A stretch of 54,213 nucleotides of DNA from Pseudolabrys sp. (GTDB taxonomy: Bacteria; Pseudomonadota; Alphaproteobacteria; Rhizobiales; Xanthobacteraceae): contig JADGGK010000014.1 of the NCBI GenBank assembly GCA_019689975.1, positions 1-54,213 of the forward strand. Direction: 5' to 3'. Position 1 is the first letter of the stretch; the number at the start of each line of letters is the position of its first letter. A model generated the notes under the pieces. That model made no database searches. It was not told the DNA's origin and was given only the letters and a program-made list of their open reading frames with translations. This document shows positions 1-54,213 of this stretch, in pieces. The position numbers were made by a program, and so were the translations under genes.

Positions 1-61
1 CGCCCCGCGGGGGGGGGGCCCCCCGCCCGCGCCGCCCCCCCCGGGGGGGGGGCCCCCCGCG
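1..61. other. Low-complexity G/C runs at window start
   Basis: Alternating runs of six to nine G or C with almost no other bases. No gene, and nothing resembling an ordinary promoter. The far end of the window shows the same kind of sequence, so this is best read as an assembly or sequencing artefact at a contig end. The region upstream of the first gene is therefore unreliable. Confidence 0.7.
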
Positions 62-79
62 GCAGGGAGATTCAGCGAC

Positions 80-1360
80 ATGGATCCGGACGGCGGCGAC
101 ACGGCCAAAAACCCGACCGCTCCAGCCGGCGCGCCGCGGGCATCCCATTCCGCCAACATCCGCTTTTTGGCGCGCAGCGATCAGGGCGGACGGCCGGACG
201 GCACGCAGGTCATGGTCTTCAGGCGCCATGCCTTCATCGGCCATATGTTCTCGGACGGGATATCCGTCATCGACGTCGGCGACCCGCGGCATCCGACTCC
301 GGTCGCCTTTCTCGCCAATCCGCCGAATACGCGCTCACACCACATCCAGGTGCACGACGGCATCCTGCTGGCGGTGAACGGCGCCAATGTATGGGCGCTC
401 GCAAGGTTCGCGCGCCAGAAAGACTATTTCACCTCCTCCCTCGCCGACTCGCTGCGGGGCCAAAGCGGCGGCTTCGCCTCCGGTCTGCGCGTCTATGACG
501 TCTCGCGACCCGCCGCGCCGCGCGAGATCGCGTTCCTCGAGATTCCCGGCCTCGGTCTGCACCGCATCTGGTGGGTGGGCGACCGCTACGCCTATGCCTC
601 GGCGCATATCGAGGGCTTCATCGACCATATCATGGTCGCCATCGAGATCAGCGACCCGGCGCGGCCCCGGCTTGCCGGCCGCTGGTGGCTGCCCGGCATG
701 TGGCAAGCCGGCGGCGAACGTCCCACCTGGACCGGCCGGCGTTTTGCCGCGCATCACGCGATCACCGCCGGACACCTCGCCTACGGAGCATGGCGCGACG
801 GCGGGCTGACGGTGCACGATATCAGCGACCCCGCCCATGCCAGGCTCGTGAGCCATGTCAACTGGTCGCCGCCATTCGCCGGCGGCACGCATACGCCGCT
901 TCCGCTTCCCGGCCGCAACCTGCTGGTCGTGGCCGACGAAGCAACCTCGAATAATTGCGCCGACGGCCTCGCCTATACCTGGGTGCTCGACGTGCGCGCG
1001 CCGCACAATCCCGTCACCATCGCGACCCTGCCCACGCCGAACGAAGAGGACTTCTGCGGCAAGGGAGGAAAATTCGGACCGCACAATCTGCATGAAAATC
1101 GACCCGGCTCGCTGCAGAGCGAGACCTTGATCTTTGCGACCTACCATAATGCCGGGTTGCGGGTGTTCGACCTCTCCGATCCGTTCCGGCCCAAGCCGGC
1201 CGGCTATTATGTGCCGCCCCCGCCGGAACGGCTCGTCGACGCCCGCCCCGAGGCCGCGCGCGTGATCCAATCCTGCGACGTGTTCGTGGACAGGGACGGC
1301 GTGATGTACATGACCGACACCAATGCCGGCCTTTATATTCTTCAGTACGAGAATCCGTGA
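80..1360 (+). CDS. LVIVD-repeat beta-propeller protein
   Basis: A 426-residue protein of unknown function. It carries repeated LVIVD-type units (a hydrophobic strand, then D-x-[SG]-DP or a similar turn, then another strand) near residues 61-78, 136-155, 186-203, 242-259 and 360-376, which predicts a beta-propeller. No signal peptide or membrane segment is visible, so it is probably cytoplasmic. Histidine pairs recur near strand ends (HH at 88-89, HH at 225-226, GPHNLH at 334-339), which could line a central metal site; that is inference. It is first in a tight operon with an isomerase-like enzyme 9 bp downstream and then a Kelch protein. The sequence just upstream is artefactual, so the true start could lie further upstream. 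Confidence 0.8.
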   Translation: MDPDGGDTAKNPTAPAGAPRASHSANIRFLARSDQGGRPDGTQVMVFRRHAFIGHMFSDGISVIDVGDPRHPTPVAFLANPPNTRSHHIQVHDGILLAVNGANVWALARFARQKDYFTSSLADSLRGQSGGFASGLRVYDVSRPAAPREIAFLEIPGLGLHRIWWVGDRYAYASAHIEGFIDHIMVAIEISDPARPRLAGRWWLPGMWQAGGERPTWTGRRFAAHHAITAGHLAYGAWRDGGLTVHDISDPAHARLVSHVNWSPPFAGGTHTPLPLPGRNLLVVADEATSNNCADGLAYTWVLDVRAPHNPVTIATLPTPNEEDFCGKGGKFGPHNLHENRPGSLQSETLIFATYHNAGLRVFDLSDPFRPKPAGYYVPPPPERLVDARPEAARVIQSCDVFVDRDGVMYMTDTNAGLYILQYENP

Positions 1361-1369
1361 GTAACGACG

Positions 1370-2209
1370 ATGGCGGGAACCTTCGGACGTTTGGCCCTGC
1401 ACATGTGGACCATCGACACGACGCCGCTCGCCGAAGGTCTCGCGGCCGCCAAGGCGGCCGGCTACGACGCCGTCGAGCTGCGACGCACCGACTTCAAGCG
1501 CTGCTTCGAGGCCGGCATGAGCAACGGCCAGGTGGTCGAACTCATCCAGCGCAGCGGCATGCCGGTGGGCGTTCTCGGGGTCGAATACGGCTGGCTATTC
1601 GCCACCGGCGAGGAAAGCACCCGCCTGTTCGAGGTGTTCCGCGAGACGTGCGAAAACGCCGTCGCGCTCGATTGCACCATGCTGATGAGCGCGCCCGGCC
1701 AGTTCAACGGTCCGATCACGCAGGCGATCGAATACCTCAAGCGCGGCGCCGACATCGCCGGCGAATACGGGCTGAAGCTCGCCATCGAATTCAATTCGCA
1801 GCACGACGTGCTCAACCGTCTCGACGTCCTTCGACGCCTTCTCGAGGGTGCGAACAGGCCGAATTGCGGCTATTTGATTGATACCTACCATTTCGAGCGC
1901 TCAGGTGCGGGCGGTCGCGGCTTCGCCGAGCTGCCGGCCGACAAGATCTACTGCTTTCAATACAGCGACGTCCCGCCCGTCCCGGTGACCGGGGTACGGC
2001 GACCCACCGACCGCTTGCCGCCCGGCAAGGGCGTGGTGAAATGGCGCGAGGTGTTCGGCCTGCTCGCGGAAAAGCGCTATACCGGCTATCTCTCCTATGA
2101 AGCCCCCAATCCGGAATTATGGGCCCGACCGCCGATCGAGGTCGCGCGCGAGGGCCTCCTGCTCACCCGCCGACTCTTGAAGGAGGCGGTGCCCGGTTGC
2201 GTCAATTGA
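1370..2209 (+). CDS. Sugar phosphate isomerase/epimerase-like TIM barrel
   Basis: A 279-residue protein of the xylose-isomerase-like TIM-barrel (AP endonuclease 2) superfamily. Acidic residues in the expected order for the divalent-metal site are visible: Glu140 (LAIEF), Asp171 with His174 (IDTYHF), a polar residue at the CFQYSD strand (Gln197) and Glu244 (SYEA). Known members include hydroxypyruvate isomerase, ketose 3-epimerases and inosose isomerases; the substrate cannot be read from the sequence. The gene starts 9 bp after the LVIVD gene and is followed after 7 bp by the Kelch gene, so the three are almost certainly cotranscribed. There is no obvious Shine-Dalgarno before this ATG, so it may be translated by coupling with the gene in front. 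Confidence 0.82.
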   Translation: MAGTFGRLALHMWTIDTTPLAEGLAAAKAAGYDAVELRRTDFKRCFEAGMSNGQVVELIQRSGMPVGVLGVEYGWLFATGEESTRLFEVFRETCENAVALDCTMLMSAPGQFNGPITQAIEYLKRGADIAGEYGLKLAIEFNSQHDVLNRLDVLRRLLEGANRPNCGYLIDTYHFERSGAGGRGFAELPADKIYCFQYSDVPPVPVTGVRRPTDRLPPGKGVVKWREVFGLLAEKRYTGYLSYEAPNPELWARPPIEVAREGLLLTRRLLKEAVPGCVN

Positions 2210-2216
2210 GGCAAGC

Positions 2217-3239
2217 ATGTCAGTCGAAAACCTTCCGCTCTTCATGGGTCTGAACGACCCCTCGATCACCGACATCCCCAAGACGGTCGAGAAGCAGCGT
2301 TACATGACCAGCGTGGCGCCGCCGGCCGCGCATCCGGGCAGATGGCTCGAGCAGCCGCGCATGCCCGTTCCGACCGGCGAACATGCGGTCGTCGAATGTC
2401 AAGGCAAAATCCATGTGATCGCCGGTTATGCCCTGCGTCGCGTCGATCAGAATTTTCATCAGGTATTCGATCCGCAGACCGGTCAATGGTCGCTGAAGGC
2501 GCCCTACCCGATCGCTTGCAATCATGTCGCCGCCGCGTCCATCGGGCCGAGGATTTATACGTTCGGTGGCTTCATCGAGCAAAACCGTTGTCCGCATTCG
2601 AAATGCTTCGTCTATGACACGACCGCCGATCGATGGTCGCCGATCGCGCCGCTGAGCCGGCCGCGCGGGGCCGCCTCGGCGGTCGTGCTCGACGGAAGGA
2701 TCCATCTGCTCGGCGGCCGCGACGTGCGGTCCGTCGAATGGCACGAGGTCTATGATCCGGCCACGGACAAATACGTCATTCTCGCCGGCATGCGCGGCTC
2801 GACCGCGACGCAGCCCTTCGTCGGTCAGCGTGACCACATGGGGGTGGCGGTGGTCGACGGAGTGATCCACGCCATCGGCGGGCGTATGGATTCCTACGAC
2901 TTCAACACGGGTCTCAATGCCGTCTACGACCCGAAAAGCGACGCGTGGAGTTTCCGCGCCCCGTTGCCGACCCCGCGCAGCGGTCCCTCATGCGCCTATG
3001 TCAAAGGCAGGATCGTCGTCTTCGGCGGCGAGGCGACGGGCCGCGTATTCGGCACCAACGAAGCCTATGACCCGAAAACCGACCGCTGGGAGGCGCTGGC
3101 GCCGATGCGCGTGCCACGGCACGGCCTGCACGGCGCGACCTGCGCCGTCATCGACAATCGGATCCATGTGCCGGGCGGCGGACCGGTTCCCGGCGGGCAG
3201 GTGCAGGGCGCCTATCACGACGCCTTTCTGCTCGATTGA
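2217..3239 (+). CDS. Kelch-repeat beta-propeller protein
   Basis: A 340-residue Kelch protein. Glycine-doublet blades are visible as FGGF, LGGR, IGGR, FGGE and PGGG, each followed after roughly 20-30 residues by Tyr-Asp and a Trp or equivalent (for example VYDTTADRW, VYDPKSDAW, AYDPKTDRW). A degenerate first blade near AGYALRR gives about six blades. No signal peptide or anchor is seen, so it is probably cytosolic. The start is supported by GAGG five bases upstream of the ATG. It ends the operon begun by the LVIVD gene. Kelch folds bind proteins, sugars or small molecules, and some are enzymes (galactose oxidase, sialic acid mutarotase). The role here is unknown. Confidence 0.85.
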   Translation: MSVENLPLFMGLNDPSITDIPKTVEKQRYMTSVAPPAAHPGRWLEQPRMPVPTGEHAVVECQGKIHVIAGYALRRVDQNFHQVFDPQTGQWSLKAPYPIACNHVAAASIGPRIYTFGGFIEQNRCPHSKCFVYDTTADRWSPIAPLSRPRGAASAVVLDGRIHLLGGRDVRSVEWHEVYDPATDKYVILAGMRGSTATQPFVGQRDHMGVAVVDGVIHAIGGRMDSYDFNTGLNAVYDPKSDAWSFRAPLPTPRSGPSCAYVKGRIVVFGGEATGRVFGTNEAYDPKTDRWEALAPMRVPRHGLHGATCAVIDNRIHVPGGGPVPGGQVQGAYHDAFLLD

Positions 3240-3263
3240 TCATTGATCGGCCCGGCGGCGACA

Positions 3264-3296
3264 GGTCGCGGCGCCGAGCACCCCGACGCCGCGACC
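3264..3296 (+). terminator. Hairpin after the Kelch gene
   Basis: A perfect 10-bp stem (GGTCGCGGCG at 3264-3273 with CGCCGCGACC at 3287-3296) around a 13-base loop. It lies 25 bp beyond the Kelch stop and between converging genes. There is no T-tract, so this is a candidate terminator or mRNA-end stabiliser and not a certain intrinsic terminator. Confidence 0.45.
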
Positions 3297-3390
3297 CCGT
3301 GATTGCCTGGCTGAGGCGGGAGCGACATTAGCGACATTCCCGTCCCGCGGTCGATTGCCGCCGCGCCCCGTCCTCGTGATCGGCCGTCGG

Positions 3391-3897
3391 TCAGCGCGCC
3401 GGACGCAGCTCGAGACTGGCGACGCCGGCCGCGAGATTCACGCCGGTCTGACCTTGCACCGAGAGCGGCTGCAGCGCCACGGTCCGGTCGGAGCCGCCGA
3501 CCAGCACATTGGCACCGAGCCCCGCCCCCACGGTGGCCTCGGCGGTCGCCCCGGTATAGGTGCCGGCGAGCGCGCCAAAGCGGCGCGTGCTCGGCGCGTA
3601 GACGGCCCAGATCATTTCGCCGCCGGAGGTCGCGCCGATGTCCAGCCCGAATTTCGAGATCGAGCCGGTATAGACCTCGCGCGGACCCGGCTGAGAAGGC
3701 GTGAACATGCAGGTGACGTGTTTCTGCGACGCGATGATGGCGCCGATGCCGGCCGAGATGTCGCAGCTCAGCGTACCGACCTTCGTCCGCTCGACATTGG
3801 CCGCATGACGTGGCGCCCGTTGGGCTGAGCCGACGGTCGGCGCCGCCATCGTTGCAATGACCACAGCCAACGAAAGAGTCTTCAGAGACACGCGCAT
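3391..3897 (-). CDS. DUF992 family exported protein
   Basis: A 168-residue protein with a clear N-terminal signal peptide (hydrophobic stretch at about residues 7-22, cleavage near GSAQ). The mature part matches the DUF992 family common in Hyphomicrobiales: an early LSCDIS, a VTCMF strand giving a likely disulfide pair, and a glycine-rich hydrophobic C-terminal half. It is therefore a small periplasmic or outer-membrane-associated beta-rich protein of unknown function. GGGAG lies upstream of the ATG at a usable distance. It is transcribed alone, converging on the Kelch operon and lying downstream of the HWE kinase on the same strand with 123 bp between them. Confidence 0.85.
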   Translation of the reverse strand: MRVSLKTLSLAVVIATMAAPTVGSAQRAPRHAANVERTKVGTLSCDISAGIGAIIASQKHVTCMFTPSQPGPREVYTGSISKFGLDIGATSGGEMIWAVYAPSTRRFGALAGTYTGATAEATVGAGLGANVLVGGSDRTVALQPLSVQGQTGVNLAAGVASLELRPAR

Positions 3898-4020
3898 AGA
3901 GCTGGCTCCCTTTGTTTCCTTTGTGAATACTTGCCTACCAACGCAGAACCCGCCGCTCGGGTTCCACCCGGTTCCGCTTCGCCGCCGACGCCTGATGCCG
4001 CGCGAGGCGGCCTCGTCCGA

Positions 4021-5139
4021 TCAGCGCGCGGCGAGGATCTGCCGGTGCGGAATGCCGATGCGGCAATGCACGCCGTCCGGATCGAAGGTCAGTTCGACGC
4101 TCGCGTCGATGGCGCGCGGCAGGTTGCGTTCGATCACCATCGTCCCGAAGCCTTGCCGGCGACGCGGCTTGACCCTGGGCCCGTTCCGCTCATGCCAGTC
4201 GAGCTGCAGGCCGTAGCCCTCCTGGCCGTCACGACGTTCCCAGGTGATCGACAGGCGACCCTCGGGGATCGAGAGCGCGCCGTATTTGGCGGCATTGCTG
4301 GCGAGCTCGTGCAGGGCAAGTCCCAGATTCTGCGCCGCCTCGGGTTTGAGCGCGACCGCGGGACCGCAGATCGCTATCTGACTGCCGTTGCGGTCGAGAT
4401 AAACCGCAAGTTGCGATCGGATCAGTTCGTCGATCGAGGCCCCGTGCCAGCTCTCGCGCACGAGCAGATCGTGCGAGGCGGCGAGTGCCTGCAGCCGCGC
4501 GCCGAATTGGTCGAGAAAGGCGTCGATCGAGTCGGCGTGGCGGGCGGTCTGCCGCGCCATTCCCTGGATCACCGCGAGCAGGTTCTTCGAGCGATGCGTC
4601 AATTCGCGCAGCAACAGGCGCAGATGCGCCTCGCCCTCCTTGCGTTCGGTCACGTCCACGGCCGCGCATGCGAGTCCGACCACCATTCCCGCATCGTTGC
4701 GCAGCGGTTCGATGTGGAGATCGTGCCAGCGCATGCCCTGTGCCTCCTCGAGGGCGATTTCCATGCGCTTCGATTGTGCGCTCGCCAGCGCTTCGCGTTT
4801 GGCCGCAATGATCTGCTGGCCCACCTCGCGCGGCAGGATCTCATCGTCGGTGCGGCCGAGTATCTCCTCCACGGAGCGACCGAGCATGGCCTGGCTGATC
4901 GACGTGTAGCGGAGGTTGCGGTCCTGCGTATAGACAACGACCTGAGAACCGCGCAGCGCATTTTCATAGCGCGCGAAACGCGCCTGCAGCAGCCTCAGCT
5001 CGGACGCCTGCGCCTCGATCTGCTCCTTGAGCCGCTGGCATTCCGCCAGCAGCCTGGCCATCTCGGAATTTTCCGCCTCCGACATCTGACCTGCCATGGC
5101 GGCTCTGCGCTCGGATCCGGCCGTTCGCGCCTTGTCCAT
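4021..5139 (-). CDS. HWE/HisKA_2-family cytosolic PAS sensor histidine kinase
   Basis: A 372-residue histidine kinase. Order: a coiled coil (about 20-65), a PAS domain (about 65-165) ending in the PAC-like DVTERK, a phospho-acceptor helix with ELTHRSKN (His182), an N-box (HELASNAAKYGALS, about 277-290) and the WHERNGP motif (about 315) typical of HWE kinases. No membrane segment, so it senses a cytosolic cue. A longer reading frame runs to 5214 but begins with TTG; the ATG at 5139 has AGGA eight bases upstream and is preferred. The gene lies directly downstream of phyR on the same strand. HWE/HisKA_2 kinases are the known phosphodonors for PhyR, so it is a strong candidate for the general-stress input kinase. 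This pairing is inferred from position and family. Confidence 0.88.
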   Translation of the reverse strand: MDKARTAGSERRAAMAGQMSEAENSEMARLLAECQRLKEQIEAQASELRLLQARFARYENALRGSQVVVYTQDRNLRYTSISQAMLGRSVEEILGRTDDEILPREVGQQIIAAKREALASAQSKRMEIALEEAQGMRWHDLHIEPLRNDAGMVVGLACAAVDVTERKEGEAHLRLLLRELTHRSKNLLAVIQGMARQTARHADSIDAFLDQFGARLQALAASHDLLVRESWHGASIDELIRSQLAVYLDRNGSQIAICGPAVALKPEAAQNLGLALHELASNAAKYGALSIPEGRLSITWERRDGQEGYGLQLDWHERNGPRVKPRRRQGFGTMVIERNLPRAIDASVELTFDPDGVHCRIGIPHRQILAAR

Positions 5140-5251
5140 CGTCTCGGTCCTGAGGGCTCCCGCGAGAGCGGATGTCGGTGATCGTGATCCGCCACCCTCG
5201 CGACGGGCCCGCAAGGGCGACGCTGCAATCGAGCCGCGAGCCTATTCAATT

Positions 5252-5401
5252 CTGCATTGCTTCGCCACGCTCGCCGTGACGGGACAATTTGACCCACCAC
5301 CGTCATGGTGCAGGGCCCCGCAAACAGAGACGACGCGATCCGGGTCGGATCGTCGATTCTGGATTGCTCCGTCCCCGCTTCGCGCGCGCTCGCAGCGACG
5401 G
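5252..5401. repeat. Two decayed copies of a GTCATTGCGA-type interspersed repeat
   Basis: The gap between phyR and the HWE kinase (5140-5449, about 310 bp) contains two copies of one intergenic repeat. One runs 5252-5283, beginning CTGCATTGCTTCGCC and ending CGTGACGGG. The other runs 5359-5401, beginning CTGGATTGCTCCG and ending CGCAGCGACGGG. They match the better-preserved element at 52607-52644 and the copies near 8971 and 49657. No gene is seen in the gap. Confidence 0.6.
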
Positions 5402-5449
5402 GTCAACGCTCCGCCCCGCAGTCACGGGTCGATGCCGCCGAAATCCGCA

Positions 5450-6253
5450 TCAGCTCGCGCGCCGCTCGCGCCGGTGCGCATTGCGTTCGAAGAACAGCGC
5501 CTGACTGAGCACCGCGGAAACGGTCGTGGGTTGGAACGGCTTGGCGATGAGGAACGCCGGCTCCGGCCGTTCCCCGGTCAGGAACCGTTCGGGATAGGCG
5601 GTGATGAAGATGACCGGGACTTCGAACGACCGCAGCATCTCATTGACGGCGTCGAGTCCCGACGAGCCGTCGGCCAGTTGAATGTCGGCGAGAATGATGC
5701 CCGGCCGCCTGGCCTTGGCCAGGGCGACCGCTTCCTTGTGCGTTCTGGCAACGCCGAGGACGCGATGGCCGAGGCTTTCCACAAGGCTTTCGAGATCGAG
5801 CGCGATGAACGCCTCGTCCTCGATGATGAGCACGTCGGTGGCGATTTCCTGCGCGATCTCACGGCCCGCCTCCTCGACCAGCGCGCGCAGCCGCGGCACG
5901 TCGATGTCGAGCACCTTGGCGGCATCGTCTTCGGAAAGTCCTTCCAATGCGACGAGCAGAAAGGCCTGCCGCGGCATGGGCGAAATCTGGGAGAGATGCC
6001 GTTCGACGGGTTGCTCCGCCGCGGGCGCGGCGCTCGGTCCGCCGTTGACGGCAACCGAACTCCAGATCTTCGTGAACAGCCGATAAAGCGCGACCCGGGT
6101 GGACGCGCCGGTGTCGAGCAATTTCGGATCCTCGACGAGGGCCTCAAGCGTGGCCGCCACATAGGCATCCCCCGAAGCCTGGCTGCCCGAAAGCGCGCGC
6201 GCATAGCGGCGCAGATAGGGAAGATGCTGCGCAACTGCTTGAGATGTCGACAA
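5450..6253 (-). CDS. phyR: PhyR, anti-anti-sigma response regulator of the general stress response
   Basis: A 267-residue PhyR. The N-terminal half (about 1-135) is the EcfG-like sigma mimic without DNA-binding capacity (HLPYLRRYARALSGSQ at the start; SPMPRQAFLLVALEGLSEDDAA in the sigma4-like part is conserved). The C-terminal half is a receiver: acidic pair near 145-146 (IIEDEA), phosphorylated Asp190 (ILADIQL), Thr218 in FITAYPE (the FATGUY-type motif) and Lys238 (IAKPF). Phosphorylated PhyR binds NepR and frees EcfG. The start is TTG at 6253, preceded by GGGAGGG four bases away; starting there gives the length and N-terminus usual for the family. It is divergent from nepR-ecfG, with an EcfG-type promoter in the shared control region. 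Confidence 0.95.
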   Translation of the reverse strand: MSTSQAVAQHLPYLRRYARALSGSQASGDAYVAATLEALVEDPKLLDTGASTRVALYRLFTKIWSSVAVNGGPSAAPAAEQPVERHLSQISPMPRQAFLLVALEGLSEDDAAKVLDIDVPRLRALVEEAGREIAQEIATDVLIIEDEAFIALDLESLVESLGHRVLGVARTHKEAVALAKARRPGIILADIQLADGSSGLDAVNEMLRSFEVPVIFITAYPERFLTGERPEPAFLIAKPFQPTTVSAVLSQALFFERNAHRRERRAS

Positions 6254-6257
6254 TAAT

Positions 6258-6264
6258 CCCTCCC
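6258..6264 (-). promoter_or_regulatory. Ribosome binding site fixing the TTG start of phyR
   Basis: GGGAGGG read on the minus strand, four bases before TTG at 6253-6251. The reading frame stays open far upstream of this point, but the site and the family N-terminus (STSQAVAQHLPYLRR) both mark this TTG as the start. Confidence 0.75.
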
Positions 6265-6336
6265 GCTGCGTTGCAGACACGTGCCCTCGGCCGGCGGCAT
6301 CCGCAACCGATGCAGCCAGCATAGGACGGATCGGCC

Positions 6337-6361
6337 AACGCCGCATCCCCAAAAAAGTTCC
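6337..6361 (-). promoter_or_regulatory. EcfG-type promoter of phyR
   Basis: On the minus strand GGAAC (6361-6357) is followed after exactly 17 bases by GTT (6339-6337), preceded by C. This fits the alphaproteobacterial EcfG consensus GGAAC-N16/17-cGTT. It predicts a transcript start near 6330 and a leader of roughly 75 bases before the phyR TTG. Its -35 element lies back to back with that of nepR, nine bases away. Confidence 0.78.
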
Positions 6362-6370
6362 CAATCGCGG

Positions 6371-6395
6371 GGAACCTTCTGCCTCGTCACGGGTT
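6371..6395 (+). promoter_or_regulatory. EcfG-type promoter of nepR-ecfG
   Basis: GGAAC at 6371-6375 and GTT at 6393-6395, 17 bases between them, matches the EcfG consensus and would make the nepR-ecfG operon autoregulated. A transcript from here would have a leader of roughly 60 bases to the nepR ATG. GTTCCC (6357-6362) and GGGAAC (6370-6375) together form an inverted repeat, so the two -35 boxes share one symmetrical core. Confidence 0.8.
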
Positions 6396-6464
6396 TTGGA
6401 TGAACACCAGACGGGGGCTCGCGGCCGGCGACGCGAAGCGGGCGCGAGCATTACGGGAAGGGCG

Positions 6465-6698
6465 ATGAACGAGCGTAGCAAGCCACCGGCGCAGCAGGCA
6501 CAGATGGTGGAGTCCGCAGCAACCCGCACCAAGAAGCCGAATAACAAACCGGCCAAGCTGACGCGCGAGGTGCAGGCCCGTCTCGGGCAGCAGCTCCGCG
6601 CCATGTACGAGCAAGTGGTCAACCAAGGCGTACCGGAACGGTTCGCCGAACTCATCAACCGCATCGACGCCAAAGAAGACAAGGACAGGCAGCCGTAA
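6465..6698 (+). CDS. nepR: NepR family anti-sigma factor
   Basis: A 77-residue NepR. The C-terminal part holds the two short helices that clamp either EcfG or phosphorylated PhyR: LTREVQARLGQQLRAMYEQ (about 32-50) and VPERFAELINRI (about 56-67), joined by the conserved VVNQG. The N-terminus is polar and disordered, as is usual. The ATG at 6465 is chosen because of GGGAAGGG just upstream and the family length; the open frame extends to 6396 without a good site. The stop TAA overlaps the ATG of ecfG by one base (TAATG), so anti-sigma and sigma are translationally coupled. Confidence 0.95.
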   Translation: MNERSKPPAQQAQMVESAATRTKKPNNKPAKLTREVQARLGQQLRAMYEQVVNQGVPERFAELINRIDAKEDKDRQP

Positions 6699-7249
6699 TG
6701 CCCATGGACGAGTCAGTCCGGAAAGCCGTGCTTGCCGCGGTGCCCAGTCTCCGCGCCTTTGCCATCTCGCTGTGCGGGAACGTCGACCGGGCCGACGACC
6801 TGGTCCAGGAAACCCTGCTGCGGGCGCTTGCCAATATCGAGTCGTTCCAGCCCGGCACCAACATGTCCGCATGGCTGTTCACCATTCTTCGCAACCATTT
6901 CCGCTCCGAATACCGCAAGCGGCGTCGCGAGGTGGAAGACGGTGAGGGACGCTACGCCGAGACGCTCAAATCCCAGCCCGAACAGCCCGGACGGGTCGAG
7001 TTTCGCGAATTCCGCGAGGCGCTCGCCCAATTACCGCCCGATCAGCGCGAGGCCCTGATCCTGGTGGGCGCGTCCGGTTTCTCCTACGAGGAAGCCGCCC
7101 ATATTTGCGGCTGCGCCGTGGGAACGATCAAGTCGCGCGTCAACCGCGCCCGAACGCGGCTCGCCGAATTGCTGTCGATCAACAGCGCCGACGAGTTCGG
7201 CCCCGACGACCAGACGCGGGCCGTGTTGGCCGGAGGCGAACGGCCATAG
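6698..7249 (+). CDS. ecfG: EcfG-family general stress sigma factor
   Basis: A 183-residue ECF sigma factor of the EcfG group. Sigma2 spans about residues 10-80 and includes the core-binding and -10 recognition helices (DDLVQETLLRALANIESF, then SAWLFTILRNHFRSEYRKRRRE). Sigma4 spans about 105-160 (LPPDQREALILVGASGFSYEEAA, then the helix-turn-helix GCAVGTIKSRVNRARTRL). There is no extra C-terminal domain. It overlaps the nepR stop by one base and forms the output of the PhyR-NepR-EcfG switch, presumably recognising the two GGAAC-N17-GTT promoters in front of phyR and nepR. A second ATG two codons inside (6704) is an equally possible start. Confidence 0.96.
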   Translation: MPMDESVRKAVLAAVPSLRAFAISLCGNVDRADDLVQETLLRALANIESFQPGTNMSAWLFTILRNHFRSEYRKRRREVEDGEGRYAETLKSQPEQPGRVEFREFREALAQLPPDQREALILVGASGFSYEEAAHICGCAVGTIKSRVNRARTRLAELLSINSADEFGPDDQTRAVLAGGERP

Positions 7250-7317
7250 CGCGGGCGGCGCCGCAGCTTCCGCCTCAGACGCAAGGAACAAAGAGAGAGG
7301 ATCGGTGCCGCCTGCCT

Positions 7318-7350
7318 GAATATTCCCGAGGCAAGACCGGGATATTCCCG
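7318..7350. terminator. Imperfect hairpin between ecfG and the S41 protease gene
   Basis: GAATATTCCCG at 7318-7328 can pair with CGGGATATTC at 7338-7347 with one bulged base. It lies between two converging genes (ecfG ends at 7249, the protease gene at 7352). No T-tract is present. Candidate only. Confidence 0.3.
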
Positions 7351-7351
7351 C

Positions 7352-8677
7352 TCAGCCCTTCTTCTGCTCCGCCGCCTTGCCGAGATTGCGGGCCAGATAG
7401 TCGAGCGCCGCCTTGAGCTGGGCATCGTCGTCCGTGCCGATGAGGTCGGCCCTGATCGGCGCCGAATAGCGCTGTTCGACGGTCGTGGTCTTGTCATCCC
7501 TGCCGCCGAGCGCCCCGGGATTGCGGAAGGCGCCGCGCAGCTCGCTTTCGTGCGGCAGGATCACGCCGGCAATCTGCTGCTCCTTGGGCGCTTCCACCAC
7601 CACATCGGGCGTGATGCCGCTGCCCTGAATCGAACGACCGCCGGGGGTGTAGTAGAGCGCGGTGGTCAAGCGCAACGCGCCGTGGCCGTTAAGGGGAACG
7701 ACGGTCTGCACCGAGCCCTTGCCGAAGCTCTGGGTGCCCATGATGGTCGCCCGCTTGCGGTCCTGGAGGGCGCCGGCGACGATTTCGGAGGCGGAGGCGG
7801 AGGCGCCGTTGATGAGCACCACCATCGGGGCGTCGGCGAATATGGCCCCGTTGGGCGGAACCTGGTAGCTCTGATTATCGGCGCTGCGTCGGCCGCGAAT
7901 CGTCACCACGGTACCGCCTTTGAGGAAATCCCCGGCGATCGCGACCGCGGAAGTCAGGAGACCGCCCGGATCGTTGCGCAGGTCGAGGACGAGTCCCTTG
8001 AGCGGCGCGCCGGCTTCAAGCCTCAGATCGTTCAGCGCCTTCTTGACCTCCTTGGGAGTCTCGGCCGCGAATTCGGTGATCCGAAGGTAGCCGATCCCGT
8101 TCGGCTGCAGCTTCGCCTTGACGGTCTGGACCTCGATGATGCTGCGGGTGATCGATACGACGAAGGGCGGCTGGTCGCCGCGCGCTATGGTCAGCTTGAC
8201 GCTGGTCCCCGGCCTGCCGCGGAGTATGCGGACGACCTTGTCGAGATTCTCGCCCTGCACGTTCCTGCCGTCGACGGCGACGATCAAGTCGCCGGGCTGA
8301 AGGCCGGCGCGCGCCGCCGGCGTGCCGTCGATGGGCGCGATCACCTTCGGGAATCCGCCCTGCTGCGAAATCTCGATGCCGAGGCCGCCGAATTTGCCGG
8401 AGATGTCCGCCTGCGACTCCCTGAATTCCTGCTCGTCCATGTAGTCCGAATGCGGGTCGAGGCGGTTGAGCATCCCCTTCAGCGCATCCTTGGTGAGCTC
8501 ATGCGCGTCGACGGGCCGCACGTAATCGCGTTCGACGAGCTGGATGACGCCGTCGATCAAGGCGAGGTCCGTTGGCGAGGGTCCCGCCGAGCGCGCGCCC
8601 AGGGCGAAGGCCACCGGAAGGAGGACAAGCGACATAGCCGCCGCGGCGGTTACGGCAACACGCGGATTTTTCATCAT
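7352..8677 (-). CDS. S41 family C-terminal processing protease (CtpA-like)
   Basis: A 441-residue periplasmic serine protease. Order: an N-terminal signal or anchor segment (about 8-28), a short helical domain, a PDZ domain (about 90-175, with GGLGIEI and the GLQPGD loop), and the S41 core. The core shows LRNDPGG (about 233-239), the nucleophile segment NGASASASE (about 290-298) and FGKG with the general-base Lys320. The family cleaves nonpolar C-termini of envelope proteins and often controls cell-wall hydrolases. Length fits CtpA/CtpB. It converges on ecfG. Upstream (8678-9222) is a long divergent control region holding a decayed interspersed repeat. Confidence 0.93.
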   Translation of the reverse strand: MMKNPRVAVTAAAAMSLVLLPVAFALGARSAGPSPTDLALIDGVIQLVERDYVRPVDAHELTKDALKGMLNRLDPHSDYMDEQEFRESQADISGKFGGLGIEISQQGGFPKVIAPIDGTPAARAGLQPGDLIVAVDGRNVQGENLDKVVRILRGRPGTSVKLTIARGDQPPFVVSITRSIIEVQTVKAKLQPNGIGYLRITEFAAETPKEVKKALNDLRLEAGAPLKGLVLDLRNDPGGLLTSAVAIAGDFLKGGTVVTIRGRRSADNQSYQVPPNGAIFADAPMVVLINGASASASEIVAGALQDRKRATIMGTQSFGKGSVQTVVPLNGHGALRLTTALYYTPGGRSIQGSGITPDVVVEAPKEQQIAGVILPHESELRGAFRNPGALGGRDDKTTTVEQRYSAPIRADLIGTDDDAQLKAALDYLARNLGKAAEQKKG

Positions 8678-8970
8678 CGCGACCTCACGCTCATCCGTTC
8701 CGAACTGCGAACCCCAGGCGCGGCCGGATGTTCGGGTAATGTGGGGGCATCCCGGCTGCGCGCCAAGTCCTCAACGGCGCGGCCCGGCGACCGGCGCCGT
8801 CATCGCGCGGCGCCCCGCAAGGAGCGGCGCCGCCGGGCACCGTGGTCGCCAGGCGGCATTGCAAGGCGGCCTGTTCCGCGTCGGCGCGAGGCGGCGAAGC
8901 CGCCGCAGCGACCCGGGCTCTCGTACCATTCTCGGAAGTCATGCCCGATGCGCAATGGCGGCTGCACCGG

Positions 8971-9017
8971 CTGGATTGGTTCGCCCTCGCTGCGCCCGGC
9001 CCCGGCGCAATCGCGGG
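8971..9017 (+). repeat. Decayed copy of the GTCATTGCGA-type interspersed repeat
   Basis: The 545-bp gap 8678-9222 between the divergent S41 protease and LigD-polymerase genes holds a copy that begins CTGGATTGGTTCGCCCTCGC and ends GCGCAATCGCGGG, followed by GGTCGATGCCGC. The same trailing GGTCGATGCCGC follows the copy near 5401, so more than the core was copied. No gene is recognised in the gap. Confidence 0.6.
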
Positions 9018-9222
9018 TCGATGCCGCGTTCGAGCTGAGGGGTCAAAACCGCCGCTATCCGCTATAGTCCCAGCCGAAGGAACCCGAGCGCGCCGGTCGC
9101 GGTTGCGACGGGCCGCCCCGGCGTGTTCGCGACCTGCGGTAAAGGGGCGAGCGGGCACCGAAACCATGTCGCGGATGGCGGGTGCGGCGCGCATTGGCCG
9201 CCGCATTCCGGAGCATTGTTGC

Positions 9223-10149
9223 ATGAGCGGACGCCAAGACAGTGAGCCCGCGCCGTCACGGCGTGGCGCGAGGACGAAAGCGGAAAAATCCGCGTCCGTC
9301 GCCGGGGTCGTGCTCACCCATCCCGACCGCATCTACTGGCGCGAGGGTCCGATCCGCAAGCGGGATCTCGCCGATTACTATGCGACGGTCTGGAAATGGA
9401 TTGAGCCCCACATCGTCGGCCGGCCCATGGCCGTGTTGCGGTGCCCGGAGGGCAGCGCGGGCCCGTGCTTCTTTCAGAAACACGCAAAGACCGGCATTGC
9501 CGCCGATCTGCTGCATCTCACTCCGGAAAAAGGCGACGAGATCTTTTCGGTCGATCGGCTCGAGGGGGTGATCGCCCTGGTCCAGGCCGGAACGCTGGAA
9601 ATCCATGTCCGCGGCTCGACCATCGACGATCTTACCCGCGCCGACCGGCTGGTGTTCGATCTCGACCCCGGGCCGGACGTGGGGTGGGACGCTGTCGTGG
9701 CGGCGGCGCGCGAGGTCGGTGCCCGGCTCGAACGTCTGCGGCTCAGAAGTTTCGTGAAGACGACCGGCGGCAAGGGGCTGCATGTGGTGGTGCCGATCCG
9801 TCCCGCGCCCTGGCATGCAGTCGGCGCGTTCTGCCGCGCCTTGGCCGCGGCCATGGAAAAAGACGACCCGCGCCGCTACGTCGCAAGCGCCGCCAAGAGG
9901 CGTCGTGCCGGACGCATCTTCATCGACTATCTGCGCAACAGCCACGACGCGACGTCGATCGCCCCCTACTCGACGCGCGCGCGTCCGGGCGCGCCGGTTG
10001 CGGTCCCGGTCGCATGGTCCGAGCTCCCCGCCCTCGCAAGCGCGAACCGCTATACCGTGGCAACCACGCTGCGCCGGCTCGCACGGCTGCGTGCGGATCC
10101 GTGGGCCGACCTCGCCCGCACGCACCAGACATTGCCCGACGCTGCCTGA
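9223..10149 (+). CDS. Stand-alone LigD-type polymerase domain protein (primase-polymerase)
   Basis: A 308-residue protein that is only the polymerase (PolDom) module of bacterial LigD, an archaeo-eukaryotic primase fold. Visible motifs: FFQKH (about 83-87) in the N-terminal lobe; motif I FDLDPG with metal ligands Asp146 and Asp148; motif II KTTGGKGLHVVVP with His187; motif III FIDYLRN with Asp235. There is no ligase or phosphoesterase domain, and no Ku gene anywhere in the window. Stand-alone PolDom proteins elsewhere (mycobacterial Prim-PolC) fill short DNA gaps with ribonucleotides in excision repair, so a similar role is plausible. The ATG at 9223 has GGAG nine bases upstream; the open frame extends further but without family similarity. 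Confidence 0.9.
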   Translation: MSGRQDSEPAPSRRGARTKAEKSASVAGVVLTHPDRIYWREGPIRKRDLADYYATVWKWIEPHIVGRPMAVLRCPEGSAGPCFFQKHAKTGIAADLLHLTPEKGDEIFSVDRLEGVIALVQAGTLEIHVRGSTIDDLTRADRLVFDLDPGPDVGWDAVVAAAREVGARLERLRLRSFVKTTGGKGLHVVVPIRPAPWHAVGAFCRALAAAMEKDDPRRYVASAAKRRRAGRIFIDYLRNSHDATSIAPYSTRARPGAPVAVPVAWSELPALASANRYTVATTLRRLARLRADPWADLARTHQTLPDAA

Positions 10150-10290
10150 GAACCCGCGCGGCGGAGACGCGCGCCGAGTCCGCGCCTGGCGTCGCGGCGG
10201 ACCCGCATCCTCGCGCTTTACCGGCGGCGTTTTCGGCTATAGTCGGCCGATTACGTCCCACGCCCTCGACCTCCCGACCGAGATGATCCC

Positions 10291-10881
10291 ATGCCTGCCA
10301 CGCGCCCCGCGCCCCGCCTTGCCGTCCTCGCCGAAACCGAGCTCGACGAAGCGCAACGCGAGTTCGTGCGCGCCTTGCGCACGGGCCCGCGCGGACCGGC
10401 GCTTGAACTGCGCGGTCCCTTTGCCGCCTGGATTCATGCCCCACGGTTCGGGCTGCTGGCGCAGGCGCTGGGCGCGCATTGCCGCTATCACACCGGCATA
10501 CCCCCGCGGCTATCGGAATTCGCGATCCTGTGCACCGCGCGCTTCTGGCGCGCGCAGTATGAATGGCACGCGCATGCCGCCATCGCCGAACGCGCCGGCG
10601 TCAAGCCGAAGACGATCGCGGAACTGCGCGCCGGACGTGAGCCGAAATCCGCGGCCAAGGACGAACGCGCGATCTATGCCTTCGTCCGCGAGCTTTACCG
10701 GACCCGCCGCGTGAGCGACCGCGTGTTCAAGCGCGTGCGCGATCTCCTCGGCGAGACGGCGACCGTCGAACTCACCGGCCTGCTCGGCTATTATGCGATG
10801 GTGGCCATGACGCTCAATGTGTTTCGCATGCTGCCGCCGCAGGATGCGCCGCTCGCCTTTGCGGAGCCTTCCGGCAGGTGA
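10291..10881 (+). CDS. Carboxymuconolactone decarboxylase-like (AhpD-fold) protein
   Basis: A 196-residue all-helical protein of the carboxymuconolactone decarboxylase superfamily. The core helix carries REFAILCTARFWRAQYEWHAH in its expected position (about 69-90), but the redox CxxC of AhpD-type members is absent: a single Cys (ILCTAR) and the later histidines remain. This points to a lyase-like or non-redox member, not a peroxidase reductase. It follows the LigD-polymerase gene by 141 bp and may have its own promoter (GCTATAGT at about 10237-10244). It converges on the copper gene pair. Substrate unknown. Confidence 0.82.
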   Translation: MPATRPAPRLAVLAETELDEAQREFVRALRTGPRGPALELRGPFAAWIHAPRFGLLAQALGAHCRYHTGIPPRLSEFAILCTARFWRAQYEWHAHAAIAERAGVKPKTIAELRAGREPKSAAKDERAIYAFVRELYRTRRVSDRVFKRVRDLLGETATVELTGLLGYYAMVAMTLNVFRMLPPQDAPLAFAEPSGR

Positions 10882-10920
10882 GCGGGGCCGACGCCGCGCC
10901 AGTCCCGTTCCCGCCGGGAA

Positions 10921-10937
10921 GGCCGGCGGCGCCGGCC
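10921..10937. terminator. GC-rich hairpin between converging genes
   Basis: GGCCGGC at 10921-10927 pairs with GCCGGCC at 10931-10937 around a three-base loop, midway between the end of the carboxymuconolactone-decarboxylase-like gene and the end of the PCu(A)C gene. No T-tract. Candidate bidirectional transcript end. Confidence 0.3.
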
Positions 10938-11008
10938 CCGCGCTGGGGACGAGGACCGACCGCCGCGCTTGCCGGCGGCGGCCGGACGACAGCGACCGCA
11001 ACGGTCGT

Positions 11009-11509
11009 TCAGTGCTGCATCGGCATGGCCGGCATCACGTGGTCGTCGCTCCCGTGCATCGCGCCGAGACCCGCAACCGCGAATTCGACCTCGACCGTGC
11101 CGGCCTTCTCGAACACGAGCGTGCCCTTGACACGGCTGTCTTGTTTCAGCGGCGCCTTCAGGCCGATGAACATCAGATGATAGCCTCCCGGCTCGAGTGT
11201 CACGGTTTCGCCCGGCTTGATCTCGATGCCGCCGGCCAGGGGACGCATGGTCATCACGCCGTTCTCCATGCGCATGACATGGATCTCGGTGCGGTCGGCG
11301 ACCTCGATCGAGCCGCCGAGCAGACGATCCGGCGCCGATCCGGTATTGGTGACGGTCAGATATCCGGCCCCGACCGTCGCGCCCTTGGGCGTCGCACGCG
11401 CCCAAGGGTGCCCGATCTTCAGACTGCCGACGGTATACTCATGTGCATGTGCCGGCAAAACGGCACACAGCGCCGCGATCCCAATGACAGCGGCGATGAA
11501 ACGCGACAT
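11009..11509 (-). CDS. PCu(A)C family periplasmic copper chaperone
   Basis: A 166-residue copper chaperone with a signal peptide (about 1-22, ending AHA). The Cu(I) ligands of the family are in place: His77 and Met88 (EIHVMRMENGVMTMRP), then His111 and Met113 (GGYHLMFIGL). A His/Met-rich tail (MHGSDDHVMPAMPMQH) adds possible copper ligands. Such proteins pass Cu(I) to the CuA site of cytochrome c oxidase with ScoI-type partners. The upstream gene on the same strand encodes a small Cys-rich exported protein 71 bp away, and the two probably form a copper operon. No copper-regulator site was recognised. Confidence 0.93.
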   Translation of the reverse strand: MSRFIAAVIGIAALCAVLPAHAHEYTVGSLKIGHPWARATPKGATVGAGYLTVTNTGSAPDRLLGGSIEVADRTEIHVMRMENGVMTMRPLAGGIEIKPGETVTLEPGGYHLMFIGLKAPLKQDSRVKGTLVFEKAGTVEVEFAVAGLGAMHGSDDHVMPAMPMQH

Positions 11510-11580
11510 TGCCTATCTCCTCGCAACAGGGACGTGAGTCATGCCGCGCGCATGATCGCGACATGACGGGTGATCGACGT

Positions 11581-11946
11581 TCACGAGAGGGATGGCAGGC
11601 GCGGCGGCGCGCGCGGATCGTACGGCGTGGGGCGCGCTGCGACATGCCTCGGCGCCGACGCGCCAGCCGGCATGATCGAGGAGGCGGGATAGACGGGCGC
11701 GCCGACGACCGGGGTCGGCGACGGCGCCGCCGCATTCCCGCAATGCGACGGCATCCCGCAGCCTGCCGCGCAGGGACAATCGCTCCCCGGTATCGGCGAG
11801 CCTCCGCCGGGCTGCGCGGACGTGCAGAGGAGCGCTGCCCCGGGACCGGCAACGGTCAGCGACAGTACCGCAAGCACTCCCTGCAGCGCGATGGCGTAAG
11901 CGGCCGCGAGCGCGATGACCGCTTTGGAGATGCCGGTTCTGCCCAT
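11581..11946 (-). CDS. Small exported Cys-rich protein (DUF2946-like)
   Basis: A 121-residue protein with an N-terminal hydrophobic segment (about 8-36) that acts as signal or anchor, then a cysteine cluster: Cys41, Cys57, Cys59, Cys63 and Cys69 in a CPCAAGCGMPSHC setting, with a Met and His inside it. The Pro/Ala-rich tail looks disordered. This layout resembles DUF2946 proteins that accompany copper genes, and the PCu(A)C gene follows on the same strand. Metal binding is inference. The frame opens with a TTG at 11970, but the ATG at 11946 begins the hydrophobic segment properly. Confidence 0.62.
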   Translation of the reverse strand: MGRTGISKAVIALAAAYAIALQGVLAVLSLTVAGPGAALLCTSAQPGGGSPIPGSDCPCAAGCGMPSHCGNAAAPSPTPVVGAPVYPASSIMPAGASAPRHVAARPTPYDPRAPPRLPSLS

Positions 11947-12058
11947 GTTCGCGATCCCGCCGGCCGGCAATCTAGGGCGCAGCCGGGTTCCTGTCGAGCC
12001 GCGCGGTCTTGCCGCAATCGGCGTCGAATGATCATGATTGCCGTGCTAAGCTTGCACC

Positions 12059-12382
12059 ATGGCCCCGACCCCCTCACCCGCCGAACAGTCCGAGCATCGC
12101 GTGCTTGCCTTCCGGCGCGGCAACCGCGACAAGGCCGGGGACGCCGCGCCGCGGCCGCCGGTGTCGGACCTCGCCGGCTATATGCGCGAGCCCGGCGAAA
12201 GTCCCGACGATTATCGTCAACGCATGATCGTCAACGGCCTTGCGTTCCTGTTCGTCTTGGCCCTGATCGGCGCCGGTTTGTGGCTCGCCGACACGATGAC
12301 GAATGTGCGCAAGGATCAGGACTGCGTGCTCTCGGGTCGACGCGACTGCGCGCCGATCAATGTCAGCGCGCATCGCTGGTAA
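12059..12382 (+). CDS. Conserved single-pass membrane protein of unknown function
   Basis: A 107-residue protein. The polar N-terminal half (to about residue 55, with [19 protein letters not shown]) is followed by one membrane helix (about 58-77) and a short tail with two cysteines (CVLSGRRDC) that could form a disulfide outside the cytosol. I recognise the tail pattern from small proteins widespread in Bradyrhizobium relatives, but no function is known. It lies 157 bp before acpXL on the same strand and may be read into that operon. It is divergent from the copper gene pair. Confidence 0.75.
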
Positions 12383-12539
12383 GGCGCCGAGGGCACAGCG
12401 CGGTGCCGCCATTGAACTCGACCTGTTCGTTCGCTATACGGGCAGCCGACCGAGTTCGGCGGGCCTTCGCCTTTTGCGCGAGGCATTTCGGCGCCGACGG
12501 GAGGATCGGCGGAACTGCAAGCCAATCAGTGAGTTAGTG

Positions 12540-12821
12540 ATGTCCACGACATTCGATACCATAGCCAATATTATCGCCGAGACGTGCGATATTCCGCGCG
12601 ACTCCATCAAGCCGGAGAGCCACGCGATCAACGATCTCGGTATCGACAGCCTGGACTTCCTCGACATCGCTTTCGCCATCGACAAGGCCTTCGGCATCAA
12701 GATGCCGCTCGAGCAATGGACGCAGGAAGTCAACGAGGGCAAGGCGACGACCGACCGGTATTTCGTGCTCAAGAACCTGAGCGACCGCGTCGACGAACTG
12801 GTCGCAGCAAAGGGTGCGTGA
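12540..12821 (+). CDS. acpXL: AcpXL, acyl carrier protein for the lipid A very-long-chain fatty acid
   Basis: A 93-residue acyl carrier protein. The 4'-phosphopantetheine attachment serine is Ser37 in LGIDSLDF. The longer, acidic C-terminal helix region (about 55-90) is typical of AcpXL and not of housekeeping AcpP. It carries the 27-hydroxyoctacosanoyl-type chain that rhizobia and relatives attach to lipid A. First gene of the operon acpXL-fabZXL-fabF2XL-fabF1XL-adhXL-lpxXL. No strong Shine-Dalgarno is seen. A GGAAC-N17-GTT match ends only five bases before the ATG and is discussed as a finding. Confidence 0.95.
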
Positions 12822-12834
12822 GCTGGCAACGGCC

Positions 12835-13311
12835 ATGCGCCTCGAATACTTTATGTTGATTGATCGAGTTGTCAGGCTCGATCTTGGCGCCGGCAGCATC
12901 ACCTGCGAAGCGAAGGTCCCGGACAACAGCACCATCTTCGAAGGGCATTTTCCCGGTTATCCGCTGATGCCCGGCGTGCTTTTGATCGAATGCATGGCGC
13001 AGACCGCCGGCTGGATGCTGGTTGCGGCCCACAAATTGCAGCGCATGCCCTTTCTTGCGGCGGTCAAGGACGCCAAGCTCCGCAGCTTCGTCACCCCCGG
13101 CCAGCAGCTTCTCACCGAAGCGGTTCTCAGTCATTCCGGTTCCGGCTACGCGATGACCGAGGCCAGCATTTCCTGCGAGGGCAAGCTCGTTTGCAACGCC
13201 GACATCACGTTCCGCCTGACGGGATTTCCCACCCCCGGCTTTGCCACCGAGATGCGGAAGCGCGCCGAGGCCATCGGCCTGCCGATCAGCGAGGCGCTGA
13301 CCAATGACTGA
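12835..13311 (+). CDS. fabZXL: FabZ-like 3-hydroxyacyl-ACP dehydratase of the VLCFA cluster
   Basis: A 158-residue hot-dog-fold dehydratase. The catalytic pair of the FabZ family is present: His38 in GHFPGYPLMPGV and Glu52 in LLIECMAQ. It would dehydrate the 3-hydroxyacyl-AcpXL intermediate in each elongation round. The start chosen is the ATG at 12835, which gives the family N-terminus MRLEYF; an in-frame GTG at 12814 would overlap the acpXL stop and cannot be excluded. The gene overlaps the next by eight bases. Confidence 0.92.
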   Translation: MRLEYFMLIDRVVRLDLGAGSITCEAKVPDNSTIFEGHFPGYPLMPGVLLIECMAQTAGWMLVAAHKLQRMPFLAAVKDAKLRSFVTPGQQLLTEAVLSHSGSGYAMTEASISCEGKLVCNADITFRLTGFPTPGFATEMRKRAEAIGLPISEALTND

Positions 13312-14500
13312 GGACTCGCCGCGCGAGGCATGGATCACCGGCATCGGCATCGTCTCCTGCCTTGGCGAAGGTCCCGACGCGCATTGGCAGAAGCTTACGG
13401 CCGGCGAGCCGAACGTCGACACGACGACATTCGCGCCATTCGTGATTCATCCCTTGGTCAAGCTCAATTTCGATGCACAGATTCCCAGGAAGGGCGACCA
13501 GAGGCAGATGGAGGATTGGCAGCGCATCGGCGTCTATGCGGCCGGCCTGGCGCTCGACTCCGCGGGCGTGAAGGGCAAGACGGAGATCCTTTCGCGCATG
13601 GATATGATCGTCGCCGCCGGCGGCGGCGAGCGCGATGTCGCCGTCGACTCGACGATCCTGAGCGGTCTCGCGCAGGCACGGGATCCCGCCGCCTTTCTCA
13701 ACGAGCGGCTGATGAGCGACCTGCGTCCGACGCTTTTTCTTGCGCAGCTTTCCAATCTGCTCGCGGGCAACATCTCGATCGTGCACGGCGTCACCGGTTC
13801 GTCGCGGACTTTCATGGGCGAGGAATCCGCCGGCGTGGACTGCCTGCGTATCGCGCTTGCGCGCATCGCCGCAGGGCAGAGCGACATCGCCTTGGTCGGC
13901 GGGTCCTATAATGCCGAGCGGCCCGATCTGCTGCTGCTCTATGAATTCGACGGCAGCGCGCTCAAGGGCGGTTTTGCCCCGGTCTGGGAGCGCGGGGCCC
14001 GCGGCGGCGTCGCGCTCGGCTCGCTCGGCGCGTTTCTCGTCATCGAGGCGCGGGCGCATGCGCAGGCGCGCGGCGCGCAACCGCTGGCGCGGCTCAGCGC
14101 CGTCTTCGCCGCGCGCAGCAGGCGGACGGACGGTGCGGTCAGGCATACGCTGTCGACCCTGTTGCAACGGGTCGAGGACAGGCTGATGATCGAACACGCC
14201 GCGCTGCTGTCGGGAGCGAGCGGGGCCGAGCCGGCAACCGGCGAGGAACGTGCCTTCCTGGCCGGCCATCCGGAGCTTCCCGCGCGCGCGACCGGCACCT
14301 ATCTCGGACATGCGGCGGAACCGCAATTCGTCATGAATGTCGCGCTCGCCGCCGTGGCGCTCGGACGTGCCAAGCTCTTCCCTCCCCGCGATTCCACCGG
14401 CCTCGAGAAGCCGATGCAGGCGGAGTTGCGGCAGGTCCTGGTGACCGGGGTCGGTCATTGGCGGGGCGAAGGGCTCGCCCTCGTCGAGGCGGTGGTGTAA
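13304..14500 (+). CDS. fabF2XL: FabF2XL, ketosynthase-like protein lacking catalytic residues
   Basis: A 398-residue beta-ketoacyl-ACP synthase homologue, second gene after acpXL, as in the rhizobial VLCFA cluster. Hand alignment to FabF through the flanking CLRIALARI and SDIALVGG segments places Glu174 (MGEESAG) where the nucleophilic Cys should be. The first catalytic His (NAHGT in active enzymes) aligns with SGASG (about Ser306). Only the last His is kept (LGHAAEP, His336). It therefore cannot do normal condensation alone and probably pairs with the intact FabF1XL next door, like a chain-length factor. The role is inference; the residue losses are seen in the sequence. It starts inside the fabZXL stop region (8-base overlap). 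Confidence 0.9.
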   Translation: MTEDSPREAWITGIGIVSCLGEGPDAHWQKLTAGEPNVDTTTFAPFVIHPLVKLNFDAQIPRKGDQRQMEDWQRIGVYAAGLALDSAGVKGKTEILSRMDMIVAAGGGERDVAVDSTILSGLAQARDPAAFLNERLMSDLRPTLFLAQLSNLLAGNISIVHGVTGSSRTFMGEESAGVDCLRIALARIAAGQSDIALVGGSYNAERPDLLLLYEFDGSALKGGFAPVWERGARGGVALGSLGAFLVIEARAHAQARGAQPLARLSAVFAARSRRTDGAVRHTLSTLLQRVEDRLMIEHAALLSGASGAEPATGEERAFLAGHPELPARATGTYLGHAAEPQFVMNVALAAVALGRAKLFPPRDSTGLEKPMQAELRQVLVTGVGHWRGEGLALVEAVV

Positions 14501-14512
14501 CGGAGGAGCACG

Positions 14513-15784
14513 ATGCTCTCGCTCAAAGACAAGAAGGGCCGGCCTGTCGTGGCGGTCACCGGGCTCGGCGTGATCACGTCCCTCGGCGTCGGCAAGACCG
14601 AAAACTGGGCGAAGCTCACGGCGGGCGAATCGGGAATCCGCGCCATTACGCGATTTCCGACCGACGGCCTGCGCACGCGGATTGCCGGAACAATCGATTT
14701 TCTTCCCGCAAGCGGCGCCACGGTCGACATGACCGAGCGTTTTGCCGCCCTCGCCGTCGAGGAAGCCATCGGCGAGGCAGGCGTGGGAACGCCCGGCGAC
14801 TTTCCCGGCCCGCTGTTCCTTGCCTTACCGCCGATCGAAGTCGAATGGCCGCAACGCATCGAGCTGGCCTCCCGCCTGCGCACGAACGGCGCGATCGGAT
14901 ACGACGACCTGCTGCGCGCCTGCACCGCATTCCCGGCCTATCATGAGCGTTTCCTGATCGGCTCGGTCGCCGATCATCTCGCCGATCGATTCGGAACCAA
15001 GGGCTCGCCGATCTCGCTCTCGACGGCCTGCGCCTCGGGGGCCAGCGCGATCCAGCTTGGCGTCGAAGCGATCCGCCGCGGAGAATGCGACGTCGCGCTC
15101 TGCGTCGGCAGTGACGGATCGATCAGCCCGGAAGCCGTCGTGCGTTTTTCATTGCTGTCGGCGCTTTCCACCAGCAACGAGCCGCCGCAAGGCGCGGCGC
15201 GGCCGTTTGCGAAAAACCGCGACGGCTTCGTGATGGCGGAAGGCGCCGGCGCATTGGTGCTCGAGCGCTATGACCATGCCAAGGCGCGCGGCGCCAAAAT
15301 CCTCGGCATCATCGAAGGCTGCGGCGAAATGGCGGATTCGTTTCACCGCACGCGGTCGAGCCCCGACGGCAAGCCGATCATCGGCTGCATCGCCAATGCG
15401 TTGAACGACGCGGCCCTTGGCGTCGACGACATCGACTACATCAACGCGCACGGAACGGGCACGCCGGAAAACGACAAGATGGAGCATATCGGCGTCACCG
15501 GCGTGTTCGGCGAACGCATGAAGGCAATTCCGATTTCCTCCAATAAATCGATGATCGGCCACACCTTGTCCGCGGCGGGCGCCGTGGAAGCCGTGTTCAC
15601 GCTGCTGACGTTGCAACATCAGCGCATTCCGCCCACGATCAATTATCACGTGCCCGATCCCGCGATCCCGCTTGACGTCGTACCGAACAAGGCGCGCGAC
15701 GCGCGATTGCGCCACGCCGTCTCCAATTCCTTCGGCTTCGGCGGGCAGAACGTCTCGCTGGTCATGGGGCTCGAGCCGGCGTGA
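14513..15784 (+). CDS. fabF1XL: FabF1XL, active beta-ketoacyl-ACP synthase II of the VLCFA cluster
   Basis: A 423-residue thiolase-fold condensing enzyme with every catalytic residue: Cys173 (STACASGAS), His313 (NAHGTGTPEND), Lys345 (SSNKSMIGH) and His350. It should condense malonyl units onto AcpXL-bound acyl chains. GGAGG lies just before the ATG (12 bp after the fabF2XL stop), so this gene has the best ribosome site of the operon. An insertion around residues 95-140, rich in aromatics, is longer than in housekeeping FabF and could shape a longer acyl pocket. Its stop overlaps the GTG start of adhXL by four bases. Confidence 0.95.
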   Translation: MLSLKDKKGRPVVAVTGLGVITSLGVGKTENWAKLTAGESGIRAITRFPTDGLRTRIAGTIDFLPASGATVDMTERFAALAVEEAIGEAGVGTPGDFPGPLFLALPPIEVEWPQRIELASRLRTNGAIGYDDLLRACTAFPAYHERFLIGSVADHLADRFGTKGSPISLSTACASGASAIQLGVEAIRRGECDVALCVGSDGSISPEAVVRFSLLSALSTSNEPPQGAARPFAKNRDGFVMAEGAGALVLERYDHAKARGAKILGIIEGCGEMADSFHRTRSSPDGKPIIGCIANALNDAALGVDDIDYINAHGTGTPENDKMEHIGVTGVFGERMKAIPISSNKSMIGHTLSAAGAVEAVFTLLTLQHQRIPPTINYHVPDPAIPLDVVPNKARDARLRHAVSNSFGFGGQNVSLVMGLEPA

Positions 15785-16824
15785 GCGCCGATAGCCTTCC
15801 CATGCGCGCGCTCCGGCTGGTCGACAGCCGCACGTTGAGACTGGAGGAGGTGCCCCCGCCGCCGCCTCCCGCCGACGACGAAGTGCAGGTCGCGATCAAG
15901 GCGGTGGCCCTCAACCATCTCGACCTGTGGGGTTATCGCGGCATGGCCTTCGCCAAACGGCGGCTGCCGCTGGTGGTCGGCGTCGAGGCCTCCGGCAGGA
16001 TCGCGGCGCTCGGCGCCCGAGTCGCGGGTCTGAAGCCGAACGACGCGGTCGTCATGTACGGGGCGTTGACCTGCGGTTGCTGCCCCGCCTGCGGGGAGGG
16101 CCGCGACAATCTCTGCGAAAACGTCGGCGGCATCATGGGCTTCCATGTCGACGGCTTTGCCCGCGATCGCGTCAATATGCCCGCGCGGCTGGTGATCCAA
16201 GTGCCGGACGGCGTGAGCCTGCGGGACGCGGCCTGCGCGCCGATCGCCTTCGGCACGGTCGAGCACATGCTGTTCGACAACGCCAGGCTCAGGCCGGGCG
16301 AGACCATTCTGATCCATGCCGGGGGTTCGGGAATTGGCTCCGCCGCGATCAAGATGGCCAAGGCGATCGGCTGCACCGTGATCACCACCGTCGGCGACGA
16401 CGCCAAGGCGGCGAAAGCCAAGGCGATCGGTGCCGATTACGTGATCAACTACAAGAGCGAACGTTTCGAGGGCGTCACGCGCAAGCTTACCGGGAAAAAG
16501 GGTGTCGACGTCGTGTTCGAGCATGTCGGCGGGGAAGGCTTCAACGCATCGCTTTTGTGCCTCAAGCGCGGCGGACGCCTGGTGACCTGCGGATCGACCG
16601 CGGGGCCCACGGCTACCATCAACCTGATGCAGCTTTTCCAGCAGCAGTACAAGATTCTCGCCTCATTCGGCTGCACGCTGCGCAACATTCGCGACAGCCT
16701 GTCGAAAATGGCGAGCGGGATAACCCCGGTCATCGATACCGAAGTGCCGCTGGCGGAGTTCGAAAAAGGCCTGGCACGGCTTGAAAGCCGGCAAGTGTTC
16801 GGCAAGGTCGTCGTTGTTTTCTGA
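15781..16824 (+). CDS. adhXL: AdhXL, zinc-containing MDR-family dehydrogenase/reductase of the VLCFA cluster
   Basis: A 347-residue medium-chain dehydrogenase/reductase. Structural-zinc cysteines are at about 98, 101, 104 and 112 (TCGCCPACGEGRDNLC). The Rossmann nucleotide loop is HAGGSGIGSAA (about 180-190). The catalytic-zinc Cys of classical alcohol dehydrogenases is replaced (NHLDLWGYRG), which suits a reductase acting on acyl chains better than an alcohol dehydrogenase; an enoyl-reductase role in the elongation cycle is inference. The start codon is GTG, overlapping the fabF1XL stop (GTGA). The stop shares one base with the lpxXL ATG (TGATG). Confidence 0.9.
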   Translation: MSADSLPMRALRLVDSRTLRLEEVPPPPPPADDEVQVAIKAVALNHLDLWGYRGMAFAKRRLPLVVGVEASGRIAALGARVAGLKPNDAVVMYGALTCGCCPACGEGRDNLCENVGGIMGFHVDGFARDRVNMPARLVIQVPDGVSLRDAACAPIAFGTVEHMLFDNARLRPGETILIHAGGSGIGSAAIKMAKAIGCTVITTVGDDAKAAKAKAIGADYVINYKSERFEGVTRKLTGKKGVDVVFEHVGGEGFNASLLCLKRGGRLVTCGSTAGPTATINLMQLFQQQYKILASFGCTLRNIRDSLSKMASGITPVIDTEVPLAEFEKGLARLESRQVFGKVVVVF

Positions 16825-17780
16825 TGCGGACCGCGATCAAGCGAGTGGGTCGGCGCCTGCGCCGCCGTCTCAAGAGCGCGGGCGACGCCGTCATCGGCGC
16901 GCTCGCCGTGGGCGCGCTCGAGCTGCTGCGTCGCGCCAATCCCGACCGCATGGCGGATCTTGCCGGCTGGATCATGCGGCGCGTCGGCCCGCTTTTGCCC
17001 GAGCACCGCATCGCGCGCGACAATCTGCGCCACGCGTTTCCGGAGAAGTCCGACCTGGAGATCGCGGCGATTCTCGCCGGGAGCTGGGACAATCTCGGCC
17101 GCATGGCGGCCGAGTTCGCCCACCTCGATCGCCTATGGGACTATGACCCCGAACGTCCCGACGGCGGCCGCTTCGTCATCCCGCAACAGGCGATCGAGCG
17201 TTTCAGGTGTCTTGCCGCCGACGGCAAGCCGGCACTGATCTTCGCGGCGCACCTCGCCAACTGGGAGATGCCGGGGATCTGCGCCGCGACCTACAAGCTC
17301 GACAGCGCGGTGCTCTATCGACGGCCGAACATCCCCCGCATTGCCCGCTGGATCAGCACCACGCGTGGGGCGACGATGGGCGAACTCATCTCCACCGGTC
17401 TCGAGGCGCCGATGAAGCTTGCCGAAGCGCTGCGACGCGGCGCCCATGTGGGCATGCTGGTCGATCAGTATTTCGTGCGCGGGGTGGAGGTGATTTTCTT
17501 CGGCCGGCGCACGCGTGCCAACCCGCTGATCGCCCGGCTCGCGCGCCATTTCGACTGCCCCATCCACGGCGTGCGCATCATCCGCCTTCCCGACCGACGC
17601 TTCACCGCCGAGATCACCGACGCGGTCACGCCGGTGCGCGACGCCGACGGCAAGATCGACGTCGCCGGCACCATGCAGGTGATCACCGGCATCGTCGAAA
17701 GCTGGATCCGCGAGCATCCGGAACAATGGCTCTGGCAGCACCGGCGCTGGCGGCCGGAAGACGAACGCGGCACCCCATAG
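16824..17780 (+). CDS. lpxXL: LpxXL, VLCFA lipid A acyltransferase
   Basis: A 318-residue membrane-associated acyltransferase of the LpxL/HtrB family. The H(x4)E active-site motif is His143 to Glu148 (AAHLANWEM). One amphipathic or membrane-anchoring segment lies near the N-terminus (about 20-55) after a very basic start. By position at the end of the acpXL operon it transfers the very-long acyl chain from AcpXL to lipid A, as known for rhizobial LpxXL. The ATG overlaps the adhXL stop by one base. It ends the operon; a polyamine-binding-protein gene converges on it 74 bp later. Confidence 0.93.
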   Translation: MRTAIKRVGRRLRRRLKSAGDAVIGALAVGALELLRRANPDRMADLAGWIMRRVGPLLPEHRIARDNLRHAFPEKSDLEIAAILAGSWDNLGRMAAEFAHLDRLWDYDPERPDGGRFVIPQQAIERFRCLAADGKPALIFAAHLANWEMPGICAATYKLDSAVLYRRPNIPRIARWISTTRGATMGELISTGLEAPMKLAEALRRGAHVGMLVDQYFVRGVEVIFFGRRTRANPLIARLARHFDCPIHGVRIIRLPDRRFTAEITDAVTPVRDADGKIDVAGTMQVITGIVESWIREHPEQWLWQHRRWRPEDERGTP

Positions 17781-17854
17781 CGGCCCGCGCGGGCAAAGCG
17801 CCAACCGCTTTTCTCGTCCCGCGCCGGGCTTGCGAAGGAAAAAGCAGGCAACGA

Positions 17855-18955
17855 TCAGCGGCCGGTCTTTATCCTCGTCCACAACCGGTTGATCAGACGC
17901 TGCGCCCTCTGGTCGCGCGCATTGACCGTGTATAGGCGTTGCATCGTCGCTTCGTCGGGATAGATGCTGCGGTCGTCCAACACCGCCTTGGCGACGAATT
18001 TCTGGCTCGCCAGATTGCCGTTGGCATAGGAGATGAGATTGGTGTTTTTCGCCGCCACGTCCGGCTCGAGCATGTAGTTGATGAACGCGTAGGCTTCGTC
18101 CACGTGGGGCGCGTCCTTCGGAATGGCGAAATTGTCGAACCACATCTGCGCGCCTTCCTTGGGAATTGCGTAGGCGATGGTGACGCCGTTCCTGGCCTCC
18201 GCCGCCCGTTTCTGGGCCTGCTTGATGTCGCCGGACCATCCCACGACCAGGCAGATTTCTCCGCTCGCCAGCGCATTGAGATATTCGGAGGAATGGAATT
18301 TCCTGACCGAGGGTCGGATCCTGGTCAGCAGCGCCGCGGCCTGCTCGAGGTCGCGCGGATCGACGGAGTTCGGGTCGAGGCCGAGATAGTGCAGCGCCGC
18401 CGGGATGATGTCGTCGGCCGAATCGAGCATATGGACGCCGCAGTCCTTGAACTTGGCGAGCAGTTCGGGCTTGAACACCACGTCCCAGCTATCGATGGTC
18501 GCCTGCGGACCGAGGCGGGCATGCATCGCCTGGACGTTGTAGCCGATGCCGGTCGTGCCCCACATGTAATTGACCGCGTACTGGTTGCCCGGATCATAGG
18601 CGGCAAGCCGTCGCGCGATTTCGGGCCAGACGTTGCGCAGGTTCGGCAGCCTGCTTTTGTCGAGCTTGAGAAAAATCCCGGCTTTGATCTGCCGAGCGAG
18701 GAAATAGGCGGTCGGCACCACCACGTCGTAACCGGATTTGCCGGCGAGGAGCTTGGTTTCGAGCGTCTCGTTCGAGTCGAAGGTGTCGTAGCGTACGCCG
18801 ATCCCCGTCTGCCGGGTAAAGGCGTCGAGGACCGCGGGATCGATATAGTCGGACCAATTGTAGACATTGACCACGCGGCTCTGCGCCGCCGCGGCGGCCG
18901 CGTGCACGAGAGCGATGGCCGCGGAAAGAACCGCGGTCACGATCCTCCGGCTCAT
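17855..18955 (-). CDS. Orphan PotF/PotD-like spermidine/putrescine-binding protein
   Basis: A 366-residue periplasmic solute-binding protein of the polyamine ABC-transporter family, with a signal peptide (about 1-24, AAAAQ cleavage region). The mature start VVNVYNWSDYIDPAVLDAF is the family hallmark, and acidic/aromatic ligand-pocket segments such as YDTFDSNET, DSADDIIPAAL and VGWSGD follow. PotF length fits. No potG/H/I permease or ATPase gene is in the window, so it must serve a transporter encoded elsewhere or act in sensing. The frame is open to 19012; the ATG at 18955 starts the signal peptide. It lies 17 bp after the rhodanese stop and may be cotranscribed with it. Confidence 0.9.
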   Translation of the reverse strand: MSRRIVTAVLSAAIALVHAAAAAAQSRVVNVYNWSDYIDPAVLDAFTRQTGIGVRYDTFDSNETLETKLLAGKSGYDVVVPTAYFLARQIKAGIFLKLDKSRLPNLRNVWPEIARRLAAYDPGNQYAVNYMWGTTGIGYNVQAMHARLGPQATIDSWDVVFKPELLAKFKDCGVHMLDSADDIIPAALHYLGLDPNSVDPRDLEQAAALLTRIRPSVRKFHSSEYLNALASGEICLVVGWSGDIKQAQKRAAEARNGVTIAYAIPKEGAQMWFDNFAIPKDAPHVDEAYAFINYMLEPDVAAKNTNLISYANGNLASQKFVAKAVLDDRSIYPDEATMQRLYTVNARDQRAQRLINRLWTRIKTGR

Positions 18956-18972
18956 GACGACTCTGGACAAGC

Positions 18973-19317
18973 TCAGCTTCCGGATTTGGTGGGAAATCCC
19001 GCCTGCTTCCACGCGATGATGCCGCCGGCCAGATGGCTCTTGTAAGGGAAGCCGCGGTCCTGAGCCGCGAGCGAGGCGGTGACCGAGCGACGTCCGGAAC
19101 GGCAGGCGAAGACCACCTGCCGGCCCTGCGGATCGGGGATCGCGGCGGGATCGAAACAGGACAACGGCATGACCACCGCGTCGGGGTAGCTCTCCGCCGC
19201 GGTTTCGTCGAGCTCGCGCACGTCGACGAGCAGCATGCGGCCGGCGCGCAGTCCCTCCGCAACCTGCTGCGGGGTGAGATTTTCGACTTCGTGGGCGCGC
19301 GAGGTCTCGTCAGCCAT
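18973..19317 (-). CDS. Single-domain rhodanese-like sulfurtransferase
   Basis: A 114-residue single rhodanese domain. The active-site loop is ACRSGRRS with Cys72, in the usual CxxGxR-type form. The opening LTPQQVAEGLRAG and LLVDVRE strand are typical. No signal peptide, so it is cytoplasmic. It would carry a persulfide on Cys72 for sulfur transfer or cyanide/thiol handling; the partner is unknown. The chosen ATG (19317) begins MADETS; a second ATG five codons upstream is also possible. It lies between the kup genes upstream and the polyamine-binding-protein gene downstream, all on one strand. Confidence 0.9.
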   Translation of the reverse strand: MADETSRAHEVENLTPQQVAEGLRAGRMLLVDVRELDETAAESYPDAVVMPLSCFDPAAIPDPQGRQVVFACRSGRRSVTASLAAQDRGFPYKSHLAGGIIAWKQAGFPTKSGS

Positions 19318-19377
19318 GATGCAGCCTGCCACGAGCGCGCTATTTAGCGCGACGCGAGACGATTTGCACCGCTTTTC

Positions 19378-19407
19378 TTACAGCGCCACTTCTTACAGCG
19401 CCACCTG
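19378..19407. repeat. 15-bp tandem duplication at the end of kup copy 1
   Basis: TCTTACAGCGCCACT is followed at once by TCTTACAGCGCCACC. The downstream copy holds the gene's stop codon (TAA on the minus strand), so the last codons and stop of the gene are duplicated beyond its end. A recent small slippage event; the protein is not affected. Confidence 0.7.
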
Positions 19408-21315
19408 GGTGCCGACCTCGACCACCCGCCCCGTGGGGATCTGGAAATAATCGGTGGCGTCGTTGGCGGCCCGGGTGAGCGCGATGAACAGCCGCTCCTG
19501 CCAGCGCGGCATGTCGGATTTGGCCGCCGGCCTGAGCGATCGCCGCGACAGAAAGAACGACGTCGACATGATGTCGAACTGCCAACCGAGCTTGCGCGCG
19601 ACGGCCAGCGCCTTCGGCACGTTGGGCGTCTCCATGAATCCGAACCGCAAGACGACGCGGGAGAAGGTCTTGCCGACGGGCTCCATGCGGACCCGCGCGC
19701 CGTTGTCGACCCGCGGCGTGTCGGCGGTCTCGATGGTAAGTATGACGTTGTGTTCGTGCAGCACCTTGTAATGCTTGAGGCTGTGCAGCAACGCCGTCGG
19801 AGCGAAACCGGGATCGCTGGTAAGAAAGACCGCGGTGCCCGGAACCCGCTGCGGCGGGCTCTTTTCCAGCTTGGCCACCAGAAATTCGAGCGGGGTCTCC
19901 TGTTTGCGCGTCTTCTCGAACAGCAGCCGGCTGCCGCGCCGCCACGTATACATCACCGTCATCACCACGCCGCCGAGGGCAAGCGGTATCCATCCCCCCT
20001 CCACCACCTTGAGCAGGTTGGCCGCCAGGAAGGCGACGTCGATAAAGAGAAATGGCAGGATCAGCGCCGCGGCGGCGGCGAGCGACCAGCGCCAGACGCG
20101 CCAGACGACGACGAAGGCCATCATCGTCGTGACGACCATGGTGCCGGTGACGGCTATGCCGTATGCGGATGCGAGTGCGCCGGAGGAGCGGAACAAGGCG
20201 ACGAGCAAAAGCACGCCGATGAGCAACAGCGTGTTGACCCGCGGCATGTAGATCTGACCGAACAGCGCCTCGGAGGTATGGCGGATCTCGAGCCGCGGGA
20301 GCAAACCGAGCTGGATCGCCTGCCGCGTCAGCGAATAGGCGCCGGTGATGCAAGCCTGGCTCGCGATCACCGTGGCCACCGTCGCGATCCCCACCATGGG
20401 CAGCAACGCCCAATGCGGGAACAGCAGGAAGAAGGGGTTGGCGATCGCCTTGGGATCGGCGAGCAGCAGCGCGCCCTGCCCGAGATAATTGAGGGTCAAT
20501 GCCGGCAGCGCCACGGTGAGCCAGGCGAAACGGATCGGCCCGCCTCCGAAATGACCGAGGTCGGCATAGAGGGCTTCCGAGCCCGTCACCACCAGGAAGA
20601 CCGCGCCGAGGGTGAACAGCGCGATGAGGCCGTGATGGATGAGGAAGCTCATGCCATACCAGGGATTGAAGGCAAGAAGCACCACCGGATTGCGGCCGAC
20701 ATGCCAGAGGCCCGCAGCCGCAATCGCCGCGAACCAGAGCAGCATCACCGGGCCGAAGAACGCCGCCACCTTTGCCGTGCCGCGCGATTGGACCGAGAAC
20801 AGCGCAATCAGGATCACCACCGTGATCGGCACGACATAGTCGTCGAAGGAAGGGGTCGCGATCTTCAGGCCTTCGACCGCCGACAGGACCGACAGCGCGG
20901 GTGTGATGATGGCGTCGCCATAGAACAAGGCGCCGCTGATGATGCCGAGCAGGATCACGATCCCGCGCCCGCTGTAAAGCACGCGCGAGGCGAGCGCCAT
21001 CAGCGCGAGCGTGCCGCCCTCGCCGTTGTTGTCGGCGCGCAGCAGGATCAGCACGTATTTGGCGGTGACGACGATGAGAAGCGCCCAGATGATCAACGAC
21101 AAAATGCCGAGGATCACCGGTTCGGCGGCTGCGGCCTCGGAGCCGACCGCCGCAAGCACCGACTCGCGCAGCGCATAAAGCGGGCTCGTGCCGATATCGC
21201 CATAGACGACGCCGATGCTGCCGATGGTGAGCGCCCAGAATCCGCTTTTCGCGGGCGTGTCGTTGCCCGGAGCCACAACCGCGCCGGCCGCGCGCGCGGC
21301 CATTCCATGATCCAT
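19393..21315 (-). CDS. kup: Kup family low-affinity potassium transporter (copy 1)
   Basis: A 640-residue K+ uptake permease of the Kup/HAK family, about 12 membrane helices in the first 450 residues followed by a soluble C-terminal domain (about 470-640). Family signatures: [14 protein letters not shown] in the first helix and [11 protein letters not shown] before the third. Kup imports K+ with protons. The ATG at 21315 (MDHGMAAR) is preferred over an upstream one at 21414 because the extra residues look unlike the family. A paralogue lies 290 bp upstream on the same strand; both end in the same [11 protein letters not shown] tail, so the pair arose by tandem duplication. Confidence 0.94.
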
Positions 21316-21606
21316 GTCCGATGCCCCGGATGCTGCAACGCAAAACGACCGCGTATATAACGCCTCCGCGGCGCGCCAGCCGCGCATTTTATGCAGGCCA
21401 GCGGCCCCAGCCATGCAGCAGACGCACCCGGGGCGGAAGACAATTATGTTTTTTAGTCAATGGCTTGAATAAGATTCGCGAAACCGAGGCCGCCGCCAAG
21501 CCTGCGCCGGTGCGCCGTCTTCCCGTGCCGCTTGTGCCGCGGGCCCGGGGCGGCCCTGCCCGCATAGCGGCATCATCACCGCTCGCCGCAGCACCTGCCG
21601 CGGCTT

Positions 21607-23520
21607 TCAAACGGCGACCTGGGTTCCGACTTCCACCACCCGACCGGTCGGGATCTGGAAGAAATCGGTGGCATCGCTTGCCGATCGCGCCAGCGCGATG
21701 AACAAGCGGTCTTGCCAACTCGGCATGCCGGAATGCGGCGAGGGCTTGAGCGCCCGTCGCGAGAGGAAGAACGAGGTCGACATGATGTCGAACTGCCATC
21801 CGTGCTTGCGTGCGATGGCGAGCGCTTTGGGCACGTTGGGCTGCTCCATGTAACCGAACTTGAGCGTCACCCGGGTAAAATGTTCCGACAGGGGCGTGAT
21901 CTTGACCCGCTCGTCCTCCGGCACGCGCGGCGTATCGGCGGTGACCACCGTGAGAATCACGTTGTGCTTGTGCAGCACCTTGTTGTGCTTGAGGTTGTGC
22001 AGCAGCGCGGTGGGCGCAAAGGCCGGGTCGCTGGTCAGAAATACGGCGGTGCCGGGCACGATGTGCGGCGGATTCTTTTTTAGGCTGCGAAACAAGGTAT
22101 CGAGCGGCACTTCGGTGCGTCGCGTCTTGTTGGTCAGCAACGTGGTGCCGCGCCGCCAGGTGAGAATGAGCAGCACCATCGTGGCGCCGAACAGGAGCGG
22201 CGCCCATGCACCCTCGAACAGCTTCAGGAAATTGGCGGAAAAGAAGGTCACGTCCACGATGATGAACGGCACGATCAACGCCGAGGTCTTCCACAGCGGC
22301 CAGCGCCAGAGTTTCCAAATAACGACGAAAGCCAGCAGTCCATCGACCACCATGGTGGTCGCAACCGCAATGCCGTAGGCCGATGCCAAGGCACTCGAGG
22401 TGCGGAACATGCCGACCAGCAGCAGCACGCCGATCAAAAGCGCCACGGTCACGCGCGGGATATAGATCTGGCCGACGTGCGAGGCCGAGGTATGCAGTAT
22501 CGCAAGGCGCGGGAGGAGACCGAGCTGGATCGCTTGATGCACCAGGGAATAGGCGCCGGTGATCACCGCCTGACTTGCGATCACCGTCGCGGCGGTCGCC
22601 AGCACGACCATCGGCAGCAGCAGCGAGTCGGGCACGAGCCGATAGAACGGGTTCTCGATCGCCGAAGGATCGGCCAATACCTTGGCGCCCTGGCCGAAAT
22701 AATTGATGAGCAGCGCCGGCAGCACCAGAAACAACCATGCCGTCTGGATCGGCCTGCGACCAAAATGACCGAGATCCGCGTAGAGCGCTTCGCCGCCGGT
22801 GACGACCAGAAAGACGGCACCCAGCGTCACCAGCCCGATGGCGCCGTGCTCGACGAGAAAACCGACGCCATAGAGCGGATTGATCGCTTTGAGCACGCTT
22901 GGATCGTCGCGGATGTGCAACGCGCCGGCCGCCGCGATCGACACGAACCAGACGACCATGATCGGTCCGAACATCGCGGCGACCCTGGCGGTGCCGCGAC
23001 TCTGCGCGGCAAACAGCGCGATCAGGATCAGCACCGCGAGCGGCGCCACGAATTCGGCGAAGGCGGGACTCGCCAGTTTGAGCCCTTCGACGGCGGAGAG
23101 AACGGATATTGCCGGCGTGATCACGCTGTCGCCGAGAAACATGGACGCGCCGACGACGCCGACGATGAACACGTAGGTGGTACGGCGACCGAAAGCGCGG
23201 CTTGCCAAGGCCGTGAGCGAGAGCGTTCCTCCCTCGCCGTTATTGTCGGCACGCAGCAGGATCAGCACATATTTGGCGGTTACCGTGATGATCAGCGCCC
23301 ACACAATGAGCGAGAGCACGCCGAGCACGATCGCGCGCGTCACCTCGTGGCCATTGCTTGCGGCAACCGCCGCTTCGCGGAATGCATAGAGCGGGCTCGT
23401 GCCGATGTCGCCATAGACGACGCCGACACTCGCCAGCGCCAGCATCACCAAGCTGGAGACGGATTGGGCATTCGTTTGGGTTCTGGCCGAAGCCGAGCCC
23501 GCGTTTGCGCCGCCGTTCAT
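21607..23520 (-). CDS. kup: Kup family low-affinity potassium transporter (copy 2)
   Basis: A 637-residue paralogue of the neighbouring Kup. The same signatures are present ([44 protein letters not shown] in the soluble tail), but the two differ throughout, so the duplication is old. The start used is the ATG at 23520 (MNGGANAG); the frame has another ATG at 23583 that would add 21 residues. The 290-bp gap between the two kup genes has room for a separate promoter. Whether the copies are expressed differently cannot be seen. Confidence 0.93.
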
Positions 23521-23647
23521 TCTGTTTTTTTCGAACCCTGCCCGCAGGCCTGCGATAGCGCGCCTTATATCAAGGTAACGCATGACGCAACACTGCCGTT
23601 TCCTCCCCGCTCGCCGGGCGGCCGAGCGCCCCTCACTCTATGCGATT

Positions 23648-24475
23648 TCAGGGCTTGAAATCAGGGGGGAGCGGCGGCGCCTCGCGCATGAGCGTGATCG
23701 TGACCCGGCGATTGGGCGAGAGCGACGGATTGTCGGGAAACAGCGGATCGGTATCGGCCTTGCCGGCCACCTCGAAAATATGGCTCGACGGCAGTCCCTC
23801 CTCGGCGAGAATCTGCCGCACGGCATTGGCCCGGTCGGCGGACAATTCCCAGGGCCCGTAACCGGGCTTCGGCGGAACGGCGCGCGCCGCCGTATGCCCG
23901 GTGATCGCAATGCGGTAGGGCATGGATTTGAGCGTCGCCGCGATCTTTTGAACGAGAACGCGCGTGCGCGGATACGGTTCTTTGGAACCCTCGGGGAACA
24001 TCGGGCGTCCGTCCTGATCGACGATTTCGATGTTGAGCCCCTGCTTCGTCTCTTCCAGCATGATGTGCTTGGATGCTTCCGCGATCTCCGGCATGTCCTG
24101 CAGGGCCTGCCGCAGGGAAGCGGCGGCAAGCGCGAACTTGCGATCGTCCTTCAACGGGGCGCCGTAGTCGCGTTCGCGGTCGTGCGCGTCGGGAGTCGGC
24201 GTGGCCGAGGAGTCCTTGGGCTCGACATGGGCGGCGTTCTTGAGCCGCGGACGCGTCGGCAGGCCGAGAACCTCGACGATGCCGGAATAGCGGATGCGGT
24301 CCTGCATGCCGAAGGCCTCGCGCATGGAACCGGCGACGATCTGCAGCTTCTGCTGATCCTGCGTCGAAAATGCGACCAGCATCACGAAAAAGCTGACCAG
24401 AAGACCCATCAGATCGGCGAAGGTCACGAACCAGCCGTGACCGCCGGAATGGGCCGCTCCGCGACGTCGCGCCAT
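23648..24475 (-). CDS. motB: MotB-like stator protein with OmpA peptidoglycan-binding domain
   Basis: A 275-residue MotB homologue. A short basic cytoplasmic start is followed by one membrane helix with the proton-channel aspartate Asp21 (TFADLMGLLVSFFVMLVAF). A linker with acidic and proline-rich residues (about 75-110) leads to the OmpA-like domain (about 165-270) with ITGHTA, LSADRANAVRQIL and NRRVTI, which anchors the stator to peptidoglycan. It forms an operon with the motA-like gene upstream (16 bp gap). No flagellar genes are nearby, so the pair may be a motor stator encoded away from the flagellar cluster or a proton-driven envelope device. Confidence 0.9.
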   Translation of the reverse strand: MARRRGAAHSGGHGWFVTFADLMGLLVSFFVMLVAFSTQDQQKLQIVAGSMREAFGMQDRIRYSGIVEVLGLPTRPRLKNAAHVEPKDSSATPTPDAHDRERDYGAPLKDDRKFALAAASLRQALQDMPEIAEASKHIMLEETKQGLNIEIVDQDGRPMFPEGSKEPYPRTRVLVQKIAATLKSMPYRIAITGHTAARAVPPKPGYGPWELSADRANAVRQILAEEGLPSSHIFEVAGKADTDPLFPDNPSLSPNRRVTITLMREAPPLPPDFKP

Positions 24476-24491
24476 CTGAGCCTGCCACCCG

Positions 24492-25298
24492 TTAGGCCGC
24501 CTTGGCCGGCGCCGGCTCGGATTCGGCCGGCGTATCGTCGTCGTCCTCGGCGTGCCGATGTTTTTCCGGCAGATAGGCGAGCAGCATTTCGCGCACCAGC
24601 GTCGGACTCTTTGCCTCGCGGATCATCAGAATGCCGTCGATGATCAAGGTGCGGTTTATCTCCTCATCGACCAGCTTGAGATGCAATTTGTCGGCGATCG
24701 GCAGGCAAAGAATATTGGCGACCGCCGCGCCGTAGAAGGTCGCAAGCAATGCCACCGCCATATACGGTCCGAGCTTGGACGGATCCGTCATGTTGGCGAA
24801 CATCTGCACCATGCCGATGAGCGTGCCGACCATGCCGAAGGCCGGAGCGCAGTCGCCGATGGCGCGAAATATTTTCTGTCCTTCGTCGAGGTGGGTGAGG
24901 AAATTGTCGCGGTCGCGCTCGAGATTGTCGCGGATGAAGGTGGCGTCGTAACCGTCGGCGACGAAGCGGATGCCCTTGGCGAGGAACGGATCCTCGACCT
25001 CGACCTTTTCCAGGCCGATGGGCCCGTGTTTGCGTGCGATCTCGGCGAGGCCGGCAAGCTCGTCCACGAGTTCGCGCTGAGTCATACGACGCAACGTGAA
25101 GGCGAATTTGGCACCCAGCGGGACGCCGTGAAAAATCGACGACAATGGAAAGCGGATCAAGGTTGCGGCGAACGAGCCGCCGAAGATGACGATGCAGGCA
25201 TGCAGATCGAGGAACATCCGCAGGTCGCCGCCCATGAGGATCAGGGTCGTGATCACGACGGCGCCCGCCAGCAGGCCCAAACCGGTTGCAATGTCCAT
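24492..25298 (-). CDS. motA: MotA-like stator protein
   Basis: A 268-residue MotA/PomA homologue with four membrane helices: two near the N-terminus (about 3-22 and 30-52) and two late (about 150-170 and 180-205). A cytoplasmic loop (about 70-145) carries the charged residues that touch FliG in motors. The conserved proline in the third helix region (GDCAPAFGMVGTLIGMV) is present. The C-terminal tail is acidic and Pro/Ala-rich. First gene of the motAB pair; a CtrA-like box lies about 100 bp upstream. Confidence 0.9.
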   Translation of the reverse strand: MDIATGLGLLAGAVVITTLILMGGDLRMFLDLHACIVIFGGSFAATLIRFPLSSIFHGVPLGAKFAFTLRRMTQRELVDELAGLAEIARKHGPIGLEKVEVEDPFLAKGIRFVADGYDATFIRDNLERDRDNFLTHLDEGQKIFRAIGDCAPAFGMVGTLIGMVQMFANMTDPSKLGPYMAVALLATFYGAAVANILCLPIADKLHLKLVDEEINRTLIIDGILMIREAKSPTLVREMLLAYLPEKHRHAEDDDDTPAESEPAPAKAA

Positions 25299-25393
25299 GA
25301 CTTGACCTCGCGAACGACCGCGACTTTATGAAATGGTTCGAAATCGTCGCCGCTCTGCCGACCCTAGACGGACCCCGTTAAGGAGCGGTAAAG

Positions 25394-25409
25394 GCTAACC
25401 GTTGGTTAA
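25394..25409 (-). promoter_or_regulatory. Possible CtrA binding site upstream of motAB
   Basis: On the minus strand TTAA-N7-TTAGC (TTAA at 25409-25406, TTAGC at 25398-25394), one base away from the CtrA consensus TTAA-N7-TTAAC. A further TTAAC half-site lies 3' of it near 25380-25376. CtrA is the master regulator of cell cycle and motility in Alphaproteobacteria. The site is 96 bp before motA, and also 130 bp before mmsA on the other strand. Confidence 0.35.
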
Positions 25410-25538
25410 GCAAAGCCTTCCGGACGGGACCGGCCGGCGCCTTCGCGGCCGCAACGAGGCTGGGGAATGCCGCGGGCCGGGCCGGCGTCCCGCGAGCGGC
25501 GGCCCGCCGGCCGCATCGATAGTGGAGGAAAGCGACCC

Positions 25539-27035
25539 ATGCGCGAGATCGGTCATTTCATCGGCGGCAAGGAGGTAAAGGGCACTTCCGGCCGCTTCGG
25601 CGATGTGTTCGACCCCAATACCGGGGAAGTGCAGGCCAAGGTCGCGCTGGCCGACCGTTCGGAGGTCGAGCGCGCGATCGCGGATGCCGAAGCCGCGCAG
25701 CCGGCCTGGGCCGCGACCAACCCGCAGCGCCGCGCGCGCGTGATGTTCAAGTTTCTGGAACTGATCCAGCGGGACTTTGAAAATCTCGCAAGACTGCTGT
25801 CCTCCGAGCACGGCAAGGTCATTGCCGACGCACGCGGCGACATCCAGCGCGGCATCGAAGTGGTCGAATTCGCCTGCGGCATCCCGCATCTCATGAAGGG
25901 CGAATACACCGAAAGCGCGGGGCCGGGAATCGATCTTTATTCGATGCGCCAGCCACTCGGCGTCGTCGCCGGCATCACGCCGTTCAACTTTCCGGCCATG
26001 ATCCCGTTGTGGAAATGCGCGCCGGCGATCGCGTGCGGCAACGCCTTCGTGCTGAAGCCGTCCGAGCGCGATCCGTCCGTGCCGATGCGCATCGCCGAGC
26101 TCTTCATCGAGGCCGGACTCCCTCCCGGCATCCTCAACGTCGTCAACGGCGACAAGGAGGCCGTCGACACGCTGCTCGTGGACAAGCGCGTCAAGGCGAT
26201 CGGCTTCGTCGGCTCCTCGGCGATCGCCGAATATGTCTACGCGACCGGCTGCGCGCACGGAAAGCGCGTGCAATGTTTCGGCGGCGCCAAGAACCACATG
26301 ATCGTCATGCCCGACGCCGACATGGACCAGGCGGTCGACGCGCTGATCGGGGCCGGCTACGGCTCCGCCGGCGAACGCTGCATGGCCGTGTCGGTCGCCG
26401 TTCCGGTCGGCCGCAAGACCGCCGACACCCTGGTCGAGAAACTCATCCCACGCGTCGAAGGCTTGCGCATCGGACCGTCGACCGACGCCCAGGCCGATTA
26501 CGGGCCGCTGGTGACCAGGGAACTGCTCGAGAAGGTGCGCGGCTATGTCGACAGCGGCGTCAGGGAAGGCGCCAAGCTCCTGGTCGACGGCCGGGGTTTC
26601 AAGTTGCAGGGATATGAGAACGGGCATTTCATCGGCGGTTGTCTGTTCGATGAAGTCACGCCGGACATGAAGATCTACAAGGAGGAGATCTTCGGGCCGG
26701 TTCTCTCGGTGGTGCGTGCGAAAGACTATGAGGAGGCGGTCCGCCTGCCCTCCGAGCATGAATACGGCAATGGCGTGGCAATCTTCACGCGCGACGGCGA
26801 TGCCGCGCGCGATTTCGCCGACCGCGTCAATGTCGGAATGGTCGGCATCAACTTCGCCATACCCGTGCCGCTTGCCTATTACACCTTCGGCGGCTGGAAG
26901 CGGTCGGCCTTCGGCGATCTCAACCAGCACGGTCCCGATTCGATCCGCTTCTACACCAAAACCAAGACCGTCACCTCGCGCTGGCCTTCGGGCATCCGCA
27001 GCGGCAGCGAATTCGTCATTCCGACAATGAAATAG
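25539..27035 (+). CDS. mmsA: Methylmalonate-semialdehyde dehydrogenase (CoA-acylating)
   Basis: A 498-residue aldehyde dehydrogenase of the MmsA subgroup. Nucleophile Cys281 in GSAGERCMAVS, oxyanion Asn150 in ITPFNFPAMIP, and the subgroup-specific opening HFIGGKEV with FDPNTGEV are all visible. It converts (methyl)malonate semialdehyde to propionyl- or acetyl-CoA in valine, thymine and inositol breakdown. The start is fixed by GGAGG ten bases upstream of the ATG at 25539. No partner gene (mmsB, iol genes) is adjacent, so the pathway it serves here is open. It is divergent from motAB. Confidence 0.95.
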   Translation: MREIGHFIGGKEVKGTSGRFGDVFDPNTGEVQAKVALADRSEVERAIADAEAAQPAWAATNPQRRARVMFKFLELIQRDFENLARLLSSEHGKVIADARGDIQRGIEVVEFACGIPHLMKGEYTESAGPGIDLYSMRQPLGVVAGITPFNFPAMIPLWKCAPAIACGNAFVLKPSERDPSVPMRIAELFIEAGLPPGILNVVNGDKEAVDTLLVDKRVKAIGFVGSSAIAEYVYATGCAHGKRVQCFGGAKNHMIVMPDADMDQAVDALIGAGYGSAGERCMAVSVAVPVGRKTADTLVEKLIPRVEGLRIGPSTDAQADYGPLVTRELLEKVRGYVDSGVREGAKLLVDGRGFKLQGYENGHFIGGCLFDEVTPDMKIYKEEIFGPVLSVVRAKDYEEAVRLPSEHEYGNGVAIFTRDGDAARDFADRVNVGMVGINFAIPVPLAYYTFGGWKRSAFGDLNQHGPDSIRFYTKTKTVTSRWPSGIRSGSEFVIPTMK

Positions 27036-27087
27036 CGCCGCCGCGGTGTCTTACCGGCGGAAACGGCGCGAACAGCGCCCATGCCGA

Positions 27088-27110
27088 CCGGCCGCGCAAG
27101 GCGCGGCCGG
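27088..27110 (+). terminator. Perfect hairpin after mmsA
   Basis: CCGGCCGCGC (27088-27097) and GCGCGGCCGG (27101-27110) form a perfect 10-bp GC-only stem with an AAG loop, 53 bp beyond the mmsA stop and 71 bp before the GST gene. No T-tract follows, so termination efficiency is uncertain. Confidence 0.5.
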
Positions 27111-27181
27111 CGGCACGCTCCGGCTGCGTCAGGCTTGCTCGTATCGCATCCATTCCAACACCACGCGCTGAAGGGAACGAC

Positions 27182-27844
27182 ATGGCCGAATATCAGCTCT
27201 ACTGTTTTGCGCAATCCGGCAATTGCTACCGGGCAGCCCTGATGCTCAACCTGATCGGAGCCGATTGGGCGCCGATCTGGGTCGATTTCTTCGATGCCAT
27301 GGTGCAGCGGACGCCGCAGTTCCGCGACGAGATCAACGAAATGGGCGAGGTCCCGGTGCTGGTCCACGGCCAGCGGAAGCTTACCCAATCAGCGGTCATT
27401 CTCACCTATCTCGCGGAACGCAGCGGCCGATATCGGCCGCAAGACGAGGACGAGCGGCTCGAGGCGCTGCGCTGGATGATTTTCGACAATCAGAAGGTCA
27501 ACGGCTTTCTCGGACCATTCCGCTTCCTGAAGAATTTCGCCCCGCAAGGCGCCGATCCCGCCGTGCTCGCATTCCTCGAGGGACGGGCCCGGAACAATCT
27601 CGCCATCGTCGACAGGCGCCTTAGCACGCGGCAATTCCTGCTCGGCAACCGGCCCACCATCGCCGATATCTCGATGACCGGCTATCTCTACTACCCCGCG
27701 GAGGAGTTCGGGTTCGACATTGCCAAGGACTTTCCGGCTATCGGCGCCTGGCTCGAACGCATCAAGGCACTGGCGGGCTGGAAACACCCCTATGATCTCA
27801 TGCCCGGCCATCCGCTCGGCACGCGCGGCCGGCGCTCGTCGTGA
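27182..27844 (+). CDS. Glutathione S-transferase family protein
   Basis: A 220-residue two-domain GST. The N-terminal thioredoxin-like domain (about 1-80) has the cis-Pro strand EVPVLV and the glutathione-binding QSAVIL (Gln-Ser). The C-terminal helical domain has the N-capping box PTIADISM (about 158-166). The catalytic Ser/Cys region near QSGNCYR (about 11-17) holds both a Ser and a Cys. Class and substrate cannot be read off. It sits alone after mmsA with its own upstream gap of 146 bp containing a hairpin. Confidence 0.9.
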   Translation: MAEYQLYCFAQSGNCYRAALMLNLIGADWAPIWVDFFDAMVQRTPQFRDEINEMGEVPVLVHGQRKLTQSAVILTYLAERSGRYRPQDEDERLEALRWMIFDNQKVNGFLGPFRFLKNFAPQGADPAVLAFLEGRARNNLAIVDRRLSTRQFLLGNRPTIADISMTGYLYYPAEEFGFDIAKDFPAIGAWLERIKALAGWKHPYDLMPGHPLGTRGRRSS

Positions 27845-27958
27845 CCGCGGCGATGACGCCCCGCGCCGCCCGTTACGGCGCGACCCGTTGCAGGCGCCTC
27901 GCGCGGCCAGATGACGGCAAAACCTGCAGGATGCGCGGCGCGGCGTTGGCGCCGCAGC

Positions 27959-28831
27959 TCAGTTGAGCCGCGCCGGCCGCTCGTCCTTGTCCGACGCGCG
28001 ATGAGGCGCAAGATCCTGCTCCGCGCCCGCGAGCCCCGCCTTGGCCGCGTCTCTGCGCTGATGGCTGCGGTATGACCACAGGCCGAAGGGCAGCGACACG
28101 AGATAGGCCAGCGTGCCGATCGTCAGCACCTGCCAGGGATAGCTGATGAGCAGCGCGAAAAACGCCACCACCAGCACGAAGACCGGCAACACCATTTCCG
28201 GCGGCACGCGCTTGCCCACGCGCTTGCCGGAAAACACCGGCAGGCGCGATACCATGAGCAATGCGATGAGCAAGGTGTAGAAAAAGGCGATCCAGACCAG
28301 CACCAGCCCGCTCGGAACGCCGAGCAGCGACAGATAGATCGGCAGCAGCACGGTGATCGCGCCGGCCGGTGCCGGAATGCCGGTGAAGAAATCGGCCGCC
28401 CAGGCGGGCTGATTGGGGTCGTCGATCATCACGTTGAAACGCGCGAGCCTCAGCCCCGCGCAAATCGCGAACACCATGGCGGCGATCCAGCCCGCCGATC
28501 TCAGCTCGTGGAGACCCCAAAAATAAAGGATCAGCGCCGGCGCCACGCCGAAATTGACGAAATCGGCGAGGCTGTCGAGCTCGGCGCCGAAGCGCGAGGT
28601 CCCCTTGAGCATGCGCGCAAGCCGTCCGTCGATGCCGTCGAGCAGCGCGGCAAAGACGATGGCGGCGAGCGCAAGCTGGATGTTGTGCTCGACCGCCACC
28701 CGGATCGCGGTCAATCCGGCGCACAGCGCGAGCAGGGTGATCAGGTTGGGCAGCAAGGTGCGCACCGGGATCGGCTTGAAACGCCGATGCCGCAGGCGCG
28801 GCGGCAAAGGATCGAGCGGCTGGAACACCAT
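27959..28831 (-). CDS. pssA: CDP-diacylglycerol--serine O-phosphatidyltransferase
   Basis: A 290-residue integral membrane enzyme of the CDP-alcohol phosphatidyltransferase family, making phosphatidylserine from CDP-diacylglycerol and serine. The catalytic DGxxAR(x8)GxxxDxxxD motif is present as LDGIDGRLARML, then FGAELDSLADF. About seven or eight membrane helices follow. The ATG at 28831 has AAGGGG three bases before it; the frame is open to 29302 but that extension overlaps psd. It is downstream of psd on the same strand, 223 bp away. The pair makes phosphatidylethanolamine in two steps. Confidence 0.94.
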   Translation of the reverse strand: MVFQPLDPLPPRLRHRRFKPIPVRTLLPNLITLLALCAGLTAIRVAVEHNIQLALAAIVFAALLDGIDGRLARMLKGTSRFGAELDSLADFVNFGVAPALILYFWGLHELRSAGWIAAMVFAICAGLRLARFNVMIDDPNQPAWAADFFTGIPAPAGAITVLLPIYLSLLGVPSGLVLVWIAFFYTLLIALLMVSRLPVFSGKRVGKRVPPEMVLPVFVLVVAFFALLISYPWQVLTIGTLAYLVSLPFGLWSYRSHQRRDAAKAGLAGAEQDLAPHRASDKDERPARLN

Positions 28832-29054
28832 GCACCCCTTATACCATACCCACTCCCCCGTCCGCCGACGCCGGGAGCGGCCGATATCATCAATATAATC
28901 AATAAAGCGGATCATTTCCGAGGAACCGCAAGCCGCCGCTCCGGCGCCGGCGCGCGGCATCGACGGGCCGGCGCCGGTCCGCACCAGGTTGTCCACGACG
29001 TGTCGGCGAAGAGGGCCCGCGGCCTCGGACGCGCTCGGCGCGGATCGATCGCGC

Positions 29055-29753
29055 TCAGCTTGCCCGATAGGCGCGCGCGTCGCCCCGGGCGCGCAGGTCG
29101 GCGAGCAGCGTCTCGCCCGCGACCGCCGTCTGTCCGACCGCGACCAGCGGCACGGCATCCGGCGGCAGATAGACGTCGAGCCGCGAGCCGAAGCGGATGA
29201 GGCCGAAGCGCTCGCCGATGCCGAGGGACTGGCCGACGCGCGCGAAGCAGACGATGCGCCGGGCAACGAGCCCGGCAATCTGCACCACGGCGATTCGCGC
29301 ATCCCCCGTGGCGATGACGAGCGCGTTGCGCTCGTTGTCGGCGCTCGCCTTGTCGAGATCGGCGTTGAAGAACCGGCCCGGCCGATAGACGATTTTTTCC
29401 ACCGTGCCGCTGACCGGGCTGCGATTCATGTGACAGTCGAAAATGCTCATGAAGATCGAAATGCGCGGGAGCGCCGCGCTCCCGAGATCGAGCTCGGGCG
29501 GCGGCGGCGCGGCGGTCACCTGGCTGACGCGTCCGTCGGCCGGCGCGACCACAAAGCCGTCGCGGACCGGCGTGACGCGTGGCGGATCGCGGAAAAAATA
29601 GGCGCACCAGGCGGTCGCAAGCGTGCCCAGCCACCCGAGCGGACTCCAGAGCCAGAACAGGAACAGGCTGACGAGGGCGAAGGCGCCGATGAACGGATAG
29701 CCTTCCGGCGTAATCGGCGCGACCTGCGCGCGGATGGATTTCAACAGCGACAT
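29055..29753 (-). CDS. psd: Phosphatidylserine decarboxylase proenzyme (short type)
   Basis: A 232-residue short-form phosphatidylserine decarboxylase. Self-cleavage between Gly189 and Ser190 in [13 protein letters not shown] would yield the pyruvoyl-bearing alpha chain and the beta chain. A membrane segment lies at about 20-52, and the conserved FFRDPPR and [16 protein letters not shown] motifs follow. It ends the route serine to phosphatidylserine to phosphatidylethanolamine with PssA, encoded just downstream. The gene starts 12 bp after the end of the Atm1-like exporter gene, so the three may be cotranscribed. Confidence 0.95.
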
Positions 29754-29765
29754 GCCGTGCCTGCC

Positions 29766-31745
29766 CTATTCCGCCGCGTCGGCCTGAATATCGAGCCGCG
29801 CGGCGGCCGGCGAAATGTCGTCGTCGAGGACCGGCGGCGGATTGCGATTGGGCTGAGCCGCATCGTCGCCGACGCGCGCCAACCGCTCGCGCGCTTCGTC
29901 CGCTTCGCGCTGGCGATTCCACAGGCTGGCGTAAAGCCCGTTCCGCGCCAGCAGCGCATGATGCGTGCCACGCTCCACGATCATCCCCTGGTCGAGGACG
30001 ATGATCTCGTCCGCCCCAACGATCGTGGACAGGCGGTGCGCGATCACCAAAGTCGTGCGGTTGCGCGAGATCCGCTCGAGCGCGTCTTGGATTTCCTTCT
30101 CGGTGTGGCTGTCGAGGGCGGAAGTGGCCTCGTCGAGCAGGAGGATCGGCGGTCCCTTGAGGATGGTGCGGGCGATGGCGACGCGCTGCTTCTCTCCGCC
30201 GGAAAGCTTCAACCCGCGCTCGCCGACCTCGGTCTCGTAGCCATGCGGGGACTGGCGGATGAATTCGTCGATCTGCGCGAGCCGCGCCGCCTTCTCGACC
30301 TCCGCGTCGCTTGCCTCCCAGCGCCCGTAACGGATGTTGTAGCGGAGCGTGTCGTTGAAGAGCACGGTGTCCTGCGGAACGATGCCGATCGCCTCGCGCA
30401 GCGAAGCCTGCGTGACGTGGGCGATATCCTGGTCGTCGATCAGAATACGGCCGCTCGAGGGATCGTAAAAGCGAAACAGCAGCCGCGAAATCGTCGATTT
30501 GCCCGCCCCGGAGGGGCCGACGACCGCGACCGTCTTGCCGGCCGGCACCTCGAAAGTGAGATTCTTCAGGATGCGCCGGCCGGGCTCATAGGAAAAGCTC
30601 ACGTTTTCGAACCGGATTGAACCGCGCGTCACCCTGAGGGGTACGGCGTCGGGCGCGTCCTTGATCTCCGGTTCGCGCGACAGAATCGAGAACATGATCT
30701 CGATATCGGTGACCGCCTGCTTGATCTCCCGATAGACCATGCCCATGAAATTGAGCGGCTGGTAGAGCTGGATCATCATGGCATTGACGAGCACGAAATC
30801 GCCGACCGTCTTCGCCCCGGCACGGATTTCGATCGCGCACATCGCCATGACCGCGGTGAGACCCATGGTGAAAATCACGGCCTGGCCGGCATTGAGCACC
30901 GCAAGCGAGGTATAGGCGCTGACGCTCGCATTCTCGTATCGTGCCATGGCGCGGTCGTAACGCTCGGCTTCGCGGGATTCGGCGCAGAAATATTTGACCG
31001 TCTCGTAGTTGAGCAGCGAATCGATCGCCTTGACGTTGGCATCCGTGTCGCTTTCGTTCATCTTGCGGCGAATGCCGATGCGCCACTCGGTAGCGCGATA
31101 AGTAAACAGCATGTAGGCGGCGACCGTGAGCGTGACCGCCGCCACGTAGCGCCAATCGAAGCGCCATATCAGGACGCCCGCCACCATGACGACCTCGAGC
31201 ACGGTCGGCACCAGTTGCAGCACGACCATGCGCACGATGGTCTCGATCGCGTTGCGTCCCCGTTCCAGCACGCGCGTGAGCCCGCCGGTCTTCCGCTCGA
31301 GATGAAAGCGCAGCGACAGCTGGTGCATGTGCACGAATGTGCGGTAGGCCAGCCGCCGCACGGCATGCATCGCCACCTTGGCGAACATGCCGTCGCGCAA
31401 CTGCGTGAGCGCCGCCATCAGGATGCGCGTGCCGCCATAGGCGACGGTCATGACGAGGGGCGCGGCGATGGCCCAGGCAAGCCAGTGCGACCCCGCCACG
31501 GGAGCGCTCGGATGACCGGCGAGCGCATCGGTGGCCCATTTGAAGGTGAACGGAACAGCGATGGTGGCAAGCTTGGCGACGACGAGGAGGATCGCGGCGG
31601 CGAATACCCGCCACTGCAGATCGCGCCGGTCGGAGGGCCAGATATAGGGCCACAGGCGGATGACGGTGCGCAGCAAGGCTTCGCGTATCGCCGGCGAATC
31701 GGCGTCGTGACGGCTTGCGCGGCTAAGTCGGTAGGACTGGCTCAT
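29766..31745 (-). CDS. Atm1/HMT1-like ABC exporter (fused permease and ATPase)
   Basis: A 659-residue half-transporter. The membrane domain (about 45-350) has six helices and the Atm1-type features YETVKYF and the glutathione-pocket region (DFVLVNAMMIQLYQPLNFMG). The ATPase domain (about 370-600) shows Walker A GPSGAGKST, signature LSGGEKQR, Walker B ILLLDEATSALD and the H-loop IAHRLSTI. Close relatives (bacterial Atm1 of Novosphingobium) export glutathione persulfides or metal-glutathione complexes. The ATG at 31745 is chosen; the frame reaches 31820 with another ATG. A Pro-rich acidic C-terminal tail follows the ATPase. Confidence 0.92.
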   Translation of the reverse strand: MSQSYRLSRASRHDADSPAIREALLRTVIRLWPYIWPSDRRDLQWRVFAAAILLVVAKLATIAVPFTFKWATDALAGHPSAPVAGSHWLAWAIAAPLVMTVAYGGTRILMAALTQLRDGMFAKVAMHAVRRLAYRTFVHMHQLSLRFHLERKTGGLTRVLERGRNAIETIVRMVVLQLVPTVLEVVMVAGVLIWRFDWRYVAAVTLTVAAYMLFTYRATEWRIGIRRKMNESDTDANVKAIDSLLNYETVKYFCAESREAERYDRAMARYENASVSAYTSLAVLNAGQAVIFTMGLTAVMAMCAIEIRAGAKTVGDFVLVNAMMIQLYQPLNFMGMVYREIKQAVTDIEIMFSILSREPEIKDAPDAVPLRVTRGSIRFENVSFSYEPGRRILKNLTFEVPAGKTVAVVGPSGAGKSTISRLLFRFYDPSSGRILIDDQDIAHVTQASLREAIGIVPQDTVLFNDTLRYNIRYGRWEASDAEVEKAARLAQIDEFIRQSPHGYETEVGERGLKLSGGEKQRVAIARTILKGPPILLLDEATSALDSHTEKEIQDALERISRNRTTLVIAHRLSTIVGADEIIVLDQGMIVERGTHHALLARNGLYASLWNRQREADEARERLARVGDDAAQPNRNPPPVLDDDISPAAARLDIQADAAE

Positions 31746-31914
31746 GCGTGGCCCGCTGCGGACGGGCCCGCGGGCGGGCCCCGTCGAACTTCCTCCATAT
31801 AAGCGGTTTTTCCGCGGCATTCACCCGCCCCGCGGCGCGAGGCGGCGAAAGCCTGCGGGAAATGTGTACCCGCCGCCTTGACCTTGCCGCAGCCGCGGCG
31901 CACATGCTCGGGAC

Positions 31915-32538
31915 ATGGACAAACCTGACCAATCGGGCGGGATTCGGAAGATCTGCGTGTATTGCGGCTCCAATCCCGGCAATGATCCGGCCTTCGTCGC
32001 CGCGGCCCGCAGCTTCGGCAAAATCCTCGCCGACAACGGCATCGGCCTCGTTTACGGCGGCGGCAATGTCGGCATGATGGGTGCCCTCGCGCGCGCGGTG
32101 ACCGCCCACGGCGGGGAGGTCACCGGCATCATTCCCGAATTCCTCATGGCGCGGGAGCATGCGTTGCATTCCACCCAGGGACTGATCGTCACCCGCGACA
32201 TGCACGAGCGCAAACGCAAGATGTTCGAACTCGCCGACGCCTTTGTGGCGTTGCCGGGGGGCGTCGGCACGCTCGAGGAGCTCGTTGAGCAGCTCACATG
32301 GGTGCAGCTCGGCCGCCATCGCAAGCCGGTGCTGCTCGCCAATATTCGCGGATTCTGGGACCCGCTCTGCGCCCTGCTCGACCACATGCGGGCGCTCGAA
32401 TTCATTCCCGACGACCTCAGTTTCAGCCTGCTGGTCGCAAGCCGGGTCGAGGACATCCTGCCGATGTTGCAAGCGGCGGCGCAGGCGCTGCCGGAGGACG
32501 CCAAGCGCCTGCGGGCGGCCTCCGCCGATCAGCTCTGA
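31915..32538 (+). CDS. LOG family protein (TIGR00730), nucleoside 5'-monophosphate phosphoribohydrolase
   Basis: A 207-residue Rossmann-fold hydrolase of the LOG (Lonely Guy) family. Signature PGGVGTLEE at about 119-127 and the preceding ERKRKMFELADAF are present; the N-terminal VYCGSNPG binds the phosphate. Family members remove the base from nucleoside monophosphates, including cytokinin riboside monophosphates. A real cytokinin role is unproven; many bacterial homologues have housekeeping nucleotide roles. Divergent from the Atm1-like gene, alone on its strand. Confidence 0.93.
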   Translation: MDKPDQSGGIRKICVYCGSNPGNDPAFVAAARSFGKILADNGIGLVYGGGNVGMMGALARAVTAHGGEVTGIIPEFLMAREHALHSTQGLIVTRDMHERKRKMFELADAFVALPGGVGTLEELVEQLTWVQLGRHRKPVLLANIRGFWDPLCALLDHMRALEFIPDDLSFSLLVASRVEDILPMLQAAAQALPEDAKRLRAASADQL

Positions 32539-32674
32539 ATCGCGAGACCCGGGCGCAGGCCGCACGGGTCCCTTGCAGCCGCCGCAGCCCGCGCCGACCT
32601 CCCGCATCCGCGCGCGCCCGCATCGCCGATCGATCATCGGTGCACGCGCGGGCGACGCAAAGGACGACGGCGTC

Positions 32675-34270
32675 TCACGCCGGCGCGCCCGATTTCAGCA
32701 GCTTGTAGACGATGGAATCCATCAGCGCCTGGAACGAGGCATCGATGATATTGGGCGAGACCCCGACCGTGGTCCAGCGCTCGCCCGAGCCGTCCTCGCT
32801 CTCGATCAGCACGCGCGTGACGGCCTCGGTTCCCGTATCGAGTATGCGGACCCGGTAGTCGACGAGCTTGAGCCCGTCGATATATTTCTGGTACTTGCCG
32901 AGATCCTTGCGCAACGCGAGATCGAGCGCGTTCACGGGGCCGTTGCCCTCCGCCGCGGAGATCATGACGTCGTCGCCGATCTTGACCTTCACCACCGCGA
33001 GCGTCACCGTGACGCGTTCGCCCCTGGCGTTGTAGCGCTGCTCCACATTGACGTCGAACTGGACGACGTCGAAATAGTCGGGCACGGTTCCGAGCGTGCG
33101 TCGCGCCAGCAGCTCGAAGGAAGCGTCGGCCGCCTCATAGGCGTAGCCGATGGTCTCGCGTTCCTTCACGATCTCGAGCAGACGGCCGATGCGCTCATCC
33201 TCCTTATCCACCGCGATGCCGATCCGCTCGAGCTCGGCAAGCACGTTGGACCGTCCGGCCTGGTCCGACACCAGCACCTTGCGCCGGTTGCCGACGGCCT
33301 CGGGCGCGACGTGCTCGTAGGTCTTCGGCTGCTTGAGAATGGCCGACGCGTGGATGCCCGCCTTGGTGGCGAAGGCGCTCTCGCCGACATAGGGGGCGTG
33401 GCGATTGGGGGCGCGGTTGAGGCGCTCGTCAAGCGCGCGCGAGAACTGGACGAGTCGGCCGAGCGCGTCGTCCGACACGCCGATGTCAAATCGCGCGGCA
33501 AAATCGTTCTTGAGCTTGAGCGTCGGAATGATGGAAACCAGATTGGCGTTGCCGCAACGCTCGCCGAGACCGTTGAGCGTGCCCTGTATCTGCCGTGCAC
33601 CCGCGCGCACGGCGGCGAGCGAGTTGGCCACCGCCTGTTCGGTATCGTTGTGCGCGTGAATGCCGACGTGATCGCCGGGTATCACCTTGCACACCGCCGC
33701 GACGATCGCTTCGATCTCGTGCGGCAACGAGCCGCCGTTGGTGTCGCATAGCACCACCCAGCGCGCGCCTTCGTCATAAGCGGTTCGTGCACAGGCGAGC
33801 GCATAGTCCGGATTGGCCTTGTAGCCGTCGAAGAAATGCTCGCAGTCGAGCAGCACCTCGCGGTTGACCGCCCTTGCCGCCTTCACGCTGTCGCGGATGG
33901 AAGCCAGATTTTCCTCTTCGCTGGTCTCCAGCGCGATGCGCACGTGGTAATCCCAGGATTTGGCCACGAAACAGACGGCATCGGCCTCGGCGGCGAGCAG
34001 CGCCGCAAGTCCGGGATCGTTCGCGGCGGAACGGCCGGGCCGGCGCGTCATTCCGAAGGCGGTAAAGGCCGCGCGCAGGCCGCGCTTGCGGCCGAAAAGC
34101 TCCGTGTCGGTCGGGTTGGCACCCGGATAGCCGCCCTCGATATAGTCGAGCCCGAGCTCGTCGAGCATCTGCGCGATGGCGAGCTTGTCGGCAAGCGTGA
34201 AATCGACGCCGTTGGTCTGCGCGCCGTCGCGCAGGGTCGTGTCAAAGAGATAGAGCCGCTCGCGAGCCAT
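32675..34270 (-). CDS. cimA: (R)-citramalate synthase
   Basis: A 531-residue member of the 2-isopropylmalate/citramalate synthase family. The HMGL-like TIM barrel begins with LFDTTLRDGAQ, and the metal-binding GIHAHNDTEQAVAN follows in the second third. The C-terminal part (about 390-525) is the LeuA-type allosteric dimer domain. The NGVDFTLADK and GGYPGANPTD segments fit the CimA/TIGR00977 group, making citramalate from pyruvate and acetyl-CoA for isoleucine without threonine deaminase. A distant 2-isopropylmalate synthase role is possible but less likely. It is followed by no isoleucine genes here. Confidence 0.85.
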   Translation of the reverse strand: MARERLYLFDTTLRDGAQTNGVDFTLADKLAIAQMLDELGLDYIEGGYPGANPTDTELFGRKRGLRAAFTAFGMTRRPGRSAANDPGLAALLAAEADAVCFVAKSWDYHVRIALETSEEENLASIRDSVKAARAVNREVLLDCEHFFDGYKANPDYALACARTAYDEGARWVVLCDTNGGSLPHEIEAIVAAVCKVIPGDHVGIHAHNDTEQAVANSLAAVRAGARQIQGTLNGLGERCGNANLVSIIPTLKLKNDFAARFDIGVSDDALGRLVQFSRALDERLNRAPNRHAPYVGESAFATKAGIHASAILKQPKTYEHVAPEAVGNRRKVLVSDQAGRSNVLAELERIGIAVDKEDERIGRLLEIVKERETIGYAYEAADASFELLARRTLGTVPDYFDVVQFDVNVEQRYNARGERVTVTLAVVKVKIGDDVMISAAEGNGPVNALDLALRKDLGKYQKYIDGLKLVDYRVRILDTGTEAVTRVLIESEDGSGERWTTVGVSPNIIDASFQALMDSIVYKLLKSGAPA

Positions 34271-34401
34271 CGATCGACCTTACCCCGGCGCCGCGGAGCG
34301 GGAAAAGACGCCTTGCGCGCTCGCGCCGCCCGACGCCGCGCCGGTCCGTGGCGCGCCCTCGCGCATTGCGGTGCCGCGGCGCGGCCGTGTGCCCGTCCCG
34401 C

Positions 34402-34902
34402 TCATGCGTCGCTCCGCGGCGCGAGCCGCTTGTGCATGGTGGTGGTGGCGAGCCACTCGCCGCCGGTCGACACGCTGTTGCGTCGCTCGGCGACGTAGCC
34501 GCGGCGCCGGAAAAAGCCGTAGGCCGTGTCGCTGGCGTCGACCTTCACGACCGGTGCACCGCGATTTCCGGCTAGTTTCTCCAGCGCGTCCACCAACATG
34601 GCGGCCACGCCCCGCCCGGCGGCAGCCGGGTGCACATAGAGCATGGCGATCGTGTCGCCGTCCTCGAGCGAGGCAAAACCCACCGGCGAGCCTTCGAGCG
34701 TCGCCACCAGCGTCAGCTCCTTGCGCAGGTCCTCGCCGAAACTCGCTTTGTCGGCCGTCGCCGCCCAGGCGCGACGCTGCGCCTCGCTGTAGTCGTCGCT
34801 CGTCAGCATGAAGACCGACTCGCGGAAGATCTCGGCGAGCAGCGGCGCGTCCGCCGGCAGGAACGGGCGCAGGCCGAGACGGGGATGCGCCTGGGCGCTC
34901 AT
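34402..34902 (-). CDS. GNAT family N-acetyltransferase
   Basis: A 166-residue single GNAT domain. The acetyl-CoA loop is [10 protein letters not shown] (about 109-118, the Q/RxxGxG/A form), preceded by the beta4 strand IAMLYVHP and followed by the VKVDAS strand and FFRRRGYV. Substrate unknown; no transporter or antibiotic gene is close by to suggest one. Its ATG overlaps the cysS stop by four bases (ATGA), so it is translated together with the tRNA ligase upstream. That link may hint at amino-acid or tRNA chemistry, which is inference. Confidence 0.9.
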
Positions 34903-36299
34903 CGGGCGATCTCCCAGGTGGTCCCGTCCTTGCCGTCCTTCAACACGACGCCCATTCTGGCGAGTTCATCCCGGATGCGGTCGGATTCCGCAAAGTTTCT
35001 GGCCCTGCGCGCGGCCGCGCGCGCCTGGATGAGCGAGGCGACCTTCTCCTCGTCGACGTTGATGGCGCGCGGATCGGAGGCGATAAACTCGCGTCGCGTC
35101 TGCGTGAGCAGTCCGAGGAGCATGGCCGAGGCCTTGAGCGCGCGCTTGAGCGCGAGCTGTGCCGCGCCGGAGGCATGGCCGCGCAACGAGCCGGCGATCC
35201 GGTGCAGCTCCGTCACCGCAGCCGGCGTATTCAAGTCGTCGCATAGCGCGTGAAGGAATTGCGGATCGGGGTGACCCTCGGGCTCGGTATCGTCGCCGAC
35301 GATCTCGTACCACGCGGCAAGCACCTTTCTGCTTTCCTCCAGCCCCTTCGTCGTCCAATCCATCGGCTGCCGATAGTGCGTGCGCAGCATGTTGAGCCGT
35401 ATGACTTCGCCCGGCCAATCCTTCAGCAGATCGCGGATGGTGACGAAATTGCCGAGGCTCTTTGCCATCTTCTCGCCTTCGACCTGCAGAAATCCGTTGT
35501 GCAGCCAGAAATTGGCCATCATCGGCGTGCGGAACGCGCTGCGCGACTGCGCGATCTCGTTCTCATGGTGGGGGAAGACGAGATCGATGCCGCCGCCGTG
35601 GATGTCGAAGGTCTCGCCGAGCAGCGCGCCCGACATGGCCGAACACTCGATATGCCAGCCGGGGCGGCCCCTGCCCCAGGGGCTGTCCCAGGCGGGCTCG
35701 CCAGGCTTCGACGGCTTCCACAGGACGAAATCCATCGGATGGCGTTTGTAGGGAGCGACCTCGACGCGCGCGCCCGCTTCCATCTCGTCCAGCGAGCGCC
35801 GCGACAGCTTGCCGTAGTCGGGCATGGTCGAGACCGCGAACAACACGTGGCCTTCCGCCACATAGGCGTTGCCGCCGGCAATCAACCGTTCGATCAGGCG
35901 GACCATGTCGATCTTGGCCGAGGGATTGACGACGTATTCGGTCGCCCGCGGCTCGACCGTCGGCTCGAGGCAGCCGAGCGCCCTCACGTCCTCCTTGAAA
36001 CGGGCGTATGTCTCTTCCGTCAGCGCGCGGATGGAAACGCCGCGCTCCGCGGCGCGTGCGTTGATCTTGTCGTCCACATCGGTGACGTTGCGCACATAGG
36101 TGACGTGCGCCTCCCCGTAGACATGCCGCAGCAGCCTGAACAGCGCGTCGAAGACGATCACCGGCCGCGCATTGCCGATATGGGCGAAGTCGTAGACCGT
36201 GGGCCCGCACACATACATGCGCACATTGGTCGGATCGAGCGGCGCGAACACCCGCTTGGATCGCGTCAACGTGTCATAGAGCTTCAGCTCCAAAGCCAT
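34899..36299 (-). CDS. cysS: Cysteine--tRNA ligase
   Basis: A 466-residue class I aminoacyl-tRNA synthetase. HIGH motif appears as [14 protein letters not shown] (about 33-46) and KMSKS as KMAKSLGNF. Zinc ligands for cysteine selection are visible: Cys31 (YVCGP), Cys in WHIECSAMS and the histidine pair in FPHHENE. Length matches bacterial CysS. Upstream (36300-36584) is a 285-bp gap with no gene, so the cysS-GNAT transcript likely starts there. Confidence 0.97.
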
Positions 36300-36584
36300 G
36301 AGGGACCTCGTCCGCCCCCGCTGGCCGGGCGTCCTGCTATCTCATAGTGCGAGAAAAGACGGCCGCAGCCAGCGCGTGACGCTAGCTGATAATCTCCCGG
36401 CAAATGCCGCAGAAAGGCTTAAGACCGTTCATGCGGCCGACAATGCTCGACTTTCGTAGCGCGCGTCAAGCCCCGCGCGCACAGGCGCGGATCTGACCCG
36501 CGCTGCCTGCGTCGGCCACGGGCCATCCGCGGTCCCGCGCCCCGGATAGGGTGATCGCGGCCCCCGGCGCGCGCCGCAGCGGCG

Positions 36585-36980
36585 CTATTGCTTGCGCCCG
36601 TCGAGCGAACAGGCGCCGGCGCCGCAGGCAACGAAGGCAAGCGCGCCGCCGACGATCGCCATGTTCTTGAAGAAATGCGCCATCTGGTTGGGATCGCCCC
36701 AGTGGGTATGCGCGATCAAGGCGGCGATCAGCACGTAGACGGCAAGCGCGAGCGCCACCAGGCGGGTCTGCCAGCCGATCAGCATGAGAATGCCTCCGCC
36801 GAGCTCGAAGACCACCGCGAGCGCCGCGAAAAGCGCCGGCGCGGGAAGGCCCTGCTTGGCCATGTAACCGATCGCGCCGGAAAAACCCGTGAGCTTGAGA
36901 TAGCCGTAGAGAATGAACAATGCGGCATAGAACAGTCGGCCGACCAGCGCGGCTTGAGCGGCGTGCTTCTCGAGATTCAT
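36585..36980 (-). CDS. DoxX family membrane protein
   Basis: A 131-residue four-helix membrane protein of the DoxX family. Conserved features are LYGYLKLTGF in helix 1, FELGGGILMLIGW in helix 2-3 and HFFKNMAIVGGAL in helix 4. The family includes quinone-linked oxidoreductase subunits and proteins tied to thiol and oxidative stress, but this member's task is unknown. Two ATGs lie two codons apart; the Shine-Dalgarno GGGGGAGG sits only one base from the first (36986) and seven from the second (36980), so the second is chosen. It is divergent from the MarR gene and shares its control region. Confidence 0.88.
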   Translation of the reverse strand: MNLEKHAAQAALVGRLFYAALFILYGYLKLTGFSGAIGYMAKQGLPAPALFAALAVVFELGGGILMLIGWQTRLVALALAVYVLIAALIAHTHWGDPNQMAHFFKNMAIVGGALAFVACGAGACSLDGRKQ

Positions 36981-37144
36981 TGGCATTCCTCCCCCAGACC
37001 CTTCACGCCGCCGCGTGCCGCAGGCGGCGCGGCGCAAGATTAACACGGCGATCGACGGCGGAAAGGCGGACCGCACCCGGCGCGTGGGCGCCCGTCCCAC
37101 CCGCGGCGCGCTCGCCCTCGCGCGGCTCCGCGCCGTGACGGGGC

Positions 37145-37158
37145 TGGGATCGATCCCA
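37145..37158. promoter_or_regulatory. 14-bp perfect palindrome between DoxX and MarR genes
   Basis: TGGGATCGATCCCA is a perfect palindrome 15 bp before the MarR-type operator in the same 312-bp divergent gap (36981-37292). It could be a second regulator site or simply the result of GATC/CCGG-like base preferences. Low weight. Confidence 0.3.
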
Positions 37159-37172
37159 CCGCCACCTGTCCT

Positions 37173-37193
37173 AGTTTAGAAGCCTTCCAAACT
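37173..37193. promoter_or_regulatory. 21-bp inverted-repeat operator, probably for the adjacent MarR regulator
   Basis: Half-sites AGTTTAGAAG and CTTCCAAACT flank a central C; they match in nine of ten paired positions. The site lies 100 bp before the marR ATG and about 190 bp before doxX on the other strand, among the few AT-containing sequences of the gap. MarR regulators bind palindromes of this size and usually repress their own gene. Confidence 0.65.
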
Positions 37194-37292
37194 CGTTGCG
37201 CTCGCGGTCGAGTTCGGCCAAAGTCTGTGCGCACCGGCGTCCGCGGCCCCGTCCTCGGACGCCGCGCATGCGGACGGCCAGGCGCCAGCGAC

Positions 37293-37808
37293 ATGACCGA
37301 CGAGATTGTCCAACGAGCGGCCGAGCGGCCGGCGGCCCAGGCGGCACTCAAGCTCGAACAGTTCCTCCCCTATCGTCTGACGGTCTGCGCGAGCCTGGTG
37401 TCGCAGGCTCTGTCGAGCGTCTATGCCGAGCGCTACCAGATCGGCGCCCCCGAATGGCGCGTGCTGGTGACGCTCGGCCAGTTCGGCATGATGACCGCCA
37501 AGGCGGTCGGTCTGCACAGCCATATGCACAAGACCAAGGTCTCGCGCGCGGTCGCCGTGCTCGAACGCCGCAGGCTGGTGTCGCGGCGCGCCAATCGCGC
37601 CGACCTGCGCGAGGTGTTCCTCTCGCTGACGCCCGCGGGCCGCGAAGTCTACGACGAACTTGCGCCGATGGCGCTCGATTTCGCCAAGCGGCTGCTGGAC
37701 ACGGTCGACCCCGCCGATCGCGCGGCGCTCGACCGGGCGCTCACGAAACTGACCGAGCGCTCGGCCCAACTTGTCGAGGCGCTCGCCAATCCCGACCCCG
37801 CGCGGTAG
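37293..37808 (+). CDS. MarR family transcriptional regulator
   Basis: A 171-residue MarR protein. N- and C-terminal helices form the dimer interface; the winged helix-turn-helix spans about 55-115 with the recognition helix in HKTKVSRAVAVLERRRLVSRR and the wing RADLREVFLSLTPAG. The gene stands 73 bp before maiA on the same strand. MarR members of aromatic-acid pathways (HpaR, HmgR-like) respond to pathway intermediates, so regulation of maiA by this protein is a reasonable inference. The start ATG at 37293 gives the normal length; the frame is open further up without family similarity. A 21-bp palindrome lies 100 bp upstream. Confidence 0.92.
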   Translation: MTDEIVQRAAERPAAQAALKLEQFLPYRLTVCASLVSQALSSVYAERYQIGAPEWRVLVTLGQFGMMTAKAVGLHSHMHKTKVSRAVAVLERRRLVSRRANRADLREVFLSLTPAGREVYDELAPMALDFAKRLLDTVDPADRAALDRALTKLTERSAQLVEALANPDPAR

Positions 37809-37881
37809 ATTGCCGCGACCCGCCCGCGCATGACCCCGTTCATGCCCACGCTGGAATCGCCGGCCGCCTGAGGGACTTTCC

Positions 37882-38517
37882 GTGAAACTCTACAGCTATT
37901 TTCGTTCGTCCGCCGCCTATCGCGTGCGCATCGCGCTCAACCTGAAGGGCGTTTCCTACGACACCGTGCCGATCCACCTGACCAAAGACGGCGGGCAGCA
38001 GCGCCAACCGGATTTTGCGGCGCGCAATCCGCAGATGCGCGTGCCGGTCCTGGAGCTTCCCGGCGGCGCAACGATCACGCAATCGCTGGCGATCATCGAA
38101 TATCTCGAGGAGACGCATCCCGCCCCGCCGCTCTTGCCCGCCGATCCGCTCGAACGCGCGCGGGTGCGCGCGCTGGCGCAGATCGTGGCCTGCGACATCC
38201 ATCCGCTCAACAACCTGCTGGTGCTGCAATATCTCAAGCGCGCGCTCAAGCATGAGCAGTCCGAGATCGATGCGTGGTATCACCATTGGATCATCGAAGG
38301 TTTCCGGGCCGTCGAGGCGATGATTGCGCCCGCGCCCTACGCCTTCGGCGCCGCGGTCAGCCTCGCCGACGTCTGTCTGGTCCCGCAGGTGTTCAATGCC
38401 CGCAGGTTCAAGGTGCCGCTTGAAGCCTTCCCGAAAATCGTCGCCGTCGAAACCGCCTGCCTGAAGCTTGCCGCCTTCGACCGGGCGCGGCCCGAGAACC
38501 AGCCGGACGCGGAGTGA
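37882..38517 (+). CDS. maiA: Maleylacetoacetate isomerase (zeta-class GST)
   Basis: A 211-residue zeta-class glutathione transferase. The active-site motif SSAAYRVRIAL (about 9-19; classical SSCSWRVRIAL) lacks the Cys but keeps the catalytic serines and arginines. QSLAIIEYLEE binds glutathione, and the C-terminal helical domain has CDIHPLNNLLVLQYL typical of MaiA. It isomerises maleylacetoacetate to fumarylacetoacetate in tyrosine/homogentisate breakdown. No hmgA or fahA is adjacent, so the pathway is completed elsewhere. The product may instead act on maleylpyruvate; the two are hard to tell apart. Confidence 0.9.
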   Translation: MKLYSYFRSSAAYRVRIALNLKGVSYDTVPIHLTKDGGQQRQPDFAARNPQMRVPVLELPGGATITQSLAIIEYLEETHPAPPLLPADPLERARVRALAQIVACDIHPLNNLLVLQYLKRALKHEQSEIDAWYHHWIIEGFRAVEAMIAPAPYAFGAAVSLADVCLVPQVFNARRFKVPLEAFPKIVAVETACLKLAAFDRARPENQPDAE

Positions 38518-38577
38518 CGGCGAGGCGCCGGCCTGCTACACCGCGGGCCGACGCCAATCCTCTCCCGGTCGTTTCCC

Positions 38578-39450
38578 TTGGTCAAAGGTCACATCCTCCG
38601 CGTCGTCCTCTGGATGGTCGGCGCCCTGCTCTCCTTCTCCGCGATGGCGGTCTCGATCCGCGAACTCGCGCGCACGGGGTTCAATATTTTCGAGATCCTG
38701 GCGGTGCGCAGCGGCGGCTCGCTGATCGTGCTGTTGTGCCTCGTTTCGTTTCGCCCCGCCTTGTTGGCGCACATGCTGCCCCGCCGCATGGGTCTCAACC
38801 TCACGCGCAATACCGTGCACTACGTCTCGCAATATGCGTGGGCCTTGGCCCTGACGATGCTGCCGCTGGCCACCGTGTTCGCGCTCGAGTTCACCATGCC
38901 GGCCTGGACCGTGGTGCTCGCAAGCTGGCTGCTGCGCGAGCGCGTCACCGCAAGCCGGATCGGCGTCGTCGTGTTCGGGTTGATCGGCGTGCTGGTGATC
39001 CTGCGGCCGGGCCTCGCGAGCTTCAACCCGGCCGCGCTGCTCGTGCTCGGCGCGGCGATCGGCTATGCCGTGACCATGATCGCGACCAAGAAGCTGACGA
39101 TGACCGAGACCACCTTCGGCATTGTCTTCTGGATGGCGGTCATCCAGCTCCCGCTGTCGCTTGCCGGCAGCCGTGCGGATGTCTTCGCGCAGTTGAGCGC
39201 GCGAGACATTCTGCCCCTGCTCGGCGTTGCCGGCGCCGGCCTCTCATCGCACTATTGCCTGAGCAATGCGTTCCGGGCCGGCGACGCCACCCTCGTGGTA
39301 CCGCTCGACTTCATGCGCATCCCGCTGATCGCGGTGGTCGGCTGGGCGTTCTATGCCGAGCCGCTCGACGGCTTCGTCCTGCTCGGCGCCCTCGTCATCG
39401 TCGCCGGCGTGGTTTGGAACCTGCGGGCGGAAAACATGCGTTCCGCCTGA
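38578..39450 (+). CDS. EamA/DMT family transporter
   Basis: A 290-residue membrane protein with ten predicted helices in two EamA halves (about 5-135 and 145-285), the drug/metabolite transporter layout. The half-end motif (ALEFTMPAWTVVLASWLLRERVTASRIGVV) is typical. Substrate unknown. The frame begins with TTG at 38578 (LVKGHILRVVLW), which I keep because the first helix needs these residues; an ATG at 38611 would cut into it. It starts 60 bp after maiA and may be cotranscribed. Confidence 0.85.
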   Translation: MVKGHILRVVLWMVGALLSFSAMAVSIRELARTGFNIFEILAVRSGGSLIVLLCLVSFRPALLAHMLPRRMGLNLTRNTVHYVSQYAWALALTMLPLATVFALEFTMPAWTVVLASWLLRERVTASRIGVVVFGLIGVLVILRPGLASFNPAALLVLGAAIGYAVTMIATKKLTMTETTFGIVFWMAVIQLPLSLAGSRADVFAQLSARDILPLLGVAGAGLSSHYCLSNAFRAGDATLVVPLDFMRIPLIAVVGWAFYAEPLDGFVLLGALVIVAGVVWNLRAENMRSA

Positions 39451-39493
39451 CGATATCCTCTCGCCGCCATAATTTTTCGGCTAGACTGTCCGC

Positions 39494-40582
39494 ATGACAC
39501 GCCCCGCCCTGGCGCGCATGGCGCGCGGTGCCCTCGTCCTTGCCGCGGCGACCTTTGGCTCCGCGCAGGCTCCCGCGCCTGCCCCGACGCCGACCTGTCA
39601 GGCCCTGGAAGCGCAGCTTGCCGCGCTCGACCGCGGCAACAGCGATCCGGGCCGCGCCGAACAGATCCGCCGGGCCGAGGACGCGGTCAATCGCCAGCAA
39701 TACGAGGTCGACCGCCTGGTCTCGCAGTCGCGCCGCATGGGCTGCGAAAGCTCGAGCTTCTTCTCGATCTTCAGCAATCCCCCGCGCCAATGCGGGCCGC
39801 TGGCGCGCCAGATCGATCAGCAACGGTCGGTGCTCGAACGCATGCAGAACGACCTTGAACGCCTGTCCGGCAATACCGCCGAGCGTGCGGCGCAGCGTCA
39901 GTCGCTCCTGATCGCGCTCGGCGACCACGGCTGCGGCCCCCAATACCGGGCCGCGGCGCTGGCGGGAGAACGGGGCGGATTTTTCGATCGTCTGTTCGGC
40001 AACAACGCCGGCACCAGCGTCTATCAGCCGGGAAGTCCCGCGCCCATGGGCAATACCTATCGCACGATCTGCGTGCGGACCTGTGACGGCTTCTATTTCC
40101 CGATTTCCTACGCCACCTCGCCCGATCACTTCCGCCAGGACGAACAGACCTGCCAGCGCATGTGCCCCGCCGCCGAGGTGCAGCTTTACACCTACCACAA
40201 TCCGGGCGAGGACGTCTCGCAAGCCGTATCGCTGACCGGCCGGCCTTATACCGAGCTGCCGACGGCCTTCAAGTATCGCAAGACGCTTGACGCGGCCTGC
40301 AGTTGCCGGCGACCGGGCGAAAGCTGGTACGACGCCTTGCGGGGCAACGGGCCCGATGACACCGTGGCGCCGGGCGACGTGATCGTCACCGAGCAGAGCG
40401 CCAAGCGGCTGTCGCAGCCGCGCAGCGGACCCGACGGGAATCCGGGGCACGCCGACCAGCCGCTCGCGAACAATGACGCCGCCGCGCACGGAACGTCATC
40501 GTTGGTCGAAGCGCCGGGTCGGATCGATCCGGAAAAACGCAAGGTGCGCACCGTCGGTCCGACATTCCTGCCGCAGCACTGA
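39494..40582 (+). CDS. DUF2865 family exported protein
   Basis: A 362-residue protein with a signal peptide (about 1-24) followed by a coiled, Gln/Arg-rich region (about 34-135) and the DUF2865 core (about 185-285) with TYRTICVRTCDGFYFPIS, DEQTCQRMCP and the CSCRRP turn; its cysteines could form disulfides. A disordered tail ends the protein. The family is common in Hyphomicrobiales and has no known function. Probably periplasmic or cell-surface. It converges on nadE; the 82-bp gap holds nothing recognisable. Confidence 0.87.
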   Translation: MTRPALARMARGALVLAAATFGSAQAPAPAPTPTCQALEAQLAALDRGNSDPGRAEQIRRAEDAVNRQQYEVDRLVSQSRRMGCESSSFFSIFSNPPRQCGPLARQIDQQRSVLERMQNDLERLSGNTAERAAQRQSLLIALGDHGCGPQYRAAALAGERGGFFDRLFGNNAGTSVYQPGSPAPMGNTYRTICVRTCDGFYFPISYATSPDHFRQDEQTCQRMCPAAEVQLYTYHNPGEDVSQAVSLTGRPYTELPTAFKYRKTLDAACSCRRPGESWYDALRGNGPDDTVAPGDVIVTEQSAKRLSQPRSGPDGNPGHADQPLANNDAAAHGTSSLVEAPGRIDPEKRKVRTVGPTFLPQH

Positions 40583-40664
40583 CCCTCCGGTCGCGATCGC
40601 CCGCGCTCGGCGCGTCTTGCCCGGCGGAGGAGGCGCGCTGCGGCACCGGCGTGCCGCGCGGCGG

Positions 40665-42422
40665 TCAAAAATCGAGGACCTCGGACCTCACCGGCCTTTG
40701 CTTGACGCGCTCCGTGTCGGAGGCCGGCACCGACGAACCCGTGTCGCGGAAACGGTTGGTGATCGGATAGCGGCGGTCGCGGCCGAAATTCTTCAGCGTC
40801 ACCTTGACGCCGGGCGCGGCCTGGCGCCGCTTGTATTCGGCCATGTTGAGCATGCGCTCGACCCGCGCCACGACCTCGCGGTCGAAGCCCGCGGCGACGA
40901 TCTCGGCAACCGACTCTTCGCGTTCGACGAGACGTTCGAGAATCCGGTCGAGCACCGCATAAGGGGGCAGCGAATCCTCGTCTTTCTGATTCTCACGCAG
41001 CTCCGCCGTCGGCGCGCGCGTGATGATGGCATCGGGAATGACCGTGCCGTCCGGACCCAGCGCGCCCGGCGGTTTCCAGCGATTGCGCAGCCGGGCGAGC
41101 CGGAACACCTCGGTCTTGTAGAGATCCTTGACCGGGTTGAAGCCGCCGTTCATGTCGCCGTAGAGCGTGGCATAGCCGACGGACATTTCCGACTTGTTGC
41201 CGGTCGTTACCAGCATGAGATTGAACTTGTTCGAGACCGCCATCAGGATCGTGCCGCGCACGCGCGCTTGCAGGTTTTCCTCGGTGACGTCGCGAGAAAG
41301 GCCTGCGAATACCGGCTTGAGCACGGCCTCGAGTCCCTCCACCGCCGCGGCGATCGGCACGACATCATAGCGGACGCCGAGCGCGCGCGCGCAGGCCGCG
41401 GCGGCATCGAGCGATTCCTTGGCGGTGAATCGGTAGGGCATCATGATGCAACGCACGCGCTGCGGCCCGAGCGCGTCGACCGCAATCGTCGCGCACAGGG
41501 CCGAGTCGATGCCGCCCGAAAGCCCCAGCACCACGCCGGGAAAGCCGTTTTTGGCGACGTAATCGCGCAGGCCGAGCATGCAGGCCGTGTAGTCCGCCTC
41601 GTCGCTGTCCGGCGCCGCCCGTTTGGGACCCTCCTCGCAGCGCCAACCCGCGGCGAGCCGCCGCCAGCGCGTGGTGACGACCTCCTCCTCGAAGGCGCCG
41701 AGCTGGAACGCCAGCGAACAATCGGCGTTCAGCGCCAGCGAGGCGCCGTCGAAGACCAGTTCGTCCTGGCCGCCCACCTGGTTGACGTAGATCAGCGGCA
41801 GCCCGCTCTCCCGGACACGGGGCACCATCACGTTGAGCCGCAGATCGCCGACCCCGTGGCGATAGGGCGAGCCATTGGCGACGAGCAGCAGCTCGGCGCC
41901 GGTCTCGGTGAGGCATTCGACCACGTTCTCGTAATCGCCCCAGTCGGTCCAGATGTCCTCGCAGATCGGCAGCCCGAGCCGCACGCCGCGGAATGCCACC
42001 GGTCCCGGCACCGGGCCCGCGGCGAAAATGCGCCGCTCGTCGAACACCCCATAGTTCGGGAGGTTGACCTTGAAGCGCAGCGCCGCGATGCGGCCGGCCT
42101 CGAGCAGGGCCACGGCATTGTAGAGCCGGCCATCCTCCAACCACGGCGTACCGACGAGCAATGCCGGCCCGCCGGCACCGGTCTCGCGTGCAAGCTGTTC
42201 GACCGCCGCGCGGCAGGCCGCCTGGAAGGCCGGCTTGAGCACCAAGTCCTCCGGCGGATAGCCGGCCAAAAACAATTCGGGGAAAACGACGAGATCGGCG
42301 CCCTCAGCCGCCGCCTGCGCGCGGGCGCGCCGAATCTTTTCCGCGTTGCCGCCGACGTCGCCGACCGTCGGATCGAGCTGCGCGACCGCGATCGCCAATT
42401 GGTCCGGAGGCCGGGCATTCAT
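40665..42422 (-). CDS. nadE: Glutamine-dependent NAD+ synthetase
   Basis: A 585-residue two-domain enzyme. The N-terminal nitrilase-type glutaminase (about 1-270) has Glu49 (FPELFLAGYPPEDL), Lys118 (RFKVNLPNYG) and Cys154 (LPICEDIW). The C-terminal synthetase (about 300-560) has the ATP-pyrophosphatase P-loop LSGGIDSALC. It amidates deamido-NAD using glutamine. The ATG at 42422 is supported by AGGAAAGG eight bases upstream; an upstream in-frame start (42476) would overlap the DAHP synthase gene. It is the last of a same-strand run with rpiA, DUF2059, gor and DAHP synthase. Confidence 0.95.
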   Translation of the reverse strand: MNARPPDQLAIAVAQLDPTVGDVGGNAEKIRRARAQAAAEGADLVVFPELFLAGYPPEDLVLKPAFQAACRAAVEQLARETGAGGPALLVGTPWLEDGRLYNAVALLEAGRIAALRFKVNLPNYGVFDERRIFAAGPVPGPVAFRGVRLGLPICEDIWTDWGDYENVVECLTETGAELLLVANGSPYRHGVGDLRLNVMVPRVRESGLPLIYVNQVGGQDELVFDGASLALNADCSLAFQLGAFEEEVVTTRWRRLAAGWRCEEGPKRAAPDSDEADYTACMLGLRDYVAKNGFPGVVLGLSGGIDSALCATIAVDALGPQRVRCIMMPYRFTAKESLDAAAACARALGVRYDVVPIAAAVEGLEAVLKPVFAGLSRDVTEENLQARVRGTILMAVSNKFNLMLVTTGNKSEMSVGYATLYGDMNGGFNPVKDLYKTEVFRLARLRNRWKPPGALGPDGTVIPDAIITRAPTAELRENQKDEDSLPPYAVLDRILERLVEREESVAEIVAAGFDREVVARVERMLNMAEYKRRQAAPGVKVTLKNFGRDRRYPITNRFRDTGSSVPASDTERVKQRPVRSEVLDF

Positions 42423-42472
42423 GGCCAGAACCTTTCCTGCCGCTCCGTCCGCCCCGACCGCGCGCCGATCCG

Positions 42473-43861
42473 TCACAGGCCGGCGGCGGCGGACATCCGC
42501 GCGGTCTTCCCCTCCCGCTCCTTCTTGAGGAGATCGGCGAGCAGGAACGCGAGGTCAATCGCCTGGTCGGCATTGAGCCGCGGGTCGCAGACCGTGTGGT
42601 AGCGGTCGTTGAGATCGGCTTCGGTGATCGCGCGCGCTCCGCCCGTGCACTCGGTGACGTTCTGCCCCGTCATCTCGAGATGCACGCCGCCCGCATAGGT
42701 GCCTTCCGCCGCATGTACCTCGAAAAAGTGTCGCACTTCCTTGAGAATGAGGTCGAACGGTCGCGTCTTGTAGCCGGTGGTGGAGGTGATCGTATTGCCG
42801 TGCATGGGATCGCACGACCACACCACCGTCCTGCCCTCGCGTTTGACCGCGCGGATCAAAGCCGGCAGATGATCCCCGACACGATCGGCACCGAAACGGC
42901 CGATGAGCGTGAGGCGACCCGGTTCGTTTTCCGGATTGAGAATGTCGATGAGCCGCAGCAGCTCGTCCGGCTTGAGCGAGGGGCCGCACTTGAGGCCGAT
43001 CGGATTCTTGATGCCGCGTGCATATTCCACATGGGCGTGGTCATGCTGGCGCGTTCGGTCGCCGATCCACAGCATGTGTCCGGAGGTCGCGTACCAGTCG
43101 CCGGTGGTCGAATCGATCCGCGTGAGCGCCTGCTCGTAGCCGAGCAGCAGCGCTTCGTGGCTGGTATAGAAATCGGTGGTGCCGAGCGTGGAATCGACCG
43201 CAAATGTCAGCCCGCACGCGCGCATGAAGTCGAGCGCGCCGGAGACGCGGTCGGCGAGGTCGGCATAGAGCTTCTGCTGCGGCGAGCCCGCGACCGATTG
43301 CAGCATCCACTTGTGCACGTTCTCGACGCTGGCATAGCCGCCCTTGGCGAAGGCGCGCAGCAGGTTGAGCGTCGCCGCCGACTGCCGGTAGGCCTCGATC
43401 TGCCTCCGCGGATCGGGCCGGCGGGCTTCCTCGGTAAAGGCGATGTCGTTGATGATGTCCCCGCGATAGCTCGGCAATTCCTTGCCATCCCGCATTTCCG
43501 TCGGCATCGACCGCGGCTTGGCAAACTGTCCGGCGATGCGGCCGACTTTCACCACCGGAGATGCCGCCGCATAAGTGAGCACGATCGCCATCTGCAGGAA
43601 CACGCGGAAGAAATCGCGGATATTGTTGGCGCCGTGTTCGGCGAAGCTTTCCGCGCAGTCGCCGCCCTGGAGCAGGAACGCTTCGCCGGCGGCGACCCGC
43701 GCGAGCGCGCGCTTGAGCGCCCGCGCCTCGCCCGCGAAGACGAGCGGCGGGAAGGTGGCGAGCTGTTTTTCGACCTCGGCCAGGGCCTGCGGGTCCGGAT
43801 ATGCCGGCACCTGCAGGATCGGCTTGCTGCGCCAGCTATCGGGCGTCCAACGTTCGGGCAT
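42473..43861 (-). CDS. Class II (plant-type) 3-deoxy-7-phosphoheptulonate synthase
   Basis: A 462-residue class II DAHP synthase, which joins phosphoenolpyruvate and erythrose 4-phosphate in the first step of aromatic amino-acid synthesis. Visible signatures are [11 protein letters not shown] with the metal-binding Cys (about 62-72), [14 protein letters not shown], the substrate-binding LKCGPSLKP, and [10 protein letters not shown] with its metal-ligand His near the C-terminal third. Length fits the class II family. It lies 50 bp upstream of nadE and 85 bp downstream of gor. Confidence 0.95.
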
Positions 43862-43946
43862 CGCGCGTCACTCCAACACTCGGCCGCCGTTATACACGAT
43901 GCCGGTTGCCGCAGGCCAGATTTGCGAGCCGGCGCGGCCGACGGCC

Positions 43947-45332
43947 CTATTCGGCCGCAGCGCGGGCGAGGCTGGTCTGCTTCTCGCGCATGGTGACCAG
44001 TTCCTCGGCCGCAGTCGGATGCAGGGCCATGGTGGCGTCGAAGTCGGCCTTGGTTGCACCCATTTTCACCGCCACGCCGACGAGCTGAATCATCTCCGCG
44101 GCCTCGGCGCCGACGATATGGCAGCCGAGGATCCGATCCGTCGACGACTCGACCACGAGCTTCATGAGCACGCGCGTGTCGCGGCCGGAGAGCGTCGCCT
44201 TCATCGGCCGGAATGCCGTCTTGTAGACGTCGAGCTTGCCGTGCCGCTCGCGCGCCTGCGCCTCGGTCAAGCCGACGACGCCGACTTCCGGCTCGGAAAA
44301 CACCGCGGTCGGCACGTTGCTGTGGTCGACCGGCGTGGGCTTGCCGCCGAAGACCGTGTCCGCGAATGCCTGGCCTTCGCGAATGGCGACCGGCGTCAGA
44401 TTGACGCGATCGGTGACGTCGCCGACGGCATAGATGTGGGGTACCGAGGTGCGCGAGAAGGCGTCCACCTCGATACCGCCGTGGCGCTGCAACCGGATAT
44501 CGAGCGCCTCGAGACCAAGTTGCGCGGTGTTCGGTCGGCGGCCGATGGCGAACATGACCTTGTCGACAGTGATGGTCGCGCCGTCCGAAAGCCGCACCGC
44601 GAATTCTTCCCCGGATTTCGTCACTGCCGCGACGGTGCGGCCGCAGATGATGGAAATGCCGCGCTTGCGCATTTCATCGCGCACATGCGTGCGCACGTCG
44701 TCGTCGAAACCGCGCAGGATGTTGTCGCCGCGATAGACGACCGTGACGGCGCTGCCGAGCCCGGCGAAGATACTGGCGAATTCCATTGCGATATAGCCGC
44801 CGCCCTGGATGAGGAGGCGACGTGGAAGCGTGGGCAGGTGGAATGCCTCGTTGGAGGTGATGACGTGCTGCAACCCGGGGATCGCGGGCCCGTAATGCGG
44901 CGAAGCGCCGGTCGCGATCAGGATCGTCTCGGCCCTCACCCGCGCGCCGGTGGCAAGCAACCGCACGGTGTGCGCATCCTCGAGCACCGCGCGGCTCTTG
45001 ACCACCGCGACGTTGAAACGCTCGAGCGTATGCGTATAGGCGGCCTCCAGCCGCGCCACCTCCCGCGCCACGTTGGCGACCAATGCGGGCCAGGCGAGAA
45101 CCGGCTTCGACATTTCCCAACCGTAACCCGCCGCATCCTCGAAGGCATCGGCGAAACGCGCGGCATAAACGAGCAGCTTCTTGGGCACGCAACCGCGGAT
45201 CACGCAGGTGCCGCCCACCCGGTATTCCTCCGCGACCATCACGCGGGCGCCGTAACCCGCCGCAACGCGTGCGGCGCGCACGCCGCCGGAGCCGCCGCCT
45301 ATGACAAAGAGATCAACGTCGTGATCCGCCAT
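43947..45332 (-). CDS. gor: Glutathione-disulfide reductase
   Basis: A 461-residue flavoenzyme. FAD-binding GGGSGG lies near residue 12, the redox disulfide is in GGTCVIRGCVPKKL (Cys at about 43 and 48), the NADP-binding Rossmann loop is in the middle, and the C-terminal interface holds the active-site His in HPTAAEELV. The GGTCVIRGCVPKK form and HPT ending separate it from lipoamide dehydrogenase. It reduces glutathione disulfide with NADPH; RpiA, encoded two genes upstream, belongs to the pentose-phosphate route that supplies NADPH. Confidence 0.95.
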   Translation of the reverse strand: MADHDVDLFVIGGGSGGVRAARVAAGYGARVMVAEEYRVGGTCVIRGCVPKKLLVYAARFADAFEDAAGYGWEMSKPVLAWPALVANVAREVARLEAAYTHTLERFNVAVVKSRAVLEDAHTVRLLATGARVRAETILIATGASPHYGPAIPGLQHVITSNEAFHLPTLPRRLLIQGGGYIAMEFASIFAGLGSAVTVVYRGDNILRGFDDDVRTHVRDEMRKRGISIICGRTVAAVTKSGEEFAVRLSDGATITVDKVMFAIGRRPNTAQLGLEALDIRLQRHGGIEVDAFSRTSVPHIYAVGDVTDRVNLTPVAIREGQAFADTVFGGKPTPVDHSNVPTAVFSEPEVGVVGLTEAQARERHGKLDVYKTAFRPMKATLSGRDTRVLMKLVVESSTDRILGCHIVGAEAAEMIQLVGVAVKMGATKADFDATMALHPTAAEELVTMREKQTSLARAAAE

Positions 45333-45411
45333 TGGTCCTCGACTTCGCGTGCGAGAACGCGCCCTCGCATCCGCGTCCCGGCCGGCGCAGAACCGCCGGC
45401 TGCCGGCGCGG

Positions 45412-45921
45412 TTACAATGCGTGTCCTCTTTTCTTCATTTCCTCGCGCATCTTGGCGACCACCTCGACGGAAAGCTTGTTGGCCCAGTCCTGGGCGAACT
45501 TCATGCTGTGGTCGATGATCTGCGGTTGCCGTTCGAGCAGCTTCTTGCCCGTCGGCGACTGATAGAATGCGATGATGTCCTTCAGCTCCTGTTCGGTGAA
45601 ATCCTCGGCATAGAACTTGGCGACTTCATCGGTCAATTCGGTGAAGCGCGGCGCAAGATCCGCACGCAGCTTGGCCGCAACCTCGTTGAGATCATGGCCG
45701 AGTGCGGGGTTCTGCTGCAGGAATAGGATCTTCGCCTGCTCGATCACGCCCGGGATCAGCGGGTTGAAGAGATTGGTCGCGCCGGTGACCTCGATCAATT
45801 TGTGGGCCGCCGCCAGGCTCGCGGCCGACGGTTTCGGCTGCGCGACGGCCGGATGCGACGACGCGATAAACGCCGCGGCGACGAGCGCCGGCCGGACGAG
45901 GCGTTGCAGGAGAACGCTCAT
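45412..45921 (-). CDS. DUF2059 family exported protein
   Basis: A 169-residue protein with a signal peptide (about 1-27, AVAQ end). The mature helical part matches DUF2059 (about 35-160): AAHKLIEVTGATNLF at its start and FYAEDFTEQELKDIIAFYQSPTGKKLLE towards its end. Function unknown; periplasmic. It stands between rpiA (53 bp upstream) and gor (79 bp downstream) on one strand, an order I know from related genomes, so it is a stable neighbour of these redox genes. Confidence 0.92.
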   Translation of the reverse strand: MSVLLQRLVRPALVAAAFIASSHPAVAQPKPSAASLAAAHKLIEVTGATNLFNPLIPGVIEQAKILFLQQNPALGHDLNEVAAKLRADLAPRFTELTDEVAKFYAEDFTEQELKDIIAFYQSPTGKKLLERQPQIIDHSMKFAQDWANKLSVEVVAKMREEMKKRGHAL

Positions 45922-45974
45922 GTTGAACTCCGTTGGCTCGATACCCCCATCCGGTCCGCGGCGCCGCGGCGACG

Positions 45975-46688
45975 TCAGGACCGGTCGACGATCGTGATGC
46001 CGCGCGGGCCGGCAATGATGGCGGTCCGCGCCAGGCCGACGAAAAGGCCGTGTTCCATCACCCCCGGTATGTTCGCAAGTGCATGCGCCGTTGCAACCGG
46101 ATCGTCAATACGACCCACGGCGGCGTCGAGGATCCAGTGACCGCCATCGGTGACGAAAGCATGGCCGTCGCTTCCCCGCCGCAATGTCAAGCGCTCCGGC
46201 GCGATGCCGAGCGCGCGTTCGATCGCGCGCCTGGTCGCGCCAAGGCCGAATGGCGCCACTTCGATCGGCAAGGGAAAACGACCGAGCCGCTCCACCCACT
46301 TGCCGGCATCGGCAATCACCACCATTCGCGCCGAAGCCGCGGCGACGATCTTTTCACGCAGCAGCGCCCCCCCGCCGCCCTTGATCAGGCTCAGATCGGG
46401 CGCGATCTCGTCGGCCCCGTCCACGGTCAGATCGAGCACCGGCGTCTCCTCCAGCGTCGTCAGCGGGATGCCGCAGCGTTGCGCCTGTTCCGCCGTCGCC
46501 AGCGAGGTCGGCACGGCGACAAGATCGAGTCCCGCGCGCACGCGTTCTCCAACGAATTCAACGAAATACCGCGCCGTCGAGCCGGTACCGAGGCCGAGTC
46601 GCAGGCCCGGGCGCAGCAACTCGAGCGCGCGCGCCGCGGCGGCGCGCTTATGGACTTCGACATCCGTGACCGCCGAGGCGTCGTCCAT
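45975..46688 (-). CDS. rpiA: Ribose-5-phosphate isomerase A
   Basis: A 237-residue RpiA. Motifs: [14 protein letters not shown] (phosphate loop, about 33-46), the catalytic [24 protein letters not shown] (about 90-113) with Asp and Lys residues and the base Glu in REK. It interconverts ribose 5-phosphate and ribulose 5-phosphate in the pentose-phosphate pathway. It heads the five-gene same-strand run down to nadE. The divergent neighbour gph encodes phosphoglycolate phosphatase across a 433-bp gap. Confidence 0.95.
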
Positions 46689-47121
46689 GCGTCGATCGAT
46701 CCGATTTCTAGCCTCGAATGCCGCGCTTGAATAGCCGGGACCGCGGTCGCGCGGCCGCGCGCCACCACGCTCGGGTTGACGCCAGAACCGGCGCGCAATT
46801 GGCCCGGCCCGAGAACGTCATGCCCGCCGCGCCAAGACCCAGACGAGCCGCATTGATCGAGTCCTCGACGGGCGAGGGGCGATCTTGCCCGGTTGACCAA
46901 CGCAGGTTAGTAACCCGGGATCGTCACGCGATGATGCATGATTCCCGCGCCGCTCGGTTTCTTCTCTCTTAGCGGGTCGCGGCGTGGGCGATCGCATGGC
47001 GCCTCCGGGCGTCTCATCCGTGCAACGCCCGCCTCGCCTGCCGATCCTCCGGTGAATGACGCGTCGGAGCAGGGCCGCGCCAGGCATTCCCCCACGTCGG
47101 CGGCGGCGAAGGATGCGAGCC
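46689..47121. other. 433-bp divergent intergenic region between rpiA and gph
   Basis: No open frame with family similarity, no tRNA-like T-loop and no interspersed-repeat core was found. It must hold the promoters of rpiA and gph. A short imperfect dyad (GGTTAGTAACC near 46903) is present, but nothing else stands out. Confidence 0.5.
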
Positions 47122-47796
47122 ATGGCAGGACTGACCATCGTCTTCGATCTCGACGGCACGCTCGTCGATACCGCGCCCGACCTGATCGACACGCTCAACA
47201 TGCTGCTCGTGCGCGAGGGGCTCGCGCCGCTCGCCTATGACGCTGCCCGTCAACTGATCGGCGGCGGCGCCAAGGCGATGATCGCGCGCGGCTTCGCCGC
47301 GCGCGGCGGGCCCGTGGAGCCGACGCGGCTCGAGCGGCTGTTCGCCGATTTCATCGCGCACTACGACGAACATATCGCCGACCGGTCGCGTCCCTTTCCC
47401 GGCCTGGCGGAGGCGCTCGATCGACTGGCGTCGGAAGGCTGCATATTCGCCGTGTGCACGAACAAACTCGAACGACTTTCGCGTCGGCTGCTCGACGTGC
47501 TCGGTCTGTTGCATCGCTTCGCCGCGGTCTGCGGTCAGGACACGTTCGGCATCCAGAAGCCCGATCCGGACATTCTGCGTCGCACCGTCCTGACGGCCGC
47601 CGGCGATCCCGCGCGCGCGGTCATGGTCGGCGACTCGGCGACCGACATCCGCACCGCGCGGGCGGCGGCCGTGCCGGTGATTGCGGTGGATTTCGGCTAC
47701 AGCGAACGTCCGATCGCCGAATTCGCGCCCGACCGCATCATCGGCCATTTCGACCAGTTGCCGGCGGCGATCGCGGCAATTTCGCCCACAAATTGA
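47122..47796 (+). CDS. gph: Phosphoglycolate phosphatase
   Basis: A 224-residue haloacid-dehalogenase-fold phosphatase. Motif I FDLDGTLVDT (Asp at about 8 and 10), motif II VCTNK, motif III Lys in IQKPDP and motif IV VGDSATD are all present; the helical cap has GGGAKAMIARGF. The family removes phosphate from 2-phosphoglycolate formed by Rubisco or DNA repair; other small phosphates are possible. The ATG at 47122 has AAGGA eight bases before it, better than an ATG three codons upstream. Confidence 0.92.
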   Translation: MAGLTIVFDLDGTLVDTAPDLIDTLNMLLVREGLAPLAYDAARQLIGGGAKAMIARGFAARGGPVEPTRLERLFADFIAHYDEHIADRSRPFPGLAEALDRLASEGCIFAVCTNKLERLSRRLLDVLGLLHRFAAVCGQDTFGIQKPDPDILRRTVLTAAGDPARAVMVGDSATDIRTARAAAVPVIAVDFGYSERPIAEFAPDRIIGHFDQLPAAIAAISPTN

Positions 47797-47815
47797 GGCC
47801 GCGCCCGGACCCTAT

Positions 47816-47839
47816 GGTTAACGGAATTAAGGTTAACGG
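47816..47839. promoter_or_regulatory. Direct repeat GGTTAACGG upstream of the PEGA lipoprotein gene
   Basis: GGTTAACGG occurs twice (47816-47824 and 47831-47839) with six AT-rich bases between, one copy per about 1.5 helical turns, 90 bp before the lipoprotein ATG. AT-rich sequence is rare in this GC-rich window. It may be a regulator site; it does not match TTAA-N7-TTAA spacing. Confidence 0.4.
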
Positions 47840-47928
47840 TGTCGGAACTGTTGCGCCCCCATGACCGCCTCCTTATTCTGCCGCCGGGTGGGTGACTGTA
47901 TGGCGTCTCAGTGGACGGGTAACAGACC

Positions 47929-48426
47929 ATGTATCGAGTGATCGCGATCGCGGGCGCCGCGTTAGCCCTCGCTGCCTGCTCTTCGTTCAATCTCGACGCG
48001 CTCAAGCCGGCTCCGCCGATGGACACGGTCCGATTCGAGTCGGATCCGCCCGGCGCGGAGGTCAAGGTTTCCAACGGCCAGACCTGCCGCACGCCGTGCG
48101 CGCTCGCGCTCGAGGCCAATACCGGCTACACCGCAACCTTCACGCTCAACGGCTATCAGCCGGACGAGGAGACGATCGAGGTCGCCGCCGCCGGCGACAA
48201 CACCATGCAGTTGCGGCCCAACCCGATCGTGGTGCAGCTCACTCCCGCCCCGCCGCCGCCCAAGCCGAAGAAACCGGTACGAAAGAAGAAGTCGGCGAAG
48301 ACCGCGGCGCCGAAGCCGGCGGCCCCCGCGGCGCCGGCCGCACCGGCTCAGGCTCCCGCGCCGGCAACGCCGCCGCCCGCGCAGACCTCGCCCTGGCCGC
48401 CGGTCCAGCCGCAGCCGACGCGTTAG
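47929..48426 (+). CDS. PEGA-domain lipoprotein
   Basis: A 165-residue lipoprotein. The lipobox LALAAC places the lipidated Cys near residue 17. One PEGA domain follows (about 35-95) with [24 protein letters not shown] and [13 protein letters not shown]; its two cysteines probably bond. The C-terminal 60 residues are Pro/Ala/Lys-rich and disordered, likely reaching into the periplasm or cell wall. Function unknown; PEGA domains are often surface or cell-wall modules. Confidence 0.9.
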
Positions 48427-48598
48427 CCCCTGGGCGCGCAAGGAAGATGAGCGGCGCGCGCCTCGGCCGCGGCGGCCCGTGCCGCGGCCGCCCCCGGCGG
48501 CGGCTTTACCCGCTCGCGCTCAGCCGCCACAGTCGTTATATGAGATATGGACCTACGGGCGCACGCGGCGCGCAGGGCCGCCCGTGCGGGATGGACGC

Positions 48599-49645
48599 AT
48601 GATCGCGAGTCCTGGAACGATGCATGAGCTCGACCGCGGCGGTGTCGTGCGGCCGTTGATCGATCCTTTCGGGCGCGCGATCACCTATCTGCGCGTCTCG
48701 GTCACCGACCGCTGCGACTTCCGCTGCGTCTATTGCATGTCCGAGCACATGACGTTTCTTCCCAAGGCCGAGCTTCTGAGCCTCGAGGAGCTCGATCGGC
48801 TGTGCAGCGCCTTTATCGCCAAAGGCGTCAGCAAGCTCCGCCTGACCGGTGGCGAGCCGCTGGTACGACGCGGCATCATGACCCTGTTCGCGTCGCTGTC
48901 GCGCCATCTCAGGAGCGGCGCGCTCCGGGAATTGACCCTGACGACCAACGGCTCGCAGCTTGCGCGCTACGCCGCGGAACTCAGAAATTGCGGCGTCGAG
49001 CGCGTCAACGTGTCGCTCGATACGCTCGATGCGGAGAAATTCCGGGCCATCACGCGCTGGGGCGACATCGACAAGGTGCTCGCCGGCATCGATGCCGCCC
49101 AGGCGGCCGGCCTCAAGGTCAAGATCAATACGGTCGCGCTGCGCGGCGTCAACGAGGACGAAATCGAAACGCTGCTGAGGTGGGCGCATGGCCGCGGCAT
49201 GGATCTGACGTTGATCGAAGTGATGCCGCTCGGCGACGTCGACGTGGCACGCGTCGATCAATATCTGCCGCTGTCCGTCGTGCGCGCCCGGCTGGCCGAA
49301 CGCTTCACGCTCGAGGATATCGATTATCGTACCGGCGGCCCGGCGCGCTATGTGCGCGTGCGGGAGACCGGCGGCCGGGTCGGCTTCATCACGCCGCTGA
49401 CGCACAATTTCTGCGAATCCTGCAACCGCGTGCGCGTCACCTGTACCGGCACCCTCTACATGTGTCTCGGCCAGGCCGATGCCGCCGATTTGCGGACGCC
49501 GCTGCGCGCGTCGCAAAGCAACGAGCTGCTCGAGGCGGCCATCGACGCGGCGATCGCGCGCAAGCCCAAGGGCCATGACTTCGTGATCGATCGGCGTCAC
49601 CAGCGGCCGGCACTCGCGCGGCACATGAGCGTCACGGGAGGCTGA
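48599..49645 (+). CDS. moaA: GTP 3',8-cyclase
   Basis: A 348-residue radical SAM enzyme, first step of molybdenum cofactor synthesis. The N-terminal cluster cysteines CDFRCVYC are at 39, 43 and 46; the C-terminal cluster is [18 protein letters not shown]; the protein ends in the Gly-Gly (VTGG) needed for activity. LTGGEPLVR is the SAM-binding strand. Two ATGs compete for the start (48599 and 48620); the first is used. moaC is not nearby. The decayed interspersed repeat begins 12 bp after the stop. Confidence 0.95.
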
Positions 49646-49656
49646 CGCGCGCCGCC

Positions 49657-49700
49657 CGGATTGCCTCGCCCTTGCCGCGCGCGGGCTCGCGATGACGGAC
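49657..49700 (+). repeat. Decayed copy of the GTCATTGCGA-type interspersed repeat
   Basis: Directly after moaA, a copy beginning CGGATTGCCTCGCCCTTGCC and ending GGCTCGCGATGACGG, again followed by a GGATGCCGCC stretch. It is the same family as the copies near 5252-5401, 8971-9017 and 52406-52690. The rest of the 282-bp gap before the TRAP genes has no gene. Confidence 0.65.
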
Positions 49701-49928
49701 GGATGCCGCCCGCGCGCACCCCGCCGGAAAGGCCCCTTCGCGCCCTCGCCGGCATTGCCGGGATGCGTAAATTTCCTTTATTCCGATCCCCTCGCCCAAC
49801 TTCCTTGTTGACGGCCTGCCGCGGCTTCGGATTAAGGTGGCACGCCCGCCGCAAAGGCGGGGCTTGTGGGGCGTGAAAAAAGCGAGAAGCGACCGTCGTC
49901 GGTCGCTCCGTCGGAGGGGGAGGTGCGT

Positions 49929-50531
49929 GTGGGCGGCCTCGACGCAGCGCTGAGGGCGTTCCTGCCCGTTACGCGTATCATCGACAGCGCCAATAGCTGG
50001 ATCGGCAAGCGCCTCGCCTGGCTGGTCATTGCCGCGGTGCTGGTGTCCGCGGTCAACGCCGTCGTGCGCAAGATTTTCGATACGTCGTCGAATGCCTTTC
50101 TCGAGCTGCAATGGGTGCTGTTCAGCGTGGTGTTTCTGCTGTGCTCGCCCTGGACGCTGCTCGTCAATGAGCACATACGCATCGACATCGTGAACAACCT
50201 TCTCCCGCAGTGGTTGCGCAACACGATCGACGCGATCGGTCATGCGTTTTTTCTGCTGCCGTTGACCGTGGTCATGGTGCTCACCGGCGTGCCGTTCTTC
50301 CTCGTCTCTTACGCGCAGAACGAACAGTCGCTGAACGCCGGCGGTCTGCCGCAATGGCCGTCGAAAGGGCTCATCATGATCGCGTTCGCGCTGATGTTCG
50401 CCCAGGGCCTCTCCGAGCTCGTCAAGCGCGTCGCGATCATGCGCGGCCTCATCCCGGATCCGCATGCCGAGCGAAAAAGCTCACTGGAATCCGAAGCCGA
50501 GGAGTTGATCGGAGCCATTGAGAGACATTAA
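49929..50531 (+). CDS. TRAP transporter small permease (DctQ-like)
   Basis: A 200-residue small TRAP subunit with four membrane helices. The hallmark LQWVLFSVVFLLCSPWTLLVNEHIRIDIV joins helices 2 and 3. It pairs with the large subunit encoded 26 bp downstream. The start used is GTG at 49929, with GGGAGG five bases upstream; a longer frame opens with GTG at 49866 and would add 21 polar residues (REKSEKRPSS). The binding protein of the system is encoded on the opposite strand beyond the large subunit. Confidence 0.88.
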   Translation: MGGLDAALRAFLPVTRIIDSANSWIGKRLAWLVIAAVLVSAVNAVVRKIFDTSSNAFLELQWVLFSVVFLLCSPWTLLVNEHIRIDIVNNLLPQWLRNTIDAIGHAFFLLPLTVVMVLTGVPFFLVSYAQNEQSLNAGGLPQWPSKGLIMIAFALMFAQGLSELVKRVAIMRGLIPDPHAERKSSLESEAEELIGAIERH

Positions 50532-50557
50532 TCGGCCGTCGATGTGAGGGGTCGCGG

Positions 50558-52375
50558 ATGGAAGCTTTCCTGGTCGCCAACATGGCTCCGATCATGTTCG
50601 GAGCGCTGGTGGTCTTTCTCCTGCTCGGTTATCCGGCGGCCTTTTCTCTCGGCGCCGTCGGTTTGATTTTCGCGCTGCTCGGAATCCATCTCGGACAGTT
50701 CGCGCCCGATTTCCTGCAGGCCCTGCCCGATCGCGTCTACGGCGTCATGAGCAACGACACGTTGCTGGCGATCCCGTTCTTCACCTTCATGGGTCTGGTG
50801 CTCGAACGCTCCGGCATGGCCGAGGATCTGCTCGATACCATCGGCCAGCTGTTCGGTACGGTACGCGGCGGGCTCGCCTATGCCGTCATCTTCGTGGGCG
50901 CGCTGCTCGCGGCGACCACGGGTGTCGTTGCCGCCTCGGTCATTTCCATGGGGCTGATCTCGCTGCCGATCATGCTGCGCTACGGCTATGACCGGCGGGT
51001 CGCGACCGGCGTGATCGCGGCCTCGGGCACGCTGGCGCAGATCATCCCGCCCTCTCTCGTGCTGATCGTGATGGCCGACCAGCTCGGTCGCTCGGTCGGT
51101 GACATGTACGAAGGCGCGTTCGTTCCCGGACTCGTGCTGGCGCTCCTTTATGCCCTCTACGTCTTCATCATCACCATCCTTTTTCCCAAGGCGGCGCCCG
51201 GCTTGCCGGCGGATGCGGTGGGCTTTCGCGAGGCGGACGGCAGCCGCGGCATCTGGCAGCTCGGCCTGCTCGTCCTGTTTTCGGGGTTCATCGGCTATGA
51301 CGTGATCGGGCAGACCGACGTGGGGGCGGGCGCCGACTTCGTCGTGCTCACCATGGGCGTGGCCATTTCCGCCGCTTTCACCTGCGTCGTGCTCAGTCGC
51401 TTTCTCGGCACGGGGAAGCTTCCCCTCATCGCCGTCGTGACGGCGGCGCTCGCCGCGGCATGGTACCTGCTGAGCGGCAGCGGCCACGGGAACTGGGCGC
51501 TGTTGGCCCTCACGCTGCTCGCCGGCAGCGCCTACGCGCTCGTCGCGACGTCGATCGAACGCGCGACCGGCTTCCGCGTCATCTCGAAGCTGGCGGAACA
51601 GGTGATCTTCGTCATGGTTCCGCCGCTGGCGCTGATCTTCCTGGTGCTCGGTACGATCTTTATCGGCGTCGCCACGCCGACCGAGGGCGGGGCGATGGGC
51701 GCGACGGGCGCCATGCTGCTCGGCGCCGCCAAGCGGCGGCTGAGCTGGGACCTGATCCGTCAGGCGACGGAATCGACCGCCAAGCTCTCCGCCTTCGTGG
51801 TGTTCATCCTGCTCGGCGCGCGCGTGTTCTCGCTCACCTTCTACGGCGTCAGCGGCCATATCTGGGTCGAGAACCTGTTGGTCTCGCTGCCGGGCGGCCA
51901 GATCGGCTTTCTGATGTTCGTCAATGCTTTCGTATTCGTGCTGGCGTTCTTCCTCGACTTCTTCGAGCTCGCCTTCATCGTCATCCCGCTGCTCGGGCCG
52001 GCGGCGGAGCATCTCGGCATCGACCTCATCTGGTTCGGGGTCATTCTCGGCGTCAACATGCAGACCTCCTTCATGCACCCGCCGTTCGGCTTCGCCCTCT
52101 TCTACCTGCGATCGGTCGCGCCGCGGGAAGCCTTCGTCGATCGCATAACCGGCAAGCGCACCGAGCCGGTGACCACCGGGCAGATCTACTGGGGCGCCGT
52201 CCCCTTCGTGGCGATCCAGATCCTGATGGTGGTGCTGGTCATCTTGTTCCCGGCAATGGTCATGCACTACAAGAACAAGCTGCCGACCGTGGATCCGAAC
52301 AAGGTGAGGATCGAGCTGCCGCAGGTCGACCTGCCGCCGCCGGTCGATCTGAGCCAGCCGCCCGATCTCAAATAG
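50558..52375 (+). CDS. TRAP transporter large permease (DctM-like, long form)
   Basis: A 605-residue large TRAP subunit, well above the usual 430. The normal start (helices with VVFLLLGYPAAFSLGAVGLIF, IPFFTFMG, LIVMADQLGRSVGDMYEGAF) is followed by an insertion (about 225-350) with three or four additional membrane helices (ISAAFTCVVLSRFL, LIAVVTAALAAAWYLLSG). The C-terminal half resumes with PPLALIFLVLGTIFIGVATPTEGGAMGA and PLLGPAAEHLGIDLIWFGVIL. It imports substrate using the sodium or proton gradient. A Pro-rich C-terminal tail is present. Confidence 0.92.
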   Translation: MEAFLVANMAPIMFGALVVFLLLGYPAAFSLGAVGLIFALLGIHLGQFAPDFLQALPDRVYGVMSNDTLLAIPFFTFMGLVLERSGMAEDLLDTIGQLFGTVRGGLAYAVIFVGALLAATTGVVAASVISMGLISLPIMLRYGYDRRVATGVIAASGTLAQIIPPSLVLIVMADQLGRSVGDMYEGAFVPGLVLALLYALYVFIITILFPKAAPGLPADAVGFREADGSRGIWQLGLLVLFSGFIGYDVIGQTDVGAGADFVVLTMGVAISAAFTCVVLSRFLGTGKLPLIAVVTAALAAAWYLLSGSGHGNWALLALTLLAGSAYALVATSIERATGFRVISKLAEQVIFVMVPPLALIFLVLGTIFIGVATPTEGGAMGATGAMLLGAAKRRLSWDLIRQATESTAKLSAFVVFILLGARVFSLTFYGVSGHIWVENLLVSLPGGQIGFLMFVNAFVFVLAFFLDFFELAFIVIPLLGPAAEHLGIDLIWFGVILGVNMQTSFMHPPFGFALFYLRSVAPREAFVDRITGKRTEPVTTGQIYWGAVPFVAIQILMVVLVILFPAMVMHYKNKLPTVDPNKVRIELPQVDLPPPVDLSQPPDLK

Positions 52376-52405
52376 AACCGATTCCGTTCCGCCCGGATCG
52401 GCGCC

Positions 52406-52690
52406 GTCATCGTGCGGAGCCCGCAAGGGCGCCGTGACCCTCCGCCGTCATTGCGACGAGCCCCGAAGGGGCGGCTTGACTCACCGCCGTCATTGCAATG
52501 ACGGCGACCACCCCCGTCATTGCGAGCCCGAGCGCAGCGAGGGCGAAGCAATCCAGAAACGGCAATGCCACAACGACCGCGCGCCGCGCCTGGGGCACGG
52601 CATGGTCTGGATTGCTTCGGCGGCTTGCGCCGCCTCGCAATGACGGCGTCGGGTCGCGTCGCCCCTTGTCGCCGCCTTGCAATGACGGGG
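52406..52690. repeat. Block of palindromic GTCATTGCGA-type repeats
   Basis: This block fills most of the 516-bp gap 52376-52891 between the converging TRAP genes. Units seen: GTCATCGTGCG with GTGAC (from about 52406), GTCATTGCGACGAG with an AGGGGC return (from about 52450), GTCATTGCAATGAC (near 52488), and a large inverted pair whose arms are 52516-52556 (GTCATTGCGAG to AATCCAG) and 52607-52644 (CTGGATTGC to GCAATGAC). A further GCAATGACGGGG lies near 52678-52690. The layout is like REP/BIME or MITE elements that fold into hairpins. No open frame. Confidence 0.8.
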
Positions 52691-52841
52691 AAAGGTGCAC
52701 GGGCGTGCAAGACGGGCCCGAGGCCGCGCGCACTGAGGAAACCCTGCCCTGCCCTGCCCTGCTTTCCCGTGCCGTGCCGTGCCCTCTCTTGCCTGCCATG
52801 ACGGGTCGCGATCACCGAAATCCGTTCGCACGGAATTGAGA

Positions 52842-52868
52842 AAGCCCCGGAGCATCGCCCCGGGGCTT
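52842..52868 (-). terminator. Rho-independent terminator of the TRAP binding-protein gene
   Basis: On the minus strand AAGCCCCGG and CCGGGGCTT form a perfect nine-base stem around a nine-base loop, then TCTC, 24 bp past the stop of the binding-protein gene. This is the clearest intrinsic terminator in the window. It also separates the gene from the repeat block. Confidence 0.8.
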
Positions 52869-52891
52869 GCCTTTCCGATCCGATCCGTCCG

Positions 52892-53974
52892 TCAGCTCAG
52901 CTTGCGGATCATGAACGAGTCATAGTTGAGCTCGGCCACGCGGAACCAGGGATAGGCGGCGCCCTGGAACGCCTGCATCGACTCGTAGACCTTCTTGAAG
53001 CTCGCATTGGTCTTCGCGATTTCGTCGTGCAGTTCTTGCGCCGCCTTCCAGCAAGCCTCCATGATCTCCGGCGAGAATGCCCGGAGCTGAGCCCCGTTGG
53101 CGATCAGGCGCCGGAGCGCCGGCGGGTTGAGCTCGTCATATTTCGCGATCATCCAGTCGTTCGCATAGGCGGCTGCGTTCCGCAGGATGGTCTGGTAGCT
53201 CTTGGGCAAGGCGTTCCACTTGTCCAGATTGATGAACGCCCCGAGCATCGAGCCTCCTTCCCACCAGCCCGGCGTATAATAATATTTGGCGATCTTGTAG
53301 AAGCCGAGCTTCTCGTCGTCATACGGCCCGACCCATTCGGCCGCGTCGATGACGCCCTTCTCCAGCGCGGGATAGATGTCGGCGCCGCCGAGCAATTGCG
53401 GCACGCCGCCGAGCTTGGCGATGACCTTGCCGGGAAATCCGCCGATGCGGAATTTGAGCCCCTTGAGGTCGTTGACCGACTTGATCTCCTTGCGGAACCA
53501 GCCGCCCATCTGGCAGCCGGTATTGCCGGCCAGCAGCATGATGACGTTGTATTTCTTGTAGAACTCGTTGAGCAGCTCGCCGCCGCCGCCGTTGATGAAC
53601 CAGCCCTGGTTGATGCGCTGGTTCGGACCGAAGGAGATCGACGTGCCCAGGCCGAAGGTCGGATCCTTGCCGAAATAATAGTAGGAGGCGGTATGCGCGA
53701 TCTCGACCGTGCCATTCGCGGCCGCGTCGAGCGCCTGCAGGGCCGGAACGATCTCGCCCGCGGCGAAGGTCTGGATCTGGAATTTGTTGTCGGTGGCCTC
53801 GGCGACCGCCTTGGCGAATATATCGGCGCCGCCGAACAGCGTGTCGAGCGACTTCGGCCAACTCGCGGTAAGGCGCCATTTGAGCTCGGGCATCGACTGT
53901 GCAATCGCCGGCGCAGCGAGCGCGCTCGCCGCGGCGCCGAGACCGGCGGCTTGCAGGAATTGACGACGTTTCAT
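52892..53974 (-). CDS. TRAP transporter substrate-binding protein (TakP-like, probably 2-oxo acids)
   Basis: A 360-residue DctP-family periplasmic protein. The signal peptide has a twin-arginine-like opening MKRRQFLQAAG and ends APAIAQ. The mature chain closely follows TakP of Rhodobacter sphaeroides as I recall it: WPKSLDTLFGGADIFAKAV, FAAGEIVPALQALDA, GNTGCQMGGWFRKE, GGADIYPALEKGVIDAAEWVGPYDDEKLGF and YYYTPGWWEGG. TakP binds pyruvate-type 2-oxo acids through an arginine (in GGWFR) plus a sodium ion held by the EWVGPYDD region; both are kept, so a 2-oxo-acid substrate is likely. GGGAGG is eight bases before the ATG. It is transcribed toward the permease genes. Confidence 0.93.
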   Translation of the reverse strand: MKRRQFLQAAGLGAAASALAAPAIAQSMPELKWRLTASWPKSLDTLFGGADIFAKAVAEATDNKFQIQTFAAGEIVPALQALDAAANGTVEIAHTASYYYFGKDPTFGLGTSISFGPNQRINQGWFINGGGGELLNEFYKKYNVIMLLAGNTGCQMGGWFRKEIKSVNDLKGLKFRIGGFPGKVIAKLGGVPQLLGGADIYPALEKGVIDAAEWVGPYDDEKLGFYKIAKYYYTPGWWEGGSMLGAFINLDKWNALPKSYQTILRNAAAYANDWMIAKYDELNPPALRRLIANGAQLRAFSPEIMEACWKAAQELHDEIAKTNASFKKVYESMQAFQGAAYPWFRVAELNYDSFMIRKLS

Positions 53975-54189
53975 CCCTCGTTCCTCCCTTGCAGGGTGCG
54001 TTGTCAGCGTGTCCGCCGGCGGGAGCCCCTTCCCCGCCCGGCTTAATGTTGCCCCAGTCCACGGGCGACGGGAAGCGCGGCGGCCGGCGCAGGAGCCCGG
54101 CCGCGCGGCCTCAAGCCGACCCGGCGACCCGCGCGAGGCGGCGCCCGCGCGCGGTCGCAAACGCAGCGGGGCCCGGCCAGCGCCCCGCC

Positions 54190-54213
54190 CCCCCCCCCCA
54201 GGGCCCCCCACCA
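54190..54213. other. C-rich homopolymer end of the window
   Basis: Long C runs with few other bases close the window, as at the start. Most likely an assembly-end artefact. The 239 bp between the binding-protein ATG and this end hold no recognisable gene. Confidence 0.65.

Follow-up and report, generated by a model that had tools for sequence, protein, structure and literature searches.

FabF1XL and FabF2XL, the products of two adjacent ketosynthase genes in an acpXL locus, are best read as one heterodimeric ketosynthase of the ketosynthase/chain length factor (KS/CLF) kind, in which FabF2XL is non-catalytic and probably limits chain growth; we put the probability of this reading at roughly 0.65. 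The pairing of the two proteins is well supported by sequence comparison and modeling, and the dimer geometry is predicted. We infer a heterodimer in the cell, the path of its acyl channel and control of chain length by FabF2XL. Many VLCFA-making alpha-proteobacteria have two adjacent ketosynthase genes, one of them without the catalytic machinery.

The genes lie in the window, the whole 54,213-nucleotide stretch of Pseudolabrys sp. DNA that was analysed, and their parts are listed in Table 1. The start listed for fabZXL is GTG, with an alternative in-frame ATG 21 bases further on, and against the FabZ profile models all of its scores fell under the cut-offs. The adhXL gene was not found in 39 of 68 named loci over 9 kb.

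Table 1. Features of the acpXL locus in the window.
Feature	Position	Strand	Description
acpXL	12540..12821	+	dedicated acyl carrier protein, 93 aa; NF005079.0, 169 bits (cut-off 83); start is ATG
fabZXL	12814..13311	+	3-hydroxyacyl-ACP dehydratase-like; FabA-like domain PF07977
fabF2XL	13304..14500	+	398 aa, ketosynthase homologue without catalytic set; NF005084.0, 594 bits (cut-off 320)
FabF2XL residues 139-161	13718..13786	+	most conserved stretch of the protein; contains LRPTLFLAQLSNLLAGNISIVH
FabF2XL Glu173-Glu174 codons	13820..13825	+	Glu174 is at the nucleophile position
FabF2XL SGASG, residues 303-307	14210..14224	+	replaces NAHGT histidine motif
FabF2XL residues 331-336	14294..14311	+	Gly331 replaces catalytic Lys; His336 is the retained second His
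fabF2XL TAA stop and 12-base spacer with GGAGG	14498..14512	+	fabF2XL and fabF1XL share one frame
fabF1XL	14513..15784	+	423 aa, ketosynthase with full catalytic set; NF005076.0, 724 bits (cut-off 629)
FabF1XL nucleophile Cys173 codon	15029..15031	+	
FabF1XL stretch bearing His313, Lys345, His350	15449..15562	+	
adhXL	15781..16824	+	zinc-type alcohol dehydrogenase/enoyl reductase-like; PF00107 and PF08240
lpxXL	16824..17780	+	lipid A acyltransferase; NF005120.0, 429 bits (cut-off 273)

Active-Site Residues

Alignment of the window proteins confirmed the earlier note's statement that FabF1XL keeps Cys173, His313, Lys345 and His350, and placed Glu174, Ala305 (in SGASG), Gly331 and His336 of FabF2XL opposite them. 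The note had also read a Glu at the nucleophile position of FabF2XL and a replacement of the NAHGT histidine within SGASG, and at both positions the loss of the catalytic residue is borne out well beyond the window. Among 204 distinct FabF2XL sequences, a sample biased toward organisms close to the window or to Bradyrhizobium, position 174 holds Glu 203 times, Asp once and Cys never, so the possibility that most homologues keep the Cys does not hold. Neither the first His (position 305) nor the Lys (position 331) occurs in any of the 199 readable rows. The losses named previously were real but the list was incomplete, as the Lys and the FGFGG loop have gone as well. Out of the Cys-His-His-Lys set of FabF/KAS II, FabF2XL is left with the second His alone (position 336; 183 of 199 readable rows). 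Next to the former nucleophile, Gly172 and Glu173 are present in 204/204 sequences and Arg168 in 203/204. Because the losses of Cys, first His and Lys and the GEE are uniform across the sampled proteins, the nucleophile region SSRTFMGEE is a fixed new motif rather than the outcome of decay.

The nucleophile of FabF1XL is Cys in 196 of 199 distinct rows (one of the 196, L197, being an ordinary FabF that got through the score filter), X in 1 and a gap in 2, while Lys345 is found in 195 of 196 readable rows and is Ala in the other. A KS/CLF pair has one subunit with Cys-His-His plus Lys, as FabF1XL does, and a partner without catalytic residues, which describes FabF2XL except that the second His is still there.

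Co-Occurrence and Adjacency

Among 385 genomes of the class, FabF2XL was found in 18 and FabF1XL in 17, the latter counted at a threshold of E 1e-110, with 10 scoring above the curated cut-off; all 17 are within the 18, and in the one genome with FabF2XL only, the locus is interrupted by a contig end. At the level of single genes, 209 of 217 FabF2XL ORFs (repeats included) adjoin FabF1XL, and for 7 of the 8 that do not, the contig breaks off 0-481 bases beyond the ORF. A second FabF2XL copy, L182, lacks a downstream FabF1XL, and in some second copies the C-terminal half is shortened or diverged. A Bradyrhizobium plasmid carries fabF1XL and fabF2XL side by side, and the 13 kb examined there shows no annotation for acpXL, fabZXL or lpxXL. 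A candidate FabF2XL relative outside the class was rejected, since G520, the sole hit scoring below the cut-off (91 bits), is a Cys-bearing FabF of the ordinary kind.

Conserved Segments Are Divided between the Two Proteins

We compared conservation around the nucleophile without gaps in 30 matched genomes. At offsets -35 to -16 the values are 0.08 bits for FabF2XL, 1.04 for FabF1XL and 0.23 for FabF; at offsets -3 to +12 they are 0.64, 0.22 and 0.07, respectively. The pre-nucleophile segment is fixed by FabF2XL and the catalytic segment by FabF1XL, whereas FabF keeps both. Since FabF1XL has lost the one and FabF2XL the other, each protein looks like half of one site. A split also appears over the whole length of 197 pairs, where FabF2XL is better conserved in its N-terminal part (1.37 vs 2.03 bits C-terminal) and FabF1XL in its C-terminal part (1.01 vs 1.28 bits N-terminal). 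The division does not cover the whole of FabF, because at 57 of the 234 positions that FabF fixes neither protein is fixed, a count that depends on the alignment.

In the MAFFT alignment of all three proteins, a conserved motif of FabF1XL's own was shifted away from E. coli FabF positions ~101-130, so the FabF1XL figures for that region are alignment-dependent and were left out. A circular-shift test (positions 104-113) and the FabF1XL residue at the Ile108 gate were dropped for the same reason, and the gapless comparison was kept. As a minor point, FabF2XL, whose alignment there is gapless, has Gly107 at this gate (29 of 30, with Ala in the other).

The correlation of distance matrices over 30 genomes mildly favoured the pair, with a partial r of 0.68 against 0.44 and 0.31; inside the genus it barely discriminates (0.51 for the pair vs 0.47). 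Mean-field DCA on 197 pairs (effective number 76) placed 0 inter-protein pairs between FabF1XL and FabF2XL in the top 100, and its top list was discarded as a gap artefact at the alignment ends.

Predicted Fold and Dimer Geometry

A read-through fusion of FabF2XL and FabF1XL folds in AlphaFold with a pTM of 0.83. Its best match in the PDB is the PfaC KS-CLF didomain (6riw), which covers both halves (941 columns, TM 0.74/0.67, rmsd 5.7); single ketosynthases among the matches listed reach 0.42-0.45 of the fused query. Docking of this kind may arise for any two ketosynthases. Within the fusion, FabF2XL residues 141-170 are of low confidence (pLDDT 44-52), although the segment is conserved. Relative to FabF2XL folded alone, pLDDT in the fusion is higher by 6-22 points in blocks 101-140 and 161-180, and lower by 3-7 points in 71-100 and by 9 in 141-150, the two folds resting on different alignments.

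By itself, FabF2XL is predicted to adopt a full ketosynthase fold with both halves. Its best PDB match is an ishigamide KS chain, and among the matches listed FabF chains are equally close (TM 0.71-0.77). This fold was set aside as evidence for a CLF: it is not closer to CLF than to FabF, and because the FabF chains come as close as the ishigamide chain it does not favour a CLF.

In KasA, the acyl channel is described as built from helices a2, a5 and a9 together with a5' of the partner (PMC9519891), and an arm, residues 115-145, as sliding past its dimer counterpart (PMC5025758). Judged from residue offsets, the first part of FabF2XL 139-161 would overlap, in part, the end of this partner-contact arm.

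Origin of FabF2XL

In the tree FabF2XL forms a separate clade (100/100) on a long branch. A single clade of FabF2XL with three CLFs was neither recovered nor rejected (AU p 0.22), and an origin by duplication of FabF1XL was discarded, the joint clade being weakly rejected (AU p 0.03), with a long branch in play. Gln at the nucleophile position, a CLF trait seen in the three annotated Streptomyces CLFs, is not found in FabF2XL, where Glu (203 of 204 rows) or, once, Asp takes its place. Ala occupies this position in another two Streptomyces KS homologues, which we take to be ishigamide-type CLFs, so Gln may not be universal among CLFs.

Discussion

In outline, the pair would work as follows. All of the chemistry would be done by FabF1XL, through Cys173, His313, His350 and Lys345, with malonyl-AcpXL condensed onto the acyl chain, and FabF2XL would have no condensing activity. 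FabF2XL would instead line the acyl channel from the partner's side with its near-invariant 139-161 segment and the GGGERD turn, making the channel roomy enough for a C26-C30 chain, and would probably set the point at which growth stops. In A. fabrum, fabF2XL insertion mutants are reported to be without VLCFA, which a fabF2XL plasmid partly restores (PMC11901934). The gene is required for VLCFA, and a mutant without any VLCFA indicates need, not measurement.

The pathway's chain bears an (omega-1) hydroxyl, given as 27-OH-C28 in A. fabrum (PMC11901934). A speculative extension, which we think rather unlikely, makes Arg168-Glu173-Glu174 of FabF2XL a candidate reader of the chain end. If the hydroxyl is already in place while the chain grows, the chain would start at Cys173 of FabF1XL, cross the dimer and enter FabF2XL, where these residues would bind the hydroxyl at C26-C30 and growth would stop; such a ruler would sense a polar end instead of a closed wall alone.

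The most serious alternative, distinctly less probable than our preferred reading, is that FabF2XL pairs with FabF1XL merely to stabilise it or to dock AcpXL, and that something else decides chain length, such as substrate choice by LpxXL, or FabF1XL alone. The evidence for pairing fits this equally well, and what speaks against it is the partial overlap, by residue offset, of the most conserved stretch of FabF2XL with the KasA arm beside the acyl channel. That FabF2XL and FabF1XL are two homodimers at separate steps, with FabF1XL as the elongating enzyme and FabF2XL as a carrier or protector of the chain, seems very improbable. FabF-type ketosynthases are usually homodimers and FabF2XL is predicted to retain the full fold, but the two proteins co-occur, and the pre-nucleophile and catalytic segments are divided between them as if each were half a site.

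We also find it improbable that FabF2XL is an enzyme with chemistry of its own, using Glu174 or Glu173 as nucleophile or base, or acting as a malonyl-AcpXL decarboxylase. Ketosynthases bearing Gln do act as decarboxylases, and the near-invariant GEE suits a catalytic as well as a structural role. Decarboxylation by ketosynthases, however, needs the first His and the Lys, which are missing from every readable FabF2XL row, and of the two parts of FabF2XL it is the C-terminal one, home to these residues in active ketosynthases, that is less conserved. The A. fabrum paper does term the product an enzyme (PMC11901934).

Current names do not separate the two proteins. Both are beta-ketoacyl-ACP synthase in the profile library and 3-oxoacyl-ACP synthase II in the A. 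fabrum paper (PMC11901934). Searches of the open-licence literature returned nothing for acpXL or VLCFA/lipopolysaccharide with chain length factor (subscription papers may hold the idea), nothing linking 27-hydroxyoctacosanoic acid to a ketosynthase, and only papers that seem off-topic for acpXL with heterodimer or with fabF active site. If the heterodimer reading is true, the solution seen in polyketide and polyunsaturated fatty acid synthases has also been used in fatty acid synthesis of the discrete type II kind, here with a replacement motif of its own, and there is a reason for the two ketosynthase genes staying adjacent. What sets C26, C28 or C30 in lipid A would become a question for gene swaps, and the annotation of an alpha-proteobacterial family would be corrected.

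Comparison with Known Systems

The earlier note had suggested a FabF1XL-FabF2XL pair built on KS/CLF logic. The non-catalytic partner is upheld by co-occurrence, adjacency, the conservation split and the docked model; the match with polyketide CLFs is inexact in that Glu replaces Gln. In type II polyketide systems of the actinorhodin type, as here, an active ketosynthase adjoins a homologue without catalytic residues, and the two are described as pairing obligately, with the channel lying at the heterodimer interface (PMC12664062). At the positions of the first His, the Lys and the second His, the three Streptomyces CLFs carry Asp, Lys and Arg, respectively, whereas FabF2XL has lost the Lys and kept the second His, with Glu in place of the CLF Gln at the nucleophile position. 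The gene order is dead-active rather than the KS-CLF of the three Streptomyces clusters, and the product of the XL system is a fatty acid.

The PfaC didomain (6riw), the best fold match of the fusion, has KS-CLF logic inside a lipid synthase; KS-CLF is described for Pfa and heterocyst glycolipid synthases (PMC3098273). PfaC is one megasynthase polypeptide, while the XL system for lipid A is of the discrete type II kind, with FabF1XL and FabF2XL as individual proteins. The aryl polyene ApeO-ApeC pair is a Gram-negative KS-CLF heterodimer, established by crystallography (PMC8358021), but ApeC is described as having retained mainly the first thiolase half (PMC8358021), and FabF2XL is predicted to retain both. 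The FabF (KAS II) homodimer shares the fold and the two segments of which each XL protein keeps one, but has both in a single protein. Finally, FabF2XL is a full-length member (594 bits) of NCBIfam NF005084 (PRK06519, 'beta-ketoacyl-ACP synthase'), a family whose name asserts an activity that the residues of FabF2XL do not support.

Loss of the Catalytic Residues in FabF2XL

FabF2XL and FabF1XL sequences were drawn from the window and 214 loci. FabF1XL contains the catalytic residues Cys173, His313, Lys345 and His350, while the corresponding places in FabF2XL are occupied by Glu174, Ala305, Gly331 and His336. The earlier note had claimed the loss of the Cys and the first His, which the comparison bears out, but it overlooked the losses of the Lys and the FGFGG loop. 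Cys, first His and Lys are absent from every readable FabF2XL in the sample (204 distinct sequences, 199 of them readable at 305 and 331), confirming that the loss is general across it. Residue 174 is Glu in 203 of the 204 and Asp in one; in the 199 readable rows position 305 is never His and position 331 never Lys, while 183 of them retain the second His, at 336. Residues 172 and 173 are Gly and Glu in 204/204 and residue 168 is Arg in 203/204; judged from these sequences, a new fixed motif, SSRTFMGEE, appears to have accompanied the loss of catalysis. On the FabF1XL side the nucleophile is Cys in 196 of 199 distinct rows (X in one, a gap in two), one row, L197, being an ordinary FabF.

Genomic Context and Co-occurrence

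The fabF2XL and fabF1XL genes share one frame, separated by a TAA stop and 12 bases. The best of 80 named loci bear the labels Pseudolabrys, Rhodoplanes or unclassified Hyphomicrobiales.

Features of the window around the ketosynthase pair
Feature	Position	Strand
ORF, by appearance presumably a LigD-type polymerase domain (DNA repair)	8842-10149	
acpXL	12540-12821	+
fabZXL	12814-13311	+
fabF2XL	13304-14500	+
fabF1XL	14513-15784	+
FabF1XL motif, residues 98-115	14804-14857	
alcohol-dehydrogenase-like gene	15781-16824	+
lpxXL	16824-17780	+

FabF2XL exceeds the curated cut-off (NF005084.0) in 44 of 60 relatives, including 36/36 genomes of the window's genus, its own among them. It occurs in 63/249 genomes of the order and 18/385 of the class; in the phylum it passes the cut-off in 35/398, and all 35 belong to the window's class. 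FabF1XL, at a threshold that we set at E 1e-110, was found in 17/385 genomes of the class (same genome handles as in the FabF2XL draw, among those listed), 10 of the 17 passing the curated cut-off (NF005076.0). All 17 fall within the 18 FabF2XL genomes; in the remaining one, G286, a contig end cuts FabF2XL.

Counting repeats between loci, 217 FabF2XL ORFs were compared, and FabF1XL adjoins 209 of them. Seven of the other eight end 0-481 bases short of a contig end. The eighth, a second FabF2XL copy with GEE retained (L182, genome G815), has no FabF1XL downstream, its upstream side being cut by the contig end; unrelated ORFs come next, which we take to be YbaK/ProX-like and thioredoxin-like. 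Further second copies, all in one genus, are found at L033:2944-4119 (G046), L185 (G828), L189 (G862) and L196 (G916). Their ORFs of 284-392 aa keep R-T-F/Y-K-GEE, with a C-terminal half that is shortened or has diverged, and a FabF1XL copy adjoins three of the four, L196 stopping 481 bases further on. GEE is retained in all second copies examined, with the C-terminal half shortened or diverged in some.

Searched by tblastn, the 68 named loci longer than 9 kb all yielded AcpXL and LpxXL, and 67 yielded FabZXL, but only 29 the cluster dehydrogenase, which is thus a less constant member than the ketosynthase pair. The 39 loci lacking it are mostly Bradyrhizobium, and its step must be done there in some other way. 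It is likewise reported missing from Bradyrhizobium ORS278 (PMC5613085). The pair is also carried by a plasmid typed as conjugative (Bradyrhizobium sp. Ash2021, NZ_CP100605.1), immediately after a SAM-dependent methyltransferase gene. In the 13 kb examined, acpXL, fabZXL, lpxXL and other cluster genes are not annotated in the plasmid's incomplete gene table, and this pair perhaps serves a different long-chain product.

Split Conservation and Predicted Geometry

FabF2XL, FabF1XL and housekeeping FabF of 30 genomes were compared gapless, with the nucleophile as anchor. FabF2XL is the most conserved of the three at offsets -35 to -16, with a mean entropy of 0.08 bits against 0.23 for FabF and 1.04 for FabF1XL; at offsets -3 to +12 the means are 0.07 for FabF, 0.22 for FabF1XL and 0.64 for FabF2XL. 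On these figures, two segments kept in a single FabF are shared out between two proteins. The split is incomplete, since 57 of 234 FabF-fixed positions (an alignment-dependent count) are fixed in neither. In a set of 197 pairs, residues 141-160 are the least variable 20-residue bin of FabF2XL (mean 0.23 bits), and the three most variable of FabF1XL are 121-140 (2.53), 61-80 (2.05) and 141-160 (2.03).

The long-chain ketosynthase KasA crystallised as a dimer whose acyl channel is described as formed by helices a2, a5 and a9 and the partner's a5' (PMC9519891); its arm, residues 115-145, slides past its counterpart (PMC5025758). By nucleophile offset (Cys171 in KasA, 163 in E. coli FabF) this arm would correspond to about FabF 107-137, overlapping the first part of FabF2XL's preserved segment. 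Ile108, named as the FabF gate (PMC7138838), aligns with Gly107 of FabF2XL. Near the gate's location FabF1XL has a motif of its own at 98-115, with the consensus PGPLFLAVxPxExEWPQR across the 50 FabF1XL rows of the fusion alignment described below.

A fused chain was obtained by reading the fabF2XL stop as Gly and was modelled with a 77-row alignment (the window fusion, 22 like fusions and 27 single sequences of each protein, drawn from a list of 26 fusions and 54 singles of each kind). The model (pTM 0.83, mean pLDDT 82) has as its best PDB match 6riw, the KS-CLF didomain of PfaC, over 941 columns (TM 0.74 by query and 0.67 by target, rmsd 5.7); single ketosynthases among the 50 matches listed reach a TM of 0.42-0.45 by the fused query. 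Folded alone, FabF2XL gives pTM 0.86, with pLDDT of only 32-61 in the conserved 141-170. With FabF1XL present, and with different alignments, ten-residue blocks in 101-140 and 161-180 rise by 6 to 22 points, 71-100 falls by 3-7, 141-150 drops to 52 from 61 and 151-160 is little changed at about 45. This pattern fits a predicted FabF2XL-FabF1XL interface. Homodimers may be compatible with it too, since AlphaFold may know ketosynthase pairing.

A Proposed Non-catalytic Partner

A non-catalytic partner predicts a protein that lacks the catalytic set yet is required for the product, and FabF2XL matches. In A. fabrum, fabF2XL insertion mutants are reported to make lipid A devoid of VLCFA, partially restored by a fabF2XL plasmid (PMC11901934), which argues against a solely polar effect on fabF1XL. 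The same paper names both products 3-oxoacyl-ACP synthase II. In Bradyrhizobium ORS278 neither of the two genes is reported to have been open to disruption (PMC5613085). A FabF1XL-FabF2XL heterodimer in which the partner probably measures the acyl chain, as the earlier note proposed, is the best explanation, to which as a whole we give a probability of about two in three; we hold the pairing to be more likely than the ruler function. No statement of this heterodimer was found in the open-licence literature searched.

Relation to Known Chain Length Factors

In a 68-row tree all FabF2XL rows group together with 100/100 support on a long stem (2.37, plus 0.94 on the far side of the midpoint root), and FabF1XL forms one clade among active FabF-like enzymes; by eye, the two subtrees broadly agree. 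Beside FabF1XL, with weak support (83/60), lies a further FabF-like ketosynthase from the window's own genome (L222, G000:C131), whose catalytic set is complete. A single clade of FabF2XL and FabF1XL is weakly rejected (p 0.03). One of FabF2XL and three Streptomyces CLFs is absent from the tree but is not rejected by the AU test (p 0.22).

At the Cys position these three CLFs carry Gln and FabF2XL Glu; at the first His, Asp stands against mostly Ala, and at the second, Arg against mostly His. The Lys is retained in the three CLFs and lost from FabF2XL. On this evidence FabF2XL is predicted to work in a CLF-like manner. The second copies in which the C-terminal half is shortened or has diverged resemble the half-length CLF found in aryl polyene clusters. 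KS-CLF pairs are already known in lipid synthesis too (PMC3098273); what would be new here, if the heterodimer reading is true, is a KS-CLF-like pair, with a GEE motif of its own, in a discrete type II system of fatty acid synthesis.
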